A stretch of 64,000 nucleotides of DNA from Williamsia soli (GTDB taxonomy: Bacteria; Actinomycetota; Actinomycetes; Mycobacteriales; Mycobacteriaceae): NCBI RefSeq assembly GCF_017377795.1, contig NZ_JAFRDR010000004.1, positions 186,001-250,000 on the forward strand, given 5' to 3'. Shown piece by piece: positions 1-64,000 of this stretch. Under the pieces are notes generated by a model that saw only the letters and a program-made list of their open reading frames with translations, made no database searches and was not told the origin of the DNA. Made by a program: the position numbers and the translations under genes. Each line of letters starts with the position of its first letter. The first letter of the stretch is position 1.

Positions 1-164
1 AAGGCAGCGGGATGCACCAATACCTCTATCGAACCCGAATGCTGGACACTGCCGCTCGACGGGCAGTGGACAGAGGTTCGTGCGCAATTGGGTTTCTGAC
101 CGCGTATGGGAGTCGGTCTCGGCCTGGGTTGAACTATCGCCGTGCCGTGGCGCAGGATTGGGCG

Positions 165-389
165 ATGACCAAGAAGCTGACAAAAAACGAGCTGCTGGCC
201 GAACTCGACCTGAAGGTCGAGTCGGTGTCCCCGGACATGGCGTCGGACGAAACCGGTAACGAGACGTCGGACACCACGGCCGAGATCCGGTCACGCGACG
301 CGCAGGTGCGACAGTGGCGCGATCAGGTGAAAGCGGCCGGCGCGGACGATCCGATCATCGACGAGATCGCGGCGAAGCTCGACAGCTGA
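165..389 (+). CDS. Small conserved-looking hypothetical protein (74 aa)
   Basis: The reading frame opens further upstream, but the part that looks like protein begins at the ATG at 165 (MTKKLTKNELLAELDL...). The product is small, acidic and hydrophilic, with a Ser/Thr/Glu-rich middle and a C-terminal helix-like stretch. It has no signal peptide, membrane segment or recognisable motif. A strong stem-loop follows the stop by about 20 bases, which supports a real transcript end. It converges on the PPOX-family gene downstream. I do not recognise the family and assign no function. The 164 bases before it show no gene I can support. Confidence 0.55.
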   Translation: MTKKLTKNELLAELDLKVESVSPDMASDETGNETSDTTAEIRSRDAQVRQWRDQVKAAGADDPIIDEIAAKLDS

Positions 390-407
390 CCCCCTTCATC
401 AACGAAC

Positions 408-441
408 AACGCCCCGCCCATCGATTGATGGGCGGGGCGTT
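408..441. terminator. Bidirectional stem-loop terminator between convergent genes
   Basis: A perfect GC-rich inverted repeat: left arm AACGCCCCGCCCATC and its complement, closing around a very short loop at about 424. It lies between the stops of two convergent genes (389 and 459) and so can end transcription from both sides. There is no long U tract, which is common for actinobacterial terminators. Confidence 0.85.
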
Positions 442-458
442 GCAGTGAGGCGGCGGAC

Positions 459-965
459 TTATTTGAGGTCGAGGAACTCGGCGGTGCTACCGGCGATGGG
501 GATCTCGGGGAGCCCGAGCTTGCGGTGGTCCCAGCTACGGGTGCGATCGGGGACGACGCGAACGGCGACGCGCTTGTTCATCATCTGGTCGACGAAGGGA
601 CGGACCTCCTCGCTGTACGGGCCGTTGTAGCGTTCCCACACGCTGATTCCACATCTGAGGATGGAGTCCGGGTCGTCGAGGACCTCGGCGGTCCCTTCGA
701 TGGACACCCCGCGCAAGGTGTCGTAGGTGTGACCGTCCTCGATCATCACCGTGCACGTCGGGTTGCGCCGGATGTTCACGGCTTTCTGGGACTTCGCCTT
801 GGTCTCGAACCAGATCTCGCCGTCGATGACGGCGTACCACATGGCCACCAGGTGTGGCCGGCCCTGAGCCGACACCGTCGCCAAGGTGGCGGTGCGGCTG
901 CGGACGATGAACTCGGTGATCTCGTCCTCGGCCATGACGATCTTGCCGCGCTCGTTGGTTCCCAC
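459..965 (-). CDS. Pyridoxamine 5'-phosphate oxidase-like (PPOX/FDOR) family protein
   Basis: A product of about 168 aa with the split-barrel flavin/F420-binding fold: N-terminal DEITEFIVRSRTATLATV, then a strand pattern with HLVAMWYAVIDGEIWFET and the KAVNIRRNP segment typical of PPOX-class F420- or FMN-dependent enzymes. The GTG at 965 is preferred because a GAAAGGA ribosome site lies 6-7 bases upstream; the ATG at 935 is the alternative. Substrate and cofactor cannot be read from sequence. F420 is plausible since the window also carries cofC, but that is inference. Confidence 0.8.
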   Translation of the reverse strand: MGTNERGKIVMAEDEITEFIVRSRTATLATVSAQGRPHLVAMWYAVIDGEIWFETKAKSQKAVNIRRNPTCTVMIEDGHTYDTLRGVSIEGTAEVLDDPDSILRCGISVWERYNGPYSEEVRPFVDQMMNKRVAVRVVPDRTRSWDHRKLGLPEIPIAGSTAEFLDLK

Positions 966-1102
966 AGGTGTCCTTTCGCCTCTGATGTGATCTCGCCGCG
1001 TTGACGGCTCACACACCGATCGTGTTGTGATCCTTGCTACTCACCCTAGTGCCGCAGCCGATCGTCGTTGCGCTGCCTCGAGGCTGCGCCCACGGACCGT
1101 CG

Positions 1103-1822
1103 CTAGAGCCGCTTGTTGATGGCGTCGGCCGCGGCCAGGAGGTCGGCAGCCCACCGCGATCCGGGTCGGCGGCCCATGCGGTCGATGGGCCCGGACACCG
1201 AGATCGCCGCGATGACCTCGCCGCCGTTGTCGCGCACGGGAGCCGAGACGCTCGCCACGCCCGGTTCGCGTTCGCCGGCACTCTGTGCCCAGCCGCGTCG
1301 CCGGACCTCGAGCAGTGTGCGTTCGCTGAAGCCGTTCTCGCCCAGAAGGAGCCGGGCGGTCGCCGGATCCGCCCATGCGAGCAGGACCTTGGCGCCCGAA
1401 CCGGCGTTCATCGGCAGTCGTGCTCCGACGGGCACGGTGTCCCGCAAACCCGACGGTGGTTCGATCGCTGCAACGCAGATCCTGTCGGCGCCTTCCCGGC
1501 GGTACAACTGCACGCTTTCCCCGGTGATCTCGCGCAAACGTGGGAGTACCAGCGCCGCTGCCTCTCGAACGGTATCGGTCGCCCCGGCCGCCAGCTCGCC
1601 CAGAACTGGTCCCGGACACCACAACCCGGAGGTGTTCCTGGAAAGAAGCCGATGCGTCTCGAGGCCGACGGCCAGACGGTGTGCGGTGGCGCGCGGCAGT
1701 CCGGTGCGCGCACAGAGCTCGTTCAAGTTGCACGGACCCTCGGCGACGGCGTGCAGAACGGCTACGGATTTGTCCAGAACACCGATTCCACTGGCCACCG
1801 GAGATGCGGTATCATTTCTCAC
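1103..1822 (-). CDS. IclR-family transcriptional regulator divergent from leuCD
   Basis: 239 aa. Residues about 12-65 form the winged helix-turn-helix ([18 protein letters not shown]), and the rest is the IclR effector-binding domain ([16 protein letters not shown], then the C-terminal [13 protein letters not shown] segment). The gene is divergent from leuC, as is the IclR gene beside leuCD in mycobacteria and the NdgR-type regulators of actinobacteria, so regulation of leucine synthesis is likely. The GTG start at 1822 lies 6 bases after a TAGTAT box, so the mRNA is probably leaderless. The effector is unknown. Confidence 0.9.
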
Positions 1823-1828
1823 AAGCCG

Positions 1829-1846
1829 ATACTATGCTCTCGCATA
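1829..1846. promoter_or_regulatory. IclR -10 box and inverted repeat in the iclR-leuC intergenic region
   Basis: On the minus strand TAGTAT (1834-1829) precedes the IclR GTG by six bases, fitting a leaderless -10. Overlapping it is the inverted repeat TATGC-TCTC-GCATA (1833-1846). A protein bound here would cover the regulator's own promoter and sit about 50 bases upstream of leuC, so it is a candidate operator for the IclR protein. Confidence 0.5.
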
Positions 1847-1894
1847 CTGAGATGCCAGCCCCAACTCGGTACTTCAAGAAAAGTGGTGATCACG

Positions 1895-3337
1895 ATGAGC
1901 GAACGTCCGTTGACCTTGGCCGAAAAGGTGTGGGAAGAACATGTGGTGGTGCGCGGTGAGGGGGACGGGGTCTCGCGCCAGCCGGACCTCATATACATAG
2001 ACCTCCACCTCGTCCACGAGGTGACGAGCCCGCAGGCGTTCGACGGCCTCCGCCTCGCCGGCAGGCCGGTGCGGCGGCCCGACCTCACGATCGCCACCGA
2101 AGACCACAACGTGCCCACCGTCGACATCGATCAGGTCATCGCCGACCCGGTGTCGCGCATCCAGGTCGACACGCTGCGCCGCAATTGTGAAGAGTTCGGA
2201 ATCCGCCTGCACTCCATGGGCGATGCCAGTCAGGGCATCGTGCACATCATCGGTCCTCAGCTGGGGCTCACCCTGCCCGGGATGACTGTCGTCTGTGGCG
2301 ACAGCCACACCTCGACCCACGGTGCATTCGGCGCGATCGCGATGGGAATCGGCACCTCTGAGGTCGAGCACGTGATGGCGACGCAGACCCTGTCCCTCCG
2401 GCCCTTCAAGACCATGGCCATCACCGTCGACGGTGAACTGCCGCCCGGCGTGACGAGCAAAGACCTGATCCTGGCGGTCATCGCCCAGATCGGAACCGGT
2501 GGCGGACAAGGCTATGTGCTCGAGTACCGCGGTTCGGCCATCGAGAAGTTGTCGATGGAGGCCCGAATGACCGTGTGCAACATGTCCATTGAAGCGGGTG
2601 CCCGGGCCGGGCTTATTGCACCCGATGACACAACCTTTGACTACATCAAGGGCCGCCCGCACGCGCCGACCGGGGCCGACTGGGATGCCGCCGTGGCCAA
2701 CTGGCGGGAACTCCGCACCGATCCCGACGCCGTGTTCGATGCCGAGGTCCACATCGATGCCTCGGCGCTGACCCCGTTCGTCACCTGGGGGACCAACCCG
2801 GGCCAGGGGGCGCCACTGGGTTCGACGGTGCCGGACCCCTCCGAAATGGCCGATGCGGACAAGGCGGCGGCCGCTGAGAAGGCGCTGCAGTACATGGATT
2901 TGAAGCCGGGAACGCCGCTACGCGACGTCCCGGTGGACACGGTCTTCGTGGGTTCGTGCACCAACGGCCGGATCGAGGATCTCCGGGCGGTCGCCGAGAT
3001 CCTGCAGGGTCGTACAGTCGCCGACGGCATCAGGATGCTGATCGTGCCGGGTTCCACCCAGGTTCGGGTGCAGGCCGAGGAGGAGGGGCTCGGGGCGATC
3101 TTCGACGCGGCCGGCGCCGACTGGCGGCAGGCCGGCTGCTCGATGTGCCTCGGAATGAACCCGGATCAGCTCGCCCCCGGCGAGCGCTGCGCGTCCACCT
3201 CGAACCGCAATTTCGAAGGGCGGCAGGGCAAGGGCGGACGCACCCACCTCGTCTCACCTGCGGTCGCGGCCGCGACCGCCATCCGTGGTCGCCTGTCCGC
3301 TCCGACGGATCTGCCCGACCTCGTGACCACGGTCTGA
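1895..3337 (+). CDS. leuC: 3-isopropylmalate dehydratase large subunit
   Basis: 480 aa, normal length for LeuC. It isomerises 2-isopropylmalate to 3-isopropylmalate in leucine synthesis, as a heterodimer with LeuD, around a 4Fe-4S cluster. The cluster ligands are visible as VGSCTNGR and GCSMCLGMN. Other aconitase-family marks are [17 protein letters not shown] and the C-terminal [10 protein letters not shown]. The frame is open far upstream, antisense to iclR, but homology begins at the ATG at 1895 ([16 protein letters not shown]). leuD follows after 26 bases. Confidence 0.98.
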
Positions 3338-3363
3338 AACCCCGGCGACAAGGAGAAACAACG

Positions 3364-3972
3364 ATGGAACCGATCAACAGCCACACCGGGATCGGCGTCC
3401 CCCTGCGCCGGGGCAACGTCGACACCGACCAGATCATCCCCGCGGTCTACCTGAAGCGAGTGACCCGCACCGGGTTTGAAGACGGTCTGTTCGCCGCCTG
3501 GCGCAACGATCCCGACTTCATCCTGAACACCCCGCCCTACGACCGGGGCTCGGTCCTGGTCGCCGGTCCCGACTTCGGTACAGGGTCGTCCCGCGAGCAC
3601 GCCGTGTGGGCGTTATCGGACTTCGGGTTTCGGGTGGTGATCTCCTCCCGGTTCGCCGACATCTTCCGCGGGAACGCCGGAAAAGCTGGTCTGGTGGCCG
3701 CTCAGGTCGAACAATCCGACGTCGAGCTGCTCTGGAAACGGCTCGAGGAGCAGCCCGGACTGGAATTGACGGTGAGCCTTGAGGATCAGACGGTCACCGC
3801 TGCGGACTTAGTGGTGCCCTTTGCAATTGATGACTACACAAAGTGGCGTCTGATGGAGGGTCTGGACGACATCGGACTGACATTGCGGCAGGTCGAGGCC
3901 ATTTCTGAGTTCGAAAAGGTAAGGCCCGTATGGAAACCAAAGACCCTCCCGATACCCCTTTCCGGGGCCTGA
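3364..3972 (+). CDS. leuD: 3-isopropylmalate dehydratase small subunit
   Basis: 202 aa, the usual LeuD size. It carries the swivel domain of the aconitase fold and pairs with LeuC. Recognisable signatures are [15 protein letters not shown] near the N-terminus and [17 protein letters not shown]. The ATG at 3364 is preceded by an AAGGAGAAA ribosome site. It directly follows leuC and is surely co-transcribed. Confidence 0.98.
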
Positions 3973-4056
3973 GAGCGGGCCCTACCGTAACCTGTTAGGC
4001 GGCTTACCTTTCGCCACGCCGAGCGAATTTGGCGTCGGACGTGGACGTTTTGCGAT

Positions 4057-4097
4057 TTGACGTTTACCGTGTCCTGTAGCTGGCCCAAAGTGGGCCA
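4057..4097 (+). promoter_or_regulatory. hupB upstream region: -35-like TTGACG and a 5'UTR hairpin
   Basis: TTGACG at 4057-4062 resembles a -35 element. TGGCCCA-AAG-TGGGCCA at 4081-4097 is a perfect 7-bp hairpin ending about 22 bases before the hupB start and just before the ribosome site GCGGAGG. It could be a protein-binding site or an mRNA structure controlling HupB level. No experiment is implied; this is read from symmetry only. Confidence 0.45.
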
Positions 4098-4119
4098 ACA
4101 GTCTGCGGAGGTTGAATCC

Positions 4120-4749
4120 ATGAACAAGGCAGAGCTTATCGAGGAACTGACAACGAAGTTGGGGACCGATCGGCGCACGGCGACAGACGCCGTCGAGCAC
4201 ATCGTAGACACGATCGTGCGCGCGGTGAACAAGGGCGAAAGCGTCACCATCACAGGTTTCGGCGTTTTCGAGAAGCGGCGTCGCGCTGCCCGGGTTGCTC
4301 GCAACCCGCGCACCGGCGAAACCGTCAAGGTTCGTCCGACCTGGGTTCCGGCGTTCCGTCCGGGCGCTCAGTTCAAGTTGGTCGTGGCCGGAAAGCAGAA
4401 GCTGAGTGCTTCGGGCCCGGCGGTCAAGCGTGGCAGTGCAACTGCATCAGCTTCCCCGGCCAAGAAGACAGCAGCCAAGAAGGCAGCCCCGGCCAAGAAG
4501 GCCGCTCCCGCCAAGAAGGCCGCTCCTGCCAAGAAGGCAGCTCCGGCCAAGAAGACCGTGGCGAAGAAGACCGCCCCGGCCAAGAAGGCCGCTCCTGCCA
4601 AGAAGGCAGCTCCGGCCAAGAAGACCGTGGCGAAGAAGACCGCCGCCCCGGCCAAGAAGGCAGCACCGGCCAAGAAGGCCGCCGCTCCCGCCAAGAAGAC
4701 TGCAGCCAAGAAGGCTCCGGCGAAGAAGGCTCCGGCCAAGAAACGCTGA
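4120..4749 (+). CDS. hupB: Histone-like DNA-binding protein HU with Lys/Ala-rich tail
   Basis: 209 aa. Residues 1-90 are a complete HU domain ([15 protein letters not shown]..., [20 protein letters not shown]). Residues about 105-209 are a low-complexity basic tail built from PAKKA/AAKK units, as in mycobacterial HupB, which resembles eukaryotic histone H1. It compacts and organises the nucleoid. The ATG at 4120 has GCGGAGG upstream. It is the only gene between leuD and mutT1, as in mycobacteria. Tail length varies between strains because the DNA is repetitive. Confidence 0.97.
4459..4740 (+). repeat. Degenerate tandem repeats coding the HupB PAKKA tail
   Basis: Repeated units of about 15 bases (GCTCC(T/G)GCCAAGAAG and variants) run for about 280 bases inside hupB. 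Two larger copies of a unit including AAGAAGACCGTGGCGAAG can be seen, suggesting slippage or unequal exchange. This is protein-coding repeat DNA, not a CRISPR or an intergenic repeat. Confidence 0.85.
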
Positions 4750-4761
4750 ACCGACACATCA

Positions 4762-4800
4762 CAAGCCCCGGCAGACCTTCCCTCTGCCGGGGCTTGTTTT
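4762..4800 (+). terminator. Rho-independent terminator of hupB
   Basis: The stem CAAGCCCCGGCAGA pairs with TCTGCCGGGGCTTG around a short CCTTCCC loop and is followed by TTTTG. It begins 12 bases after the hupB stop. The stem can also serve the convergent mutT1 gene. Confidence 0.9.
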
Positions 4801-4847
4801 GTCTGTCTGGCGTCGTGGCCATCCTGGTCGGGTGGCGGGTAGCGGTT

Positions 4848-5768
4848 TCAGTTGTCGGACGCGGCGAGTGGACTGTCGACGTGGCTCGCTGCGACCAGCT
4901 TCCCATCGAGGAGCGCGAGCACCCAGAAACTCCCCTTGCGATTGCGTGCTGCCGGGAGCTTGAGTTCGTCGTGCGCCGCCCACCACTTCAGGAGCGGCGG
5001 AATCACCTTGCCCTGACTGCACACGACATGGGTACCGGCGGCCTCTCCGATGTCGCGGATTCGGCGTCTCCCGCTCTTCGCATCGTCGGCGAACGCCTCC
5101 TCGGACAGTGTCGGCTCGTCTTCGATGACGACCCCGAGCTCGTCTGCCAAGGGTGCAACGGTTTGGCTGCACCGCACCCGATCTGCCGAATGCACCGCCG
5201 TCGGGCCGAACGCGAGCAACTGTGAGAGCAAGGCTTCAGCTTGTGCTCGGCCCACCTTGTCCAACGGTCGCAGCCGATCGTCCCCGTGGTAGCGAGACTT
5301 CCGACCTGCTTTCGCGTGCCGCACGAGCAGCAGGATGTCGAGTCTCGCGGGCAGCTTCCGGAAGGTGCCCAGGACCTGTCGGTCGAGTCGGTACGAGAGC
5401 GTGTCTTCTGCCGAATCCACTGAAAGCCAACGTAATTCGTCCACTTCATGGTTGGGCTCGAACGATCCCGCAGTGACTTCGGCCGACCAGTAGTGGACGT
5501 GTTTACGGCCGGGCCCGCGAAGGTCGTAACTGACCCTACGGAGGTGACGACCGAGCTGCACCTGATAGCCGGTCTCCTCGCCGATCTCGCGAACGGCGGC
5601 GGAGATCAGCGTTTCTCCCGGTTCGACCTTGCCTTTCGGTAGGGTCCAGTCGTCATATCGCGGACGGTGCACAAGAGCCACCTCGATGTCGCCGGCCGAG
5701 GTCTCGCGCCACACGACCCCACCTGCCGCGTACACGACGGCGGCGGTGCGTCCTGCCGATTTGCTCAC
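4848..5768 (-). CDS. mutT1: Nudix hydrolase fused to a histidine phosphatase (MutT1 type)
   Basis: 306 aa with two domains. Residues 1-140 are Nudix, with the box [20 protein letters not shown]. Residues about 145-306 are a SixA-like histidine phosphatase ([10 protein letters not shown]). This fusion is the mycobacterial MutT1 layout, which hydrolyses 8-oxo-dGTP and diadenosine polyphosphates and keeps oxidised guanine out of DNA. The GTG start at 5768 overlaps the ppk stop by 4 bases (GTGA), so it is coupled to ppk. The order hupB-mutT1-ppk is as in mycobacteria. Confidence 0.93.
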
Positions 5769-7981
5769 TGGATCAGGTCGGCCCGGCTGCGATTGCGACG
5801 CATCATCTGGCGCTGATGATCGCGCACGTCCTCACCTGCGGCGGGCGAAGCTGTCCAACTTCCGTTTTCGCCGAGGACCCAGCATCGGGTCGCCGGGTTC
5901 ATCGCCGAGGCGAACACATCGTCGAGTTCGCGGGTCAGGCGCGGGTCGCGAACCTGCGCCATGACCTCGACCCGGCGGTCGAGGTTGCGATGCATCATGT
6001 CGGCGCTGCCGATCCAGAACTCATCGAGTGATTGGAAGTGCAGCACCCGCGAATGCTCCAGGAACTGTCCGAGGATCGAACGCACGGTGATGTTCTCGCT
6101 CATCCCGGGTACGCCTGGCCGCAGCGCGCAGATGCCACGAACGACAACCTCCACCGGGACGCCTGCCTGCGACGCGCGATAGAGCGCGTCGATGACCTGT
6201 TCGTCCACCAACGCGTTGGCCTTCAGCCTGATCCGAGCGTCTGGGTGTCCGTCGCGGTGTCGCTCGGCTTCGGCGAGAATTCGCCCGACGATTCCCGCCC
6301 TGACCCCGTGCGGTGCCACCAGTAGGTTCCGGTACTCAACCTTTCGTGAGTAACCGGTGAGTGTGTTGAACAGATCGGTCAAGTCGGCGCCGATGTCGGG
6401 AGAGGCCGTGAACAGGCCCACGTCTTCGTACAGTCTCGCGGTTTTCGGATTGTAATTACCGGTGCCGATGTGGCAGTACCGCCGAATGGTCGAACCTTCC
6501 CGTCGCACCACCAGACATGTCTTGCAGTGTGTCTTGAGGCCGACGAGTCCGTAGACGACGTGCACTCCGGCCTGCTCGAGTTGCCTGGCCCACTTGATGT
6601 TGGCCTGCTCGTCGAAGCGCGCCTTGATCTCGACCAGTGCGACAACCTGTTTTCCGGCCTCGGCCGCGTCGATCAGCGCGTTGACGATCGGTGAGTCACC
6701 TGAGGTCCGGTACAGCGTCTGCTTGATGGCGAGCACGTTGGGGTCCGCGGCGGCCTGCTCGATGAAGCGCTGGACGCTGGTGGAGAACGAATCATAGGGA
6801 TGGTGGACGAGGACATCACCATCACGCAGCGTGGAGAAGATGCTCTTGGGAGTCTCTCGTTCGCCGAAGGCCGGATGAGTGGCCGGGACGAAGGGAGGGT
6901 CCTTCAACGCCGGCCGGTCGATACCGGCGACCTGGAACAAACACGAGAGGTCGAGCAGTCCGGGCACCTCGATCACGTCACCGGGATCGACATCCAGTTC
7001 TCGCAACAACAATTCGAGCATGTGCTCGGTCATGTCGTCGGCGACCTCGAGCCGCACCGGGGAACCGAAGCGCCGCCGGGCCAGTTCGCGTTCGAGCGCC
7101 TGTAGCAGGTCCTCGTCCCGGTCTTCCTCCACCTCGAAGTCGGCATTGCGGGTGATACGGAAGGCGTGATGCTCGACGATCTCCATGCCGGGGAACAGCT
7201 GATCGAGGTGGGCCGAGATGAGGTATTCCAGTGGCAGCAGCACTGCTTTCGCCGGTGTCGTCGCCGTCTTCGCGTACCGATCGCGGTATTGCGCGGGCAT
7301 CAATCGATCGACCCGGATGAACCGGTCGACGTTGTCGGGGACCTTGACGCGGGCGAAGTGCTCGCCGCCTTCGCTGACGTCCTTCACAGTGACAGCGAGA
7401 TTGAGGCTCAGACCGGAGATGTAGGGGAAAGGGTGAGCGGGATCGACGGCAAGGGGAGTGAGTACAGGAAAGATCACCTCATGGAAGTACTCGTCCATGC
7501 GCTGGCGTTCTTCCTTGGAGAGCGCATCCCAGGTGACGACATGAATGTTGTTGTCGGTCAACGCCGGTCGGACCGAATCGAGGAACACTCCGGCGTGCCG
7601 TTCGGCCAGCACCTGCGTGCGCTGACCGATCAGGGCCAACTGCTCGCGCGGCGAGAGACCGTCGGCGGAGCGTACCGAGAGGCCGGTTTCGTGGCGGCGC
7701 TTGAGCCCCGCGACGCGCACCATGAAGAACTCGTCGAGGTTGGACGCGAAGATGGCGAGGAACTTGGCCCGTTCGAGCAGGGGCAGTGAGGTGTCCTCGG
7801 CCAGCGCCAGTACCCGGGCGTTGAAGTCGAGCCAACTCAGTTCTCGGTTCAGGTAACGATCTTCGGGCAGATCCGCGGTCGCGGTGGGCGTCGCCGTTGC
7901 GGCGGGCGGTGCGGTGGGCATCGACGGCGAAGGTGACGGTGGGGGTGACGCGTTCTGACTGCTCGGTTCTGCTGTGCTCAC
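5765..7981 (-). CDS. ppk: Polyphosphate kinase 1
   Basis: About 738 aa, matching PPK1. It moves the gamma-phosphate of ATP onto polyphosphate. The conserved N-domain [20 protein letters not shown] is present. The catalytic phospho-His lies in the segment THCKTCLVV, and the second His motif is [11 protein letters not shown] Ser/Pro/Ala-rich stretch of about 50 residues precedes the folded part. The start is uncertain: the GTG at 7981 fits the gap after cofC, and the ATG at 7999 would overlap cofC. It forms one minus-strand operon, cofC-ppk-mutT1. Confidence 0.95.
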
Positions 7982-7988
7982 GTACCCA

Positions 7989-8696
7989 TCATGGACCATC
8001 CGCAGGAGCCGTGGCACCGGGTGTTTGAGTTTGTTCACGCAATTGCAAGCGCGAGACGACCAGTGAGGTCGCGTGGCCCAGGCCGATGTCCTGTGCGGCC
8101 AGCAGATCATCGACGGTATCGACGTCCATCCGAAGATCGGGCCACCGGTCGACACCGGTGGTGAGGTCGACGGCGCCGCGGCCGCGATGCTCGGATGCGG
8201 AGTTCGGCCCGAACCGCAGGACATCGGCGCCACCGGGCCCTTGTGTGTTCAGGAACAGGGCGGTGGTTCCTGTTCCGGAGTGGTCGGGGATGTACGACCG
8301 GTCGTGCTGTGCCGAGTGGTCGACCGCGGCTTTCAGGCTCGCCGGGCGAGCGGCCGGTAGGTCTGCCTGCAACACCAGGATTCGATTCCCTGGCCACAGG
8401 GCCAGGGCGTGCTCGATACCGATTGCGAAGGCATCGTTGAGAACCTCGCCGTCGTCGACGACAGTCCTGGCGCCGGCCTCGAGCGCAACCGCGGCCACCG
8501 AGCTGTCAGGACTCACGATGACCAGCTGATTCAGACCGGCGGCCCGCGCGGCGCCGATCGTGTCGGTGAGCATCGCGAGCACCAGTGCGCGCCGATCGTC
8601 CGCTGCGATGATCGGGGTCAGCCGCGTCTTGGCTGCGTCGAGTCGTTTCACCGCGATGACAACTGCCACCGCCCGCTTGTCCATGGCCTCCATCAT
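7989..8696 (-). CDS. cofC: 2-phospho-L-lactate / phosphoenolpyruvate guanylyltransferase (F420 synthesis)
   Basis: About 235 aa. It is a nucleotidyltransferase of the CofC/FbiD family, which activates phospholactate or, in mycobacteria, phosphoenolpyruvate with GTP to start the F420 side chain. Family marks are [15 protein letters not shown] at the N-terminus, [19 protein letters not shown], and [18 protein letters not shown]. Several ATGs lie close together (8696, 8693, 8684), so the exact start is open. It is divergent from gpsA and upstream of ppk, as in mycobacteria (Rv2983 neighbourhood). Confidence 0.9.
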
Positions 8697-8815
8697 GGTC
8701 GTCGGCGACGGGCGGGGAAACTGCACCCCTGTCCGGCGACGCTCTGGTGACACTAGGCTGGGGCGTCCGGGGTCAGATCCGGACATGGTGCGTACGGAAC
8801 AGAGGTGGTGGAGTT

Positions 8816-9811
8816 ATGCGGGCGGTCGTCATGGGCTCGGGTTCATGGGGCACGGCGATGGCCAAGGTCCTGGTCGACGCCGGGACCCCCACGGTGTTGT
8901 GGTCGCGGCGGGCCGAACTGGCAGCGGCGATCAATGAGACGCACACCAATCCCGATTACCTGCCGGACGTCCCTCTCCCGGAGGCCCTACGTGCCAGTGC
9001 CGATCTGACGGAGGCGCTCGAAGACGCAGAGTTGGTCGTGTGCGCGGTGCCGTCTCAGTCCCTGCGCGGGAGCATGGAGACCTGGCTACCGCATCTGAGT
9101 GACACCGCGACGTTGATGTCGCTGTCCAAGGGTGTCGAGACCGGCACGCTACTGCGTATGTCCGAGGTCATCGCACAGGTCACCGGAGCCCAGACCGGAC
9201 GGGTGGCCGTGTTGTCCGGCCCTAATCTCGCCCGGGAGATAGCGGTAGGCCAGCCTGCCGCGACTGTGGTGGCGTGTTCGGACGAGGATCGAGCGAAAGA
9301 AGTTCAACGCGCCTGCAGCACAAGGTATTTCCGGCCCTACACCAACACTGATGTGATCGGATGTGAGATCGGTGGGGCGGTCAAGAACGTGATCGCCCTG
9401 GCGTGCGGGATGGCATCGGGAGTGGGCCTGGGTGAGAACACGCTTGCCTCGATCATCACTCGTGGACTGGCCGAGACCATCAGACTCGGGGTCGCACTCG
9501 GGGGTCGTCCGGAGACGCTGGCGGGGCTCGCGGGCGTCGGCGATCTGGTTGCCACCTGCTCGTCACCGTTGTCACGCAACCGCACCTTCGGCAGCCGGTT
9601 GGGTGAGGGCAAGACGTTGGCGCAGGCTCAGGAAGCCACCAACGGCCAGGTCGCCGAGGGGGTCAAGTCGTGCACCTCGGTGCGAGCGCTGGCCGAAAAG
9701 CACGGGGTGGACATGCCATTGACCGAAGCCGTCCACCAGGTTTGCCACGAGGGACTCACGGTCACCGAGGCGATCTACTCGCTGCTGGGCAGGCGTACCA
9801 AGCCCGAGTAG
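8816..9811 (+). CDS. gpsA: NAD(P)+-dependent glycerol-3-phosphate dehydrogenase
   Basis: 331 aa. It reduces dihydroxyacetone phosphate to sn-glycerol 3-phosphate for phospholipid synthesis. The N-terminal Rossmann motif is [13 protein letters not shown]. The catalytic Lys lies in [17 protein letters not shown], and [13 protein letters not shown] follows. The ATG at 8816 follows a GGTGGAG ribosome site. In mycobacteria ddl follows this gene; here the next gene is instead a DUF3515 gene on the opposite strand. Confidence 0.97.
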
Positions 9812-9833
9812 GACGATTCATCCATTGGGCCGT

Positions 9834-10367
9834 TCACCCGAGATCGATCGGTGCCGTCGGCAGGTTCTGGTCGATGAGGGTCGAGATCTGTTGGATGGGG
9901 CCGTTGCCCACATTTTCAGGCAGCCAGATCGCGACGTAGGGGCGATGGTCGACGGCGTACCACAGGAAGCCCTTGGCCTCGGTCTCCGCCGAAACAAGGA
10001 ACCACTGCACGGGATCGACGACCTGCAGCCCGGAGGTGGGCGAGAGTGATTCGGGTCTGTCCACGCCGCAGCGGACCTGCACCGGCCCGGGCACCTGATC
10101 GCCGGGAGGCCAGCTGACCATTCCGTTGTCGCCGGTCTCGCGTTTTCCGAATCCCTCGAAGGTTTCCGGGAGCGACGCGATCAACTTCGCGCAGTCGGGG
10201 GAGGCCTGCTCCGGCGCGGCCATGGCTTTGAGCGGTGTGTCCGCCGACGTCACGTCGTCGGATTTCAACACCGCGTAGGTGATGAAGCCCACGATCACCA
10301 TCACCGGAATGGTGATGATGCTCGCGATGACTGCCGGGCTCAGACGCCGGGTGGAACCTTCGCTCAC
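9834..10367 (-). CDS. DUF3515 membrane-anchored protein
   Basis: About 177 aa. One N-terminal membrane segment (AVIASIITIPVMVIVGFITY) is followed by an extracytoplasmic domain with paired Cys (SPDCAKLI, VQVRCGVDRP) that may form a disulfide, and the motif WFLVSAETEAKGFLWYAVDHRPYV split over two strands. This is the DUF3515 family found next to thiL/gpsA in mycolic-acid bacteria (Rv2980-like). Function is unknown. The GTG at 10367 overlaps the stop of the upstream Lrp-like gene by 4 bases. Confidence 0.85.
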   Translation of the reverse strand: MSEGSTRRLSPAVIASIITIPVMVIVGFITYAVLKSDDVTSADTPLKAMAAPEQASPDCAKLIASLPETFEGFGKRETGDNGMVSWPPGDQVPGPVQVRCGVDRPESLSPTSGLQVVDPVQWFLVSAETEAKGFLWYAVDHRPYVAIWLPENVGNGPIQQISTLIDQNLPTAPIDLG

Positions 10368-10612
10368 GGGTGCCTTGGGCTGCCGGTGACGACCGGGCAC
10401 GTCAGGGTTCTGGTGATGCCGTCGACGTTTTGGATCTGTGGCACAACCTGTTCGGTCAGGTGCGCGGCGTCTGTCGCGTCGACCCTGACGATCACGTCGT
10501 ATGGGCCGCTGACCTCCTCCGATGAGGCGACGCCGTCGATACCGGCGATCGTCGCTGCGGCCACGGCAGCTTTACCGACCTCGGTTTGGATCAGTATGTA
10601 AGCCTGAACCAC
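10364..10612 (-). CDS. Stand-alone Lrp/AsnC ligand-binding (RAM) domain protein
   Basis: 82 aa. It consists only of the alpha/beta effector domain of Lrp/AsnC proteins (VVQAYILIQTEVGKAA, GPYDVIVRVDATDAAHL, VDGITRTLTCPVV) with no helix-turn-helix. Such small proteins usually oligomerise and bind amino acids. The GTG at 10612 follows GAAAGGA. It is translationally coupled to the DUF3515 gene. It probably senses a small molecule rather than binding DNA; the ligand is unknown. Confidence 0.85.
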   Translation of the reverse strand: MVQAYILIQTEVGKAAVAAATIAGIDGVASSEEVSGPYDVIVRVDATDAAHLTEQVVPQIQNVDGITRTLTCPVVTGSPRHP

Positions 10613-10720
10613 GGCGTTCCTTTCGTCCACGACGGTGATCAGCCGGTGGCTGACCCAAATACACTGGCACATATTCTCACCGACAACGGTGCGCAGTGGC
10701 GAATCAAAGGGACTGATGAG

Positions 10721-11713
10721 ATGGCGGAGAGGGTGGTGAGAGCAGTGTCGGACGATCCGGTCCGCACCGTCGGTGACGTCGGTGAGCTCGAACTGATCGA
10801 TCTCATCGCCGGCCCTGAGTCGGTCGACGGCACCGACGCCGGAGTTCTGGTCGGCCCCGGGGATGATGCGGCGGTGCTGGTCGGTGGTGGCCCCGTGGTC
10901 GTCAGTACCGACGCTCTCGTCGAGGGGCAGCATTTCCGCCTCGACTGGAGCACGCCGATACAGGTCGGGGCGAAGGCGATCGTTGCCAACGCCGCCGACG
11001 TGATGTCGATGGGCGGAAGAGTCACCGGGTTCGTGGTCTCACTGACCTGTCCGAAGGACCTGGGGGTCGACACGCTCGTAGGCCTGCGGGACGGGATGCG
11101 CTCGGCGGCCGCGAGGTACGGCGCGCAGGTGGTCGGGGGAGATCTGACCGCAGGGAGCCAACTCGTCATCGCGGTGACCGCGATCGGGGCAATGGATTCC
11201 CGCTCGCCGGTGCGCCTGTCGACTGCGCGGGAGGGCGACGTGCTCGCCGTGTCCGGGCAGTTGGGTGCCTCCGGTGCTGGACTCGATCTACTGCTCGCGG
11301 GCGAGGCCGGATTTCCCTCGCTCGTCGCCGCGCACTGCGAACCATCGCCGAATCTCGTCCTGGCTGCAGGAGCGACGAGTGCAGGCGTTCACGCGATGAC
11401 GGATGTCTCCGACGGCCTCCTCAGTGAACTCCGCACCATGGCACGGCAATCGGGTCACACCATGAATGTCGATCCGACCCGGATCCCGGTGCGGCCCGAG
11501 TTGGCCGCCGCGGCCGCCGCGCTGCACACCGATCCGCTCCGGTGGGTGCTCGGTGGCGGCGAGGATCATGAGTTACTCGCGAGTTTTCCTGCTGGTGTGG
11601 TTCCGGACGGGTGGACGGTCATCGGTACCGTGGAGCGCAGAAGCGCAGGTCCGGCTGTGGTGGTCACGGGCCTCGACGATGTAGACCTCGATGCCGGGTG
11701 GCGAACCTTCTGA
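10721..11713 (+). CDS. thiL: Thiamine-monophosphate kinase
   Basis: About 330 aa. It phosphorylates thiamine monophosphate to thiamine pyrophosphate with ATP. The PurM-like fold is seen in GPGDDAAVL (metal/ATP loop), VVSTDALVEGQHFRL, VVGGDLTAGS and HAMTDVSDGLLSEL. The ATG at 10721 is chosen; GTGs at 10733-10745 are alternatives because a GGAGAGG sequence lies inside the first codons. It heads a plus-strand run with the gamma-carbonic-anhydrase-like gene and ung. Confidence 0.95.
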   Translation: MAERVVRAVSDDPVRTVGDVGELELIDLIAGPESVDGTDAGVLVGPGDDAAVLVGGGPVVVSTDALVEGQHFRLDWSTPIQVGAKAIVANAADVMSMGGRVTGFVVSLTCPKDLGVDTLVGLRDGMRSAAARYGAQVVGGDLTAGSQLVIAVTAIGAMDSRSPVRLSTAREGDVLAVSGQLGASGAGLDLLLAGEAGFPSLVAAHCEPSPNLVLAAGATSAGVHAMTDVSDGLLSELRTMARQSGHTMNVDPTRIPVRPELAAAAAALHTDPLRWVLGGGEDHELLASFPAGVVPDGWTVIGTVERRSAGPAVVVTGLDDVDLDAGWRTF

Positions 11714-11762
11714 GGCTGAAAGCAACCACACCCACTGATACCGGTCGCGTCAGGGGTACCGA

Positions 11763-11768
11763 TACTGT
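11763..11768 (+). promoter_or_regulatory. TACTGT -10 box for a leaderless transcript
   Basis: TACTGT is separated by seven bases from the ATG at 11776, and there is no Shine-Dalgarno sequence. This fits a leaderless start for the next gene. Confidence 0.45.
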
Positions 11769-11775
11769 GATCGTC

Positions 11776-12297
11776 ATGGCGATCTACGCACTCGATGACC
11801 GAGAACCGCAATTGGGTGAGGGTGCCTACGTGCATCCCGACGCGGTGGTGATCGGCAACGTCACACTCGGCGCCGGCGTCTCCGTCTGGCCAGGCGCGGT
11901 CTTGCGAGGTGACTACGGCACCATCACCGTGGGCGATCGCACGAACATCCAGGACGGCACGGTCATCCACTGCACCCCGATCGATCCGACGGTCATCGGC
12001 GCCGGCTGCGTGGTGGGGCACAACGCGCACATTGAAGGTGCAGTGATCGGCGACAACTGCCTCATCGCGTCAGGATCGGTGGTGCTCAACGGTTCTCGGA
12101 TCGGCGCCGGAGCGATCGTCGGCGCAGGCGCTGTGGTGCCGTTCAAGTTCGAGGTACCGGAGAGGGCGATGGCGCTGGGCGTGCCCGCCAAGATCCGCGC
12201 GGGTTTCGAGGTGCCGGAGGGCCATATCGAGATGAACGTCGAGATGTACGCGCAGAACGCCATCTACTACCAGGCCGCATTGCGCCGGCTCGACTAG
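11776..12297 (+). CDS. Gamma-carbonic anhydrase-like hexapeptide-repeat protein
   Basis: 173 aa of left-handed beta-helix: repeated hexapeptides such as [37 protein letters not shown] and [14 protein letters not shown]. The family includes gamma-class carbonic anhydrases and PaaY-like proteins. His residues in HCTPI and [10 protein letters not shown] are in the right places for the trimer-interface zinc site. The actual substrate is not proven by sequence. The stop at 12297 is 14 bases before the chosen ung start. Confidence 0.88.
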
Positions 12298-12311
12298 TGG
12301 TAGGGAGAAGC

Positions 12312-12992
12312 ATGCCTGGCCCACAACCACTTTCAGCGCTCATCGACCCCGGATGGGCGAGTGCGCTCGAACCGGTGGCGCCGGACATCGCCAAGATGGG
12401 CGAGTTCTTGCGCGGTGAGCTGGCCGCCGGCCGCACCTATCTACCCGAGGGTGCGAATGTGCTGCGCGCGTTCACCACTCCGTTCGAGGAAGTGCGGGTG
12501 CTCGTCGTCGGCCAAGATCCGTACCCGACGCCCGGACACGCGGTCGGATTGAGTTTCTCCGTGGCCGAGGATGTGCGCCCTGTGCCGCGCAGTCTGGGCA
12601 ATATCTTCACCGAGTACTGTGACGATCTCGGCTATCCGCGGCCGTCAAATGGTGACCTGACGCCGTGGGTCGAGCAGGGCGTGCTGCTGCTGAACAGGGT
12701 GCTCACCGTTGCTCCGGGGTCGGCCGCAAGCCATCGCGGAAAAGGGTGGGAAGCGGTGACCGAGTGCGCGATCAAGGCGCTCGCGGCGCGCGATCAGCCG
12801 CTCGTCGCGATCCTCTGGGGTAAGGATGCTGCATCTCTGAAACCGTGGTTACCCGGGGTGACCACCATCACCTCACCCCATCCGTCGCCGCTGTCGGCGC
12901 GGCGGGGATTCTTCGGGTCGAAACCGTTCTCACAGGCCAACACCGCGCTCAGAGAGCAGGGCGGCGTGGAAGTCGATTGGCGGTTGCCGTGA
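12312..12992 (+). CDS. ung: Uracil-DNA glycosylase
   Basis: 226 aa, family-1 UDG. It removes uracil from DNA at the start of base-excision repair. The catalytic water-activating motif is [28 protein letters not shown] and the [21 protein letters not shown]-intercalation segment are also intact. The ATG at 12312 has TAGGGAGAAG upstream. Confidence 0.98.
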
Positions 12993-13021
12993 CGGAGTTC
13001 AATTACCGAACACCGTGAGGG

Positions 13022-13843
13022 TCAGTTGCCGTTGAGGCCCGAGTAGTCGGGTGACCGCTTGCCGATGAACGCGTCGACGCCCTCGATGCCCTCAGGCACG
13101 CCGGACAGGGCGGAAATGGACCGCGCCTCGGCGTCGAGTTGTTCGGCAAGCGTGGCGGTCGGCGAATCCGACAGCAGCGCCCGGGTTGCGGCGAGGGTTC
13201 GCCACGGTCCGGCGACCAGGTCGGCGGCAGCCGCCTCGGCAGTGGCAAGAACGTGCTCGTCCTCGACGACTCGTGAGAGCAGACCGATCTCCAGGGCTTC
13301 GGTGGCACCGAGGATGCGGTTGGTCAAGATGATGTCCCGGGCGCGTGCAGCGCCGACAACGCGCGGAAGCGACCACGTCAATCCGCCGTCCGGGGTGAGT
13401 CCGATGCCGACATAGGCCGGGCGCAGTTTCGTGGCGGTTCCGCCGATCGCGACATCACAGTGGGTCACCAGACTCATGCCTGCCCCCGCCGCCCACCCCT
13501 GGATGGCGCCGACGACCGGGAGGTTGGCGCCGACGAGTGCTTTCACGAATTCGTGGAAGTCACCCGCGAGACCCGAAAGGAAGACGGGCCGATCAGGAGC
13601 GGCTGCGAACGAACGCACGTTGCCACCGGCGCAGAAGTTCGCGCCGGTGCCGAGCAACAGCACCGCGCCGGCTTTGATCTCGCCACGCGCAACCTTGAGC
13701 AGGGCCTCGGTACCGCGGTTGAAACAGTCGCGATCCAGCGAGTTACCGGCCTTTTCGGTGGCCACGGCAATCCGCAGCACACCATCAGCGGTGAGTTGCA
13801 CCGAGTCGGACTCGGAGGCAACGCTCAGCTGTGAATCAGGCAC
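13022..13843 (-). CDS. Enoyl-CoA hydratase/isomerase (crotonase) family protein
   Basis: 273 aa. The crotonase fold shows LLGTGANFCAGGNVRSFA (oxyanion loop) and AIQGWAAGAGMSLVTHCDVAIGG. A Glu equivalent to the second hydratase acid is not obvious around VGIGLTPDGGLTWSLP, so it may be an isomerase or hydrolase. The GTG at 13843 lies 5 bases after the rpmB stop, so the two are probably co-transcribed. CoA substrate not assignable. Confidence 0.88.
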   Translation of the reverse strand: MPDSQLSVASESDSVQLTADGVLRIAVATEKAGNSLDRDCFNRGTEALLKVARGEIKAGAVLLLGTGANFCAGGNVRSFAAAPDRPVFLSGLAGDFHEFVKALVGANLPVVGAIQGWAAGAGMSLVTHCDVAIGGTATKLRPAYVGIGLTPDGGLTWSLPRVVGAARARDIILTNRILGATEALEIGLLSRVVEDEHVLATAEAAAADLVAGPWRTLAATRALLSDSPTATLAEQLDAEARSISALSGVPEGIEGVDAFIGKRSPDYSGLNGN

Positions 13844-13848
13844 GGTGG

Positions 13849-14040
13849 TCAGCCTCGGGAGACTTTGCCGGCCTTCAGGCAAGAGGTGCACACATTGATG
13901 CGCTTGCGGTTTCCGGGGGCGACCTGCGCGCGAACGGACTGGATGTTCGGATTCCAGCGCCGGTTGGTGCGCCGGTGTGAATGCGAGACCGACTTACCGA
14001 AGCCGGGGCCCTTGGCGCAAACGTCGCAGACGGCAGCCAT
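13849..14040 (-). CDS. rpmB: Large ribosomal subunit protein bL28 (zinc-binding form)
   Basis: 63 aa, the normal size. [23 protein letters not shown] is split by the two Cys at 5 and 8; a second pair is at 51 and 54 (NVCTSC). Four Cys mark the zinc-containing (C+) version, as opposed to the zinc-free paralogues induced by zinc starvation. The position beside the DAK2 gene is as in mycobacteria. Confidence 0.97.
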
Positions 14041-14238
14041 CGTCGAACTCCTTCAATGAGAAAATAGTGGTCATGGCCTCTCGGTGTTCGGCATGCACCG
14101 ATGTCCGATAGGCAACCCTGCAAGAATAGCGGCTCTCCGACGATGATCAAAATGGTCGAGTCCCGCTGCGCAGCGAACCAGGGACCGGCCGCCGGCAGAT
14201 TAGGCTGTGCGTCAGACCACACGGAGGAGGGCGGGCAG

Positions 14239-15918
14239 GTGACAGAGCAGGTTGGGGCTCCCGCGATGGACCCAGGTCTGCTGCGCGATTGGATCCACGG
14301 CACCGTATCGAGCCTGGACGGTGTGCGTGGCGAGATCAACGATCTGAACGTCTTCCCGATCCCGGACTCCGACACCGGCAGCAACATGCTCCACACGATG
14401 ATGGCGGCGGCCGACGCCGTCGATCAACTCGATCCCGATGCCGACACCGCGCGCGTGGCGCGAGCGATGGCCGACGGGGCCGTCTCCAAGGCGCGGGGTA
14501 ATTCAGGCATCATCCTCTCGCAGGTGCTGGTGGGACTGGCCGACGCCGCCGAGGTGAACCAGCTGGACGGGAGGGTTTACTTCAACCGGCTCTGGGTCGC
14601 CGGACTGCGACTGGGTTCGCTCGCCGCGACCCGTGCGGTCAGTGAGCCCCGAGAAGGCACCGTCCTGACCCTGCTACGTCGCGCGGGTGAGAACGCCGCG
14701 CAGCACGCCGATGCCACCCCGGCGGACCTGGCCCGCGCGATCGCCGACGGTTGTGCCGACGATCTGGATCTGACGCAGGGTCAACTCGATGTCCTCGCGC
14801 AGGCCGGTGTGGTCGATGCCGGTGGCCGCGGACTGTTGGTCCTGTTCGATGAGTTGGTTCGGGTACTCACCGGCGTCTCCGCGCGACGGCGCCGGTATCA
14901 GGGCGCGCTGGCCGGCGGCGGCGACCGCTTGGGGCACGAGATCGGCGAGCCCTGCGAGAGCGACGATGAGATGGATTTCGAGGTCATGTATCTGCTGGAA
15001 GGGGCTCTGGCCGAACAGATCTCGACTTTACGAACCAAGCTCGACGGGCTGGGTGACGCGGTGGTCATCGTCGGGGACAGCGCTGACGTGGTGGCAGGCG
15101 AGAAGTTCTCCATCCACGTCCACACCTGCGAGCCGGGCCTGGCGGTCGAAGCGGGGCTCGCATTGGGGACCGTCAGCGACATCCGGATCAGCTGTTTCCT
15201 TCTCGACGCTCATCGCGGACAAGAAGAGAGAGCAGGCCACCCGCCGCGCCGCAAACGCGCGGTCGTGGCCGTGGTGACCGGCGACGAGGCGGCCGAGTTG
15301 TTCGAGCAGGAGGGCGCCGTGGTGGTCAGGGCGGACACGGGAGGGGCCGGCGAACTGGATGCCGACGCATTGGCAAAGGCCATCATCGAGGTCGACAGCG
15401 CACACGTGATCCTGATGGGCAACGGCGCGCTGCCGGCCCAGGATCTGGTCGCCGTCGCCGCGGCGGCCCGATCACGTGAGCGTTCGGTGGTGATCTTGCC
15501 GGGCGGCTCGATGGTGCAGAGCCTGTCGGCGATGGCGGTGCACGATCCGAGCGAACTGCCGGACGATGACGCGTACGCGATGGCGGAGGCCGCTGCCGCC
15601 ACCAGGTTCGGTGCGGTGGTCACCGCGACCGAACGTGCCCTGACCTTCGCCGGCACCTGCGAGCCCGGTGACCAGCTCGGCCTCATCGGCGACGGGGTGC
15701 TGGTCATCGACCCCGAAATCCTCGGCGCTGCTGCAGGTCTGATCGATCTGTTGCTCAGCACCGGCGGAGAGATGGTCAGTGTGCTGGCCGGCCGCAACCT
15801 CGAGCCGCGCATACTCGAACAACTCGAGGAGCACGTGAACAGCAACCACCCGGGCGTCGAGTTCGTCAGCTTTCCCGGGGGACAGGTAGGCGAGTTGTTG
15901 CAGGTGGGTGTCGAGTAG
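14239..15918 (+). CDS. DAK2-domain protein, fatty-acid kinase FakA-like
   Basis: 559 aa. The N-terminal DhaL/DAK2 domain (residues about 1-200) has the nucleotide loop LNVFPIPDSDTGSNMLHTM and the SKARGNSGIILSQ signature. Middle and C-terminal domains of the FakA type follow. FakA phosphorylates fatty acids held by DegV-type FakB proteins; a DegV protein is encoded at 31.3 kb. The GTG at 14239 has GGAGGAGGG upstream. The stop overlaps the recG start, the same pairing as in mycobacteria (Rv2974c-recG). The role in actinobacteria is not settled. Confidence 0.88.
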   Translation: MTEQVGAPAMDPGLLRDWIHGTVSSLDGVRGEINDLNVFPIPDSDTGSNMLHTMMAAADAVDQLDPDADTARVARAMADGAVSKARGNSGIILSQVLVGLADAAEVNQLDGRVYFNRLWVAGLRLGSLAATRAVSEPREGTVLTLLRRAGENAAQHADATPADLARAIADGCADDLDLTQGQLDVLAQAGVVDAGGRGLLVLFDELVRVLTGVSARRRRYQGALAGGGDRLGHEIGEPCESDDEMDFEVMYLLEGALAEQISTLRTKLDGLGDAVVIVGDSADVVAGEKFSIHVHTCEPGLAVEAGLALGTVSDIRISCFLLDAHRGQEERAGHPPRRKRAVVAVVTGDEAAELFEQEGAVVVRADTGGAGELDADALAKAIIEVDSAHVILMGNGALPAQDLVAVAAAARSRERSVVILPGGSMVQSLSAMAVHDPSELPDDDAYAMAEAAAATRFGAVVTATERALTFAGTCEPGDQLGLIGDGVLVIDPEILGAAAGLIDLLLSTGGEMVSVLAGRNLEPRILEQLEEHVNSNHPGVEFVSFPGGQVGELLQVGVE

Positions 15919-18265
15919 TGGTGACGCAGTAGTGGGTTCACAGGAGGGTCGGGCCACCGCACCGTCGGTGGCGCTGTCGGATTCGTTGGAGTCGGTACTC
16001 GGTCCCAAGGCTGCCGACATGCTCGATGAGCAGATTCACGTGCAGACCGTCGGTGAACTGTTGCGGTATGTGCCCGATCGCTACGTCAAACAGGGAGACC
16101 TGTCGGGGGAGCGCAAACCCGAGCCGGGGGAACGGTTGACGGTGGTCGCCCGGGTCGAGGACAACAAGACGATCCCTATCCGCAACTCGCGCAAGAAGAT
16201 GGTCAAGCTCGTCGTCTTCGACGGTAAGTTCCGAATCGCCGTGACCTTCTTCAACTCTCCCTGGATCGCCGCCAAGCTTCCGAAGGGTTCGCGGGTGATG
16301 ATGGCGGGGGAGGTCAAGTACTTTCGCGACGAACTCCAGTTGACCCATCCGAACTGGCTCAAGCTGCCGGAGGACGGAACGTCCATCGAGGCAGACGACG
16401 CCGTCGGGTCGGTGCTGATGCAGGGTATCGCCAAGGCGTTGGCGACCGACGCCGGCGACGGCGACAGCTCGGACGGCACCCTCGATTTCTCCGACTTCCT
16501 GCGCGATGTGATCCCGGTGTACCGCGGGACGGCAAAGCTGCAGGCATGGACCATCTGGCAGTGCGTTCGGGCCGTGCTCGGTGAACTCGCGCCGATCGAG
16601 GATCCCCTTCCCGAGGGGGAACGGACCTTGCGAGGACTGATCGGATCGGACGAGGCGCTCCGGAAGATCCACGTTCCGGAAGGTCAACACGACATCGATC
16701 AGGCCAGTGCCCGACTGAGATTCGACGAAGCGCTGGCGCTTCAGCTCGCGCTGGCGCAACGTCGGCATGTGGATCGGGGAGCGACGGGACCGTCCTGCCC
16801 GCATGTCCCGGACGGTCTCGAGGACAAGCTGCTGAACCGGTTGCCCTTCACACTCACCGACGGCCAACGCGTGGTGATCGATGAGATCACCGCCGACCTG
16901 CAGCCTCCATACGGTGGGGACGCCGCCATGGTCGTGTCGCCGATGAGCAGGTTGCTGCAGGGCGAGGTCGGTTCGGGAAAAACGCTGGTTGCTCTGCTGG
17001 CGATGCTCAGGGTGATCGACAACGGTTATCAGTGCGCTTTGCTCGCACCTACAGAAGTGCTTGCCGCACAACATTTTCGAACGCTCGAGACGATGCTGGG
17101 TGGGCTCGCAAAAGAAGGTGAGCTCGAGGGGGAAGAGGGGGCGACCCGGGTCGCCCTGATCACGGGATCGATGAAGACGGCCGCCAAGCGCACCGCTTTG
17201 CTCGAGACCGTCACCGGTCAGGTGGGCATTCTCATCGGGACCCACGCGCTGCTGCAGGACAACGTCGACTTCTTCAATCTGGGTTTTGTCGTCGTCGACG
17301 AACAGCACCGTTTCGGGGTGGAACAACGCGACACCCTTCGGTCCCGCGGCCGGGACGGTGTGGTGCCCCACCTGTTGGTGATGACCGCGACCCCCATCCC
17401 ACGGACGGTCGCCATGACGGTCTTCGGCGACCTGGAGACCTCGACCCTTCGAGAACTACCCCGGGGCCGCCAGCCGATCACCACCAGCGTGGTGCCCCGG
17501 GGCAATCCCAAGTGGGTGCAGCGGGTGTGGCAGCGCGTCGGCGAAGAGGTCGACGAGGGCCGCCAGGTCTACGTGGTGTGCGCGCGCATCGGAGACGACG
17601 GGACGCCCGCAGGTCAACGGTCGCAGCAGAAATCGGCAGAGGGTGCGGCTGAACCAGCGACAGCTGCGGTCGACATGTTCAAGACCCTCAGCGAGGGGCC
17701 TCTTGGGGGGCGCCGCATCGAATTGCTGCACGGCAGGCTCTCACCCGACGAGAAGAGCGAGGTGATGGCGGATTTCACCGCCGGGCAGGTCGACATCCTC
17801 GTCTCCACGACGGTCATCGAGGTGGGCGTCGACGTCCCGAATGCCACCACCATGGTGATCGTCGATGCCGACCGATTCGGGGTCAGTCAGCTCCACCAGC
17901 TCCGTGGTCGGGTCGGCCGTGGTGGGTTGCCGGGATTGTGCCTGCTGATCACCGCGTCCTCGGAAATGTCGCCGTCGATGGAACGGCTGCAGGCGGTTGC
18001 CGCGTCCAACGATGGGTTCGAGTTGTCGTATGTCGACCTCCGGCAGCGAAGGGAAGGTGATCTGCTTGGTTCGCTCCAGTCCGGGCAGACCTCCTCGCTA
18101 CGGTTCCTCTCGCTCCTCACCGACGGCGACCTCATCGAGGACACGCGGGCGCTCGCGGACGAGGTCGTGGGCGGCGACCTCACGCTTGTCGAACACAAGC
18201 CGATGGCGGCCCTCGTCGACTCGATCCTGGGTCCGGTACGCCTGGCGTTCCTGGACAAGTCCTGA
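15908..18265 (+). CDS. recG: ATP-dependent DNA helicase RecG
   Basis: 785 aa. It is a monomeric branch-migration helicase for stalled forks and Holliday junctions. It has an N-terminal wedge/OB domain (LTVVARVEDNKTIPIR), Walker A GEVGSGKTLVALLAML, the DEAH-like box VVDEQHRFGVEQRD, motif III TATPIPRT, and a C-terminal helicase domain with HGRLSPDEKSEVM and QLRGRVGRGG. The GTG at 15908 overlaps the upstream stop; the GTG at 15932 is an alternative. Confidence 0.97.
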   Translation: MSSSGDAVVGSQEGRATAPSVALSDSLESVLGPKAADMLDEQIHVQTVGELLRYVPDRYVKQGDLSGERKPEPGERLTVVARVEDNKTIPIRNSRKKMVKLVVFDGKFRIAVTFFNSPWIAAKLPKGSRVMMAGEVKYFRDELQLTHPNWLKLPEDGTSIEADDAVGSVLMQGIAKALATDAGDGDSSDGTLDFSDFLRDVIPVYRGTAKLQAWTIWQCVRAVLGELAPIEDPLPEGERTLRGLIGSDEALRKIHVPEGQHDIDQASARLRFDEALALQLALAQRRHVDRGATGPSCPHVPDGLEDKLLNRLPFTLTDGQRVVIDEITADLQPPYGGDAAMVVSPMSRLLQGEVGSGKTLVALLAMLRVIDNGYQCALLAPTEVLAAQHFRTLETMLGGLAKEGELEGEEGATRVALITGSMKTAAKRTALLETVTGQVGILIGTHALLQDNVDFFNLGFVVVDEQHRFGVEQRDTLRSRGRDGVVPHLLVMTATPIPRTVAMTVFGDLETSTLRELPRGRQPITTSVVPRGNPKWVQRVWQRVGEEVDEGRQVYVVCARIGDDGTPAGQRSQQKSAEGAAEPATAAVDMFKTLSEGPLGGRRIELLHGRLSPDEKSEVMADFTAGQVDILVSTTVIEVGVDVPNATTMVIVDADRFGVSQLHQLRGRVGRGGLPGLCLLITASSEMSPSMERLQAVAASNDGFELSYVDLRQRREGDLLGSLQSGQTSSLRFLSLLTDGDLIEDTRALADEVVGGDLTLVEHKPMAALVDSILGPVRLAFLDKS

Positions 18266-18269
18266 CGGC

Positions 18270-18956
18270 GTAGGTCTCGCGGCCCGCTGGTGGCTGCTGC
18301 TGTCGGTATTCGCCGTCACAGCGACACTCGCTGCGGGAGCGGGCGTGGTGTCGCACGACGGAGAGGCGCCGTCTGCGGACGCGCGACGAATGCTCAGGGA
18401 ATTGGCGCTCGTTCCGGTCCTGGCGCAGCGCCCGGACGCGTCCGACTATGAGCGGAGTGCGTTTGGTCAGGCGTGGACCGACAACACCGATGCCGCCGGG
18501 GCGAACAACGGGTGCGACACCCGTAACGACATCCTGAACCGCGACTTGAACGACAAGATCCTTGCGGCGGTGGACAGTTGCACCCGTGGGGTCGCCTCCG
18601 GCGAACTGCGCAGTCCCTACAGCGGGCGCTGGATCGTCTTCAAGCGTGGCAAGGGTTCAGGTGCCAAGGTGCAGATCGACCACATCGTGCCGCTCGCGTA
18701 CGCGTGGGCCATGGGTGCACGCACGTGGGATGCGTCTCTGCGGCAACGTTTCGCGAATGACCCGGCCAACCTGGTGGCCGTCGACGGTGAGGCGAACCAG
18801 GACAAGAGCGACTCCGCACCGTCGCGCTGGATGCCGGCCAACTCAGGCTTCCACTGCCAGTACGCGGTCCAATTTGTCACGGTGCTGCGGACGTACGGCC
18901 TCTATCTCGACCGGCCTTCTGTCCCCGTGCTCCGGCGCGCACTCGAAAGATGCTGA
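18270..18956 (+). CDS. Secreted HNH endonuclease (GmrSD C-terminal/DUF1524-like)
   Basis: About 229 codons from just after recG. A hydrophobic signal-like segment (WWLLLSVFAVTATLAAGAG) precedes a nuclease domain with the HNH-type core QIDHIVPLAYAWAMGARTW and the downstream segment NDPANLVAVDGEANQDKSD. Cys pairs (NGCDTRND, DSCTRG, FHCQY) fit an exported protein. Such proteins are widespread in actinobacteria; a role in DNA uptake, nutrient scavenging or competition is possible. Oddity: no ATG, GTG or TTG lies in frame between the recG stop and the signal segment, so the real start is unresolved. Confidence 0.75.
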   Translation, partial: VGLAARWWLLLSVFAVTATLAAGAGVVSHDGEAPSADARRMLRELALVPVLAQRPDASDYERSAFGQAWTDNTDAAGANNGCDTRNDILNRDLNDKILAAVDSCTRGVASGELRSPYSGRWIVFKRGKGSGAKVQIDHIVPLAYAWAMGARTWDASLRQRFANDPANLVAVDGEANQDKSDSAPSRWMPANSGFHCQYAVQFVTVLRTYGLYLDRPSVPVLRRALERC

Positions 18957-18984
18957 GCTGGAACACAAACCCGGTGAACGCGGG

Positions 18985-19791
18985 TCAGCCGGTCGTGGTG
19001 TCGAACGAGACGGCCGCCTCACCGGTGTAGACGAGGAAGGTGAATGTCTCTTGCAGGTACAGGCTGACCGTCGAGGCGTCGTGGGAGTCGTAGCCGATCG
19101 AGACATCCTGCCCGATGGTCAGATCGAAGTCGCCGCCGCGGGTGCTGAGGAGGAAGGCAGAGTCGATGGCCGGGGCCCAGATGATGTCACCGTCGATCAC
19201 GCGCTGCAGGTGCTGGATGATCGGATACCCATGGTTGGACGTCTCGTTGACCTTGAGCCAGACCTCGGCGCTGAGCGCCAGGGAGTACGGGCCGGCCACG
19301 GACGACAGTCGAAGTCGGCTCAGCGCCTGACTGATCGCTTCGGGGTATTCGCGCACGTCGTCAGGGAGCTTGATGGGATCACCCGGTGATTCGCTGCGGA
19401 TACCGGTGATGCCCGCGGCCTGATAGCCCTCGAACACGGCCCGATCCTCGGCTTGGGCCAGTGTCCGGGCGGCATCGATCACCGGGTCCCAGTCGGAGTC
19501 CTGCGCGCCGCGATCGACGTTGTCGACGGCGTCGCGACTCACGATGAACGGCACCTTGAACTCGACAATGGTTTGAGAAGTGCGGCTGCTGGCCTGGATG
19601 CCCGCGGCCGGCGCGTCGATGGGTTTGCGCTTGCCGGTGGTCACTGCGGCGAGTTCCAGTCCGAGAGGGCCGTTCACGTCCACGATGCGACGGGCGGCAC
19701 TGTTGCGCTTGAACGATCGCGAAGCCTCTTCTTCGATGGCCTCCCAGGCCGCCGTCGAGATGGGTGCTAGTTCCCGGTGCAGGTTGTTCAT
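18985..19791 (-). CDS. Encapsulin nanocompartment shell protein
   Basis: 268 aa, the normal size for family-1 (linocin M18/Cfp29) encapsulins with the HK97 phage capsid fold. MNNLHRELAPISTAAWEAIE is the typical start; KRNSAARRIVDVNGPLG, FEGYQAAGITGI and the E-loop region are also seen. It self-assembles into a protein shell that packages cargo enzymes. Its ATG at 19791 overlaps the DyP stop by 4 bases, so shell and cargo are translated together. No iron box or other operator could be seen with confidence. Confidence 0.96.
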   Translation of the reverse strand: MNNLHRELAPISTAAWEAIEEEASRSFKRNSAARRIVDVNGPLGLELAAVTTGKRKPIDAPAAGIQASSRTSQTIVEFKVPFIVSRDAVDNVDRGAQDSDWDPVIDAARTLAQAEDRAVFEGYQAAGITGIRSESPGDPIKLPDDVREYPEAISQALSRLRLSSVAGPYSLALSAEVWLKVNETSNHGYPIIQHLQRVIDGDIIWAPAIDSAFLLSTRGGDFDLTIGQDVSIGYDSHDASTVSLYLQETFTFLVYTGEAAVSFDTTTG

Positions 19792-20915
19792 TTTTCCTCC
19801 GTCGTCAACTGGCGTCGCCGGTGTAAGGCGCCGATACGCAATGAACCCATGGTGGGTGCGGGTGGTGTGATGTCCGAGTCGGGATCGACTGTGACATGGG
19901 CGGCTTCGGCGCGCGCTTCAGCGGTCGCGCCGCGGAATTCAGGTGGGTCGTCGAGAAAATCGATGGTGGGCACGAAATAGCGGCTGCCGGTGACCGCGGT
20001 GGAGAAGTCGAGGAGCCGGTCGTAGTTGCCTTCGGGCTTGCCCAGGAACATGTTTCGCAGCATTTCGTCGGTGACCTCGGGACCGGCGGAGTACCCGATG
20101 AAGTACGTGCCGTACTCGGCCTGCCCGACGCGCCCGAAAGGCATGTTGTCCCGCATGATCTGCACCTGCTCACCCGCGTCGTCTTCGATGACGGTCAGAG
20201 CCGTGTGCGAATTCGAAGGTTTTGTGTCGTCGTCCATCTCGATGTTGTCCGACTTCGACCTGCCGATGGACTGTTCCTGTTCTTCGGTCGTGAGCGCATT
20301 CCAGGCGGCCATGTTGTGCAGGTACTTCTGCACCAGGACGTAGCTGCTGCCCGCGAAGTCGGGGTCGTCGTCGCCGGCGGTGACCGCAGCGACTGCTGCG
20401 GGGCCGTCCGGATTCTCGGTGCCGTCGACGAAGCCGATGATGTCGCGCATGTCGAAGTAACGGAATCCGTGGACCTCATCGACCACGCGGGCGACGTCGC
20501 CGAGTTGCGAGGCGATCTGCGTGGCGAGCTCGAAACAGACGTCCATGGTGCGGGCCCTGATGTGGAACAGCAGATCGCCCGGGGTTGCCGGTGCACTGTG
20601 CACGGCGCCGTCCAGGGGCACGAACGGTGCGAGTCCGGCCGGGCGCGGGCCCCTGAACAGTCGGTCCCACGCGCGCGACCCGATCCCGACGACGCAGGTG
20701 GGCCGGGCGTCGGGGGCGCGAGAGGCCACGGAACGGATCAGGCCGGTGACGCCGGAGAGGAAGTCCCACGTGTCCGACTCGCCACCGGGTTCGATGGTCG
20801 CCACGAGAAAAATCGCAGCCTCCGTCAGCGGCGACAGGATCGGCTGCGGGGTCGGGTTGTCGATGGGTGAGATGGGCTTGACCTTCCGCCTGCTGTTGGA
20901 CGTTCTCGACAACAT
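19788..20915 (-). CDS. Dye-decolorizing peroxidase with encapsulin-targeting tail
   Basis: About 375 aa, DyP-type haem peroxidase. The catalytic Asp is in the motif IIGFVDGTENPDG (Asp near 164), and the proximal His is likely in SNSHTALTV. After the enzyme domain comes a linker rich in Asp/Pro and the targeting peptide GSLRIGALHRR (about 357-367), which matches the cargo-loading consensus of encapsulin partners. The ATG at 20915 is chosen; its ribosome site (GAAGAAG) is weak. It is upstream of, and coupled to, the encapsulin gene. Confidence 0.95.
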   Translation of the reverse strand: MLSRTSNSRRKVKPISPIDNPTPQPILSPLTEAAIFLVATIEPGGESDTWDFLSGVTGLIRSVASRAPDARPTCVVGIGSRAWDRLFRGPRPAGLAPFVPLDGAVHSAPATPGDLLFHIRARTMDVCFELATQIASQLGDVARVVDEVHGFRYFDMRDIIGFVDGTENPDGPAAVAAVTAGDDDPDFAGSSYVLVQKYLHNMAAWNALTTEEQEQSIGRSKSDNIEMDDDTKPSNSHTALTVIEDDAGEQVQIMRDNMPFGRVGQAEYGTYFIGYSAGPEVTDEMLRNMFLGKPEGNYDRLLDFSTAVTGSRYFVPTIDFLDDPPEFRGATAEARAEAAHVTVDPDSDITPPAPTMGSLRIGALHRRRQLTTEEK

Positions 20916-21153
20916 TATCTTCTTCGCGGCACCGCCGCGCGCACCGATGACCGCGGGTCGACTGCTGCAGATCCCGTTGTGCCCGCACACGGGTCATTTG
21001 CCTCAACGCTGCTGGCACACAGCCGCAAAGATCTCGTCAAGACTTCGCCCGGGAGCTGTCGTCGCGGGATCGGACTGCGTAGAACGGAGCGGTGATCAAT
21101 GTTGAAAGGCTTGGCGAACACGATGTCCACGTGGATTTCATAGGCGGATGGCG

Positions 21154-21657
21154 ATGACTCTCACTGCGATCCTGCCAACCCTGCGCGCCAGCATCCCCGA
21201 TCCTCTGGACAAGGCCTTGTGGCCTGCGAACACAATCGCAACCTTGACCGACGTCGTGATCGACGACGTGTCGATGTGCCATCTGGTCGAATTGTCGGGT
21301 ACTCCCGCGATCTACCGGAGTCGGACGTCGCCCGGAGTTGTCGTGGTGATGCGGGTGCTTGATGCGGCAACCACAGGCCACCGGACCCGTTCGCTGTCTG
21401 TCGACCCGATGATCGAAGGCGTAGCTCCGGTGTGGTCAGAGCTCCGGTTGATCGGCCGGGTGTCGACGGCGAGAGTCGAGGCGACCACTGTGTGGGAGCT
21501 GTCCGGTCGCCGGTCGGGTCCGGTGATGTTGCCCGCGGACATCTCCACGGGTGACATCGTCGTGGTGCCCTGCGCGGTGGACGCCGGCGAGGATCTGCCT
21601 CGTCATCGATCTTCGGAGCCGGTGGATTCGGCGATGGAAGATCGGGTGGCGGGTTAG
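21154..21657 (+). CDS. Hypothetical protein (about 167 aa)
   Basis: MTLTAILPTLRASIPDPL begins a protein without signal peptide or membrane spans. It is strand-rich in the middle (CHLVELSGTPAIYRSR, GVVVVMRVLDAAT) and has a polar tail. I do not recognise the family. It lies divergent from the DyP gene and 32 bases before a crotonase gene on the same strand, so co-transcription is likely. Codon use looks like that of its neighbours. An ATG two codons earlier (21148) is also possible. Confidence 0.65.
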   Translation: MTLTAILPTLRASIPDPLDKALWPANTIATLTDVVIDDVSMCHLVELSGTPAIYRSRTSPGVVVVMRVLDAATTGHRTRSLSVDPMIEGVAPVWSELRLIGRVSTARVEATTVWELSGRRSGPVMLPADISTGDIVVVPCAVDAGEDLPRHRSSEPVDSAMEDRVAG

Positions 21658-21689
21658 GTTCGATGCATCCCGTGTCGGAAGGTGAGTAG

Positions 21690-22469
21690 ATGTCGGTCAG
21701 TCTTGAGGTGTTGGTGAGCCACGACGGCCCGATCACCACGATCAGCATCAATCGGCCGCAGCGTCGCAACGCTGTCGATGGACCGACTGCGCAGGCATTG
21801 GCCCAGGCGTTCCGCGACTTCGACAGTGACGAGGGGGCAGCCGTCGCCGTTCTGTACGGCGAGGGCGAAACCTTTTGCGCGGGAGCCGATCTGAAGGCCA
21901 TCTCGGCCGGCGACAGTGCGAACAGGGTCGACCCCGAGGGGGACGGTCCGATGGGTCCGACCCGAATGCGGTTGTCCAAACCGGTCATTGCGGCGATTGC
22001 CGGTCACGCGGTTGCGGGTGGTCTCGAGTTGGCGCTCTGGGCGGATCTGCGGGTCGCGGACGAGGAGGCCGTCCTCGGGGTCTTCTGTCGTCGGTGGGGC
22101 GTCCCGTTGATCGACGGTGGCACCGTGCGACTTCCGCGCCTGATCGGAACGTCACATGCGATGGACCTGATCCTGACGGGCCGGGAGGTTCGCGCAGACG
22201 AAGCGCTTCGGATGGGTCTGGTCAATCGTGTTGCGCCGCAGGGTGACGTGTTGAGGTCGGCGCAGGCGCTGGCTCGCGAGATCGCCGCCTTCCCACAGAC
22301 ATGCCTGCGCCAGGACCGGTTATCGGTTCTCGAACAGGAGGGGCTCGACGAAACGGCAGCGATGGACAACGAGTTCCGGCGTGGCATGACGTCATTGAGT
22401 GTCGATACCGTCGCCGGCGCGACGCGCTTCGCGGGCGGTGCGGGTCGGCACGGGTCGTTCGAAGCGTAA
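21690..22469 (+). CDS. Enoyl-CoA hydratase/isomerase family protein
   Basis: 259 aa. Crotonase motifs are TISINRPQRRNAVDGPT, GEGETFCAGADLKAI (oxyanion hole) and AAIAGHAVAGGLELALWADLRVA; the WGVPLIDGGTVRLPRLIG loop follows. One of the two usual acid residues is replaced in that loop (Asp in IDGG), as in many uncharacterised crotonases, so the reaction is uncertain. AGGTGAGTAG just before the ATG at 21690 is a good ribosome site. Confidence 0.88.
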   Translation: MSVSLEVLVSHDGPITTISINRPQRRNAVDGPTAQALAQAFRDFDSDEGAAVAVLYGEGETFCAGADLKAISAGDSANRVDPEGDGPMGPTRMRLSKPVIAAIAGHAVAGGLELALWADLRVADEEAVLGVFCRRWGVPLIDGGTVRLPRLIGTSHAMDLILTGREVRADEALRMGLVNRVAPQGDVLRSAQALAREIAAFPQTCLRQDRLSVLEQEGLDETAAMDNEFRRGMTSLSVDTVAGATRFAGGAGRHGSFEA

Positions 22470-22640
22470 CTCGGTGTAGTTCGTTCGTACTTCAAAGGCA
22501 TTCCAAGACTGTTTGTTTCGCTTACTTCGTGGGTGTGGTGAGTGGGGGAATAGTCATATGTTCATGGGATCGCGCGAAAAGGCGATGCGGGTTAACGTTT
22601 CGGCGACATCTACATTCTGCAAGCCCACCGGAGGCCCCTC

Positions 22641-23168
22641 TTGACAACGCCACACAGCCGACGCGATCGCCAACGAATCGCCGCAGCCGCCATCGCCTTG
22701 GCCGCCGCGGGGTTGTTGACCACACCGGCCGTCGCGTCCGCAGCCCCACCGAACAGCACTCCGGTCGGAGGCCAGACGACAGGTCCAGCGAGCCCGCCGC
22801 CCGCCCCACCCAAGACCACGGCCCCGGTGGCCCCCGCGCCCGAGGCCAACCCTCCAGTGCAGACCCAGGAGTGCAACGACACCACGCTGTCCGGTGGAGC
22901 GGGTGTGACCGAGACTCGCCACATTCTGGGCCGCACGGGCCCTGCACTGTTCGTCCTCGACTACGAGACCGAGAACATCCCCGATGAAATCGTGGTCATC
23001 TACCAAGGTTTGCCGATCGCGAACACGGGCTACGTTGGCGACAACCTCAACGAGGGAACTGGATCGCTCACCGTGCTGGTACCGCCGGGATCCGATCAGT
23101 CAGTGCTCGTTCGGGTCACCGGCCCAGACGCCACTGAGTGGAGCTACACGGTCAACTGTCCGCTCTGA
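22641..23168 (+). CDS. Small secreted Pro/Ala-rich protein
   Basis: 175 aa. It has a basic start, then a hydrophobic signal peptide (IAAAAIALAAAGLLTTPAVA) with an ASAAP cleavage site. A Pro/Thr/Ala linker (about 36-75) is followed by a beta-rich domain of about 95 residues with two Cys (TQECNDTT and the C-terminal NCPL) that can form a disulfide. It uses a TTG start after GGAGG at about 22630. It looks like a cell-surface protein of unknown function; nearby genes give no clue. Confidence 0.75.
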   Translation: MTTPHSRRDRQRIAAAAIALAAAGLLTTPAVASAAPPNSTPVGGQTTGPASPPPAPPKTTAPVAPAPEANPPVQTQECNDTTLSGGAGVTETRHILGRTGPALFVLDYETENIPDEIVVIYQGLPIANTGYVGDNLNEGTGSLTVLVPPGSDQSVLVRVTGPDATEWSYTVNCPL

Positions 23169-23255
23169 TCACTCCTCGGAGTGTTTGACCCCACCCAAAC
23201 TGCACCCAGCGCGGCATCAGAGGGCTTCTGGTGCCGTGCTCAGTGGTCTATCGGG

Positions 23256-24815
23256 TTAGTGGTCCAGCTCAGGCGGGTCGGGATCGATGTCTCCGAGACC
23301 CTCATAGTCGCCTGGCTGCGCGGGTGGTGGTGGGAGTTGCAGTTGGCTTTCGCGTTCTTTGAGTGCGGCGTGGCGTTGGGCGAGGATCTCGAGCCACGCC
23401 GCCTCCACGCTCTCGTTGACATGGTGGGCACGGTTGACCCGTGGTTTTTGCTCGGGATCGACATACACCGGCGGTATCCACGCCACCCGACCCTTGTCGG
23501 GCCCGTCGGTGATCATCACCGTCGCCCACTTACCCGGCCCGATCATCCGATGATGCGGAACACACGCAGGGGTCAGATTGTCCACATCGGTCAATCCACC
23601 GTCGATCCAGGTGAGCACGTGATGGAACTCGGCCCACGTCGCCGGGTTGCGGCATCCCGGATGACTACATCCCCGGTCGCGGGCGATGATCGCCAACCGC
23701 TGCCCCAACTGCGCGACCCGCTTGGCCCGCGCGAGATGCAGCACCTGCGCCGAATGATCGGCGAACACCGCCAACCACTTGTCCGACCGCGCCGCCAACT
23801 CCAACACATCTTTGACCGGGATATCCACCCCGTTCGCGGTGGTCGCCACCCCCGCTGCCTCCTCGAGTTGCTGTTTGGTCAGCGTGACGATGAGCTGCGC
23901 CGGCAACCCCCGATGTGAGGTACCCAGCAGGTTGCATTCGAGGATGGTCTTCAAGATCGCTGTGAGTGCATCGTGACGGCGCTGCCCGACGCTGCGGGTG
24001 TCGCGCTGGGCGGCGGCTTCGATCAACTGCGCGTCCTGAGCGGGGTCGTCTTTCGCACCGGACGGGCTGTCCGGGTCGGCGGGATTGTTCATCCCCGGCG
24101 CCGCCCACACATCCATCACCGTCTCGAGCATCGCGTAGGTCTTCGGATCGAGTCGTCCGGTGACGGTGGCCATGAAATCCACACCCTGCGACCCCTTCGA
24201 GAACGTCCGCTTGCGGGCCCGATCCACATCATCGGTCAACGACCCGTCCGGATCCACCCGCGCCAAGATGTCGCGACCGGATTCTTTGAGCTCGGTCGGG
24301 TCCTTCACCCGCGCATCCTCGGTCATCCACTGATCGACCACATCGAACACATCCGGGCCGGCCTTCGACGGGATTTCTTTGCGGACATCCAAGATCACAT
24401 CGACGTGGGCGAACCCGATCGCCCCTTCCGCCCACGCCGACGCCATCGCCGGACACTTCGGCGGCAACAACTCGCCCTGCAACGAGTGAAACTGCGCGAC
24501 CGCCTCCATCGCCCGCGTCCGCTCCCCGGTGGCACCTTTGCTGAGCCGCAGCTCTTTTCGTGCGAACCCGAACAGCGATGGATACCCGGCTTTGACGAAC
24601 GACGACCGATCCGACACCTCGAGCAAACGATCAAGCCCTACGAACTCGACCTTGCGGGCAATCCGCTCATGCACCCGCACAAGCTCATTGACCTGCACGT
24701 CATCAAGATCAGACGAGCCCGCCTCAGCAATCTCCGCCAGCAACACTTCCAACTCGAGATACTTGGCAACCAAAACCGGGACCACCGGCGAATCAGGTGA
24801 CGACGAGTCAGCCAT
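23256..24815 (-). CDS. DUF222 and HNH endonuclease protein (13E12 repeat family)
   Basis: 519 aa. The N-terminal DUF222 region (residues about 20-350, helical) is followed by an HNH nuclease core DRGCSHPGCRNPATWAEFHH...NLTPACVPHHRMI (cited in part), with zinc Cys pairs and catalytic His. A Pro/Asp-rich tail follows. The family is multicopy in actinobacteria and is called 13E12 REP in M. tuberculosis, where several members are DNA-damage induced. An SOS-type LexA palindrome lies 65 bases upstream of the ATG at 24815. Mobile-element or repair roles have been suggested; none is proven. Confidence 0.92.
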   Translation of the reverse strand: MADSSSPDSPVVPVLVAKYLELEVLLAEIAEAGSSDLDDVQVNELVRVHERIARKVEFVGLDRLLEVSDRSSFVKAGYPSLFGFARKELRLSKGATGERTRAMEAVAQFHSLQGELLPPKCPAMASAWAEGAIGFAHVDVILDVRKEIPSKAGPDVFDVVDQWMTEDARVKDPTELKESGRDILARVDPDGSLTDDVDRARKRTFSKGSQGVDFMATVTGRLDPKTYAMLETVMDVWAAPGMNNPADPDSPSGAKDDPAQDAQLIEAAAQRDTRSVGQRRHDALTAILKTILECNLLGTSHRGLPAQLIVTLTKQQLEEAAGVATTANGVDIPVKDVLELAARSDKWLAVFADHSAQVLHLARAKRVAQLGQRLAIIARDRGCSHPGCRNPATWAEFHHVLTWIDGGLTDVDNLTPACVPHHRMIGPGKWATVMITDGPDKGRVAWIPPVYVDPEQKPRVNRAHHVNESVEAAWLEILAQRHAALKERESQLQLPPPPAQPGDYEGLGDIDPDPPELDH

Positions 24816-24879
24816 TCGAAGTCCCCCCAGACCCTCGATCGAACGCTTTCCCCAATCATACCAACACTTTTCGTGTATG

Positions 24880-24895
24880 TCGAATACTTGTTCGA
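24880..24895. promoter_or_regulatory. LexA-type SOS box upstream of the DUF222/HNH gene
   Basis: TCGAAT-ACTT-GTTCGA matches the mycobacterial/actinobacterial SOS box TCGAAC-N4-GTTCGA with one mismatch. It sits 65 bases upstream of the HNH gene and about 195 upstream of proA. DNA-damage induction of the nuclease is the natural reading, in line with known SOS boxes upstream of 13E12 genes in M. tuberculosis. Confidence 0.75.
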
Positions 24896-25077
24896 ATCAT
24901 GGTGGTGACGAAGTCCACGTCATCTCCACACGTACGGATCGGTTTGCAGACTGGCGATATCGCAGGTGACCGAGACCGGGCGGTGAGGTCGATCCGACTC
25001 TCGACAGTCCCGGGACCGACCCGGATCCCAGTACCCCTCGACTGTCGGTCGCTGAGAACTCAGATGTCAGGACCACC

Positions 25078-25083
25078 TATCCT
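25078..25083 (+). promoter_or_regulatory. TATCCT -10 box of leaderless proA
   Basis: TATCCT is followed by six bases and then the proA ATG at 25090. There is no room for a Shine-Dalgarno sequence, so a leaderless mRNA is likely. Confidence 0.55.
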
Positions 25084-25089
25084 GGGACG

Positions 25090-26355
25090 ATGAGTGCTCC
25101 TACCACCACTCCTGCTGACGTCGAGCAGATCGTGCGCACGCAGGCCACTGCGTCGAAAGCCGCCTCTCGTGTCCTGGCAGGCCTGACCACTGACCAGAAG
25201 AACCGCGTACTGAACGAGGCTGCCGAGGCGTTGCTCGCACAGACCGGATCGATACTCGCCGCGAACGCCGAAGACGTTGCCCGTGCTGATCTGGCGGGCA
25301 CCGAGGCGAGCCTCATCGACAGGCTGCGTCTGACCGCAGATCGAGTCGAGGGAATCGCGGCCGGCCTCCGGCAGGTTGCCGCGTTGCCGGATCCGATCGG
25401 CGACGTGATCCAGGGCAAGACGCTGCCGAACGGGATGCAACTCCGGCAGGTCCGAGTCCCGCTGGGCGTCGTGGGCATGGTCTACGAGGCCCGCCCCAAC
25501 GTCACCGTCGATGCCTTCGGGATCGCGCTGAAATCGGGCAACGCGGCGCTGCTGCGGGGATCGTCGTCGGCCGCGAGTTCCAATGCCGAGCTGGTCCGGA
25601 TTCTTCGAGACACCCTCACCGCCGCAGAACTTCCCGCGGACGCGGTCCAACTGCTGCCGTCCGAGGATCGCTCGAGTGTCACCCACCTCATCCGCGCGCG
25701 CGGTCTGGTCGACGTCGTCATCCCGCGCGGTGGCGCAGGACTGATCAAAGCGGTCGTCGAGAACGCGACCGTGCCCACCATCGAGACCGGTACGGGTAAC
25801 TGCCACATCTACATCCACGCTGCTGCCGACCTCGACATGGCCGAGGATCTGGTGATCAACTCCAAGACCCGTCGCCCCAGCGTCTGCAACACCGCTGAAA
25901 CGGTGCTGATCGACCGGGCCATCGCCGAGACTGCGCTGCCGCGGCTGACCCAGGTGCTGCAGAGCGCCGGAGTGATCATCCACGGCGACGAGCCCGGCAT
26001 GGTCCCGGCCACCGAACAGGACTGGTCCGACGAATACCTCAGCCTCGACATCGCGGTGAAGATCGTCGGGGGACTCGACGAGGCGGTCGAGCACATCGAC
26101 CGCTACGGGACGAGCCACACCGAGGCGATCATCACCGATGATCTGGCCGCGGCAACCGAGTTCACCAACCGCGTCGACGCAGCGGCCGTCATGGTCAACG
26201 CCTCGACCGCGTTCACCGACGGGGAGCAGTTCGGATTCGGAGCCGAGATCGGCATCTCGACTCAGAAGCTGCACGCCCGCGGACCCATGGGTTTGCCGGA
26301 ACTGACATCGACCAAATGGATCGCATGGGGCAACGGGCAGACCCGGCCGGTGTGA
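25090..26355 (+). CDS. proA: Gamma-glutamyl phosphate reductase
   Basis: 421 aa. It reduces L-glutamyl-5-phosphate with NADPH in proline synthesis. ALDH-superfamily marks are [34 protein letters not shown], and the active-site Cys in [36 protein letters not shown] closes the protein. In mycobacteria it also precedes the MoxR and VWA genes (Rv2427c-2425c). Confidence 0.98.
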
Positions 26356-26416
26356 CCACCGAATGCGGGTTGCCTGACAAATCCAGGGCCAGATCAACCA
26401 ATCTCTAGGAGATCCA

Positions 26417-27298
26417 ATGGGCGTACAGCCTAGTTTCACCGACGTGCCAGGCGTGCGCGAGACGCTGGCCGGAGTCGGGTATCTGGCCGACGAGGCCACG
26501 TCGACGTCGGTCTTCTTGGCGGACCGCCTCGGCAAACCATTGCTCGTCGAGGGACCTGCCGGCGTCGGCAAAACCGAACTCGCCCGGGCGATCTCGCAGT
26601 CCACCAACGCCGATCTGGTGCGGTTGCAGTGCTACGAGGGCATCGACGAGGCCCGAGCGCTCTACGAGTGGAACCACGCCAAGCAGATCCTCGCCATCCA
26701 GGCGACCGGCCAGCGCGGCTGGGACGAGACGAAAGCAGACATCTTCTCCGACGAGTTCCTGCTCCCGAGACCGCTGCTGAAGGCGATCTCGCAGCCCGGG
26801 CCGACGGTGCTGCTGATCGACGAGGTCGACAAGGCCGACGTCGACATCGAAGGTCTGCTCCTCGAAGTGCTCAGCGACTTCGCCATCACGATCCCCGAGA
26901 TGGGCACCGTGGTCGCCGACCGCCGTCCCATCGTCCTACTGACGTCCAACGCGACGCGTGAGCTCTCCGAAGCCCTGAAGCGTCGCTGCCTCTACCTCTA
27001 CATCGACTTCCCGGATGCGGCCCGCGAGCGCGACATCCTCGCCAGCCGGGTCCCCGAACTCGACGAATCGGTGGCCAAAGAACTGGTCCGGATCATCGGG
27101 GTACTGCGCACGCTCGACATCCGCAAGAAGCCATCGGTCGCCGAGACCATCGACTGGGCGCACACGTTGCTCGCGCTGGGGGTCGGGGAGAAGCCCGGGT
27201 CGACCATCGACGAAGGCGTCATCGCTCGCACGCTCGGGGTGGTTCTCAAACACCGTCCCGATCTCGCGACCGCCCTCAAGGAACTGAAGCTCGGCTGA
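26417..27298 (+). CDS. MoxR-family AAA+ ATPase
   Basis: 293 aa. Walker A is EGPAGVGKTELARAIS, Walker B VLLIDEVDKADVD, and sensor 1 VLLTSNATRELSEALKRRC. MoxR ATPases work with a VWA-domain partner as chaperones for cofactor insertion or complex assembly; the partner gene follows 5 bases later. An AGGAGA ribosome site supports the ATG at 26417. Confidence 0.95.
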   Translation: MGVQPSFTDVPGVRETLAGVGYLADEATSTSVFLADRLGKPLLVEGPAGVGKTELARAISQSTNADLVRLQCYEGIDEARALYEWNHAKQILAIQATGQRGWDETKADIFSDEFLLPRPLLKAISQPGPTVLLIDEVDKADVDIEGLLLEVLSDFAITIPEMGTVVADRRPIVLLTSNATRELSEALKRRCLYLYIDFPDAARERDILASRVPELDESVAKELVRIIGVLRTLDIRKKPSVAETIDWAHTLLALGVGEKPGSTIDEGVIARTLGVVLKHRPDLATALKELKLG

Positions 27299-27303
27299 CG
27301 CTC

Positions 27304-28716
27304 GTGAACACCCCGATCGCGAGTTCTCCGTTCATCACACAACTCACCGGCTTCGTCGACGACCTGCGAGGCCGGGGAATCGTGGTGGGCCCGGCAAACC
27401 TGATCGACGCCGGACAGGCGACGTCGGTGCTCGATCTCCTCGATCGCAACAGCTTTCGCGAAGGCATGGCGTGCACGCTGCTGCACGACAATGGTCACCG
27501 CCGGGTCTTCGACGCGGTCTTCGATCTGTGGTTCCCGCTCGGCATGGGGGAGCGCAGCGGTGATCAGGACGACGCGTTCGCCCTTGACGCCGATGGGAAC
27601 GTCGACATCGAGGCAGTGCGCGAGCGGCTGGCCGAACTCCTCGCCGACGACTCCAAGGAGGCCGAGGCCGAACTCGCCTCGTTCGCGGCCATGGCGGTTG
27701 CGCAACTCGGCAGCTATCGATCCTCGCGTGGTCCGGCATTCTCGACCTACCAGGCGATGTCGACGATCAATCCCCAAACCCTCATCGCGCAGATCGCCGC
27801 CGCCATGGCCGGCTCGTCCGGTGACGAGGACCGATCGGGAACCGAGCCGGTGTTCCGGCGCGCCGCTGCCGACCGCGTACGCCAATTCCGCTCGCTGATC
27901 GAGAGTGAGACCAAACGACGGATGGCCCAGCGCAACGGCCGGGAGCAGGTGTCGCAATATGCGGTGCCGAACCTGCCGGAGCGGGTGAACTTCTTGTCCG
28001 CAGGCGCTGCCGACCTCGCCGAGGTGCGCCGCACCATCGCACCGCTGGCGCGACTGCTGGCCGCGCGATTGGAGGTACGGCGACGACGCGCACACCGTGG
28101 ATCCATCGACGTGCGCAAGACACTGCGGGCTTCCATGTCGACAGGAGGCGTCCCGATCGACCTGGTGCGACGCAAACCCCGGCCGGGCCGCCCCGAGCTG
28201 GTGGTCCTGTGCGACGTCTCCGGTTCGGTGGCCGGGTTCTCGCAGTTCACCCTGCAACTCGTCTACGCCCTGCGGCAGCAGTTCTCGAAGGTCCGCGTGT
28301 TTGCGTTCGTCGACACGGTCGACGAGGTGACGGAGTTCTTCGACGGCCCTGACCTGGACTTCACGACCGCGGTGCGGGAGATGCTCAGCCAGGCCAGGTT
28401 GATCACCCGGGACGGTCACTCCGACTACGGGAACGCCTTCAGTGGGTTCGCGAGCGACCACCTGGATGCGCTCACCAGGCGCGGGGCGCTGCTGATCCTC
28501 GGTGACGGCAGGAACAACTATCACGATCCGAAACTCGCCGCCCTGACCCAGATGGTCGACAGCACCAGACACGCCTACTGGCTCAATCCGGAGGCCTCCC
28601 GCAACTGGGACACGGGCGATTCGGTGGCCTCGACCTACTCCGGGGTGATCGACATGCATGAGTGCCGCAACGCGACGCAACTCGGCAAGGTGATCGCCAA
28701 CCTGCTGCCCGTGTGA
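27304..28716 (+). CDS. VWA-domain protein (CoxE-like), MoxR partner
   Basis: 470 aa. The N-terminal half is helical and partly acidic. The C-terminal half is a von Willebrand A domain with the metal-binding MIDAS motif VVLCDVSGSVAGFS and, later, YGNAFSGF and LILGDGRNN. It resembles CoxE, which acts with CoxD (MoxR-like) on the CODH metal centre. No CO dehydrogenase is in this window, so the client here is unknown. GTG start at 27304. Confidence 0.93.
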   Translation: MNTPIASSPFITQLTGFVDDLRGRGIVVGPANLIDAGQATSVLDLLDRNSFREGMACTLLHDNGHRRVFDAVFDLWFPLGMGERSGDQDDAFALDADGNVDIEAVRERLAELLADDSKEAEAELASFAAMAVAQLGSYRSSRGPAFSTYQAMSTINPQTLIAQIAAAMAGSSGDEDRSGTEPVFRRAAADRVRQFRSLIESETKRRMAQRNGREQVSQYAVPNLPERVNFLSAGAADLAEVRRTIAPLARLLAARLEVRRRRAHRGSIDVRKTLRASMSTGGVPIDLVRRKPRPGRPELVVLCDVSGSVAGFSQFTLQLVYALRQQFSKVRVFAFVDTVDEVTEFFDGPDLDFTTAVREMLSQARLITRDGHSDYGNAFSGFASDHLDALTRRGALLILGDGRNNYHDPKLAALTQMVDSTRHAYWLNPEASRNWDTGDSVASTYSGVIDMHECRNATQLGKVIANLLPV

Positions 28717-28739
28717 GCTGATCAGTAGACTCACTGCTC

Positions 28740-29396
28740 ATGCCCGACACGACACCCGATACCCGAGTCTCGCGTGGTCGGCGCATCGGTGTGATGGGCG
28801 GAACGTTCGACCCTGTTCACAACGGTCACCTGGTGGCTGCGAGTGAGGTCGCGGACCGGTTCGACCTCGACGAGGTCATCTTCGTTCCCACCGGACGGCC
28901 ATGGCAGAAGTTCAAGGCCGACGCGGGTGTGAGCCCGCCTGAGGATCGCTACCTGATGACGGTCATCGCGACAGCATCCAATCCACGATTCTCGGTCAGC
29001 CGCGTCGACATCGACAGGGATGGGGACACCTACACCGTCGACACCTTGCGTGACCTGAAGGCCGTCAATCCCGACGCGCAGCTGTTCTTCATCACCGGCG
29101 CCGACGCGTTGGCGTCGATCCTGTCGTGGCAGGACTGGGAAGCGCTGTTCGAGTTGGCGAGCTTCGTCGGCGTCAGCCGGCCGGGCTACGAACTGGGCGC
29201 GGCGCACCTCGAGCGGCACCTGAAAAAACTACCCCCCGACACATTGCACCTCATGGAGATCCCGGCGCTCGCGATCTCGTCGACAGACTGCCGCAAACGT
29301 GCTGAAGGCGGACGTCCGGTCTGGTACCTGGTACCTGACGGGGTGGTGCAGTACATCAGCAAACGAAAGCTCTACCAATCGAAAGGCATTTTGTGA
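28740..29396 (+). CDS. nadD: Nicotinate-nucleotide adenylyltransferase
   Basis: 218 aa. It forms deamido-NAD from nicotinate mononucleotide and ATP. The nucleotidyltransferase motif [16 protein letters not shown] and the second motif [10 protein letters not shown] are present. TAGACT at 28726-28731 stands eight bases before the ATG, which suggests a leaderless start of a five-gene operon (nadD-rsfS-gpgP-octT-degV). The stop overlaps the rsfS start (GTGA). Confidence 0.97.
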
Positions 29397-29821
29397 CAGC
29401 GTCATCCGAGGCGGTCTCCATCGCCACCGTGGCCGCCCATGCGGCGGCCGAGAAGTTGGCAACCAACGTCGTTGTGATCGACGTGTCGGAACAGCTGGTG
29501 ATCACCGACTGTTTCGTGATCGCCTCCGCCGACAACGAACGGCAGGTCGCCTCCATCGTCGACGAGATCGAAGAGAAGCTGCGGGAAGCCGGCACCAAAC
29601 CGGTGCGCCGCGAGGGCACCCGGGAGGGGCGCTGGACGCTGCTCGACTACATCGACGTCGTCGTCCACGTCCTGCACGAGCAGGAGCGAGAGTTCTACGC
29701 CCTCGAGCGACTGTGGAAAGACTGCCCTGTCATCGACATCCCCGGTATCGAGTCCAAACCCCTCAGCAGCTACGACGACGGCAGCGACGACGCGGGGAAC
29801 CGGGAGGACGTTGGTGAGTGA
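29393..29821 (+). CDS. rsfS: Ribosomal silencing factor RsfS
   Basis: 142 aa. It binds uL14 and blocks subunit joining under starvation. The family pattern is clear: [19 protein letters not shown], then [20 protein letters not shown] and [12 protein letters not shown]. The acidic C-terminal tail ([10 protein letters not shown]) is typical for actinobacteria. The GTG start overlaps the nadD stop. Confidence 0.97.
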
Positions 29822-30530
29822 GTCCCTCCGTCCCGACGGCCATGACTCCAGCGTCGAGCGGATGACGCCGGTCGTACGACGTCTGCTGTTGCTCCGGCAC
29901 GGGCAGACCGAGTACAACGCCGCCAGCCGGATGCAGGGGCAACTCGACACCGACCTGTCCGAGCTCGGGATCAAGCAGGCCGAAGCCGCGGCGAAGGTGC
30001 TGGCCGCCCGTGAACCGCGCCTCATCGTCTCGTCCGACCTGCGCCGGGCCCGCGACACCGCGGCAGCACTGGCCGCCCAGGTCGGACTCGACGTCGGCAC
30101 CGACGAGCGTCTGCGTGAGACCCACCTGGGGTTGTGGCAGGGCCTGACCCATCACGAGGTCGACGACCAGATGCCCGGTGCCCGGCGTATCTGGCGCGAT
30201 GATGCGACCTGGCGGCCCCCGGAAGGAGAGAGTCGCACGGACGTGGCCACCCGCAGTGTGCCGGTCGTGGAGGAACTCGTCGCCGGACTGGGTGATTGGG
30301 GTCGCGGCGACAATGCCGACGCGCCGGTGGTCCTGGTGGCGCACGGCGGAGTGATCGCGGCGATGACCGCAGGCCTGCTGGGGCTGCCGATCAGTCATTG
30401 GCCGGTGTTCGGGGGACTGGCCAACACGAGTTGGGTCCAACTCAGCGGGCACGGCGCCGACGACGAGACGACCTGGCGACTCGACGTGTGGAACGCGTCC
30501 GCCGAGGTCGCGGATTCTGCCGTGCAATGA
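29814..30530 (+). CDS. gpgP: Glucosyl-3-phosphoglycerate phosphatase-like histidine phosphatase
   Basis: About 238 aa. Phosphoglycerate-mutase-like fold with the catalytic RHG motif [20 protein letters not shown], the acid motif [17 protein letters not shown], and the second His in [13 protein letters not shown]. Between rsfS and octT this is the mycobacterial GpgP position (Rv2419c), which dephosphorylates glucosyl-3-phosphoglycerate on the way to methylglucose lipopolysaccharide. The GTG at 29814 has GGGAGGA upstream; a TTG lies one codon earlier. Confidence 0.88.
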
Positions 30531-31261
30531 CAGCACCGAAGCGTGATTCGTTACTGGTGTTGTCTGACTCGCTCGCCTACTACGGCCCCAAGGGTGGGCT
30601 GCCGGCCGACGACCAGAGGATCTGGCCGACGCTCGTCGCAGGCGAACTCGGTCTCGAACTCGAATTGTTCGGTCGTATCGGCTGGACCAGTCGCGATGTG
30701 TGGTGGGCCCTGACCCAGGACCCGCGGATCTGGGCCGCGGTTCCACGGGCGAAGGCGGTGGTCTTCGCGTTCGGCGGCATGGATTCGCTACCGTCGCCCA
30801 TGCCGACCGCCCTGCGGGAACAGATCCGGTACATCCGGCCGCCGTGGCTGCGGCAGCGGGTTCGGGATGGGTACGGCTGGCTGCAACCGCGGCTGGCGCC
30901 CACCGGATGGCCACTCGCACTCCCGCCGGCGCTGACCGGTGACTACCTGGGCAAAATTCACGAAGCCCTTGTCGCGATCCGCCCAGACCTCCCGATCGTG
31001 GCCTGCCTACCGTCGACCCACCGCAGCCCGTACTACGGAAACGTGCATTCGGGCAGGCCGAAAACCGTTGCGGCCATGACCACCTGGGCTGACGGGGCGG
31101 GAGTGCCGCTGATCGACCTGCTTCCGCCGACCGCGGCACATTTCGACCGCGGAGAAGGTAACCCCGATGGCATCCACTGGGGATTCGGGTGCCATCGCGA
31201 AGTCGCCGATCTGGTCCACGACGTCCTCTCGAGGACCCTGGCGTCTACCGTGGTGTCGTGA
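30527..31261 (+). CDS. octT: Diglucosylglycerate octanoyltransferase-like SGNH protein
   Basis: 244 aa. SGNH-hydrolase-like blocks are [13 protein letters not shown] (nucleophile Ser), [10 protein letters not shown] and the Asp/His block [17 protein letters not shown]. In mycobacteria the gene in this exact place (Rv2418c) is OctT, which adds octanoate to diglucosylglycerate, an early step of methylglucose lipopolysaccharide. The assignment rests on position plus motif pattern. Its ATG at 30527 overlaps the gpgP stop. Confidence 0.85.
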
Positions 31262-32112
31262 CCGTCGTCATCGTCACCGACTCCTCGGCCCGGCTGCCTG
31301 CAGCGATCCGCGAGCGGTATCGCATCGAACAGGTGCCCATGCACGTCCTGACCGCCGACCGCGACCTGCTGGAGGACGTCGACGAGATCGGTCCGGAGAT
31401 CTTCAACGATCCCCAGACCACCACGTCCGGGGTGACCCCCGCCGACCTCGAGGTCGCGTACGAGAAGGCGATCGAGGCCAGTGACGGCGACGGGGTGGTG
31501 GCCGTGCACCTGTCCCGGCGCTTCAGCGGTACCTGGGGTTCGGCCCGATTGGCCGCAGAGAAGTTCCAGGGACGCATCCGGGTCGTCGACTCCCGCACCG
31601 TGGGGCTCGGTGTCGGTTTCGCCGCCATTGCTGCGGCGCAGACCGCGGAGTCCGGTGCGGACATGGACCGCGTGTACGAATCGGCGATCAGGGTCGGTTC
31701 GACCACCGAGTGTCTGCTGTGTGTCCAGCAGCTGGAGAATCTGCGTTCGAGTGGTCGCATAGGCGCGACGACCCGCCTTTTCGCATCCGCGCTGGCGATC
31801 AAACCCATCCTGCGGGTCGTCGACGGGTCTCTGGTGCTCAAGGAGAAGCAGCGCACCATGTCGAAGGCGATCGCGAAGATGATCGACACCGCGGTCGAGG
31901 TCGCGCAACGTCGGCCGGTCACCCTCGGGGTTCAGCACTGCGAGGCTCCCGAACTGGCCACGGAGATCACCGAGGCGCTGCGGTCCAAACTCACCATCGA
32001 GTCGCTGGTCGAGTCCGATCTCGGTCCGGTGCTGTCGCGGCACGTCGGATCCGGTGCGGTGGGCATCGCACTGACAACCTCACTGGGCCCGATCGACCTC
32101 GACCCCGAGTAG
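31258..32112 (+). CDS. DegV-family fatty-acid-binding protein
   Basis: 284 aa. The DegV fold shows [14 protein letters not shown] at the start, [18 protein letters not shown] split over the ligand loop, and [18 protein letters not shown]. DegV proteins bind a fatty acid and can act as FakB, presenting it to a DAK2 kinase such as that encoded at 14.2 kb. The GTG at 31258 overlaps the octT stop (GTGA) and ends the nadD operon. Confidence 0.92.
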
Positions 32113-32187
32113 TCCACAGTTCGGAAGTAATCCACAGGCGCGGACCGGCATCCCGCATCAGCTGCCGTCTGGAGCAGACCGGCTCAC

Positions 32188-32193
32188 TACGTT
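32188..32193 (+). promoter_or_regulatory. TACGTT -10 box before comEA
   Basis: TACGTT is separated by seven bases from the comEA ATG at 32201, with no ribosome site between, so a leaderless transcript is likely. Confidence 0.45.
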
Positions 32194-32200
32194 TTCGGCT

Positions 32201-33100
32201 ATGAGTAGCAACCTGGACCGGTTGGCGGAGTCGGAACCCGAGCCGCACGGACCACCTCAGCCCTCCACACCGGACGCTGCCGTTCCCGCCTGGCTGGGGT
32301 CTGCGCAGTGGCTGCACGACAGCCCACGGGACGACCCCGCCGCGGAATCCAGGTGGAGTGATGACCCTGGCGACGACCCCTTCGATCCCGACGACCCGGA
32401 CCCGGACGGTCCGTTGCGACGGCGGTGGCGCTCGACTCCCGCCGCTGCGATCGGTCTGGTGATCGTCGGGGTCCTGGCCACTCTGGTGGCGCTCTACACC
32501 GCCATCGCCGACGGTGCGAGTGGTGCAGATGTTCCTGTCGCTTTCCCCGAGACTGCCGGCGCGGCACCGAGTTCGATGCTGAGCGTGCAGCCAGCAGATC
32601 CGCCGACAGAATTGGTGATCAGCGTGGTGGGACTCGTGCAACGGCCAGGCTTGGTGAGACTGCCACCGCACTCTCGCGTCGCCGATGCGCTCGAGAAGGC
32701 AGGTGGTGCGAAAAACGGAGCTGACATCCTCAGCCTGAATCTCGCCCAGCCGCTGCGCGACGGGGATCAGGTTCTCGTCGGCTTCGCGGACCCGGCCGGT
32801 GGACCCCAGATGCGTAGCGCTGTGGTCGCGGTCGATGGAGTCGGAGGAGCCCCGCCGCCGAGTGTCGGCATCACCCCGGGTTCGCCCCCACCATCCGGCG
32901 CCGGCCAGGCGCGGGTCGACTTGAACACCGCGGCCGAAGCCGAGTTGGACACCCTGCCGGGAGTGGGTCCGGTGACCGCAGCCGCGATCATCGCCTGGCG
33001 AAACGCCAACGGCCGGTTCGCCTCTGTGGATCAGCTGGCCGAAGTGGACGGCATCGGCCCCGCGCGTCTGGAGAAACTCAGGGACCGGGTCACGGTGTGA
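32201..33100 (+). CDS. comEA: ComEA-like DNA-binding competence protein
   Basis: 299 aa. A long acidic Pro/Asp-rich N-terminus (1-75) and one membrane span (AAIGLVIVGVLATLVALYTAI) are followed by an SLBB domain (LVISVVGLVQRPGLVRLPPH). The C-terminal helix-hairpin-helix domain is VDLNTAAEAELDTLPGVGPV and ...DGIGPARLEKLRDRV. ComEA binds double-stranded DNA outside the membrane for uptake. The stop overlaps the comEC start by 4 bases. Confidence 0.95.
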   Translation: MSSNLDRLAESEPEPHGPPQPSTPDAAVPAWLGSAQWLHDSPRDDPAAESRWSDDPGDDPFDPDDPDPDGPLRRRWRSTPAAAIGLVIVGVLATLVALYTAIADGASGADVPVAFPETAGAAPSSMLSVQPADPPTELVISVVGLVQRPGLVRLPPHSRVADALEKAGGAKNGADILSLNLAQPLRDGDQVLVGFADPAGGPQMRSAVVAVDGVGGAPPPSVGITPGSPPPSGAGQARVDLNTAAEAELDTLPGVGPVTAAAIIAWRNANGRFASVDQLAEVDGIGPARLEKLRDRVTV

Positions 33101-34500
33101 GCGCCGCCGTGGCGCCCGGACCCACGACGCTGGATCTGAGGCTTGTTCCGGCGGCCTCCGCCGCCTGGCTGATCACGATGATCGGAATCCTTGCACCAGT
33201 GAGCGTCACGGTTGGACTGGCGCTGCTCGCATCGCTCGTGACGATCGTCCTATCGGCATCGCTGGTGCGTGGGGCGAGAACGTCGATGATGCCCGTTCTT
33301 CTCGGAATCGTCGGCGTAGTCGCAGGTTTCGGCTGGGCCCTGGTGCTCCGCCAGCACCATCTCGAGGTGAACCCGTTGGCGGACAACACCATCGTTGGAA
33401 GCAAGGTCACGATAGGGCTGCGGGTGACCGACGATCCGAGGGCCATGGCACGCACGGATCGGGTGGTGATCGCGGTGACCGTGACCTCGGTTCGCCGGCA
33501 GGAGGTGTCGAAGGCGGCGGCGACGGTGCTCGCACCCGCAGAAGGCTGGCTCGACCTGGTTCCGGGACAACATCTGTCGGCGCTGGTGACGGTGTCGGAG
33601 CCGCGTCGACCGAACCTCACCGTCGCCACGTTGACCGCCTCGGGACCACCGACGCAGGTTCGCGCTCCGCCCTGGTACCAGCGGGTCGCGACGTACGTCC
33701 GAGGCCAGTTCCGGGAGTTGGCCTCCCGTGCGCTCGGAGCGCCGGAATCAGGTCTGCTCCCGGGACTGGTGCTCGGCGATGTCTCGGCGCTCGACGAGGA
33801 TCTGAAGGAGGATTTCCGGGAGGCGGGGCTGTCGCACCTGACGGCAGTGTCGGGGGCGAATTTTGCGATCGTGATCGGGGCTTTGTTGTTGACCGTGCGG
33901 GCACTGGGTGCGGGCCCGCGCACTGCGGTGGTGGTGACCGGGGTTGCGATCGTGATCTTTGTGATCCTTGTGCGGCCCAGTCCCAGCGTGGTCCGTGCGG
34001 CGGTGATGGGCGCGGTCGGGTTGGTGGCGCTGCTGGTCCGCAGGCGTGCGCAGGCCATGCCGGCGTTGTGCGCCGCGATCGTCATCCTGCTGCTGGTGTG
34101 GCCGGCGTTCGCGGTCCAGCCAGGATTCCTCCTCTCTGTCGTCGCCACCGCTGGACTGATCGTCATCGCGCCGGTGATCGTCGAATGGCTGCGGCGCCAT
34201 CGTGTTCCGCGGGGGTTCGCCCAAGCCCTGGCGGTGGCGTTCGCGGCGCAACTGGTGACCACGCCCGTGGTCGTGATGTTCAGCGGCAGGCTCAGTCTGA
34301 TCGCTGTGGTCGCGAACCTGGCCGTGACGGTGGTCGTCGCGCCCATCACCGTGCTGGGTACCACAGCGGCGGTCCTCGGCCTCGTCTGCCCGCCGGTGGC
34401 GTTCGTGTTGGTGCGGTTCGTCGGCCCCGAACTGTGGTGGATGGTGTTCGTCGCGCAGAAGTGCAGTTCGCTGCCACTGGCGACGGTGACCCTGTGGTGA
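33097..34500 (+). CDS. comEC: ComEC/Rec2 competence channel (membrane domain only)
   Basis: 467 aa, with many hydrophobic segments. The Competence domain begins around residue 200 with LLPGLVLGDVSALDEDLKED, then FREAGLSHLTAVSGANFAIV. The metallo-beta-lactamase domain found at the C-terminus of Bacillus ComEC is absent; the protein ends soon after the last membrane helices, as in mycobacteria. It would form the pore for single-stranded DNA. GTG start within the comEA stop. Confidence 0.93.
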   Translation: MSAAVAPGPTTLDLRLVPAASAAWLITMIGILAPVSVTVGLALLASLVTIVLSASLVRGARTSMMPVLLGIVGVVAGFGWALVLRQHHLEVNPLADNTIVGSKVTIGLRVTDDPRAMARTDRVVIAVTVTSVRRQEVSKAAATVLAPAEGWLDLVPGQHLSALVTVSEPRRPNLTVATLTASGPPTQVRAPPWYQRVATYVRGQFRELASRALGAPESGLLPGLVLGDVSALDEDLKEDFREAGLSHLTAVSGANFAIVIGALLLTVRALGAGPRTAVVVTGVAIVIFVILVRPSPSVVRAAVMGAVGLVALLVRRRAQAMPALCAAIVILLLVWPAFAVQPGFLLSVVATAGLIVIAPVIVEWLRRHRVPRGFAQALAVAFAAQLVTTPVVVMFSGRLSLIAVVANLAVTVVVAPITVLGTTAAVLGLVCPPVAFVLVRFVGPELWWMVFVAQKCSSLPLATVTLW

Positions 34501-34555
34501 ACGCGGGGCCACCTACTTGTGGTGCGGGGTGGGGGTGTCGCCGGGTTCTGGCACC

Positions 34556-35527
34556 ATGACGACTGTGAACAGCGTGCATCTTGTCCTCGGCGACGACGAA
34601 TTCCTCGCCGAACGCGCAACGGGTGGCATCGTCGCCGCAGTTCGGGCGGCAGTCTCCAACCCAGAGGACATCCCGGTGACGCGACTGCGGGCGGGAGACG
34701 CGACGGCGCCCGAACTGGCCGAGTTGCTGAGCCCGTCCCTCTTCGCCGAGGACCGGATCATTGTTCTCGAGGCCGCAGCCGAGGCGGGCAAAGAACCTGC
34801 CAAGCTCGTCGCCGAGGTGGCGGTGGATCCGCCTGAAGGCGTCACCCTGATCATCGTGCACTCAGGTGGTGGCCGGGCGAAGTCGATGGTTGGCGCGCTG
34901 CGAAAAAGCGGTGTCGAAGAACATGACTGTGCAAGTCTCAAGGGCAGCGCACGCGCCGACTTCGTCAGAAGCGAATTGCGCCAGCACGGGGTCAAAGCGG
35001 GGCCGGATGTCATCGAGAAGATTCTGGATTCGGTGCGAGCCGACCTGCGTGAGTTGGCGTCGGCCTGCAGTCAGCTCGCCGCGGACACGGACGGCAAGGT
35101 CGACGTGGCTGCGGTCGCGCGCTACTACTCCGGGCGACCCGAGATCACCGGCTTCGAAGTGGCGGACAAGGCGGTGACGGGCGATCGGGCGGGCGCCCTG
35201 GAGTCGCTGCAATGGGCGCATCACCACGGCGTCGCGCACGTGCTGCTGGCCGATGCCCTCGCCGAAGCGGTGCACTCCATCGCCCGCGTCCGTGGAGTGG
35301 GTCGCATGGATCAGTACGCCGCCGCCTCGGAACTGGGTATGCCGCCATGGAAGGTGAAGAAGGTGCAGGGGCAGGCGTCGGCGTGGGATTCGGACTCGAT
35401 CGCCAAGGCGATGTCGGTGGTGGCCACGCTCAACGGTGAGGTCAAAGGGCAGGCGGCAGACGCCGACTACAGCCTGCAGCGGGCCGTCGCGGCTGTCGCC
35501 GATCTACGGCCATCGCGCCGGCGGTGA
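34556..35527 (+). CDS. holA: DNA polymerase III subunit delta
   Basis: 323 aa. It opens the sliding clamp as part of the clamp loader. HLVLGDDEFLAERA at the N-terminus is typical, with LFAEDRIIVLEAAAEAGKEP, and the C-terminal domain GMPPWKVKKVQGQASAWD. The ATG at 34556 is chosen; the GTG at 34565 is an alternative. It follows comEC after 55 bases and converges on rpsT. Confidence 0.95.
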   Translation: MTTVNSVHLVLGDDEFLAERATGGIVAAVRAAVSNPEDIPVTRLRAGDATAPELAELLSPSLFAEDRIIVLEAAAEAGKEPAKLVAEVAVDPPEGVTLIIVHSGGGRAKSMVGALRKSGVEEHDCASLKGSARADFVRSELRQHGVKAGPDVIEKILDSVRADLRELASACSQLAADTDGKVDVAAVARYYSGRPEITGFEVADKAVTGDRAGALESLQWAHHHGVAHVLLADALAEAVHSIARVRGVGRMDQYAAASELGMPPWKVKKVQGQASAWDSDSIAKAMSVVATLNGEVKGQAADADYSLQRAVAAVADLRPSRRR

Positions 35528-35579
35528 AGTCGTAACCCGCCTTCACCAGGTGGAGCGCAGACGCACGGCAAACGCCGAC

Positions 35580-35613
35580 CACCCCGGGCGACTGCGTGGG
35601 CGTCTCCGGGGTG
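35580..35613 (+). terminator. Weak stem-loop downstream of holA
   Basis: CACCCCGG (35580-35587) can pair with CCGGGGTG (35606-35613) across an 18-base loop, about 50 bases after the holA stop. There is no U tract, so the call is tentative. Confidence 0.45.
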
Positions 35614-35636
35614 ATCGGTAACTGTCAAGTTGTGGG

Positions 35637-35653
35637 TGCCCGGTCACCGGGCA
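35637..35653 (-). terminator. Short hairpin just after rpsT
   Basis: TGCCCGG-TCA-CCGGGCA is a perfect 7-bp hairpin lying within 25 bases of the rpsT stop on the minus strand. It may terminate rpsT or protect its 3' end. Confidence 0.6.
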
Positions 35654-35659
35654 GGTAGA

Positions 35660-35920
35660 TCAGAGCTTGTTGAGCGAGAGAGCCATCGCCGACTTCTTGT
35701 TGGCGGCCTGGTTGGCATGGATGACGCCCTTGCTGGCAGCCTTGTCGAGCTTCTTGCCGGTGCTGACCAGGAGCTCGGAAGCCTTGTCCTTATCGCCGGC
35801 GGAAACAGCCTCGCGGAATGAACGGATCGCGGTACGCAGCGACGACTTGGTCGACTGGTTACGCAGCTTTGCAGCCTCGTTGGTCTTGTTCCGCTTGATC
35901 TGGGACTTGATGTTTGCCAC
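35660..35920 (-). CDS. rpsT: Small ribosomal subunit protein bS20
   Basis: 86 aa, the usual S20 size: very basic and helical ([19 protein letters not shown], then [20 protein letters not shown]). The GTG at 35920 has TAAGGAAAA upstream. It lies opposite holA and divergent from the ATP-grasp gene, as in mycobacteria (Rv2412). Confidence 0.98.
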
Positions 35921-36127
35921 GCGTGTATTTTCCTTAGCTTCAAAGACAATGGTTTCGCGCGCGAGACGAGGCCGGAGACAGAACTCGACCGTTGACTCAG
36001 CGCCAGCGGATAACGTTACCAGCCGCACCGATGCCGACCCAAATCCCGGCACCGGCGACCCGGGGGATCTGAGGCAATCCAGCGCTCAGGTCTGCCGAGA
36101 GCAGCCACTTGCGGCAACATGTGTCAC

Positions 36128-37917
<1,790 letters not shown>

Positions 37918-37921
<4 letters not shown>

Positions 37922-38901
37922 TGCTCGCCCGCAACGCCGAATCGCTCTACTGGATCGGCCGCTATGTCGAGCGCGCTGACGACACCGCGCGGATCCTCGA
38001 CGTCGCAGTACACCAACTGCTCGAGGACGCCACGGTCGATCCCGACCGTCGCTGCCGGCTGGTGCTGCAGGTTCTCGGGATGGAACTGCCACCCAAGAAC
38101 GAGGAACTCGACGCGTGGTCGCTCACCGATCGAGTCGCCTACTCGAAGAACGAGCCGGGTTCCATCGTCGACAACGTGGGCCAGGCACGCGAGAATGCCC
38201 GTGGTGCAAGAGAAGTCACCTCAAGCGAGATGTGGGAGTGCCTGAACACCACCTACAACGGCCTCGGTGACGCCGAACGTGCAGCTCGCAAACTGGGTCC
38301 CTACGAGTTCCTGGCGTACGTGAAGAACCGGGCCGCGATGTTCGCCGGGCTGGCAGACGCCACCCTGAGCCATGACGACGGATATCGCTATCTGCTCCTG
38401 GGCCGTTCGGTGGAGCGCGTGGACATGACGATCCGAATGCTGTTGTCGCGTGCGGGGGACCGGTCGGGCTCGCCGGCGTGGGTCACCGTGCTCCGCTCGG
38501 CAGGTGCCCACGACACGTATCTGAGGACGTATCGCGGTGCTCTGGACGCCACGAGGGTTGTCGAGTTCATGTTGCTGGACAGACTCTTTCCCCGATCGGT
38601 CTTCCACGCGATCAGCCTGGCCGAGCAGCAGCTCCTCGAACTGGACAACCGGCCGAGCCGGGTCGGCGCGCGGGCCGAGGCGCAACGTCTGCTGGGTCGC
38701 GCCCGAAGCGGCCTCGAGTTCATGCAACCGGGAATGTTGTTGGACGACTTGCAACCACGGCTGATAGACCTCCAGGAAACGTGCCGCGAGGTCAGTGAGG
38801 CGGTGACCGCCCAGTACTTCCACGTGTCGCCGTACGTCGCGTGGGCCGACGCCTCGGCAAGCGATTCCGTCGACCGATTCATCGAGGAGAGTGAACTGTG
38901 A
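37918..38901 (+). CDS. Alpha-E domain protein (DUF403)
   Basis: 327 aa, almost wholly helical. The family start is MLARNAESLYWIGRYVERADDTAR (quoted in part), with RSVERVDMTIRMLLSRAGD in the middle. DUF403 proteins always travel with the circularly permuted ATP-grasp protein and a transglutaminase-like protein; their reaction is not known. The ATG at 37918 overlaps the ATP-grasp stop (ATGA), and the stop overlaps the next start (GTGA). Confidence 0.93.
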
Positions 38902-39746
38902 GCTGGCGCCTGAGGGTTGTGCATTCCACCGGTTTTGCCTACAACGCGGCAGTGACCTCGTCGTACAACGAAGCCCGGCTCACGCCACGCAGCGACGCCC
39001 GGCAGAACGTGATCATCAACCGGGTCGAGACGATCCCGGCGACGAGGTCGTACCGCTACACCGACTACTGGGGTACCGCCGTCACCGCATTCGACCTCCA
39101 CGCACCTCATGAAGAACTCGAGGTGTCCGGGTTGTCGGTGGTGGAGACCGAACCCGACGAGATGCCGACCGAGGAAGAGCAAGTCGACTGGGAGGGCCTC
39201 GGCGCCTACGCAGTGGTCGATCGTTACGACGAGGTGCTGAGCAACACCGGATATGTCCCCAACAGCAGGCAGCTGGCGCAGGTCGCGAAGCGCCTCACCA
39301 AGGGCATGAATCCGCAGGACGCGGTCCTGGCCGTCTGTCAGTGGGTACATCAGGAGATGGAGTACGTGCCCGGCACCACCGGCGTGCACACCTCGGCAGT
39401 CGACGCCTGGAAAGAGAAGAAGGGCGTCTGTCAGGACTACGCCCACCTGTGCCTGGTGTTGTTGCGGAGTCTGGGCATTCCGTCCCGCTACGTCTCCGGG
39501 TACCTGCACCCGAACCGCAAGGCGACGATCAACCGGACCGTCGAGGGCCAGAGCCACGCCTGGATCGAGGCCTGGACCGGTGGCTGGTGGGGCTATGACC
39601 CGACGAACGACGTGTCGATCTCAGAACAGCACGTGTCGGTCGGTGTCGGTCGCGACTACTCGGATGTCACGCCGCTCAAGGGCATTTACACCGGCGCCGG
39701 CGCCAAGGATCTCGACGTGAAGGTCGAGATCACGCGGCTGGCCTGA
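38898..39746 (+). CDS. Transglutaminase-like cysteine protease-fold protein
   Basis: 282 aa. The N-terminal beta domain (SWRLRVVHSTGFAYNAAVTSSY in part) is typical of bacterial transglutaminase-like proteins. The catalytic Cys is in KKGVCQDYAHLCLVLLRSLG, the His in GQSHAWIEAW, and the Asp in WWGYDPTNDV. It may cut or ligate peptides together with the two upstream proteins. GTG start at 38898. Confidence 0.94.
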   Translation: MSWRLRVVHSTGFAYNAAVTSSYNEARLTPRSDARQNVIINRVETIPATRSYRYTDYWGTAVTAFDLHAPHEELEVSGLSVVETEPDEMPTEEEQVDWEGLGAYAVVDRYDEVLSNTGYVPNSRQLAQVAKRLTKGMNPQDAVLAVCQWVHQEMEYVPGTTGVHTSAVDAWKEKKGVCQDYAHLCLVLLRSLGIPSRYVSGYLHPNRKATINRTVEGQSHAWIEAWTGGWWGYDPTNDVSISEQHVSVGVGRDYSDVTPLKGIYTGAGAKDLDVKVEITRLA

Positions 39747-39814
39747 GCGCCAGCAGTGCGATCTGGCTGGATTTAAGGCGGGCGCTGCCGTCGGTGGTCT
39801 GTCAGTGTCGGGTA

Positions 39815-40285
39815 ATGACCACTGCAGCAAAACAATCCGTCGTTCCCTTTGTCGTGTCCGCCACCGGTACCGGGGTCGCCCAGCATCTGGTGACCTCAGG
39901 TAAAGGGCACGAGTTCGCAACCGATGCCTACCCGGCTTTCGGCGGCAAGGACGAGGCCCCGAGTCCGCTGTTCTACGCCCTCGGTGCGCTCACCTCGTGC
40001 AACCAGGTGACTGCGTCGCTGGTGGCGAAAGACCTCGGAATCTCGCTGGGCCAGTTCTCGTTCGAGGTCCAGGGTGATCTCGATACCGCGGTCCTGGTGC
40101 AGGGCGCCGACGGCAACGCCAACTTCGACAAGGTGACCGTGCGGGCCACCGTCGAATCGGACGCGACCGAGCAGCAGTTCGCCCAGTTCGTCGCTGAAAC
40201 CGAGCGACGCTGCCCGGTCAGTCAGTTGTTCGTCCGCAGTGGTCTCGAGTTCGTCAACGAGTGGACGCAGACTCCGCTGGCCTGA
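39815..40285 (+). CDS. OsmC-family protein
   Basis: 156 aa. OsmC/Ohr-fold proteins reduce organic peroxides with two Cys: one is here in LGALTSCNQVTASLVAK, the other in ETERRCPVSQLFVRSG. Spacing and flanking residues match the OsmC/YhfA side of the family. It stands alone downstream of the transglutaminase gene and converges on the PemK-like gene. Confidence 0.9.
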   Translation: MTTAAKQSVVPFVVSATGTGVAQHLVTSGKGHEFATDAYPAFGGKDEAPSPLFYALGALTSCNQVTASLVAKDLGISLGQFSFEVQGDLDTAVLVQGADGNANFDKVTVRATVESDATEQQFAQFVAETERRCPVSQLFVRSGLEFVNEWTQTPLA

Positions 40286-40295
40286 TCGCCTCGGC

Positions 40296-40808
40296 TCACT
40301 GCCAGTTGTAGCTGCGTCGAAGGACGTCCGCGACGCGATCGAACTGACCGCGGGGCAAGATCGCGCCTTCGCGGCGGATCCCGTTCTCCGGGATGTCGAG
40401 GATGCGGTCGAGCCTGACGAAGCTCTCGCGATGCTCGCGATCCCAGTCGCCGGTGCCGATGCTGACCCAGTTGCTGTCGTCGCGGCGATGGCCTTGGCTC
40501 GAGAGCATCAATCCGAGCACGGTGGCGCCCTCGCGGCCGACCACCAACACGGGGCGATCCTTGCCCTGGCCGGCGTCTTCTTCGAATTCGACCCAGGTCC
40601 AGACGATCTCGCCCGGATCTGCTGCGCCGTCCAGGGCGGGGGAGTAGTCGATGCGGCGAGCCCGGTTGCCGGTGGGTGCGCTGCGCGACGGCGCGCGCGG
40701 GGCCGGTCGCTGGGATGGCGCGCTGCTCGACTTCGTCATTTCCCGGAACAGGCGGGGACCGTGTTGGCGGACCAATGACATCGCGAGCGAGGTGAATTTT
40801 CCAGCCAT
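40296..40808 (-). CDS. PemK/MazF-fold protein without an adjacent antitoxin
   Basis: 170 aa. The first 60 residues are basic and Pro/Ser-rich. The rest is a MazF-like barrel: PGEIVWTWVEFEEDAGQGKDR in part, RPVLVVGREG, and VRLDRILDIPENGIRREGAI. It is the Rv2405-like conserved protein next to lepA in mycobacteria, with no antitoxin gene on either side, so it may be a domesticated RNA-binding protein rather than a toxin. TAAGCT followed by six bases and the ATG suggests a leaderless mRNA. Confidence 0.85.
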   Translation of the reverse strand: MAGKFTSLAMSLVRQHGPRLFREMTKSSSAPSQRPAPRAPSRSAPTGNRARRIDYSPALDGAADPGEIVWTWVEFEEDAGQGKDRPVLVVGREGATVLGLMLSSQGHRRDDSNWVSIGTGDWDREHRESFVRLDRILDIPENGIRREGAILPRGQFDRVADVLRRSYNWQ

Positions 40809-40828
40809 CCGACCAGCTTAGTGTTGCC

Positions 40829-41473
40829 CTATCCAGCGATCCCGAAGAACTCGATGGCGGCGTCGGCGGTCAGCACCGGTGACCCGGATCGGTCGGGCTT
40901 GAGGTCGTGGCCGACCTTCGGCAGGTCGATCAGACGGGTTGGCGCCTCGATGAGGGCGAGTGCGGCGGTCAACTCCTCGGTGGAGCCGAACGGATCGCTG
41001 ACCCCGTGCACCACCAGCGTCGGACGAGTGATCGACGGCAGATGTTCGGTGCGCAAGCGGTCGGGTTTGCCGGGTGGGTGCAGCGGATACGACGTGAGCA
41101 GCAGCCCGTCGGCGATGTCGCCGTTCTCGGCCACCGCCATCGAGGCCTGCCTGCCGCCGTAGGAGTGTCCGCCGACGATGAGCGGACCGGTTGATTCGTC
41201 ACGAAAGGCCTCACACGCCGCGACGATCCCGGCGCGATCGGCGGCGGCGCCGGACGGGCTCGGCGGCCCTTTCGGACGTTTCTGGCGGTAGGGCAGGTCA
41301 ATGCGCGCCACCGCGACACCGCGTTCGCTCAAGGCCTCCGCGATGGCCCGCAGGATTGCTGCATTGTGGTTGCTGCCGGCCCCGTGGGCCAGGACAACCA
41401 TCGCCGCGGCGGTACCGGACGGTCGATGCAGTGCCCCGACCACGCCCTCGGAGTCCCATTCGGTGACGGTCAT
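40829..41473 (-). CDS. Small alpha/beta hydrolase
   Basis: 214 aa. [17 protein letters not shown] carries the oxyanion loop, [13 protein letters not shown] the nucleophile Ser, [15 protein letters not shown] the acid, and [10 protein letters not shown] the His. It resembles the KANL3/Tex30-like dienelactone-hydrolase group. Substrate unknown. Upstream on the minus strand TAGCGT then six bases to the ATG, again a leaderless pattern. Just upstream of the PemK-like gene on the same strand. Confidence 0.9.
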
Positions 41474-41563
41474 GTTCTCACGCTAACCGGTGTCCGGACG
41501 CACCGAATGGCAGTCGGGGGCCCGGGTCATGAGAAACTGGGGGTCACGCGTTCCACACGAGGA

Positions 41564-43417
41564 GTGAGTTCAATTCCCAGGCTTTCCGATACCACGTTCA
41601 CTGATCCGGCCAAGATCAGGAACTTTTGCATCATCGCCCACATCGATCACGGCAAATCGACGTTGGCCGATCGGATGCTCCAGGTCACCGGGGTGGTCGA
41701 AGGTCGAGACATGCGCGCTCAATACCTCGACCGCATGGACATCGAGCGCGAACGCGGCATCACGATCAAGGCGCAGAACGTCCGGCTGCCGTGGAACGTC
41801 GACGGCACCGACTATGTGATGCACCTGATCGACACCCCCGGACACGTCGACTTCACCTACGAGGTGTCGCGTGCTCTCGAGGCGTGTGAGGGCGCGGTGT
41901 TGCTGGTGGACGCTGCCCAGGGCATCGAGGCCCAGACCTTGGCCAACCTGTACCTGGCCCTGGACAAGGACCTGACGATCATCCCGGTCCTCAACAAGAT
42001 CGACCTGCCCGCCGCAGACCCCGACCGCTACGCCGCGGAGATCGCGCACATCATCGGCTGTGAACCCGGCGACGTCCTGCGGGTGTCGGGTAAGACCGGT
42101 GTCGGCGTCACCGAACTGCTCGACGAAGTGGTCCGGCTCATCCCTCCGCCGGTCGGCGACTCAGACGCCCCGGCGCGCGCGATGATCTTCGACTCCGTCT
42201 ACGACACGTACCGGGGCGTGGTCACCTACGTCCGCGTCGTCGACGGAAAGATCGTGCCGCGCGAGAAGATCAAGATGATGTCGACCGGAACAACCCACGA
42301 GTTGCTCGAGGTGGGCATCGTCTCACCCGACCCGAAGCCCTCGAAAGGCCTCGGTGTCGGCGAGGTCGGCTATCTCATCACCGGTGTCAAAGACGTTCGT
42401 CAGTCGAAGGTCGGTGACACGATCACGCTGGCGAAGAACGGTGCCGTCGAACCGTTGACCGGCTATCGCGAACCGCGTCCGATGGTCTACTCCGGTTTGT
42501 ACCCGGTGGACGGTTCCGACTACCCGGTGCTGCGCGAAGCGCTGGACAAGCTCCAGCTCAACGACGCCGCACTGGCGTACGAGCCGGAGACGTCGGTGGC
42601 TCTCGGGTTCGGCTTCCGCTGCGGATTCCTGGGTCTGTTGCACATGGAGATCAGCCGGGAACGGCTCGAGCGCGAGTTCGGGCTCAACCTGATCTCCACC
42701 GCCCCGAACGTGGTGTACCGGGTGGAGATGGAAGACGGCGCCGAGCACGTGGTGACCAACCCGTCGGACTGGCCAGAGGGCAAGGCTCGCAACATCTACG
42801 AGCCCATCGTGAAGACGACCGTCATCGCGCCCAGCGAGTTCGTCGGTTCGATCATGGAGCTGTGCCAGTCCCGCCGCGGTGAACTCGGCGGAATGGACTA
42901 CCTCTCCGAGACGCGCGTCGAATTGCGGTACACGCTGCCGATGGCCGAGATCATCTTCGACTTCTTCGACTCGTTGAAGTCCCGCACCCGCGGTTACGCC
43001 AGCCTCGACTACGAGGAGGCGGGTGAACAGATCTCGAACCTGGTGAAGGTCGACATCCTGCTGCAGGGCGAGGCGGTGGACGCGTTCAGTGCCATCGTCC
43101 ACAAAGACGGCGCCGCCGGCTACGCCAACAAGATGACGACCAAGCTCAAAGAGCTGATCCCGCGCCAGCAGTTCGAGGTGCCGATCCAGGCCGCCATCGG
43201 GTCGAAGATCATCGCCCGCGAGAACATCCGCGCGATCCGCAAGGACGTACTCGCCAAGTGCTACGGCGGCGACATCAGCCGTAAGCGCAAACTGCTCGAG
43301 AAGCAGAAGGAAGGCAAGAAGCGGATGAAGACGATCGGCCGCGTGGAGGTCCCTCAGGAGGCCTTCGTCGCAGCGTTGTCGTCCGATGCTGCCAGCGACA
43401 AGCCGAAAGGCAAGTAG
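41564..43417 (+). CDS. lepA: Elongation factor 4 (LepA)
   Basis: 617 aa, typical length. It is a translational GTPase that helps initiation and back-translocation. G1 is [16 protein letters not shown]2 [14 protein letters not shown]3 [13 protein letters not shown]4 [12 protein letters not shown]. The LepA-specific C-terminus includes [20 protein letters not shown]. The frame is open far upstream, but the GTG at 41564 gives the family start. Confidence 0.98.
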
Positions 43418-43436
43418 CGCAACTAGGATCGAGGCC

Positions 43437-45467
43437 ATGTCTTCGAACCCGGTTCTCGCCCCGAGCCCGCATCTGCACGGTCTGCCTGATTTCCCGTCGA
43501 TCAGGGATGACGATTTCCTGCCGGCCTTCGACGAGGCGATGGCCGCGCACCTGCGGGAGATCGAGAAGATCGCGGGGGACAAGGCCCAGCCCACTTTCGC
43601 GAACACCATCGAGGCGCTCGAGACCAGCGGTCAGTTGCTCGCGCGGGCGGCCGGCACCTTCTTCAACCTCAGTGGCGCTGACACCAACCCGGAGCGCAAC
43701 GCGATCTCCACGGTGCTCGCGCCGAAGTTGACTGCGCACGGCAACACCATCGCGCTGCATCCGGGGTTGTTCGCCCGGATCAACACGCTGTTCGAGAACA
43801 GGGAATCGCTCGACCTCGACGAGCCGTCCCTGCGGTTGCTCGAGAAGCGGCACCGGGGATCGATTCGCGCGGGCGCCGGCCTCGACGCCGCGGGCCAGGT
43901 CCGGATGAGGGAGATCTCCGAACGACTGGCGACGCTGACCACCGCATTCGGGCAACGGATCCTCGACGACAGCAACGACTCGGCGGTCTTCGTCGACGAC
44001 GTGGACAAGCTCGCCGGGCTCTCGTCCGGGCAGATCGCCGCCGCGCGCCGCTCGGCGACCGAAGCGGGGCACGACACCGGGTATCTGCTCGCCATCGAAT
44101 TGCCGACGAGTCAATCCACCGTGGCGTCGCTCGAAGACCCGGAAACGCGTCGACGAGTGTTCGACGCTTCGGTGAACCGTTGTGCGCGAGGCGGTCCGAA
44201 CGACACCCGGGAAATGGTCCTCGAGATCGTCCGGCTCCGCGCCGAACGTGCCCGGCTGCTCGGTTATCGCGATCACGCCGAGTTCGTCATCGCCGAGGAG
44301 ACCGCGCCGAGCCCGGAAGCGGTCGAAGATCTGTTGACCGACTTGATGTCGTCGGCGATGCGTGCCGGTGGCCGTGAACTGACCCGTCTCGCGAAGGACG
44401 TCGGTACGGACATCGGGCCGTCCGACCTCACGTACTGGCTGGCCAAGGACGAGCAGCAACGCTCAGCGGTCCCGCTGGGTGGATTCTCCGACTACCTCGA
44501 ACTCGACGCGGTGCTCACCCAGGGTGTGTTCTTCGCCGCCGGTCAGCTCTACGGCCTACGGTTCGTCGAGCGTTCAGGTCTACCGACCTATCACCCGGAT
44601 GTCCGCGCGTGGGAGGTTTTCGATCGGTCAGACGCGTCCATCGGCCTGTTCCTCGGTGACTTCTTCGCCAGACCCAGCAAACGGGGCGGGGCATGGATGA
44701 ACAACTTCATCGACCAGAGTCTGCTGCTCAAGACCAGACCCGTCATCGTCAACGTTCTCAATCTCACGAAACCCGAAGCAGGACAACCGTGTCTGCTCAC
44801 CATGGACCAGCTGACAACCCTGTTCCACGAATTTGGTCATGCCCTGCACGGACTCCTGTCCACCGTGCGCTATCCCTCGCAGTCCGGGACTTCGGTGCCC
44901 CGCGACTTCGTCGAATTCCCGTCGCAGGTGAACGAGATGTGGGCGCTGCACCCGAAGGTGTTGCAGCAGTACGCCAAACACCATGAGACCGGCGCCCCGA
45001 TTCCGCAGGAACTGGCGGATGCCGCCCGTGCCAACGCCGATGTGGAGTCCGCTCACGGCACCATCGAGTATCTGGCGGCGGCGATCCTCGACATGGCCTG
45101 GCACCGTGTCACGGTCGAGGACGACATCACCGACGTCGAAGCCTTCGAAAAAGCCGCTCTGACCAAGGCGGGCGCCGCAGCAGACCTGATCCCACCGCGG
45201 TACCGCAGCTCGTACTTCAATCACATCTTCGGGGGTGGGTATTCGGCCGGGTACTACTCGTACATCTGGTCCGAGGTCCTCGACGCGGAAACCGAACAGT
45301 GGTTCCTCACCGGTGGCGGCTTGTCGGCAGAACTCGGTCAGCGATTCGCCGAGACCACCCTGTCCCGCGGCGACAGCGTCGACCCGATCGTCGCGCATCA
45401 AGAACTGCTGGGTCGACCCGCCGAGATCGAACCCCTCCTGCGTCGCCGGGGGCTGCTGCCCACCTGA
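43437..45467 (+). CDS. M3-family metallopeptidase (peptidyl-dipeptidase Dcp-like)
   Basis: 676 aa. A zinc peptidase of the oligopeptidase A/Dcp group: the active-site motif is TLFHEFGHALHGLLS with the third ligand Glu downstream in FPSQVNEMW. The N-terminal helical region (FLPAFDEAMAAHLREIEKI) closes the cleft. There is no signal peptide, so it is cytoplasmic and degrades short peptides. The ATG at 43437 follows GATCGAGGCC and lies 20 bases after lepA. Confidence 0.95.
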   Translation: MSSNPVLAPSPHLHGLPDFPSIRDDDFLPAFDEAMAAHLREIEKIAGDKAQPTFANTIEALETSGQLLARAAGTFFNLSGADTNPERNAISTVLAPKLTAHGNTIALHPGLFARINTLFENRESLDLDEPSLRLLEKRHRGSIRAGAGLDAAGQVRMREISERLATLTTAFGQRILDDSNDSAVFVDDVDKLAGLSSGQIAAARRSATEAGHDTGYLLAIELPTSQSTVASLEDPETRRRVFDASVNRCARGGPNDTREMVLEIVRLRAERARLLGYRDHAEFVIAEETAPSPEAVEDLLTDLMSSAMRAGGRELTRLAKDVGTDIGPSDLTYWLAKDEQQRSAVPLGGFSDYLELDAVLTQGVFFAAGQLYGLRFVERSGLPTYHPDVRAWEVFDRSDASIGLFLGDFFARPSKRGGAWMNNFIDQSLLLKTRPVIVNVLNLTKPEAGQPCLLTMDQLTTLFHEFGHALHGLLSTVRYPSQSGTSVPRDFVEFPSQVNEMWALHPKVLQQYAKHHETGAPIPQELADAARANADVESAHGTIEYLAAAILDMAWHRVTVEDDITDVEAFEKAALTKAGAAADLIPPRYRSSYFNHIFGGGYSAGYYSYIWSEVLDAETEQWFLTGGGLSAELGQRFAETTLSRGDSVDPIVAHQELLGRPAEIEPLLRRRGLLPT

Positions 45468-45476
45468 TCCCGAAAG

Positions 45477-45532
45477 TGGGGCCTTTTGGCGAGCAAAAGC
45501 CCTGGTGGGCGTCGCCAAAAGGCCCCATTTTT
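45477..45532 (+). terminator. Large perfect stem-loop terminator
   Basis: TGGGGCCTTTTGGCGA (45477-45492) is the exact complement of 45512-45527, with a 19-base loop, followed by TTTTT. The 16-bp stem starts 9 bases after the peptidase stop and sits between convergent genes, so it can also stop GH15 transcripts. Confidence 0.92.
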
Positions 45533-45544
45533 GGGGGCGGGCAG

Positions 45545-47557
45545 TCAGTTGGCCGGGATGAAGGTGCTGTGCCCCTGAGCTTCTTCGGCGCGGATCACGT
45601 GCATGACCGCGTTGATCAAGGCCAGGTGGGTGAACGCCTGAGGAAAGTTCCCCAGGTGGCGACCGGTGTGCGGTTCGATTTCCTCGGCGTAGAGTTTGAG
45701 CGGGCTGGCGAACGACAGCAACCGTTCGCACAGCACCTTGGCGCGGGGCAGTTCCCCGATCTCGACCAGCGCGGAGACCAACCAGAACGAACAGATCGTG
45801 AACGTACCCTCCTCGCCGGAGAGCCCGTCGTCGGTCTCTTCCACTCGGTAACGCAGGACGAGGCCGTCCTCGCTGAGTTCGTCGGCGATCGCGAGGACGG
45901 TGTTGCGGACGCGCGGATCCTCGGCCGGGAGGAACCGTAGGAGAGGTACGAGCAGTAGCGAGGCGTCGAGAGCGTCGCTGCCGTAGCGCTGGGTGAAGAT
46001 GCCGCGATCGTTGACCCCGAACTCGAGGATGTCGGCCTTGATCTCCTCGGCGATCTCGGTCCACTGGAATACGTAGGATTTCTCGCCGTGGATGGCGGCC
46101 AGCTTGGCACCGCGGTCGAGCGCGATCCAGCACATGACCTTCGACGAGGTGAAGTGCTGGGGCTCGCCGCGTACTTCCCAGATGCCGCGGTCGGGCTGGC
46201 GCCAATGCTTGATCGCTTCTTCGACCTGAGCCTTGAGGACAGGCCAGAGGGTCTCCGACACCGTCTCCGTGGCTTTGGTGTTGAGGTACACCGAGTCGAG
46301 CATGGTGCCCCAGATGTCGTGTTGCTGTTGGTCGTAGGCGCCGTTGCCGATACGCACCGGACGCGCGCCGTCGTAGCCGGAGAGGTGGTTGAGCTCGGAT
46401 TCCTCGAGTGTGCGCTCGCCGCCCACGCCGTACATGACCTGCAGCGGATGGTGTTCGCCGTTGTTCGCGCCGGAGACGTCGGCGATGAACGAGAAGAAGT
46501 CGCTCGCCTCACGGTCGAGTCCGAGGGTGTACAGGCCCCACAATGCGAAGGTGGAGTCGCGCACCCAGGCGTAGCGGTAGTCCCAGTTGCGTTCACCGTG
46601 GGGAGTTTCCGGCAATGATGTCGTCGCGGCCGCGAGCAGGGCACCGGTCGGGGAGTAGGTGAGGCCTTTCAGGGTGAGGGCGCTGCGCTGCAGATAGTTG
46701 CGCCACGGGTGGTCGGGGAACCGGCCGACGTTGATCCACTGACGCCATGACTCGGACGTCTCCCACATCATCTGGGCTGCTTCGGCCCAGTCCTGCGGGG
46801 CGGCAGGGCTTCCCCAGCTCATCGCGACGAATTCGTTGTCGCCCTCGACCATTCGAGTACGCGCCCGCGCTTCGCGGCCCTCCAGTCCGAGTTTGAGGCT
46901 GGTGGTCAACCGGAGTGACTGGGCGTCGCCCTTCACTCCGGTGGCGGTCGCGACCGCCTCGCCGTACGCCGGACCCGAGTATTCCCATTTGGTGCCGCCC
47001 TTGTGGTAGTCGAAGGCCGGCTCGCAACTGAGTGCCAGTTCGACGGTGCCGTTCACACAGCGCACCGTCCGGAGCAGGATGTGTTTGGCGTCCCAATCCG
47101 TCGGGGTGCGGCGGTGCGTGCGTGATCGCGCCTCGTTGTCATGCCAGGGACCCATCACGAGTGCATCGCGAACGATCAGCCACCCGGTGTCGGTCTGCCA
47201 GGTGGTCTCGACCATCAGGCTGCCGGGCAGGTAACGACGGTCGACCGGGACGTTGACCCCGTACGGCGCCAGCTTGAAGTGACCGGCACTGCGATCGAGG
47301 ACGGCTCCGAAGACGCTCGGCGAATCGGGGCGGGGGACACACATCCACTCGACCGAACCGTTGCGGGCGATCAGGCAATTGCACTCGCAGTCGGAGAGGA
47401 ACGCATAGTCACCGATGGGTGGAAAGGCGTTTTGTGCCACCGGTGGCGCCGACGCCGGCGACGGGCTGTTCAACGGTGAGTTGCCGCCGTGAGACGCTGT
47501 TCTCGGTCTGGTGGCGGTGAGGTCAGAGTTGCTGCTGCCCTCGGATGTGGTTGTCAT
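45545..47557 (-). CDS. Glycoside hydrolase family 15 protein (trehalase/glucoamylase type)
   Basis: About 671 aa. The N-terminal beta-sandwich (GDYAFLSDCECNCLIARNGS in part) is followed by an alpha/alpha barrel with NWDYRYAWVRDSTFALWGLY and the acid-containing segments WEVRGEPQHFTSSKVMCW and YRVEETDDGLSGEEGTF. In mycobacteria the gene next to lepA (Rv2402) is a GH15 trehalase, so trehalose is the likely substrate; alpha-glucans cannot be excluded. The ATG at 47557 (MTTTSEGSS) is preferred to the upstream ATG at 47620. Confidence 0.9.
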   Translation of the reverse strand: MTTTSEGSSNSDLTATRPRTASHGGNSPLNSPSPASAPPVAQNAFPPIGDYAFLSDCECNCLIARNGSVEWMCVPRPDSPSVFGAVLDRSAGHFKLAPYGVNVPVDRRYLPGSLMVETTWQTDTGWLIVRDALVMGPWHDNEARSRTHRRTPTDWDAKHILLRTVRCVNGTVELALSCEPAFDYHKGGTKWEYSGPAYGEAVATATGVKGDAQSLRLTTSLKLGLEGREARARTRMVEGDNEFVAMSWGSPAAPQDWAEAAQMMWETSESWRQWINVGRFPDHPWRNYLQRSALTLKGLTYSPTGALLAAATTSLPETPHGERNWDYRYAWVRDSTFALWGLYTLGLDREASDFFSFIADVSGANNGEHHPLQVMYGVGGERTLEESELNHLSGYDGARPVRIGNGAYDQQQHDIWGTMLDSVYLNTKATETVSETLWPVLKAQVEEAIKHWRQPDRGIWEVRGEPQHFTSSKVMCWIALDRGAKLAAIHGEKSYVFQWTEIAEEIKADILEFGVNDRGIFTQRYGSDALDASLLLVPLLRFLPAEDPRVRNTVLAIADELSEDGLVLRYRVEETDDGLSGEEGTFTICSFWLVSALVEIGELPRAKVLCERLLSFASPLKLYAEEIEPHTGRHLGNFPQAFTHLALINAVMHVIRAEEAQGHSTFIPAN

Positions 47558-47691
47558 GGATCTATCATGCTGTCGGGCGATGCCGTCTGCCACCGATGCG
47601 ACGATTCTCGTCACAGTCATTTTCCGGCGATGGGGCGGCCAGGTCAGCGCGGTGGAGGATTTTGAATCACTGTGAACAAAAGTCTAGGCGG

Positions 47692-47697
47692 TAGGGT
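47692..47697 (+). promoter_or_regulatory. TAGGGT -10 box of a leaderless transcript
   Basis: TAGGGT lies six bases before the GTG at 47704, with no separate ribosome site. The transcript would carry the two small membrane-protein genes. Confidence 0.5.
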
Positions 47698-47703
47698 GAC
47701 GGA

Positions 47704-47904
47704 GTGGATGAAGTGACCCGCTGGTGGGACGGCGTCGAGGAATGGTTGACGTCGTTGTCCTTCGTTCCACAGATCCTGGTGTCCGCCGCGATCGTCGTAC
47801 CACTTGCCGTCGGACTTTCGTATCTGATGAACCTCCTGGTAGACGGCTCGTTCCGGCTCCTGGACCGCCGTGAATCCGCCGACGTCGACCCCGGAGAACA
47901 GTGA
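47704..47904 (+). CDS. Small single-span membrane protein (66 aa)
   Basis: 66 aa. An amphipathic Trp-containing start (VTRWWDGVEEWLTSL) is followed by one membrane span (ILVSAAIVVPLAVGLSYL) and an acidic tail. Its place between the GH15 gene and subI matches Rv2401 in M. tuberculosis. Function unknown. GTG start. The stop shares a base with the next ATG (TGATG), so the two are coupled. Confidence 0.75.
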   Translation: MDEVTRWWDGVEEWLTSLSFVPQILVSAAIVVPLAVGLSYLMNLLVDGSFRLLDRRESADVDPGEQ

Positions 47905-47981
47905 TGCCCCGCTCTAAGGTGACCGTGGCGTTGATCGCACTGATCGTGCTTGTCGTCGTGGCCTGGTTGTTGCTGCGCTGA
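47904..47981 (+). CDS. Micro-membrane protein (25 aa)
   Basis: A 25-codon frame starting MPRSKVTVALIALIVLVV and ending WLLLR: three basic residues and then one hydrophobic span. It starts within the stop of the 66-aa membrane protein gene. Position and size match Rv2401A of M. tuberculosis. Too short for most gene finders, but coupling and composition support it. It may act with the 66-aa protein. Confidence 0.65.
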   Translation: MPRSKVTVALIALIVLVVVAWLLLR

Positions 47982-48034
47982 ATGCGACGTGAGCAAGACC
48001 TCACTAGCTACGTTCTGACCCGAATTTCAGCTGC

Positions 48035-48040
48035 TAATGT
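48035..48040 (+). promoter_or_regulatory. -10 box of the cys operon leader
   Basis: TAATGT is seven bases before the ATG at 48048, with a TTCTGA at 48013-48018 in -35 position (16-base spacer). The transcript would begin at or beside the leader ATG and run into subI. Confidence 0.55.
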
Positions 48041-48047
48041 TCCGCCT

Positions 48048-48137
48048 ATGTCAGCACCCGGCGGTTACCGCGTGCGCCACACCCTGGCGCTGTTCGCGGT
48101 CGAGTATCGCTGCGTTTTTGACGTTCTGTGTCGCTGA
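48048..48137 (+). CDS. Candidate leaderless cysteine leader peptide upstream of subI
   Basis: A 29-codon frame, MSAPGGYRVRHTLALFAVEY then RCVFDVLCR and stop. Cys occurs at 22 and at the next-to-last codon 28. The ATG follows a -10 box by seven bases, so it is likely leaderless. Short Cys-containing leaderless frames upstream of sulfur-assimilation genes act as cysteine attenuators in mycobacteria. Its stop codon lies inside the left arm of a hairpin. The coding status is inferred, not shown. Confidence 0.6.
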   Translation: MSAPGGYRVRHTLALFAVEYRCVFDVLCR

Positions 48138-48176
48138 TCGACATTCTCGCGGGCTTCTTTACTGCCGCCGATCAGC
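48133..48176 (+). promoter_or_regulatory. Hairpin overlapping the leader stop codon (attenuator candidate)
   Basis: GCTGATCG (48133-48140) pairs perfectly with CGATCAGC (48169-48176); loop 28 bases. The TGA of the leader peptide is inside the left arm. A ribosome stalled at Cys28 would cover this arm and prevent folding, linking Cys-tRNA shortage to subI-cysTWA expression. Confidence 0.5.
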
Positions 48177-48228
48177 ATCCAAAGATTCTGGCCTGACTCT
48201 GACGTGAACAAAACTAGGGGACACAACC

Positions 48229-49377
48229 GTGCTTTTTCGATCAGCTCGATCTGCGCCGCGGAAGCGAGGGCGGAGCCGACCAGGAAGATCCGCCGCCGCT
48301 TCGATCATCGTTCTCGCCGTCTCCGCGCTGGTGCTGTCCGGCTGCGGCGGCGGCTCCACCGATGAGCCCGGCGGCCAGGACATCTCCAGTGGTTCCAAGC
48401 ACCTGAACCTGTACGCGTACGCGGTGCCGAAGATCGGCTACGACGAGATCATCCCGGCGTTCCGCGACACCGAGGAAGGCAAGGACATCGGCTTCGCCGC
48501 GTCCTACGGCGCGTCCGGTGATCAGTCTCGCAAGGTCGCGCGCCGTGTTCCTGCCGACGTCGTCAACTTCTCGGTGGCTCCCGACGTCACTCGCCTGGTG
48601 AAAGCAGGTGTGGTGGACAAGGACTGGGCCGAGCAGTATCCGAACGGCAGTACCCCGTTCGGATCTGTCGTGGCGCTGGTCGTGCGGGAGGGCAATCCGT
48701 TGAACATCCGGACCTGGGATGACCTGCTCAAGCCGGGCATCCAGGTGGTGACCCCGAACCCCGGTAGCTCCGGCTCGGCCAAGTGGAACCTGCTCGCGCC
48801 GTTCTCCGCCAAGAGCAACGGTGGCGTCGATGAGCAGGCCGGTCTGGATTACGTGGCCGAACTGGTCCGCGACCACACCCGCATCCAACCGAAGTCGGGT
48901 CGTGAGGCGACAACCGCGTTCGAGCAGGGGCAGGGCGACGTGTTGATCAGTTATGAAAACGAAGCGATCTTCCTCAAGAACCAGAACGCGACCGCGAAAC
49001 CGGGCCAGCGGGTCGACTACGTCATCCCTCCGGAAACGTTCAAGATCGAGAACCCGGTCGCGGTGGTGAACTTCAGCAAGGAGAAGGAAGCTGCGAACGA
49101 GTTCGTCAGCTACCTCTTCACCCCTGCCGCGCAGCGGATCTGGGCGGAGCAGGGCTTCCGGCCGGTCGACGAGACCGTCATCGAGGAGACCAAGGATCTG
49201 TTCCCCGGTGAGATCGCCAAGCTGTGGACGATCAAGGAACTCGGTGCGGTGCTCGGGGAGGGCACAGCCGAGGAGAACAAGGGCAAAGACCTCAAGGGGT
49301 GGCCCGCGGTGGACAAGGCGCTGTTCGGAACATCGGGCGCCATCACGGAGATCTATGACGCCGGAGGCAAGGTATGA
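48229..49377 (+). CDS. subI: Sulfate ABC transporter substrate-binding lipoprotein
   Basis: 382 aa. A long basic start, then a hydrophobic segment ending in the lipobox LVLSGCGGG. The mature part is a sulfate/thiosulfate-binding protein: LYAYAVPKIGYDEIIPAF, FAASYGASGDQSRKVARRVP, and GSSGSAKWNLLAPFSAKSNG. It delivers sulfate to CysTWA at the membrane. The GTG at 48229 has AGGGGAC upstream. The stop overlaps the cysT start. Confidence 0.95.
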   Translation: MLFRSARSAPRKRGRSRPGRSAAASIIVLAVSALVLSGCGGGSTDEPGGQDISSGSKHLNLYAYAVPKIGYDEIIPAFRDTEEGKDIGFAASYGASGDQSRKVARRVPADVVNFSVAPDVTRLVKAGVVDKDWAEQYPNGSTPFGSVVALVVREGNPLNIRTWDDLLKPGIQVVTPNPGSSGSAKWNLLAPFSAKSNGGVDEQAGLDYVAELVRDHTRIQPKSGREATTAFEQGQGDVLISYENEAIFLKNQNATAKPGQRVDYVIPPETFKIENPVAVVNFSKEKEAANEFVSYLFTPAAQRIWAEQGFRPVDETVIEETKDLFPGEIAKLWTIKELGAVLGEGTAEENKGKDLKGWPAVDKALFGTSGAITEIYDAGGKV

Positions 49378-50222
49378 CAACCACGGTTACACCGCTCAAA
49401 CCGCTGCCTACGGGGCCGGCGAAACGCACGTGGGGCAGCGTCGGGCCGCTCGGCGTGGGTGTCGCGGGTCTGTGGCTGAGCATCATCGTGCTTCTGCCGC
49501 TCGCCGCGATCACCAGTGAGGCGTTCGACGACGGATGGAGCGGGTTCTGGACTGCGGTCACCGACGAGAACGCGATCGACACGCTCAAGGTGACCGTTCT
49601 CGTGTCGCTGGTGGTGGCTCTGATCAATGTCGTGATGGGCACCCTCATCGCCTGGGTTCTCGTCCGCGACGAGTTTCCCGGCAAGCGGTTCGTCAACTCG
49701 CTCATCGACCTGCCGTTCGCGTTGCCCACGATCGTCGCCAGCCTGGTGCTGCTGTCGCTCTACGGACCGAACAGCCCGATCGACATCGAATTGAATGCGA
49801 CCCGGCCGGCGCTGGTCATCGCGCTTGCGTTCGTCACCCTGCCGTTCGTGGTGCGCCAGGTGCAGCCCGTGCTCATCGAGATCGACAAAGAGGTCGAAGA
49901 GGCCGCGGCCTCTCTCGGCGCCACCAACTGGGTCATCTGGTGGAAGATCATCTTCCCCGCGCTGGCTCCCGCAGTGCTGTCCGGTGCCGGTCTGGCGTTC
50001 ACCCGCGCGATCGGCGAGTTCGGTTCGGTCGTCCTGATCGGCGGCAACATCCCCGGTGACACCCAGGTTGCGTCGCAGTACATCCAGCAGCAGATCGAGA
50101 TCGACTCACCCGTCGACGCCTCTGCCATCTCGGTGGTGCTGTTGCTCATCGCCTTCGTGGTGCTACTGGTGTTGCGCGTCGTCGGTCGTCGCACGTCCAA
50201 GCGTGAGGAGCAGAGCCGATGA
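49374..50222 (+). CDS. cysT: Sulfate ABC transporter permease CysT
   Basis: 282 aa. Six-helix permease with the family start region LGVGVAGLWLSIIVLLPLAA and the EAA loop EEAAASLGATNWVIWWKIIF (split) that contacts the ATPase. VDLPFALPTIVASLVLLSLYG is typical of CysT. Coupled by ATGA to subI and to cysW. Confidence 0.96.
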   Translation: MTTTVTPLKPLPTGPAKRTWGSVGPLGVGVAGLWLSIIVLLPLAAITSEAFDDGWSGFWTAVTDENAIDTLKVTVLVSLVVALINVVMGTLIAWVLVRDEFPGKRFVNSLIDLPFALPTIVASLVLLSLYGPNSPIDIELNATRPALVIALAFVTLPFVVRQVQPVLIEIDKEVEEAAASLGATNWVIWWKIIFPALAPAVLSGAGLAFTRAIGEFGSVVLIGGNIPGDTQVASQYIQQQIEIDSPVDASAISVVLLLIAFVVLLVLRVVGRRTSKREEQSR

Positions 50223-51115
50223 AACTGTCCACATTCCCGCGACTCACTCTGCGCACCATTGCGCTCGTGTACCTGTTCCTCCTCCTGGTCGTGCCGGTGG
50301 CGCTGATCTTCTACCGCTCTTTCGAACACGGCATCGTCCAGTTCTGGGAGTGGATCACCACACCCGCCGCGATCTCGGCCCTGCAGCTGAGTCTGTTGAT
50401 CGTTGCGATCGTGGTCCCGCTCAACGTCGTCTTCGGTGTGTTCACCGCGCTCGCCATCGTCCGCGGACGTTTCCGCGGCCGTGGGGTCGTCGAAGCCATC
50501 GTCGACCTGCCGTTCGCGGTGTCGCCGATTGTCGTCGGTGTCGCCCTGATCCTGCTGTGGGGATACGGGGGCTGGTTCGGGGGTCTGGAAAGCGCCGGCT
50601 TCACCGTCATCTTCGGTCTTCCGGGCATGGTGCTGGCGACTCTCTTCGTGACCTTGCCCTTTGTGGTGCGTGAGGTGGAACCGGTGCTCCGTGAGATCGG
50701 GACCGAGCAGGAAGAGGCCGCTGCGACGCTGGGAGCCAGTGGCTGGCAGACATTTTGGCGGATCACCTTGCCGGCCATCCGGTGGGGCCTGTCCTACGGT
50801 GTCGTCCTGACCGTGGCCCGGGCACTCGGTGAATACGGGGCGGTGATCATGGTGTCGTCCAATCTGCCCGGCGTCTCGCAAACTCTCACGCTGCTGGTGT
50901 CGTCGCGGTACACAGACGACTACAACGAGTACGGCGCCTATGCGGCCGCGACTCTACTGATGATGATCGCAATCCTGGTGCTGCTGCTCATGACCTTGGT
51001 CGAAAAGCGCACCGGTACCAACCAAATCGAACGTCGCAAGGCGAGCAACGAGACCGACGCGGTCACCGCCCCGAGCGAGACAGCCCCGAAAACGCAGGAG
51101 AGTGAACTGGTATGA
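50219..51115 (+). CDS. cysW: Sulfate ABC transporter permease CysW
   Basis: 298 aa. Second permease: [36 protein letters not shown], and the EAA loop [21 protein letters not shown] polar C-terminal tail of about 35 residues (Thr/Glu/Ala-rich) extends beyond the last helix. ATGA overlaps on both sides. Confidence 0.96.
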
Positions 51116-52110
51116 CGATCTCGGTGATTGATGCGAACAAGCGATACGGCGACTTTGCCGCACTCGACAATGTCTCGATCGACATCCCGGTTGGCTCACT
51201 GACAGCGCTTCTCGGGCCGTCGGGTTCGGGAAAGTCGACTCTGCTGCGAGCCATCGCCGGCCTGGACCAGCTCGACTCGGGCACGGTGCTGATCAACGGC
51301 GACGACGTGACAACGGTCTCGCCGCAGCGCCGGGACATCGGATTCGTGTTCCAGCACTACGCCGCGTTCAAACACATGACTGTGCGCGACAACGTCGCGT
51401 TCGGTCTGAAGATCCGCAAGCGGCCGAAAGACGAGATCAAGGCCAAGGTCGACGAACTCCTTGAGGTCGTCGGACTGGCAGGCTTCCAAACCCGGTACCC
51501 CGCACAGCTCTCCGGTGGTCAGCGACAGCGCATGGCCCTGGCCCGCGCGCTGGCGGTCGATCCCAAGGTGCTGCTGCTCGACGAGCCCTTCGGTGCGCTC
51601 GACGCCAAGGTTCGTGAGGACCTGCGGGCGTGGCTGCGCCGGCTACACGACGAGGTGCAGGTGACGACCGTGCTGGTGACCCACGATCAGCAAGAGGCGC
51701 TCGACGTCGCGGACCGGATCGCGGTGCTGAACAAGGGCCGCATCGAGCAGATCGGTTCTCCGGCCGATCTCTACGATCGTCCCGACAACAAGTTCGTCAT
51801 GTCGTTCCTCGGGTCCGTCGCCAAGCTCAACGGAGTCCTGGTGCGCCCGCACGACATTCGTGTCGGACGTACGCCTGATCTGGCGCTGGAGTCGGCAGAG
51901 CCGAATGCGGCCGAGACCGGTGTACTGAAGGCGACCGTTAAACGGGTGGTCTACCTCGGCTTCGAGGTGCGTGTCGAACTGACGAACAGCGCCACCGGTG
52001 AGGACTTCCACGCACAGATCACCCGCGGCGATGCGTCCGCGCTCGGTCTGAACGACGGCGACGAGGTCTATGTTCGCGCGACCCGGGTTCCGGACGCCGC
52101 GCTCGCCTGA
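51112..52110 (+). CDS. cysA: Sulfate ABC transporter ATP-binding protein CysA
   Basis: 332 aa. Walker A is [18 protein letters not shown], the signature [16 protein letters not shown], and Walker [13 protein letters not shown]. The C-terminal TOBE-like region has [16 protein letters not shown], as in CysA. It energises sulfate import. Last gene of the operon; a large palindromic terminator follows. Confidence 0.97.
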
Positions 52111-52115
52111 CCCGC

Positions 52116-52179
52116 AACGCGCCACCTTTACGAAGACGATCCACCTACAGGTGGATCGTCTTCGCATTTCTGGCGCGTT
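52116..52179. terminator. Nested inverted repeats ending the sulfate operon
   Basis: Outer arms AACGCGCCA (52116-52124) and TGGCGCGTT (52171-52179) enclose an inner 16-bp perfect stem CGAAGACGATCCACCT / AGGTGGATCGTCTTCG with a 2-base loop. It separates the convergent cysA and hydrolase genes and can stop both. Confidence 0.9.
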
Positions 52180-52187
52180 CGCGGCGG

Positions 52188-53027
52188 TCAGGTCGACTGC
52201 AGGAACTTGCTGATGAGCTCGGCCGTGCGCTGCGGCTGGTCGAGCATGATCAGCACGTAGGCGTCGTCGACTTCGGCGAGGTCGCCTTTGGGGAGCAGGG
52301 TCGCGAGTTGCTCGCCGTGCTCGCGGCGCATCACGTTGGTTCTCGGTGCCCAGATGACCAGAGCAGGGCCGGTGAAGTCGCGCAGCCTCTCGGTGGCGGC
52401 AACCAGCTCTGCTTTGTCGAATTTCGTTCTGCAGTAGGCGAGTACGTCGCGGCGGACTCCTGCCGAAGCGATGCCGGGGTCGGTCCACTTCCGGATGATG
52501 TCGTCGGAGATCGGTTTCTTCGCCATAAGGCCCAGCACCATGGGCGTTCGGCGGAGAAGGCGATTGCGAAATTGATGGAGTGCGAAAAGGATTCCGCCGG
52601 GTACCGAGGTCGCCACCTTGACGACCTTGCCGGGGAATCCCGGCGGGAAATTGTCGTAGGCCTCGGCGGGACAGATGACCAACCGACTGATCCGCTCACC
52701 GTTCGACAGTTCGGGTAGGAACAGGGGTCCGCCCCAATCGCTGAGCACCAGGGTCACGTCCTGCAGTTTCAGTGAACTCAGGAACTCGGACAGGATGGCG
52801 ACCATCCCCGGCATCGCCAGATCTGCGCCGGGCTTCATCGGTATCCGGTGCCCACCGAGCGGCAGTACCGGCAGTAGGTAACGAAAACCGTAGGGGAGTA
52901 GCGGCAACACGAGATCCCACTGATGGTCGTTCATCAGCAATCCGTGTGTGAACACCACCGGTGGCCCGTTCGGATCGCCTTCTTCGCGGTACTCGATGGT
53001 TCCCGCCTCGAGATCAACCGTGCGCAT
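52188..53027 (-). CDS. Alpha/beta hydrolase of haloalkane-dehalogenase-like type, lacking the catalytic His
   Basis: 279 aa. VVFTHGLLMNDHQWDLV carries the oxyanion loop and VTLVLSDWGGPLFLPE the nucleophile elbow with Asp, as in haloalkane dehalogenases and epoxide hydrolases. Where the base His is expected (after LPKGDLAEVDD) the sequence reads AYVLIMLDQP with no His. This variant recurs in an actinobacterial subfamily, so it may bind rather than hydrolyse. Divergent from a TetR gene with shared operators, which probably controls it. Confidence 0.85.
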   Translation of the reverse strand: MRTVDLEAGTIEYREEGDPNGPPVVFTHGLLMNDHQWDLVLPLLPYGFRYLLPVLPLGGHRIPMKPGADLAMPGMVAILSEFLSSLKLQDVTLVLSDWGGPLFLPELSNGERISRLVICPAEAYDNFPPGFPGKVVKVATSVPGGILFALHQFRNRLLRRTPMVLGLMAKKPISDDIIRKWTDPGIASAGVRRDVLAYCRTKFDKAELVAATERLRDFTGPALVIWAPRTNVMRREHGEQLATLLPKGDLAEVDDAYVLIMLDQPQRTAELISKFLQST

Positions 53028-53042
53028 CGGACCTCCCAGAAA

Positions 53043-53074
53043 CTAGAGCGACTGTTCTAGAGTGACTGTTCTAG
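53043..53074. promoter_or_regulatory. Tandem palindromic operator between the hydrolase and TetR genes
   Basis: Two copies of CTAGA-N8-TCTAG (53043-53060 and 53057-53074) share the central TCTAGA, with near-identical spacers GCGACTGT and GTGACTGT. TAGTAT (53072-53077) overlaps the right end and can be the TetR -10. This is a typical site for cooperative binding of two regulator dimers that shut both divergent genes. Confidence 0.75.
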
Positions 53075-53095
53075 TATGGGAGGAAGGAGGTAAGG

Positions 53096-53698
53096 ATGGC
53101 AAGAGGTACGCGAGAAACGATTTTGACGACCGCGATCGAACTCATGCGCATCCACGGCTATTCGGCCCTGAGCATGAAGCAGATCGTGGCGGGCTCTGGC
53201 GCGCCCATCGGCTCGATCTACCACCACTTCCCAGAAGGGAAGGCCCAGATCGCGCGAGAGGCCCTGGTCAATGCGGGCATCGCGTACGCAGCCGTCATCC
53301 CGGCGGTGCTGGCCGATCAGGTCGACCTCGGAGTAGGAATCAGGGCCGCGTTCGCCCAGGCCGCCGAGGTCACCGAGCAGACCGGTTTCGCCAACATGTG
53401 TCCGGTGTCGACGGTCGCGGGGGAGGTCGCGAACTCCGACGAGTCGCTTCGGCGTGCGGCTGCAGGGGTGTTCACCGACTGGATCACGTTGGGGCAGGCC
53501 TACTTCGAGAGGCGGGGATTGAAGTCTGAGATGGCCGAGGAAGCGATCACCGCGATCGTCTGCTCGCTGGAGGGGGCATTTGTGATGGCACGGACGTTGC
53601 GCAGTACGAGGCCGCTGATCGCTGCTGGGACTGCGCTGTCGGCGCGGTACGAGGGGGTTGGGCTTTCGCTCGTCGAACACGATCGGGCAAGCAGCTAA
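53096..53698 (+). CDS. TetR/AcrR-family transcriptional repressor
   Basis: 200 aa. The N-terminal helix-turn-helix (LSMKQIVAGSGAPIGSIYHHF) and the C-terminal ligand domain (FANMCPVSTVAGEVANSDES in part) resemble LmrA/YxaF-type repressors. A strong AAGGAGGT ribosome site lies before the ATG at 53096. It likely represses itself and the divergent hydrolase; the inducer is unknown. Confidence 0.92.
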   Translation: MARGTRETILTTAIELMRIHGYSALSMKQIVAGSGAPIGSIYHHFPEGKAQIAREALVNAGIAYAAVIPAVLADQVDLGVGIRAAFAQAAEVTEQTGFANMCPVSTVAGEVANSDESLRRAAAGVFTDWITLGQAYFERRGLKSEMAEEAITAIVCSLEGAFVMARTLRSTRPLIAAGTALSARYEGVGLSLVEHDRASS

Positions 53699-54382
53699 TT
53701 GGTTCTGGCCAAGGGTGAACTCATTCGGGCTGTACGGCCGTGTCACTCTGGATCGACGCTGGAGGAGAAATACTGAGTGAAAGACCCATGCGTACTTCTG
53801 CGCTAAATCCAATTAGCGCGGATGTGTCCTCGGCTACCAGGAGAAATGGTCCAAAGAGACGTAAGTGCCATCAGGTACTGCCGAGCAGTCGAAAAGTTGG
53901 TCACGGGATGGCGTTCGATTGACGGCCTTCGATACCACGGATCACTCTGCGTTCGCAGAGGTGTGCTGCGGTGCCGGGAAGGTCTCATACCCACGGCCTC
54001 GCCCCACGGCGAAGGCTGATCATGCGACGATCAGACCGATCACTACACGCGCCCGCGAGGCAGTGTTTGATGCTACGGCGGGCGACGTCGGGTTTACCAA
54101 TCGCCATGACCACGGCAGCAGGCTGGCGGTCAGTAGGGAGCTTGCGATGGTGTGATGCCGGGCTGGCCGGCGTCCACGGTGACTGGGACGATCGGTCAAT
54201 GGATCAAATGGGTGAAAGACCCGAAAGTCGAGGGAACGAGCTGTTGGCGCCGATTGACGAGTTAGCGGCGGCTGGGCGTCAGCGGCTCATGCCTAGAGAC
54301 AACGGAAGGCCTCGTCAGGTCCGTGTCTTTGAGTACGACGACACAGTGCGTGTCTCGGAGAGTCGAGTGCTATGCGTGAGGC
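53699..54382. other. Unassigned region, left side of the defence island
   Basis: About 680 bases. Short open frames exist on the plus strand, but none has codon use, ribosome site or composition of a real protein. Base composition is mixed and GC at third positions is not enriched. It may be decayed DNA at an insertion boundary. No tRNA, IS end or terminal repeat was recognised. Confidence 0.5.
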
Positions 54383-55777
54383 GTGACCACGTTGGTTGAT
54401 GATGATCCCTTCCGGTTGCGGGCGTCGCTCGCTTCCCTTTCGCAGACGATCGCCCCAGTTGGACATAAGAGGCTAGACACGCTGATCAGGGAACTCGGCA
54501 TGGTAGAACCCCCGCTCGCGGCGGGGGAGGAGAGTAGGAGCCGGGCAAACCGTGTGGATTTGGCGATCGCGGCCGCGGACGACGCTCAGCTGACTGACAT
54601 CGCCCGGAAGATTCTCGCCGACGACAGCCTGGTAGGTGACCGGCGGAAGCGGATGGCGATAGAGGACCTGGTGTGGGCAATCGACGAGCACCCACCAACG
54701 GTCAGCACCCGGGTTCGACGCGACGTCGCTCGGGCACTGGATATTTCCGTTGTTGTCGTCGACGGACGCCGGTTCGTCGACATGATCGCGGCATTGTGGG
54801 ATATCGAGCCGGTACTCGGGTGGAGTGACGCTGAGCCGAGCTTACGGAAGGAGATCATGCGTCATGTAGTGCAACATGATGACTGGTCTGCTGAGGAGCT
54901 GTTCATCCAGTTGGGGGCGATCGACAACGCAAGCGATAGTCGCTTCCTCCGGTTCGTTGAAGCGTTGTCAACCGGTTGGCTGTTAGCAGACGAGTCGTTG
55001 CAAAGGCGTGTCGTTGCTCAGGTCAACGTAGGCCTACATCACGCCGGGTTGGAGTTGGGAGAGATCGGCGAAGCGGACGGATATCCGGAGTTCCGAGTTC
55101 GAAGGGTTGGGGCCGAGATGCGCGCTCCGCGGAATCTGATCTTCGCTGGGCTCGGAAGTAAGCCCGACATGCGGGTGCTGAGTGCTATCGACAACGATCT
55201 CGAGATCCTAGGCGACGAGTCGCGGCGCGCTTTGGTCTACTCGCGATCGCTGGCCGACGGTTTGACGTGGAGGCAGTTGCAGCAGTGGTGGGCGGACACC
55301 ACAGGGGAACCTGACCCAGAAGCCGCTAAGAACGGCTTGTATAGGCGGTTGAGAGCGTGTTTACCGAAGTCGTCACCGCCGCAACGCTATTTATTCGACT
55401 CCTACTACAAAGTGCTCGGCGATCGTGCACCGATGTTGCCAGCGTTGCTGCCTGAGGTGTGGTTGCACTGGGACCCGAAGACGATCGGGCAACGTGGTGT
55501 TGAAGCGTTGACCAACCATCGGATCGACTTCCTTATCCTTCCCCCCGACCGATCACGGATCGTCCTGGAAGTTGACGGACAGCAACACTATTCGTCGAAT
55601 GGTCAGGGAAACCCGCAGATATACGCTGCAATGGCGCGTGGTGATCGTGATCTCAAGCTCGCTGGTTACGAGGTGTACCGCTTCGGCGCGTCTGAGCTTG
55701 CGACGCCGACGGCAACGTTCAAGGCGATGGAACCCTTCGTTCGGGAACTGTTTCACCTACACCGGATCAAGCTTTGA
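54383..55777 (+). CDS. Candidate anti-phage protein: AbiJ-like region with C-terminal PD-(D/E)XK nuclease
   Basis: 464 aa. Residues about 1-110 are helical. Residues about 150-250 (WSAEELFIQLGAIDNASDSR, then FLRFVEALSTGWLL) resemble the N-terminal domains of AbiJ-type abortive-infection proteins; this match is from memory and moderate. Residues 379-464 form a restriction-like nuclease: Asp382 in RIDFLIL, Glu396 and Asp398 in LEVDGQQHY, then DRDLKLAGYEVYRFG, as in DUF559/Vsr-like enzymes. Codon use is less GC-biased than in its neighbours, fitting transfer. GTG start at 54383; convergent with the ApeA-like gene. Confidence 0.7.
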   Translation: MTTLVDDDPFRLRASLASLSQTIAPVGHKRLDTLIRELGMVEPPLAAGEESRSRANRVDLAIAAADDAQLTDIARKILADDSLVGDRRKRMAIEDLVWAIDEHPPTVSTRVRRDVARALDISVVVVDGRRFVDMIAALWDIEPVLGWSDAEPSLRKEIMRHVVQHDDWSAEELFIQLGAIDNASDSRFLRFVEALSTGWLLADESLQRRVVAQVNVGLHHAGLELGEIGEADGYPEFRVRRVGAEMRAPRNLIFAGLGSKPDMRVLSAIDNDLEILGDESRRALVYSRSLADGLTWRQLQQWWADTTGEPDPEAAKNGLYRRLRACLPKSSPPQRYLFDSYYKVLGDRAPMLPALLPEVWLHWDPKTIGQRGVEALTNHRIDFLILPPDRSRIVLEVDGQQHYSSNGQGNPQIYAAMARGDRDLKLAGYEVYRFGASELATPTATFKAMEPFVRELFHLHRIKL

Positions 55778-55898
55778 GTCGGACGCCCAGGAGGTCCCGA
55801 CCCTTATACGCCTGTCGACATAACGCCCCGCCGCGGAACGGCTTTCCACGGTGACGATCTCGCAAATGACCTCGACGATCGGAAAGCGCGTGTGAGCG

Positions 55899-57326
55899 TC
55901 AGGACCTACTTCGTGCCAACCGAGTTCGTTCTTCCTCCACCTCCGACTTGAAGATGTTCGCGACGTACATCCATCGGTCGCTGACGGAACTCCTCTGTAA
56001 CTCAGCGGCCACTCCAATCTGCTGAAGCAGAACCAGATGCAGGAGTGCCTTCGTCACATACGTGAGGCGGTAACGCACCTCTTCCGGCACGCGCTGGAGT
56101 TGACCGTCGTCGGCATGGGCGATCGCGTTCCGCGCACGCGACAACCACCGCGCCCATAATTCTCGGTCGCCGAGCAGACTGTCGACTGCATCTTGGTCAG
56201 GCACACCGCAGAGTTCGAGTAGTCGCTGCTGGAGTCCAGGGCGATTGTGGCCAGTCTGATCGAACAACCATTGCTTGAGCTCAGCGCGCAGGCTCATAGT
56301 CTTTAGACTCGCGCGGAGTGCCTTGTGTTCAGCAGGATCAATCGAGGTTGATTTCGGGAACAGCTTGGCGTGGAGGCCTTCGGCGGCGGACGCAGCGTTC
56401 AAAAGCTCGTTCTCATAGTAGACACCGGGGTGATAGTCGATGCCGAAGAGAACGTGAATGCTCAGGCCAACAGTCTCGCGGAGTTCGCGCCACTTGAAGA
56501 CGAGGTCGTCAAGGTCGATATCGTTCAAACCAAAGAGCAAGTCATGCATCGCGAAATTGCTCGTCTCCACAGGTTTTGATCGCATGAAGCACCTCACTTC
56601 GAGTGGATACTTGGGCCGACCGGGCAGGTGAATTAGCAACATGCGGTTCGTCGCAATGCACGGAGACTGCGTCGCCAGCGTGACAAGGTCTCGGACTGCG
56701 GCCACTACGTGCTCGAATCCGTTCCACTGTTGCGGGAGCCCCGAACTTACGCGCAGCCTGACGATCTCGTCGATCATCAGCTTCCGTGCCTCCGCGTCAC
56801 TGTTGGGTCCACGCCGGTAATGGCCCCAATCAAACTCGATGTCGAACGCCTCGTTGAACTCAGCGCCAATTGACGGCAACGACGCAAGTTCGAACTCGAC
56901 CTTCCGGCGTCGTCCTGCGGACTCGTCAGCAACGGTCAGTCGCTCACCGAACCCAGACCTACACGACCACGTCGTGAGGTGCGTGACTTCGACGACCACT
57001 TCCTTAAAGGCACAAACATCTTGAGCGGACAGGTGTACGCCGAAGAGGCAAACTGCCGGCGACAAGACCTCGACGTCGGTCTCCTCTTGAGCTGCCCGTT
57101 TGTACTCCGACCCGTTATCTCGCATGACATCGAACAACGTGATCGAACGTCCAGCAGCCGCCCCGTGCACCACAGAATGTGGTTCAGACGCGCTGAAGGG
57201 GTCGAAAAAGCGTCCAGCAATCTCGAGTCGAATATCGCCCGGATCACTGATCTCGAGAACGCCGCCAACACTCTGCTCCCTACGCCCTGGAAGCCACCAC
57301 TGCCCGACATGCCGATGCTGTGCCAT
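55899..57326 (-). CDS. ApeA-like HEPN anti-phage protein
   Basis: 475 aa. The N-terminal region GQWWLPGRREQSVGGVLEIS matches the hallmark start of ApeA N-terminal domain 1. The C-terminal helical part is a HEPN domain with the RNase motif ARNAIAHADD (Arg399 and His404, RX4H). ApeA proteins are single-gene defence systems whose HEPN RNase is thought to act after phage infection. The core motif is intact. Codon use is less GC-biased than in core genes. No strong ribosome site is seen before the ATG at 57326. Confidence 0.82.
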   Translation of the reverse strand: MAQHRHVGQWWLPGRREQSVGGVLEISDPGDIRLEIAGRFFDPFSASEPHSVVHGAAAGRSITLFDVMRDNGSEYKRAAQEETDVEVLSPAVCLFGVHLSAQDVCAFKEVVVEVTHLTTWSCRSGFGERLTVADESAGRRRKVEFELASLPSIGAEFNEAFDIEFDWGHYRRGPNSDAEARKLMIDEIVRLRVSSGLPQQWNGFEHVVAAVRDLVTLATQSPCIATNRMLLIHLPGRPKYPLEVRCFMRSKPVETSNFAMHDLLFGLNDIDLDDLVFKWRELRETVGLSIHVLFGIDYHPGVYYENELLNAASAAEGLHAKLFPKSTSIDPAEHKALRASLKTMSLRAELKQWLFDQTGHNRPGLQQRLLELCGVPDQDAVDSLLGDRELWARWLSRARNAIAHADDGQLQRVPEEVRYRLTYVTKALLHLVLLQQIGVAAELQRSSVSDRWMYVANIFKSEVEEERTRLARSRS

Positions 57327-58166
57327 TCAGTGATCATCGCGCACCAAACCCGTTGTCGCCTCCGTGGCTGCGTCGCTTCATCGTCGTTCTAAGGCATCTT
57401 CCACCTTCGAGTAAGACGGGTTGCCACTCCCAGGCGCGAGATCACGGCCTGTTGGGGATCTGTAGCCACGGCGGAACTAGACATCCTTCGCCCCCGAGGT
57501 CTTAGCTGAAAACTAAACCGACCGGCTACTGGTGCGTGTATTAACCGCCCCAGTGGTGGTTCATCGGTTCTGTAGACCTCAGACAACAGGTACCCCCACT
57601 TCTTCCTGGTTATCGCGGCAAGACCACCGTTTAGGGCCGCGCGCGTGCTGCTGGCTGTTGCCCTGCGTAAAACCCTGAGGAACCTGCGCGTCGCGCCCAA
57701 CCAACTGTGGTCGATCGCGCAGTCTGTCCATGGGTACGTCGAACCATCGCTGGCTAGCTGACACCGAGGCGCTGCACTGGAGCGTTGTAGAGGCATGGAC
57801 GCACGTTCCCATCCGATGCAGTATGCAGTGCCCAAATTGACATAAGGGCGGCTTATCGGTGATCGCGTGGGGGCTGACCATCAGGGTCGGCCGAAGCGCT
57901 AAGTGCGGACCGGACGCTGCTGAGACCCGGTAGCGCAGCTCGTCGCGGGTCTGAGCGGCTGAAGCCGATAATCGGTAACTATGTCGGATGGAGGTCGAGC
58001 CGGAGAACCCGATTAGGCTGACCAGCTGCTGCTAACCAGTCAGCGCAGAATGGCCTGGCTTTTCCTGCGAAGACGGCGCACTCCTCGCGGACGCACCCCG
58101 GACCTGTAGCGGCCCGGGGCGATAACGCTTCCGTCTGTGTTGCACTGAGGGTTCGTCAAGATTGGG
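57327..58166. other. Unassigned region, right side of the defence island
   Basis: About 840 bases between the ApeA-like gene and the SDR gene. Overlapping short frames exist on both strands (for example at 57389-57881 minus) but none is convincing; they may be remnants of an older gene. CCCCGG (58096-58101) can pair with CCGGGG (58114-58119) and is a weak candidate terminator for the SDR operon. Confidence 0.5.
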
Positions 58167-58940
58167 TCAGACGAAGAGCATTCCACCGTCGATCAAATTG
58201 GACTGGCCCGTCATGTAGTCCGAATCCGGTCCTGCGAGGAAAGACACGTACGCGGCGACGTCTTCGCCAGTGGACACTCGCCCGAGGGTGATGCCGGCGG
58301 CCATGGCCTTCATCGACTCGCCTTTTTCCACATTGTTGATGGCTCCCAGGTCGCGGTCGACCTCGACCCACATGTGGGTGTCGACAATGCCGGGGCAGTA
58401 TGCGTTCACGGTGATCCCGTGCTCCGCCCACTCCTGGGCGGCGGCCTGGGTCAGAGCCCGGACACCGAACTTGGAGGAGCTGTAGATCCCGAGGAGGGGG
58501 AACCCTTTGTGGCCGGCGATCGATGAGGCGCCGATGATTTTGCCGCCGGTGCCCTGCTTGATCATTTGCCGTGCGGCTTCGGTGTAGGTGAGGAAGACTC
58601 CGCGTCCGTTGACGGCGTGGACTCGGTCGTACTCGTCGGGGGTGACGTCGAGAAGCGCTTTGGTCTGTGCGACACCGGCGTTGGCGACCATGATGTTGAG
58701 GGCGCCGAGCTGGTCGGCTGTGTCGGTGACCAGGTTGTGGACGGATTCAGGGTCGGTGACGTCGCCGGTGAGCGCGACGGCACGTACCCCGAGGTCTTCG
58801 ATGCTCTTGCGGGTGAGTTCGAGATCTTCGGACTTGATCGAGAGGTCCGAGACGGCGATGTCGTGGCCGTCTTTGGCGAGACGAAGGGCGATGGCCTTAC
58901 CGATTCCCTGGGCTGCGCCGGTGACGTGTGCGATGGGCAT
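58167..58940 (-). CDS. Short-chain dehydrogenase, acetoin/diacetyl reductase-like
   Basis: 257 aa. The cofactor motif is THVTGAAQGIG-like (AHVTGAAQGIGKAIALRLAK), NAG at VANAGVAQT, and the catalytic Ser/Tyr/Lys in IGASSIAGHKG and IYSSSKFGV. Overall it resembles (S)-acetoin-forming diacetyl reductases (BudC). With the adjacent butanediol-type dehydrogenase this suggests handling of a vicinal diol or hydroxyketone. Last gene of a four-gene operon. Confidence 0.85.
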   Translation of the reverse strand: MPIAHVTGAAQGIGKAIALRLAKDGHDIAVSDLSIKSEDLELTRKSIEDLGVRAVALTGDVTDPESVHNLVTDTADQLGALNIMVANAGVAQTKALLDVTPDEYDRVHAVNGRGVFLTYTEAARQMIKQGTGGKIIGASSIAGHKGFPLLGIYSSSKFGVRALTQAAAQEWAEHGITVNAYCPGIVDTHMWVEVDRDLGAINNVEKGESMKAMAAGITLGRVSTGEDVAAYVSFLAGPDSDYMTGQSNLIDGGMLFV

Positions 58941-58980
58941 GATGGTCTCCTGAAGTTGTTGTGCGGGAATGGGTGGTGGG

Positions 58981-60030
58981 TCAACGGGTGGGGTCGACGA
59001 GCAGCTTCATCTTGCGGCCGGCCTTGAGTTCCTCGAATCCACCGTCGATGACGTCGCTGAGTGCGATGGTGTCGACCCAGCCGGTGGTGTCGTAGTGCCC
59101 TTTGGCCATTAGGTCGATGACCGCCTTGTAATCAGAGCTCGTGTAACAGATGGTTCCCTGGATGCGTCGTTCTCGGAGAACGAGATTGATCAGGGGAGTG
59201 GTCAGCGGCTTCTCGTAGATGGCGACGCTGATCAAGGGGCGGCGCTCGCCGACGCAGTCGAGTGCCGATTGGACGGCTGGGGCCACTCCGGCGGCGTCGA
59301 ATGCCGCGTCGACCCCGTCGCCGTTGGTGCGGTCAGCGATGAGTTCTGCGACGTCCACCTTGGTCGGATCCAGAGTGCGGGCACCGAGAGCTTCGATGGC
59401 GCCGCGTCGTGTTGCGGACGGCTCGACGACATCGATCTCGGTGAGGCCCATACCGCGCAGCGCGAACCAGAGGCCGATGCCGATGGGCCCGGCCCCGTAA
59501 ATCAACGCACGATCTTGGTCGCCGACTTCGCCGAGGACGGCGGCGTGGTACGCGACAGACATCGGCTCGACGAGGGCGCCGGTCTCCACGGCGATGGAAT
59601 CGGGCAGCTTGTGGATCTGGTTGCGGGGCACGACCGTGTATTCGGCCATCCCGCCATCGGCCATCAAACCGTGGAAGCCCACAGAGTTGCAGAGGTTGTA
59701 TTGCCCGGCGCGGCAGGGTCGACACTCGCCGCACCGATACACAGGTTCGATGGTGACGTTGTCACCTTCGCTGACGTCGGTGACGCCGGCTCCGACCTCG
59801 GTGACGACGCCGGAGAACTCGTGCCCCATGACGACAGGCATGGCTTTGCCGGTCAGTGGGTGTGGGTCCGAGGCGGGTATGAAGATCGGCCCGTCGTAGT
59901 ACTCGTGAAGGTCGGTGCCGCAGATGCCGTTTCGGCTGACGCGAACTTTGACTTGGCCCTTGCCTGCCGATGGTTCGGCGACGTCTTCGATCTCGACTTT
60001 GTGGTTACCGTAATAGACTGCTGCGCGCAT
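58981..60030 (-). CDS. Zinc-dependent alcohol dehydrogenase, 2,3-butanediol dehydrogenase-like
   Basis: 349 aa, MDR family. Catalytic zinc ligands are in NGICGTDLHEY and MGHEFSGVVTEVG; the structural zinc Cys cluster is CGECRPCRAGQYNLC. Rossmann motif: GAGPIGIGLWFAL. HEYYDGPIFIP resembles (R,R)-butanediol dehydrogenases. It would oxidise a secondary alcohol to a ketone with NAD+, upstream of the monooxygenase. 15 bases separate it from the ALDH stop. Confidence 0.88.
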   Translation of the reverse strand: MRAAVYYGNHKVEIEDVAEPSAGKGQVKVRVSRNGICGTDLHEYYDGPIFIPASDPHPLTGKAMPVVMGHEFSGVVTEVGAGVTDVSEGDNVTIEPVYRCGECRPCRAGQYNLCNSVGFHGLMADGGMAEYTVVPRNQIHKLPDSIAVETGALVEPMSVAYHAAVLGEVGDQDRALIYGAGPIGIGLWFALRGMGLTEIDVVEPSATRRGAIEALGARTLDPTKVDVAELIADRTNGDGVDAAFDAAGVAPAVQSALDCVGERRPLISVAIYEKPLTTPLINLVLRERRIQGTICYTSSDYKAVIDLMAKGHYDTTGWVDTIALSDVIDGGFEELKAGRKMKLLVDPTR

Positions 60031-60045
60031 GTTTTCTCCTGATGT

Positions 60046-61419
60046 TCATAGCGAACGGATGAGCTTTTTGTTTGCGAACTCGTCGAGGCCGAACCGGCCC
60101 AGTTCGCGACCGATGCCTGAGTTTTTGACGCCACCGAACGGCAGGTCCGGTGCGCTCTTGATGGTGGTGTTCAGTCCGACCATGCCAACATCAAGTCGGT
60201 CGGTGACTGCGGCAGCGATGCTGTCGTCGTTGGTGAACACCGCACTACCGAGTCCGTAGGGCGAGTCGTTCGCCATGGTGATGGCTTCCTCGACAGAGCC
60301 TGCTTTGTAGAGGACGGCGACCGGGCCGAACAGTTCCTCGTGGTGGGCACGCATGTCGGGTGTGACGCCGGACAGAACGGTGGCGGGGTAGTAGGCGCCG
60401 CGACCGTCGGGTGTCTTTCCGCCGACGTGGACGACGGCGCCCTTGCTGATTGCGTCGTCGACCTGTTCAGCCAATTCGTCGCGACCCGAAATCGTCGACA
60501 TCGGGCCCAGCTTGGTCTGATCGCTGGTGGGATCGCCGGTGTGCCAGTCGGCGAGCGCAGTGGTGAACTGCTGTACGAAGTCGTCCCACACGCTCTCGTC
60601 GATGATCAGCCGCTTGGAGGAGGTGCAGGCTTGGCCGGCATTGCCGAATCGGCCGGTGACCGCTGCCTTTACGGCCTGCTCGAGATCAGCTCCAGGAAGG
60701 ACCAGGAAGGGATCGGAGCCTCCGAGTTCGAGCACGCATTTCTTGAGGTGCTGCCCGGCCATCGCGCCGACGGCACTGCCGGCCCGTTCGGATCCGGTCA
60801 GCGAAATACCCTGCAGGAGCGGGCTGGCGATCATGTCGGCGACCTGACCGGTGGATGCGAACACATTCTGATAGACACCGATCGGCGCCCCTGCAGCGAC
60901 GAGGAGTTCCTCGATCTTGGCGGCCTGTTGCGGACAGTTGCTGGCGTGTTTGAGCAGCACGGTGTTGCCCAGCAACACGTTTGGGGCGGCGAATCTGGCC
61001 ACTTGGTAGTACGGAAAGTTCCACGGCATGATGCCCAGGAGCGCCCCGATGGGAGCGGTGCGGACAACGGCCGAACCGGCACCGGCGATATCGAGCTTCT
61101 CATCGGCCAGTAGCTGTGGTCCGGTGACGGCGTAGTACTCGTAGATGCTCGCCGACAGCTCGACCTCACCCTTGGCCTGTGCGATCGGTTTGCCCATCTC
61201 CAGCGTCATCAGCTCCGCGAGCTCGGTCGCGTGCTCGCGATACAACGCCGCGGTGCGGAGTAGTACGGCCGCGCGCTCTGCGATGTCGGTGTTGCGCCAC
61301 GACAGATAGGCGGAGTGCGCCAGTCGAAGGGCTTCGGCCGCTGCATCGTCCGAGATCGTGGCGAACTCTCTGACGACCTCGCCGGTTGTGGGGTCGATGG
61401 TTGCGTACTTGCTCGTCAT
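60046..61419 (-). CDS. NAD(P)+-dependent aldehyde dehydrogenase
   Basis: 457 aa. The catalytic Cys is in FGNAGQACTSSKRL and the general-base Glu in KKCVLELGGSDPFLVL; PWNFPYYQVARFAAPN and the C-terminal FGGVKNSGIGRELGRFG are also intact. It is close to succinate-semialdehyde dehydrogenases, but in this operon it more likely oxidises a short aldehyde released after ketone cleavage. Confidence 0.93.
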   Translation of the reverse strand: MTSKYATIDPTTGEVVREFATISDDAAAEALRLAHSAYLSWRNTDIAERAAVLLRTAALYREHATELAELMTLEMGKPIAQAKGEVELSASIYEYYAVTGPQLLADEKLDIAGAGSAVVRTAPIGALLGIMPWNFPYYQVARFAAPNVLLGNTVLLKHASNCPQQAAKIEELLVAAGAPIGVYQNVFASTGQVADMIASPLLQGISLTGSERAGSAVGAMAGQHLKKCVLELGGSDPFLVLPGADLEQAVKAAVTGRFGNAGQACTSSKRLIIDESVWDDFVQQFTTALADWHTGDPTSDQTKLGPMSTISGRDELAEQVDDAISKGAVVHVGGKTPDGRGAYYPATVLSGVTPDMRAHHEELFGPVAVLYKAGSVEEAITMANDSPYGLGSAVFTNDDSIAAAVTDRLDVGMVGLNTTIKSAPDLPFGGVKNSGIGRELGRFGLDEFANKKLIRSL

Positions 61420-61500
61420 GAACTCGTTCCTTGTGTACGTCGGTAGGTCGAAACGGTCACCGGCGGTCGTTACGTCAGACCGCCGGTGACCGCAGCTTGA

Positions 61501-63126
61501 TCAGGCCGGCTTGAGGACGTCAGCGTTCGTGAGGAAGCCGGGGTATCCGGACGATGCCTCGGCGTCGACAATGGAACGGAACTCTTTCAAGCCGCCGAGG
61601 TAGAACATGACGGTCCGCTTCTTGCCCGGGATGTTGGCACCGAAGATCCAGGACGCCGCCTTGGGAAACAGCGTCTGATCGGCGATGTCGGAACAGATCT
61701 CGGTCCATTCGGTCTCGGTCTCAGGCTTCACGTGCATCCATGCGCCGTCGGTCTTGTTCACATGTGCGATTGCGTCGGAAATCCATTCGACCTGGGTCTC
61801 TATCGACGGCGGGAGGTTGGTGAACGGTCCGTTGGGGCCCAGGATCATGAACATGTTCGGGAATCCGGTGGTCGCCACGCCGAGGTAGCTCGAAGGGCCC
61901 TCGTTCCAGTGATCGGTGAGCCGTTCGCCGCCGAGCCCCTGGATGTTGACGCGGCGGTAGTTGCCGTCCACGGCGTCGAACCCGGTGGCGCAGATGAGGA
62001 TGTCGATTTCGTGCAGGGTGCCGTCCTCGGTGAGAATCCCCTGTGCGGTGACCTCGGAGATCGGGGTTTCGGTCAGGTTCACCATGGAGACGTTGGGCCG
62101 GTTGAAGGTTTCGTAGAAGCCGGAATCGCACAGCGGCCGACGGGCGTACAGGTCGGTCGGTGTCAGCTTGCGAGCTGTTTCCGGATCCTTGACGATCTCG
62201 GAGATCTTCCGGCGGATGAACTTCGCTGCCTCCTCGTTGGCTTCAGCATTGGTGGCGATATCGCCGAAGGTCTTGAACATGAACGCGAAGCCGCCGCCTT
62301 CGTCCCACGCCTCCTGGAACACCCGCTCGCGGTCGTCGGCCGAGACGCTGAACACCTCGGCTTCGCTCTCGACAAACCCCATGGCGAGGCTGGAGTTCCA
62401 CACCTGGTTCCAGTTCTCTTCGAAATTGTCTTGCTGCGCCTGCAGTTCCTCGGCGGTGAGCTCACGGTTGCCTGCCGGCACGCTGTATTGCGGTGTCCGC
62501 TGGAAGGAGGTGAGGTGTCCGGCGATCGGTGCGGTGGCGGTGATGACCTGGTTGCCGGTGGAGCCGTTGCCGATGACGCCGACGCGCTTTCCGGTGACGT
62601 CGAGGTCCTCGGGCCACGCGCCGGTGTGGACCAGCTGACCTTCGAACTTCTCCATGCCGGGGAAGTTCGGGATGTTGGTCGCGGACAGAAGGCCCAGTCC
62701 GTTCACCAGGAATCGGCTTGTGAAGGTCACGCCGCGGTCGGTGTGCACGGTCCACCGGCCCGACACCTCGTCGAAGGAGGCGTCGGTCATCGCGGTGCCG
62801 AGCTGGATGTGGTCGCGCAGCGCGTAGCGGTCGACGACGCCGTTGAGGTAGGCGAGAATCTCCGGCTGACGCACGTACTTCGTTTTCCATGGGTTGTCGG
62901 CGTACAGGTCGCGGTCGAAGGAGTATTGGTAGACGAAGCTCTCCGAGTCCGAGAGAGCTCCGGGGTACTTGTTCCAGAACCAGGTACCACCGACGCCGGA
63001 CGCCTTGTCGATCGCCACGGCGTCGAGGCCTTGCTCGTTGCGCAGCTTGTGCATCATGTAGATACCGCCGAAACCGGCACCGACGACCAGTGCATCGATG
63101 TGGCGGATCTGATCGGGTTCGTTCAT
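61501..63126 (-). CDS. Baeyer-Villiger flavin monooxygenase (cyclohexanone monooxygenase-like)
   Basis: 541 aa, class B flavoprotein. FAD motif VVGAGFGGIYMM; the BVMO fingerprint F-x-G-x3-H-x3-W is FEGQLVHTGAWPED; NADPH motif VIGNGSTGNQV. It inserts oxygen next to a ketone carbonyl to give an ester or lactone. First gene of the operon with ALDH, butanediol-type dehydrogenase and SDR. No esterase or lactonase lies in the operon inside the window. Confidence 0.95.
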   Translation of the reverse strand: MNEPDQIRHIDALVVGAGFGGIYMMHKLRNEQGLDAVAIDKASGVGGTWFWNKYPGALSDSESFVYQYSFDRDLYADNPWKTKYVRQPEILAYLNGVVDRYALRDHIQLGTAMTDASFDEVSGRWTVHTDRGVTFTSRFLVNGLGLLSATNIPNFPGMEKFEGQLVHTGAWPEDLDVTGKRVGVIGNGSTGNQVITATAPIAGHLTSFQRTPQYSVPAGNRELTAEELQAQQDNFEENWNQVWNSSLAMGFVESEAEVFSVSADDRERVFQEAWDEGGGFAFMFKTFGDIATNAEANEEAAKFIRRKISEIVKDPETARKLTPTDLYARRPLCDSGFYETFNRPNVSMVNLTETPISEVTAQGILTEDGTLHEIDILICATGFDAVDGNYRRVNIQGLGGERLTDHWNEGPSSYLGVATTGFPNMFMILGPNGPFTNLPPSIETQVEWISDAIAHVNKTDGAWMHVKPETETEWTEICSDIADQTLFPKAASWIFGANIPGKKRTVMFYLGGLKEFRSIVDAEASSGYPGFLTNADVLKPA

Positions 63127-63193
63127 GCCTTTGCTCCTTCGTCGGTACGGCCGGTGTGGCGTACTTCACTTCTTGGAGACCATCGTGTGCTGG

Positions 63194-63230
63194 ACTACTG
63201 AGGTAGTGGGTGTACCAATCTGGAACACCC
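63194..63230. promoter_or_regulatory. Near-perfect palindromes upstream of the monooxygenase operon
   Basis: GGGTGTACCA-ATC-TGGAACACCC (63208-63230) is a 10+3+10 palindrome with one mismatched pair. ACTAC-TGAG-GTAGT (63194-63207) abuts it. They stand about 70-100 bases upstream of the monooxygenase and 120 upstream of the divergent AcoR-like regulator, a good place for activator binding. Confidence 0.65.
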
Positions 63231-63352
63231 ATCAGTCGGCCGCGTGGCCGCGATTAATACCTGAGATGTAATAGTCAGAGCATGACGCGTATTGGATTAG
63301 TACCGGTCGGACAGGCAAACTGGTCTGAGCAGTACGAAGAGGAGGCGGGATC

Positions 63353-64000
63353 GTGGATGATCCGGTGCGCGAGGCGCGGCAGGAACTCCTTCGTGTCGGT
63401 CTGCTTGCCGATGTGTCAACCGACGGTGTCGTGTCCGACCACATTCTGCGCAGCTGGCGTCGATCGATCAGCGGCAGCGTCGACAGTGCCCAGCCGTCGC
63501 AACGGTTCGAGGACGTCGACACCGATTCGATCTTGTGTCGCGCCGCCGATCCGGTTCTTGATCGCTGGCAGAACCAACTCGCTGACACCGGCACCTCGCT
63601 GTTTCTCAGTGATCGCGGCGGGAGCATCGTGGCCCGACGCACCAGCGACAGCAGTGTTCGCCGCAAACTCGATCGCTTACACGCCGCCGAAGGGTTCGAC
63701 TATTCGGAGGACTCGATCGGTACCAATGGTCTCGGTACCTCCATGGTCGAACGGCGTGCTCTCTACATCCGGGGGAGCGAGCACTACAGTGACGCGCTGG
63801 CGACCTTGGCATGCGCGGCGGCCCCGGTGTGTACCCCCACCGGGGTGGTGATCGGATCGATATCGCTGGGCGGTCCCATCGAGATCGCCAATCCGCTGAT
63901 GTTGTCGCTGACCCGTGAGATCGGACAGCAGATCGAAGAGCGACTACGGGCTGCGTCGCGGCCGCAGGACCTCGCTCTCGCGATGTCATTCCTGCGGTTC
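63353..64000 (+). CDS. AcoR-like GAF-domain transcriptional activator (3' end cut by window)
   Basis: The open frame runs from the GTG at 63353 (GAGGAGGCGGG upstream) to the window end, 216 codons without a stop. The N-terminal region LLADVSTDGVVSDHILRSWRR and the GAF segment DYSEDSIGTNGLGTSMVE with RGSEHYSDALATLACAAAPV are typical of AcoR/MimR-type activators of alcohol and ketone catabolism. Downstream AAA+ or Fis domains, if any, lie outside. It is divergent from the monooxygenase operon and likely activates it. Confidence 0.85.
   Translation, partial: MDDPVREARQELLRVGLLADVSTDGVVSDHILRSWRRSISGSVDSAQPSQRFEDVDTDSILCRAADPVLDRWQNQLADTGTSLFLSDRGGSIVARRTSDSSVRRKLDRLHAAEGFDYSEDSIGTNGLGTSMVERRALYIRGSEHYSDALATLACAAAPVCTPTGVVIGSISLGGPIEIANPLMLSLTREIGQQIEERLRAASRPQDLALAMSFLRF

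Follow-up and report, generated by a model that had tools for sequence, protein, structure and literature searches.

What is the function of the short open reading frame that precedes the subI-cysTWA genes of Williamsia soli, and could it sense cysteine? The frame lies in a 64,000-nucleotide stretch of DNA (hereafter the window) from a genome of 6.07 Mb in 25 contigs. An earlier note had described TAATGT, seven bases and then a 29-codon frame with cysteines at codons 22 and 28, whose stop falls within a hairpin arm, and the letters read directly agree with this layout. The leader ATG is at 48048, 7 bases past TAATGT, and the peptide is MSAPGGYRVRHTLALFAVEYRCVFDVLCR, ending YRCVFDVLCR. Cys22 is encoded by TGC (48111-48113), Cys28 by TGT (48129-48131) and the TGA stop occupies 48135-48137, such that the frame ends Cys-Arg-stop. 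The GTG of subI follows at 48229, leaving a gap of 91 bases from the leader stop. The leader region gave no match in Rfam. Another small frame (47904-47981, ending VVAWLLLR) is found just 5′ of the leader promoter, and a similar frame precedes subI in several Gordonia records. The features of the region are as follows:

48035..48040, + strand: TANNNT −10 element (TAATGT) of a predicted leaderless promoter; TANNNT pattern in 137/137 leader loci kept
48048..48137, + strand: leader frame of 29 codons plus stop, encoding an Ms4533A-type peptide
48075..48089, + strand: RNA stem H1 (CGCCA-CACCC-TGGCG) inside the frame, from permutation and paired changes
48119..48133, + strand: possible small stem H3 (TGACG:TGTCG) containing Cys28; its sides hardly vary
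48129..48131, + strand: putative regulatory Cys28 codon, TGT
48133..48176, + strand: 8-bp hairpin (arms 48133-48140 and 48169-48176) with no U-run, in 4/9 genus genomes
48138..48214, + strand: spacer from the leader stop to the subI Shine-Dalgarno (SD), C>G; candidate Rho-loading stretch
48215..48221, + strand: subI SD, TAGGGGA
48229..49377, + strand: subI, sulfate-binding protein (TIGR00971, 175.7 bits, cut-off 155.5)
49374..50222, + strand: cysT permease (TIGR02139, over cut-off)
50219..51115, + strand: cysW permease (TIGR02140, over cut-off)
51112..52110, + strand: cysA ATPase (TIGR00968, over cut-off)

Against the NCBIfam model NF042937 ("Ms4533A family Cys-rich leader peptide", curated cut-off 31) the window peptide scored 30.6 bits (E 2.9e-7), its residues 2-29 aligning with positions 3-30 of the 30-position model, whilst a genus-sister peptide 86% identical to it scored 31.6 bits and passed. 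The window leader resembles the family in aligning with nearly the full model and in lying before subI; it differs in falling 0.4 bit under the cut-off and in having one conserved Cys and no Cys-Cys. It would thus appear to belong, or nearly so, to this catalogued family. The frame was found before subI in 9/9 genus genomes searched, the window's own included. Of the 401 genomes of the GTDB family searched with the NF042937 profile, 331 contained a match at E <= 0.5 and 194 a match over the cut-off; 4/14 control genomes gave a weak match and 0/14 passed. From the best matches listed, rather than from all matches, 139 leader loci (L017-L155) were loaded, and a subI homologue was present downstream on the same strand in 138 of these 139. 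Two loci were dropped, a chance match without subI (L034) and a stretch containing two leaders (L146). Among the 137 kept, some are the same place fetched twice, and they contain 123 distinct cores from 19 genus-level groups by tally. Paired family leaders, ~1.5 kb apart in one genome and apparently with one subI copy each, were seen at L041 and L069 (G182) and at L146 (G131). A record titled Kitasatospora arboriphila (L193, NZ_JNYV01000005.1) bears a Williamsia-type leader and SubI, and is probably mislabelled.

In a class-wide sample, 31/296 genomes contained a match at E <= 0.01, 15 of them from the GTDB family to which the window belongs; several matches were weak. Seventeen loci from this search were read; three (L247, L249, L251) were unlike a leader and were dropped, and one (L242) lay within the family, leaving 13 outside it. 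Eleven of these 13 come from one genus-level group with genomes of 6.8-11 Mb. Ms4533A-type leaders in other actinomycetes are those at L231, L237-L241, L243-L246, L248 and L252. At L237-L240, L246 and L248 the leader precedes one kind of lipoprotein, of which the one tested (L238) is of the peptide-binding type SBP_bac_5, and at L231 it precedes a sulfatase gene (PF00884). When six outside-family peptides were compared with the NF042937 cut-off, four passed by a wide margin, one passed narrowly and one failed. Among 25 Gordonia records with subI, 24 include enough upstream DNA; in these 24 the leader was found up to 1000 bases 5′ of subI only once, in L207 (G. jinhuaensis). SubI identity in the Gordonia records L196-L217, L219 and L225, mostly without a leader, is 63-78%.

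The earlier note had stated beforehand that a lack of codon-level conservation in relatives would speak against its reading, and on this point the frame survived. Across 15 pairs from six genus genomes, codon positions 1 and 2 (58 sites) contained 0-7 differences and position 3 (29 sites) 1-10. Moreover, the median dN/dS was 0.22 (523 of 600 sampled leader pairs with a valid dS), and 20 diverse peptides all share L15, V18, V23, D25 and C28. Cys28 is kept in 9/9 genus genomes. Cys22 is not conserved, and because one genus leader (L025, G001) has Ser there, it cannot be an indispensable sensor across the genus. As last Cys codon, TGT is used by 123/123 distinct leaders, compared with 7% of the 125 Cys codons of the accompanying subI genes, and the 14 class-search leaders examined all have TGT as well. 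In the 42 gene-like ORFs of the window, TGT makes up 46/156 Cys codons (29%), and therefore the bias is a fact about the family and unremarkable in this genome alone. A requirement of stem H3 for the U would be an alternative reason for the fixed TGT. The earlier note had remarked on a missing Cys-Cys-Cys run; the absence is real here, but is no oddity, as family members often end in a single Cys or in Cys-Cys. A run of Cys codons, one mark of a leaderless Cys attenuator, is not found, there being one conserved Cys codon. From these comparisons the sampled leaders appear to show a common signal of one TGT codon ending a conserved peptide, and not a Cys run.

A second leader family allows the codon bias to be viewed more widely. 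In the nirA leader family NF042936 (leader_Ms4527A), TGT accounts for 91/129 Cys codons over 31 loci, namely the 30 with the best scores and the one in the window genome. This family resembles the subI leader in being present in the same genome, in having TGT as last Cys codon and in C>G past the stop, and differs in having another peptide, RRHIDLKRACSALCRN. UGU is read by wobble, and a TGT bias common to two leader families, NF042937 and NF042936, therefore favours the view that cysteine is sensed when the Cys codon is decoded. The window genome's own second Cys leader, MRRHIDLKRACSALCRN (L156, G000:C20:287248-287301, − strand), is ~53 kb from the subI leader. It is the one good match to NF042936 in the genome, scores 34.4 bits (under the cut-off of 45) and has two separate Cys only, unlike most NF042936 loci read. 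It precedes a nirA-type reductase gene, for which the best models are nitrite/sulfite reductases, all under cut-off on a cut protein. Two further models considered as related leader families, NF042938 and NF042935, both proved unrelated.

The gap between TANNNT and the leader start is 7 bases in 119 of the 137 loci kept, 6 in 15 and 8 in 3. By way of background, TANNNT occurs at gaps of 5-9 before 248/10273 ATG/GTG of the same loci. No locus lacks the element, although leader starts were picked with the TANNNT pattern in mind, which favours the count of 137/137. A leaderless start at 48048 is predicted from this promoter pattern.

Taken together, we consider it probable that the frame is an Ms4533A-type attenuator, formed by an upstream ORF and responsive to cysteine, for which we infer the stalling, the direction of the effect and the response to cysteine. 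Transcription would start at the leader ATG, and a ribosome starting at the bare 5′ end would translate the 29 codons. With charged tRNA-Cys plentiful, it would pass Cys28 (UGU) and terminate at once at UGA, such that subI-cysTWA stays low. Were cysteine short, it would wait at the Cys28 codon, which lies two before the stop, and expression of the operon would rise. A probable role for the H1 stem, and for the conserved peptide, is the fine-tuning of pausing or timing. What the sequences themselves show is a conserved frame in front of subI, preceded by a leaderless promoter pattern and holding an invariant UGU. Cysteine sensing itself is likely because of kinship with a known leader family, and the preference of NF042936 for TGT fits codon reading as the sensor. 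We count against the attenuator the score of the window peptide, just under the NF042937 cut-off, the absence of an Rfam match, the folding described below, in which a block at the last Cys gave no clear SD release, the only mild C-richness of the window spacer, the lesser rarity of TGT in this genome than in the family sample, and the Gordonia records tested, most of which have subI without the leader.

Leaders of this kind have been described in mycobacteria. Shell 2015 (PMC4633059) describes short leaderless frames rich in Cys that lie upstream of cysA2, Rv0485 and nirA, and puts forward attenuation as their mode of action. The window leader is similar to these in being a short leaderless-type frame with a terminal Cys before a sulfur gene cluster; however, the described ORFs are called polycysteine, whereas the window leader has an unconserved Cys22 and a single conserved Cys28. 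Six such Cys ORFs are given as predicted in M. tuberculosis in Smith 2022 (PMC9094748), from Canestrari 2020, which is also cited in a 2022 review (PMC9031893). A 2026 paper (PMC13236596) places Cys genes of M. smegmatis under translation attenuation, citing Canestrari 2020. The passages seen of PMC11133741 and PMC12810186 contain nothing on an Ms4533A-type leader. At the level of titles and the starts of abstracts, no study of the Ms4533A leader was found.

Three candidate RNA stems within the frame were also examined. All 5 pairs of H1 are present in 49/58 thinned leaders, compared with a mean of 39.9 and a maximum of 43 in 500 synonymous-codon permutations. Pairing is seen in 95.3% of cells over 120 distinct leaders, against 20-56% in slid-partner controls, and 3/5 pairs have changes on both sides, although double changes are few (8 cells) and the covariation score of 0.067 is below the 0.076 of the slide +2 control. 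When three outer pairs are added, 93.0% of cells pair, 5/8 pairs have double changes (25 cells) and the covariation score is 0.142, compared with at most 0.085 when slid. The clearest case comes from the same genus, where in L025 CGCCA:TGGCG has become CACCA:TGGTG, a paired change which alters two residues (R10H, A14V). The variants AGCCA:TGGCT and GGCCA:TGGCC are found in other clades. H1 is broken in L030, L031, L032 and L043 and partly in L028, and it is absent from the minimum-energy fold of the whole window leader. Outside the GTDB family, CGCCA:TGGCG with a 6-base loop is seen in 8/13 leaders, which common codons could yield by chance. Judged on sequence comparison, the evidence for H1 as a selected RNA stem is good but not overwhelming. 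H2 (GTCGGC:GCCGAC) was rejected as a covarying stem, since synonymous permutations match or beat its full length in 36/500 cases and its core in 14/500. H3, whose sides hardly vary, is equalled by all 500 synonymous permutations.

The conservation of the peptide raises the possibility that the nascent chain itself, besides the Cys codon, brings the ribosome to a halt at Cys-Arg-stop in the manner of TnaC. The five invariant residues and the single Cys of many family members are what such an arrest would lead one to expect, but H1 and the codon choice show that conservation partly serves the RNA, and we regard peptide arrest as rather unlikely. TnaC is the leader of the E. coli tna operon and arrests in response to free tryptophan. 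TnaC and the Williamsia leader are both short leaders with conserved residues, an end beside the stop and possible Rho control; the signal of the Williamsia leader would instead be low cysteine.

How a ribosome on the leader might act on subI was approached by folding. Under translation attenuation by SD occlusion, as cited for M. smegmatis Cys leaders (PMC13236596, from Canestrari 2020), RNA structure would hide the subI SD except while a ribosome occupies the Cys codon. The minimum-energy fold of the window does cover the subI SD, 48214-48219 pairing with 48082-48087 and 48220-48223 with 48049-48052. However, when a 26-nt block standing for the ribosome was moved along 54 of the 58 thinned leaders (all but L030, L139 and L142, which have a weak SD, and L083), with single-strand folding only and tertiary and co-transcriptional effects ignored, the mean change in SD opening energy was −0.15 kcal/mol with the block at the last Cys, −0.27 one codon on and between −0.27 and +0.19 elsewhere. 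A gain of >1 kcal/mol was obtained in 15% of the 54 leaders at the last Cys, compared with 6-19% at other places. In the window, the change was +0.1 kcal/mol with the block at Cys28 and −1.5 twelve codons further on. A block at the last Cys therefore does not open the SD, either on average over the 54 leaders or in the window, where a stall at Cys28 would, in this model, leave the SD pairing untouched. We accordingly rejected the idea that a ribosome at Cys28 releases the SD, for which no clear effect was seen, and likewise a pairing between TGTGTC (at Cys28) and GACACA (at the SD), spotted by eye and unsupported by the block scan. The freeing of a downstream SD by a stalled ribosome, a further mark of leaderless Cys attenuators, is thus not seen here, by folding only, and attenuation by SD occlusion seems to us a doubtful account of this leader.

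The earlier note had proposed instead that the stall prevents the hairpin at 48133-48176, which would otherwise stop expression. Its arms, GCTGATCG and CGATCAGC, form a perfect 8-bp inverted repeat, and the leader stop lies within the left one. An equally good repeat arose in 77/1000 dinucleotide shuffles of 48041-48228, however, and the hairpin is kept in 4/9 genus genomes (one with a G-U pair), the best partner of the left arm pairing 5-6 of 8 in the other five. No terminator-like site (GC stem and U-run) was found between the leader stop and subI, and shuffled versions of the whole leader fold about as well (z −0.28). Missing from 5/9 genus genomes, without a U-run, near chance level and with no opening of the SD by a block at Cys28, the hairpin is unlikely to be a switch and is one of the weakest candidates for coupling; as a terminator it was rejected, the terminator scan, shuffles and genus comparison all being against it. 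We judge the model built on it improbable.

A terminator within the frame itself, a stem at 48095-48114 followed by TTTTT that ribosome position would open or form, is highly improbable: two overlapping terminator-like matches (48095-48119, codons 16-24) compare with 0.3 expected in shuffles, and the T run is of five in 4/9 genus genomes and of four in another 4/9, but it is broken in one (L005, two T), is absent in other lineages seen (e.g. L028, L039) and would sit under the translating ribosome. An ordinary small protein acting in trans, for example with the transporter, is scarcely credible, given that the peptide, although conserved beyond its Cys, also precedes unrelated genes (peptide-binding protein, sulfatase) and that a synonymous Cys codon is fixed.

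For the cysteine-responsive attenuator, this leaves the spacer as a possible point of coupling. C exceeds G in the spacers of 50/54 leaders (means C 0.38, G 0.28), compared with 31/54 stretches upstream of promoters and 14/21 gene upstreams in the window, subI's own among them. The same is true past 31/31 nirA leaders (NF042936), but the window's own spacer is only mildly C-rich (C 0.32, G 0.22). Rho favours C over G, and we therefore prefer Rho as the coupling step, a choice held weakly. Our preferred guess, from composition alone and by analogy with TnaC, is that a ribosome stalled at Cys28 would shield the C-rich spacer from Rho.

Tentatively, these elements may be joined into one scheme, possible though not one we would favour as a whole, in which one invariant UGU senses cysteine and the in-frame stem is selected in its own right. 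H1 could then be an RNA-polymerase pause hairpin that synchronises ribosome and polymerase, Rho would end transcription in the C-rich spacer, and the whole would form a portable module for sulfur hunger.

The described family of cysteine leaders is hereby extended to Williamsia. Whilst this kind of leader is already catalogued, the fixed Cys codon and the in-frame hairpin point to rules still to explain. Seemingly new are the H1 stem with its peptide-altering paired changes and a spacer whose richness in C would favour Rho. If H1 and the spacer matter, the cited account, in which RNA structure hides the SD, does not give the full picture; and if the joint scheme is true, a portable module would stand before genes for sulfate, for peptides and for a sulfatase in various actinomycetes.
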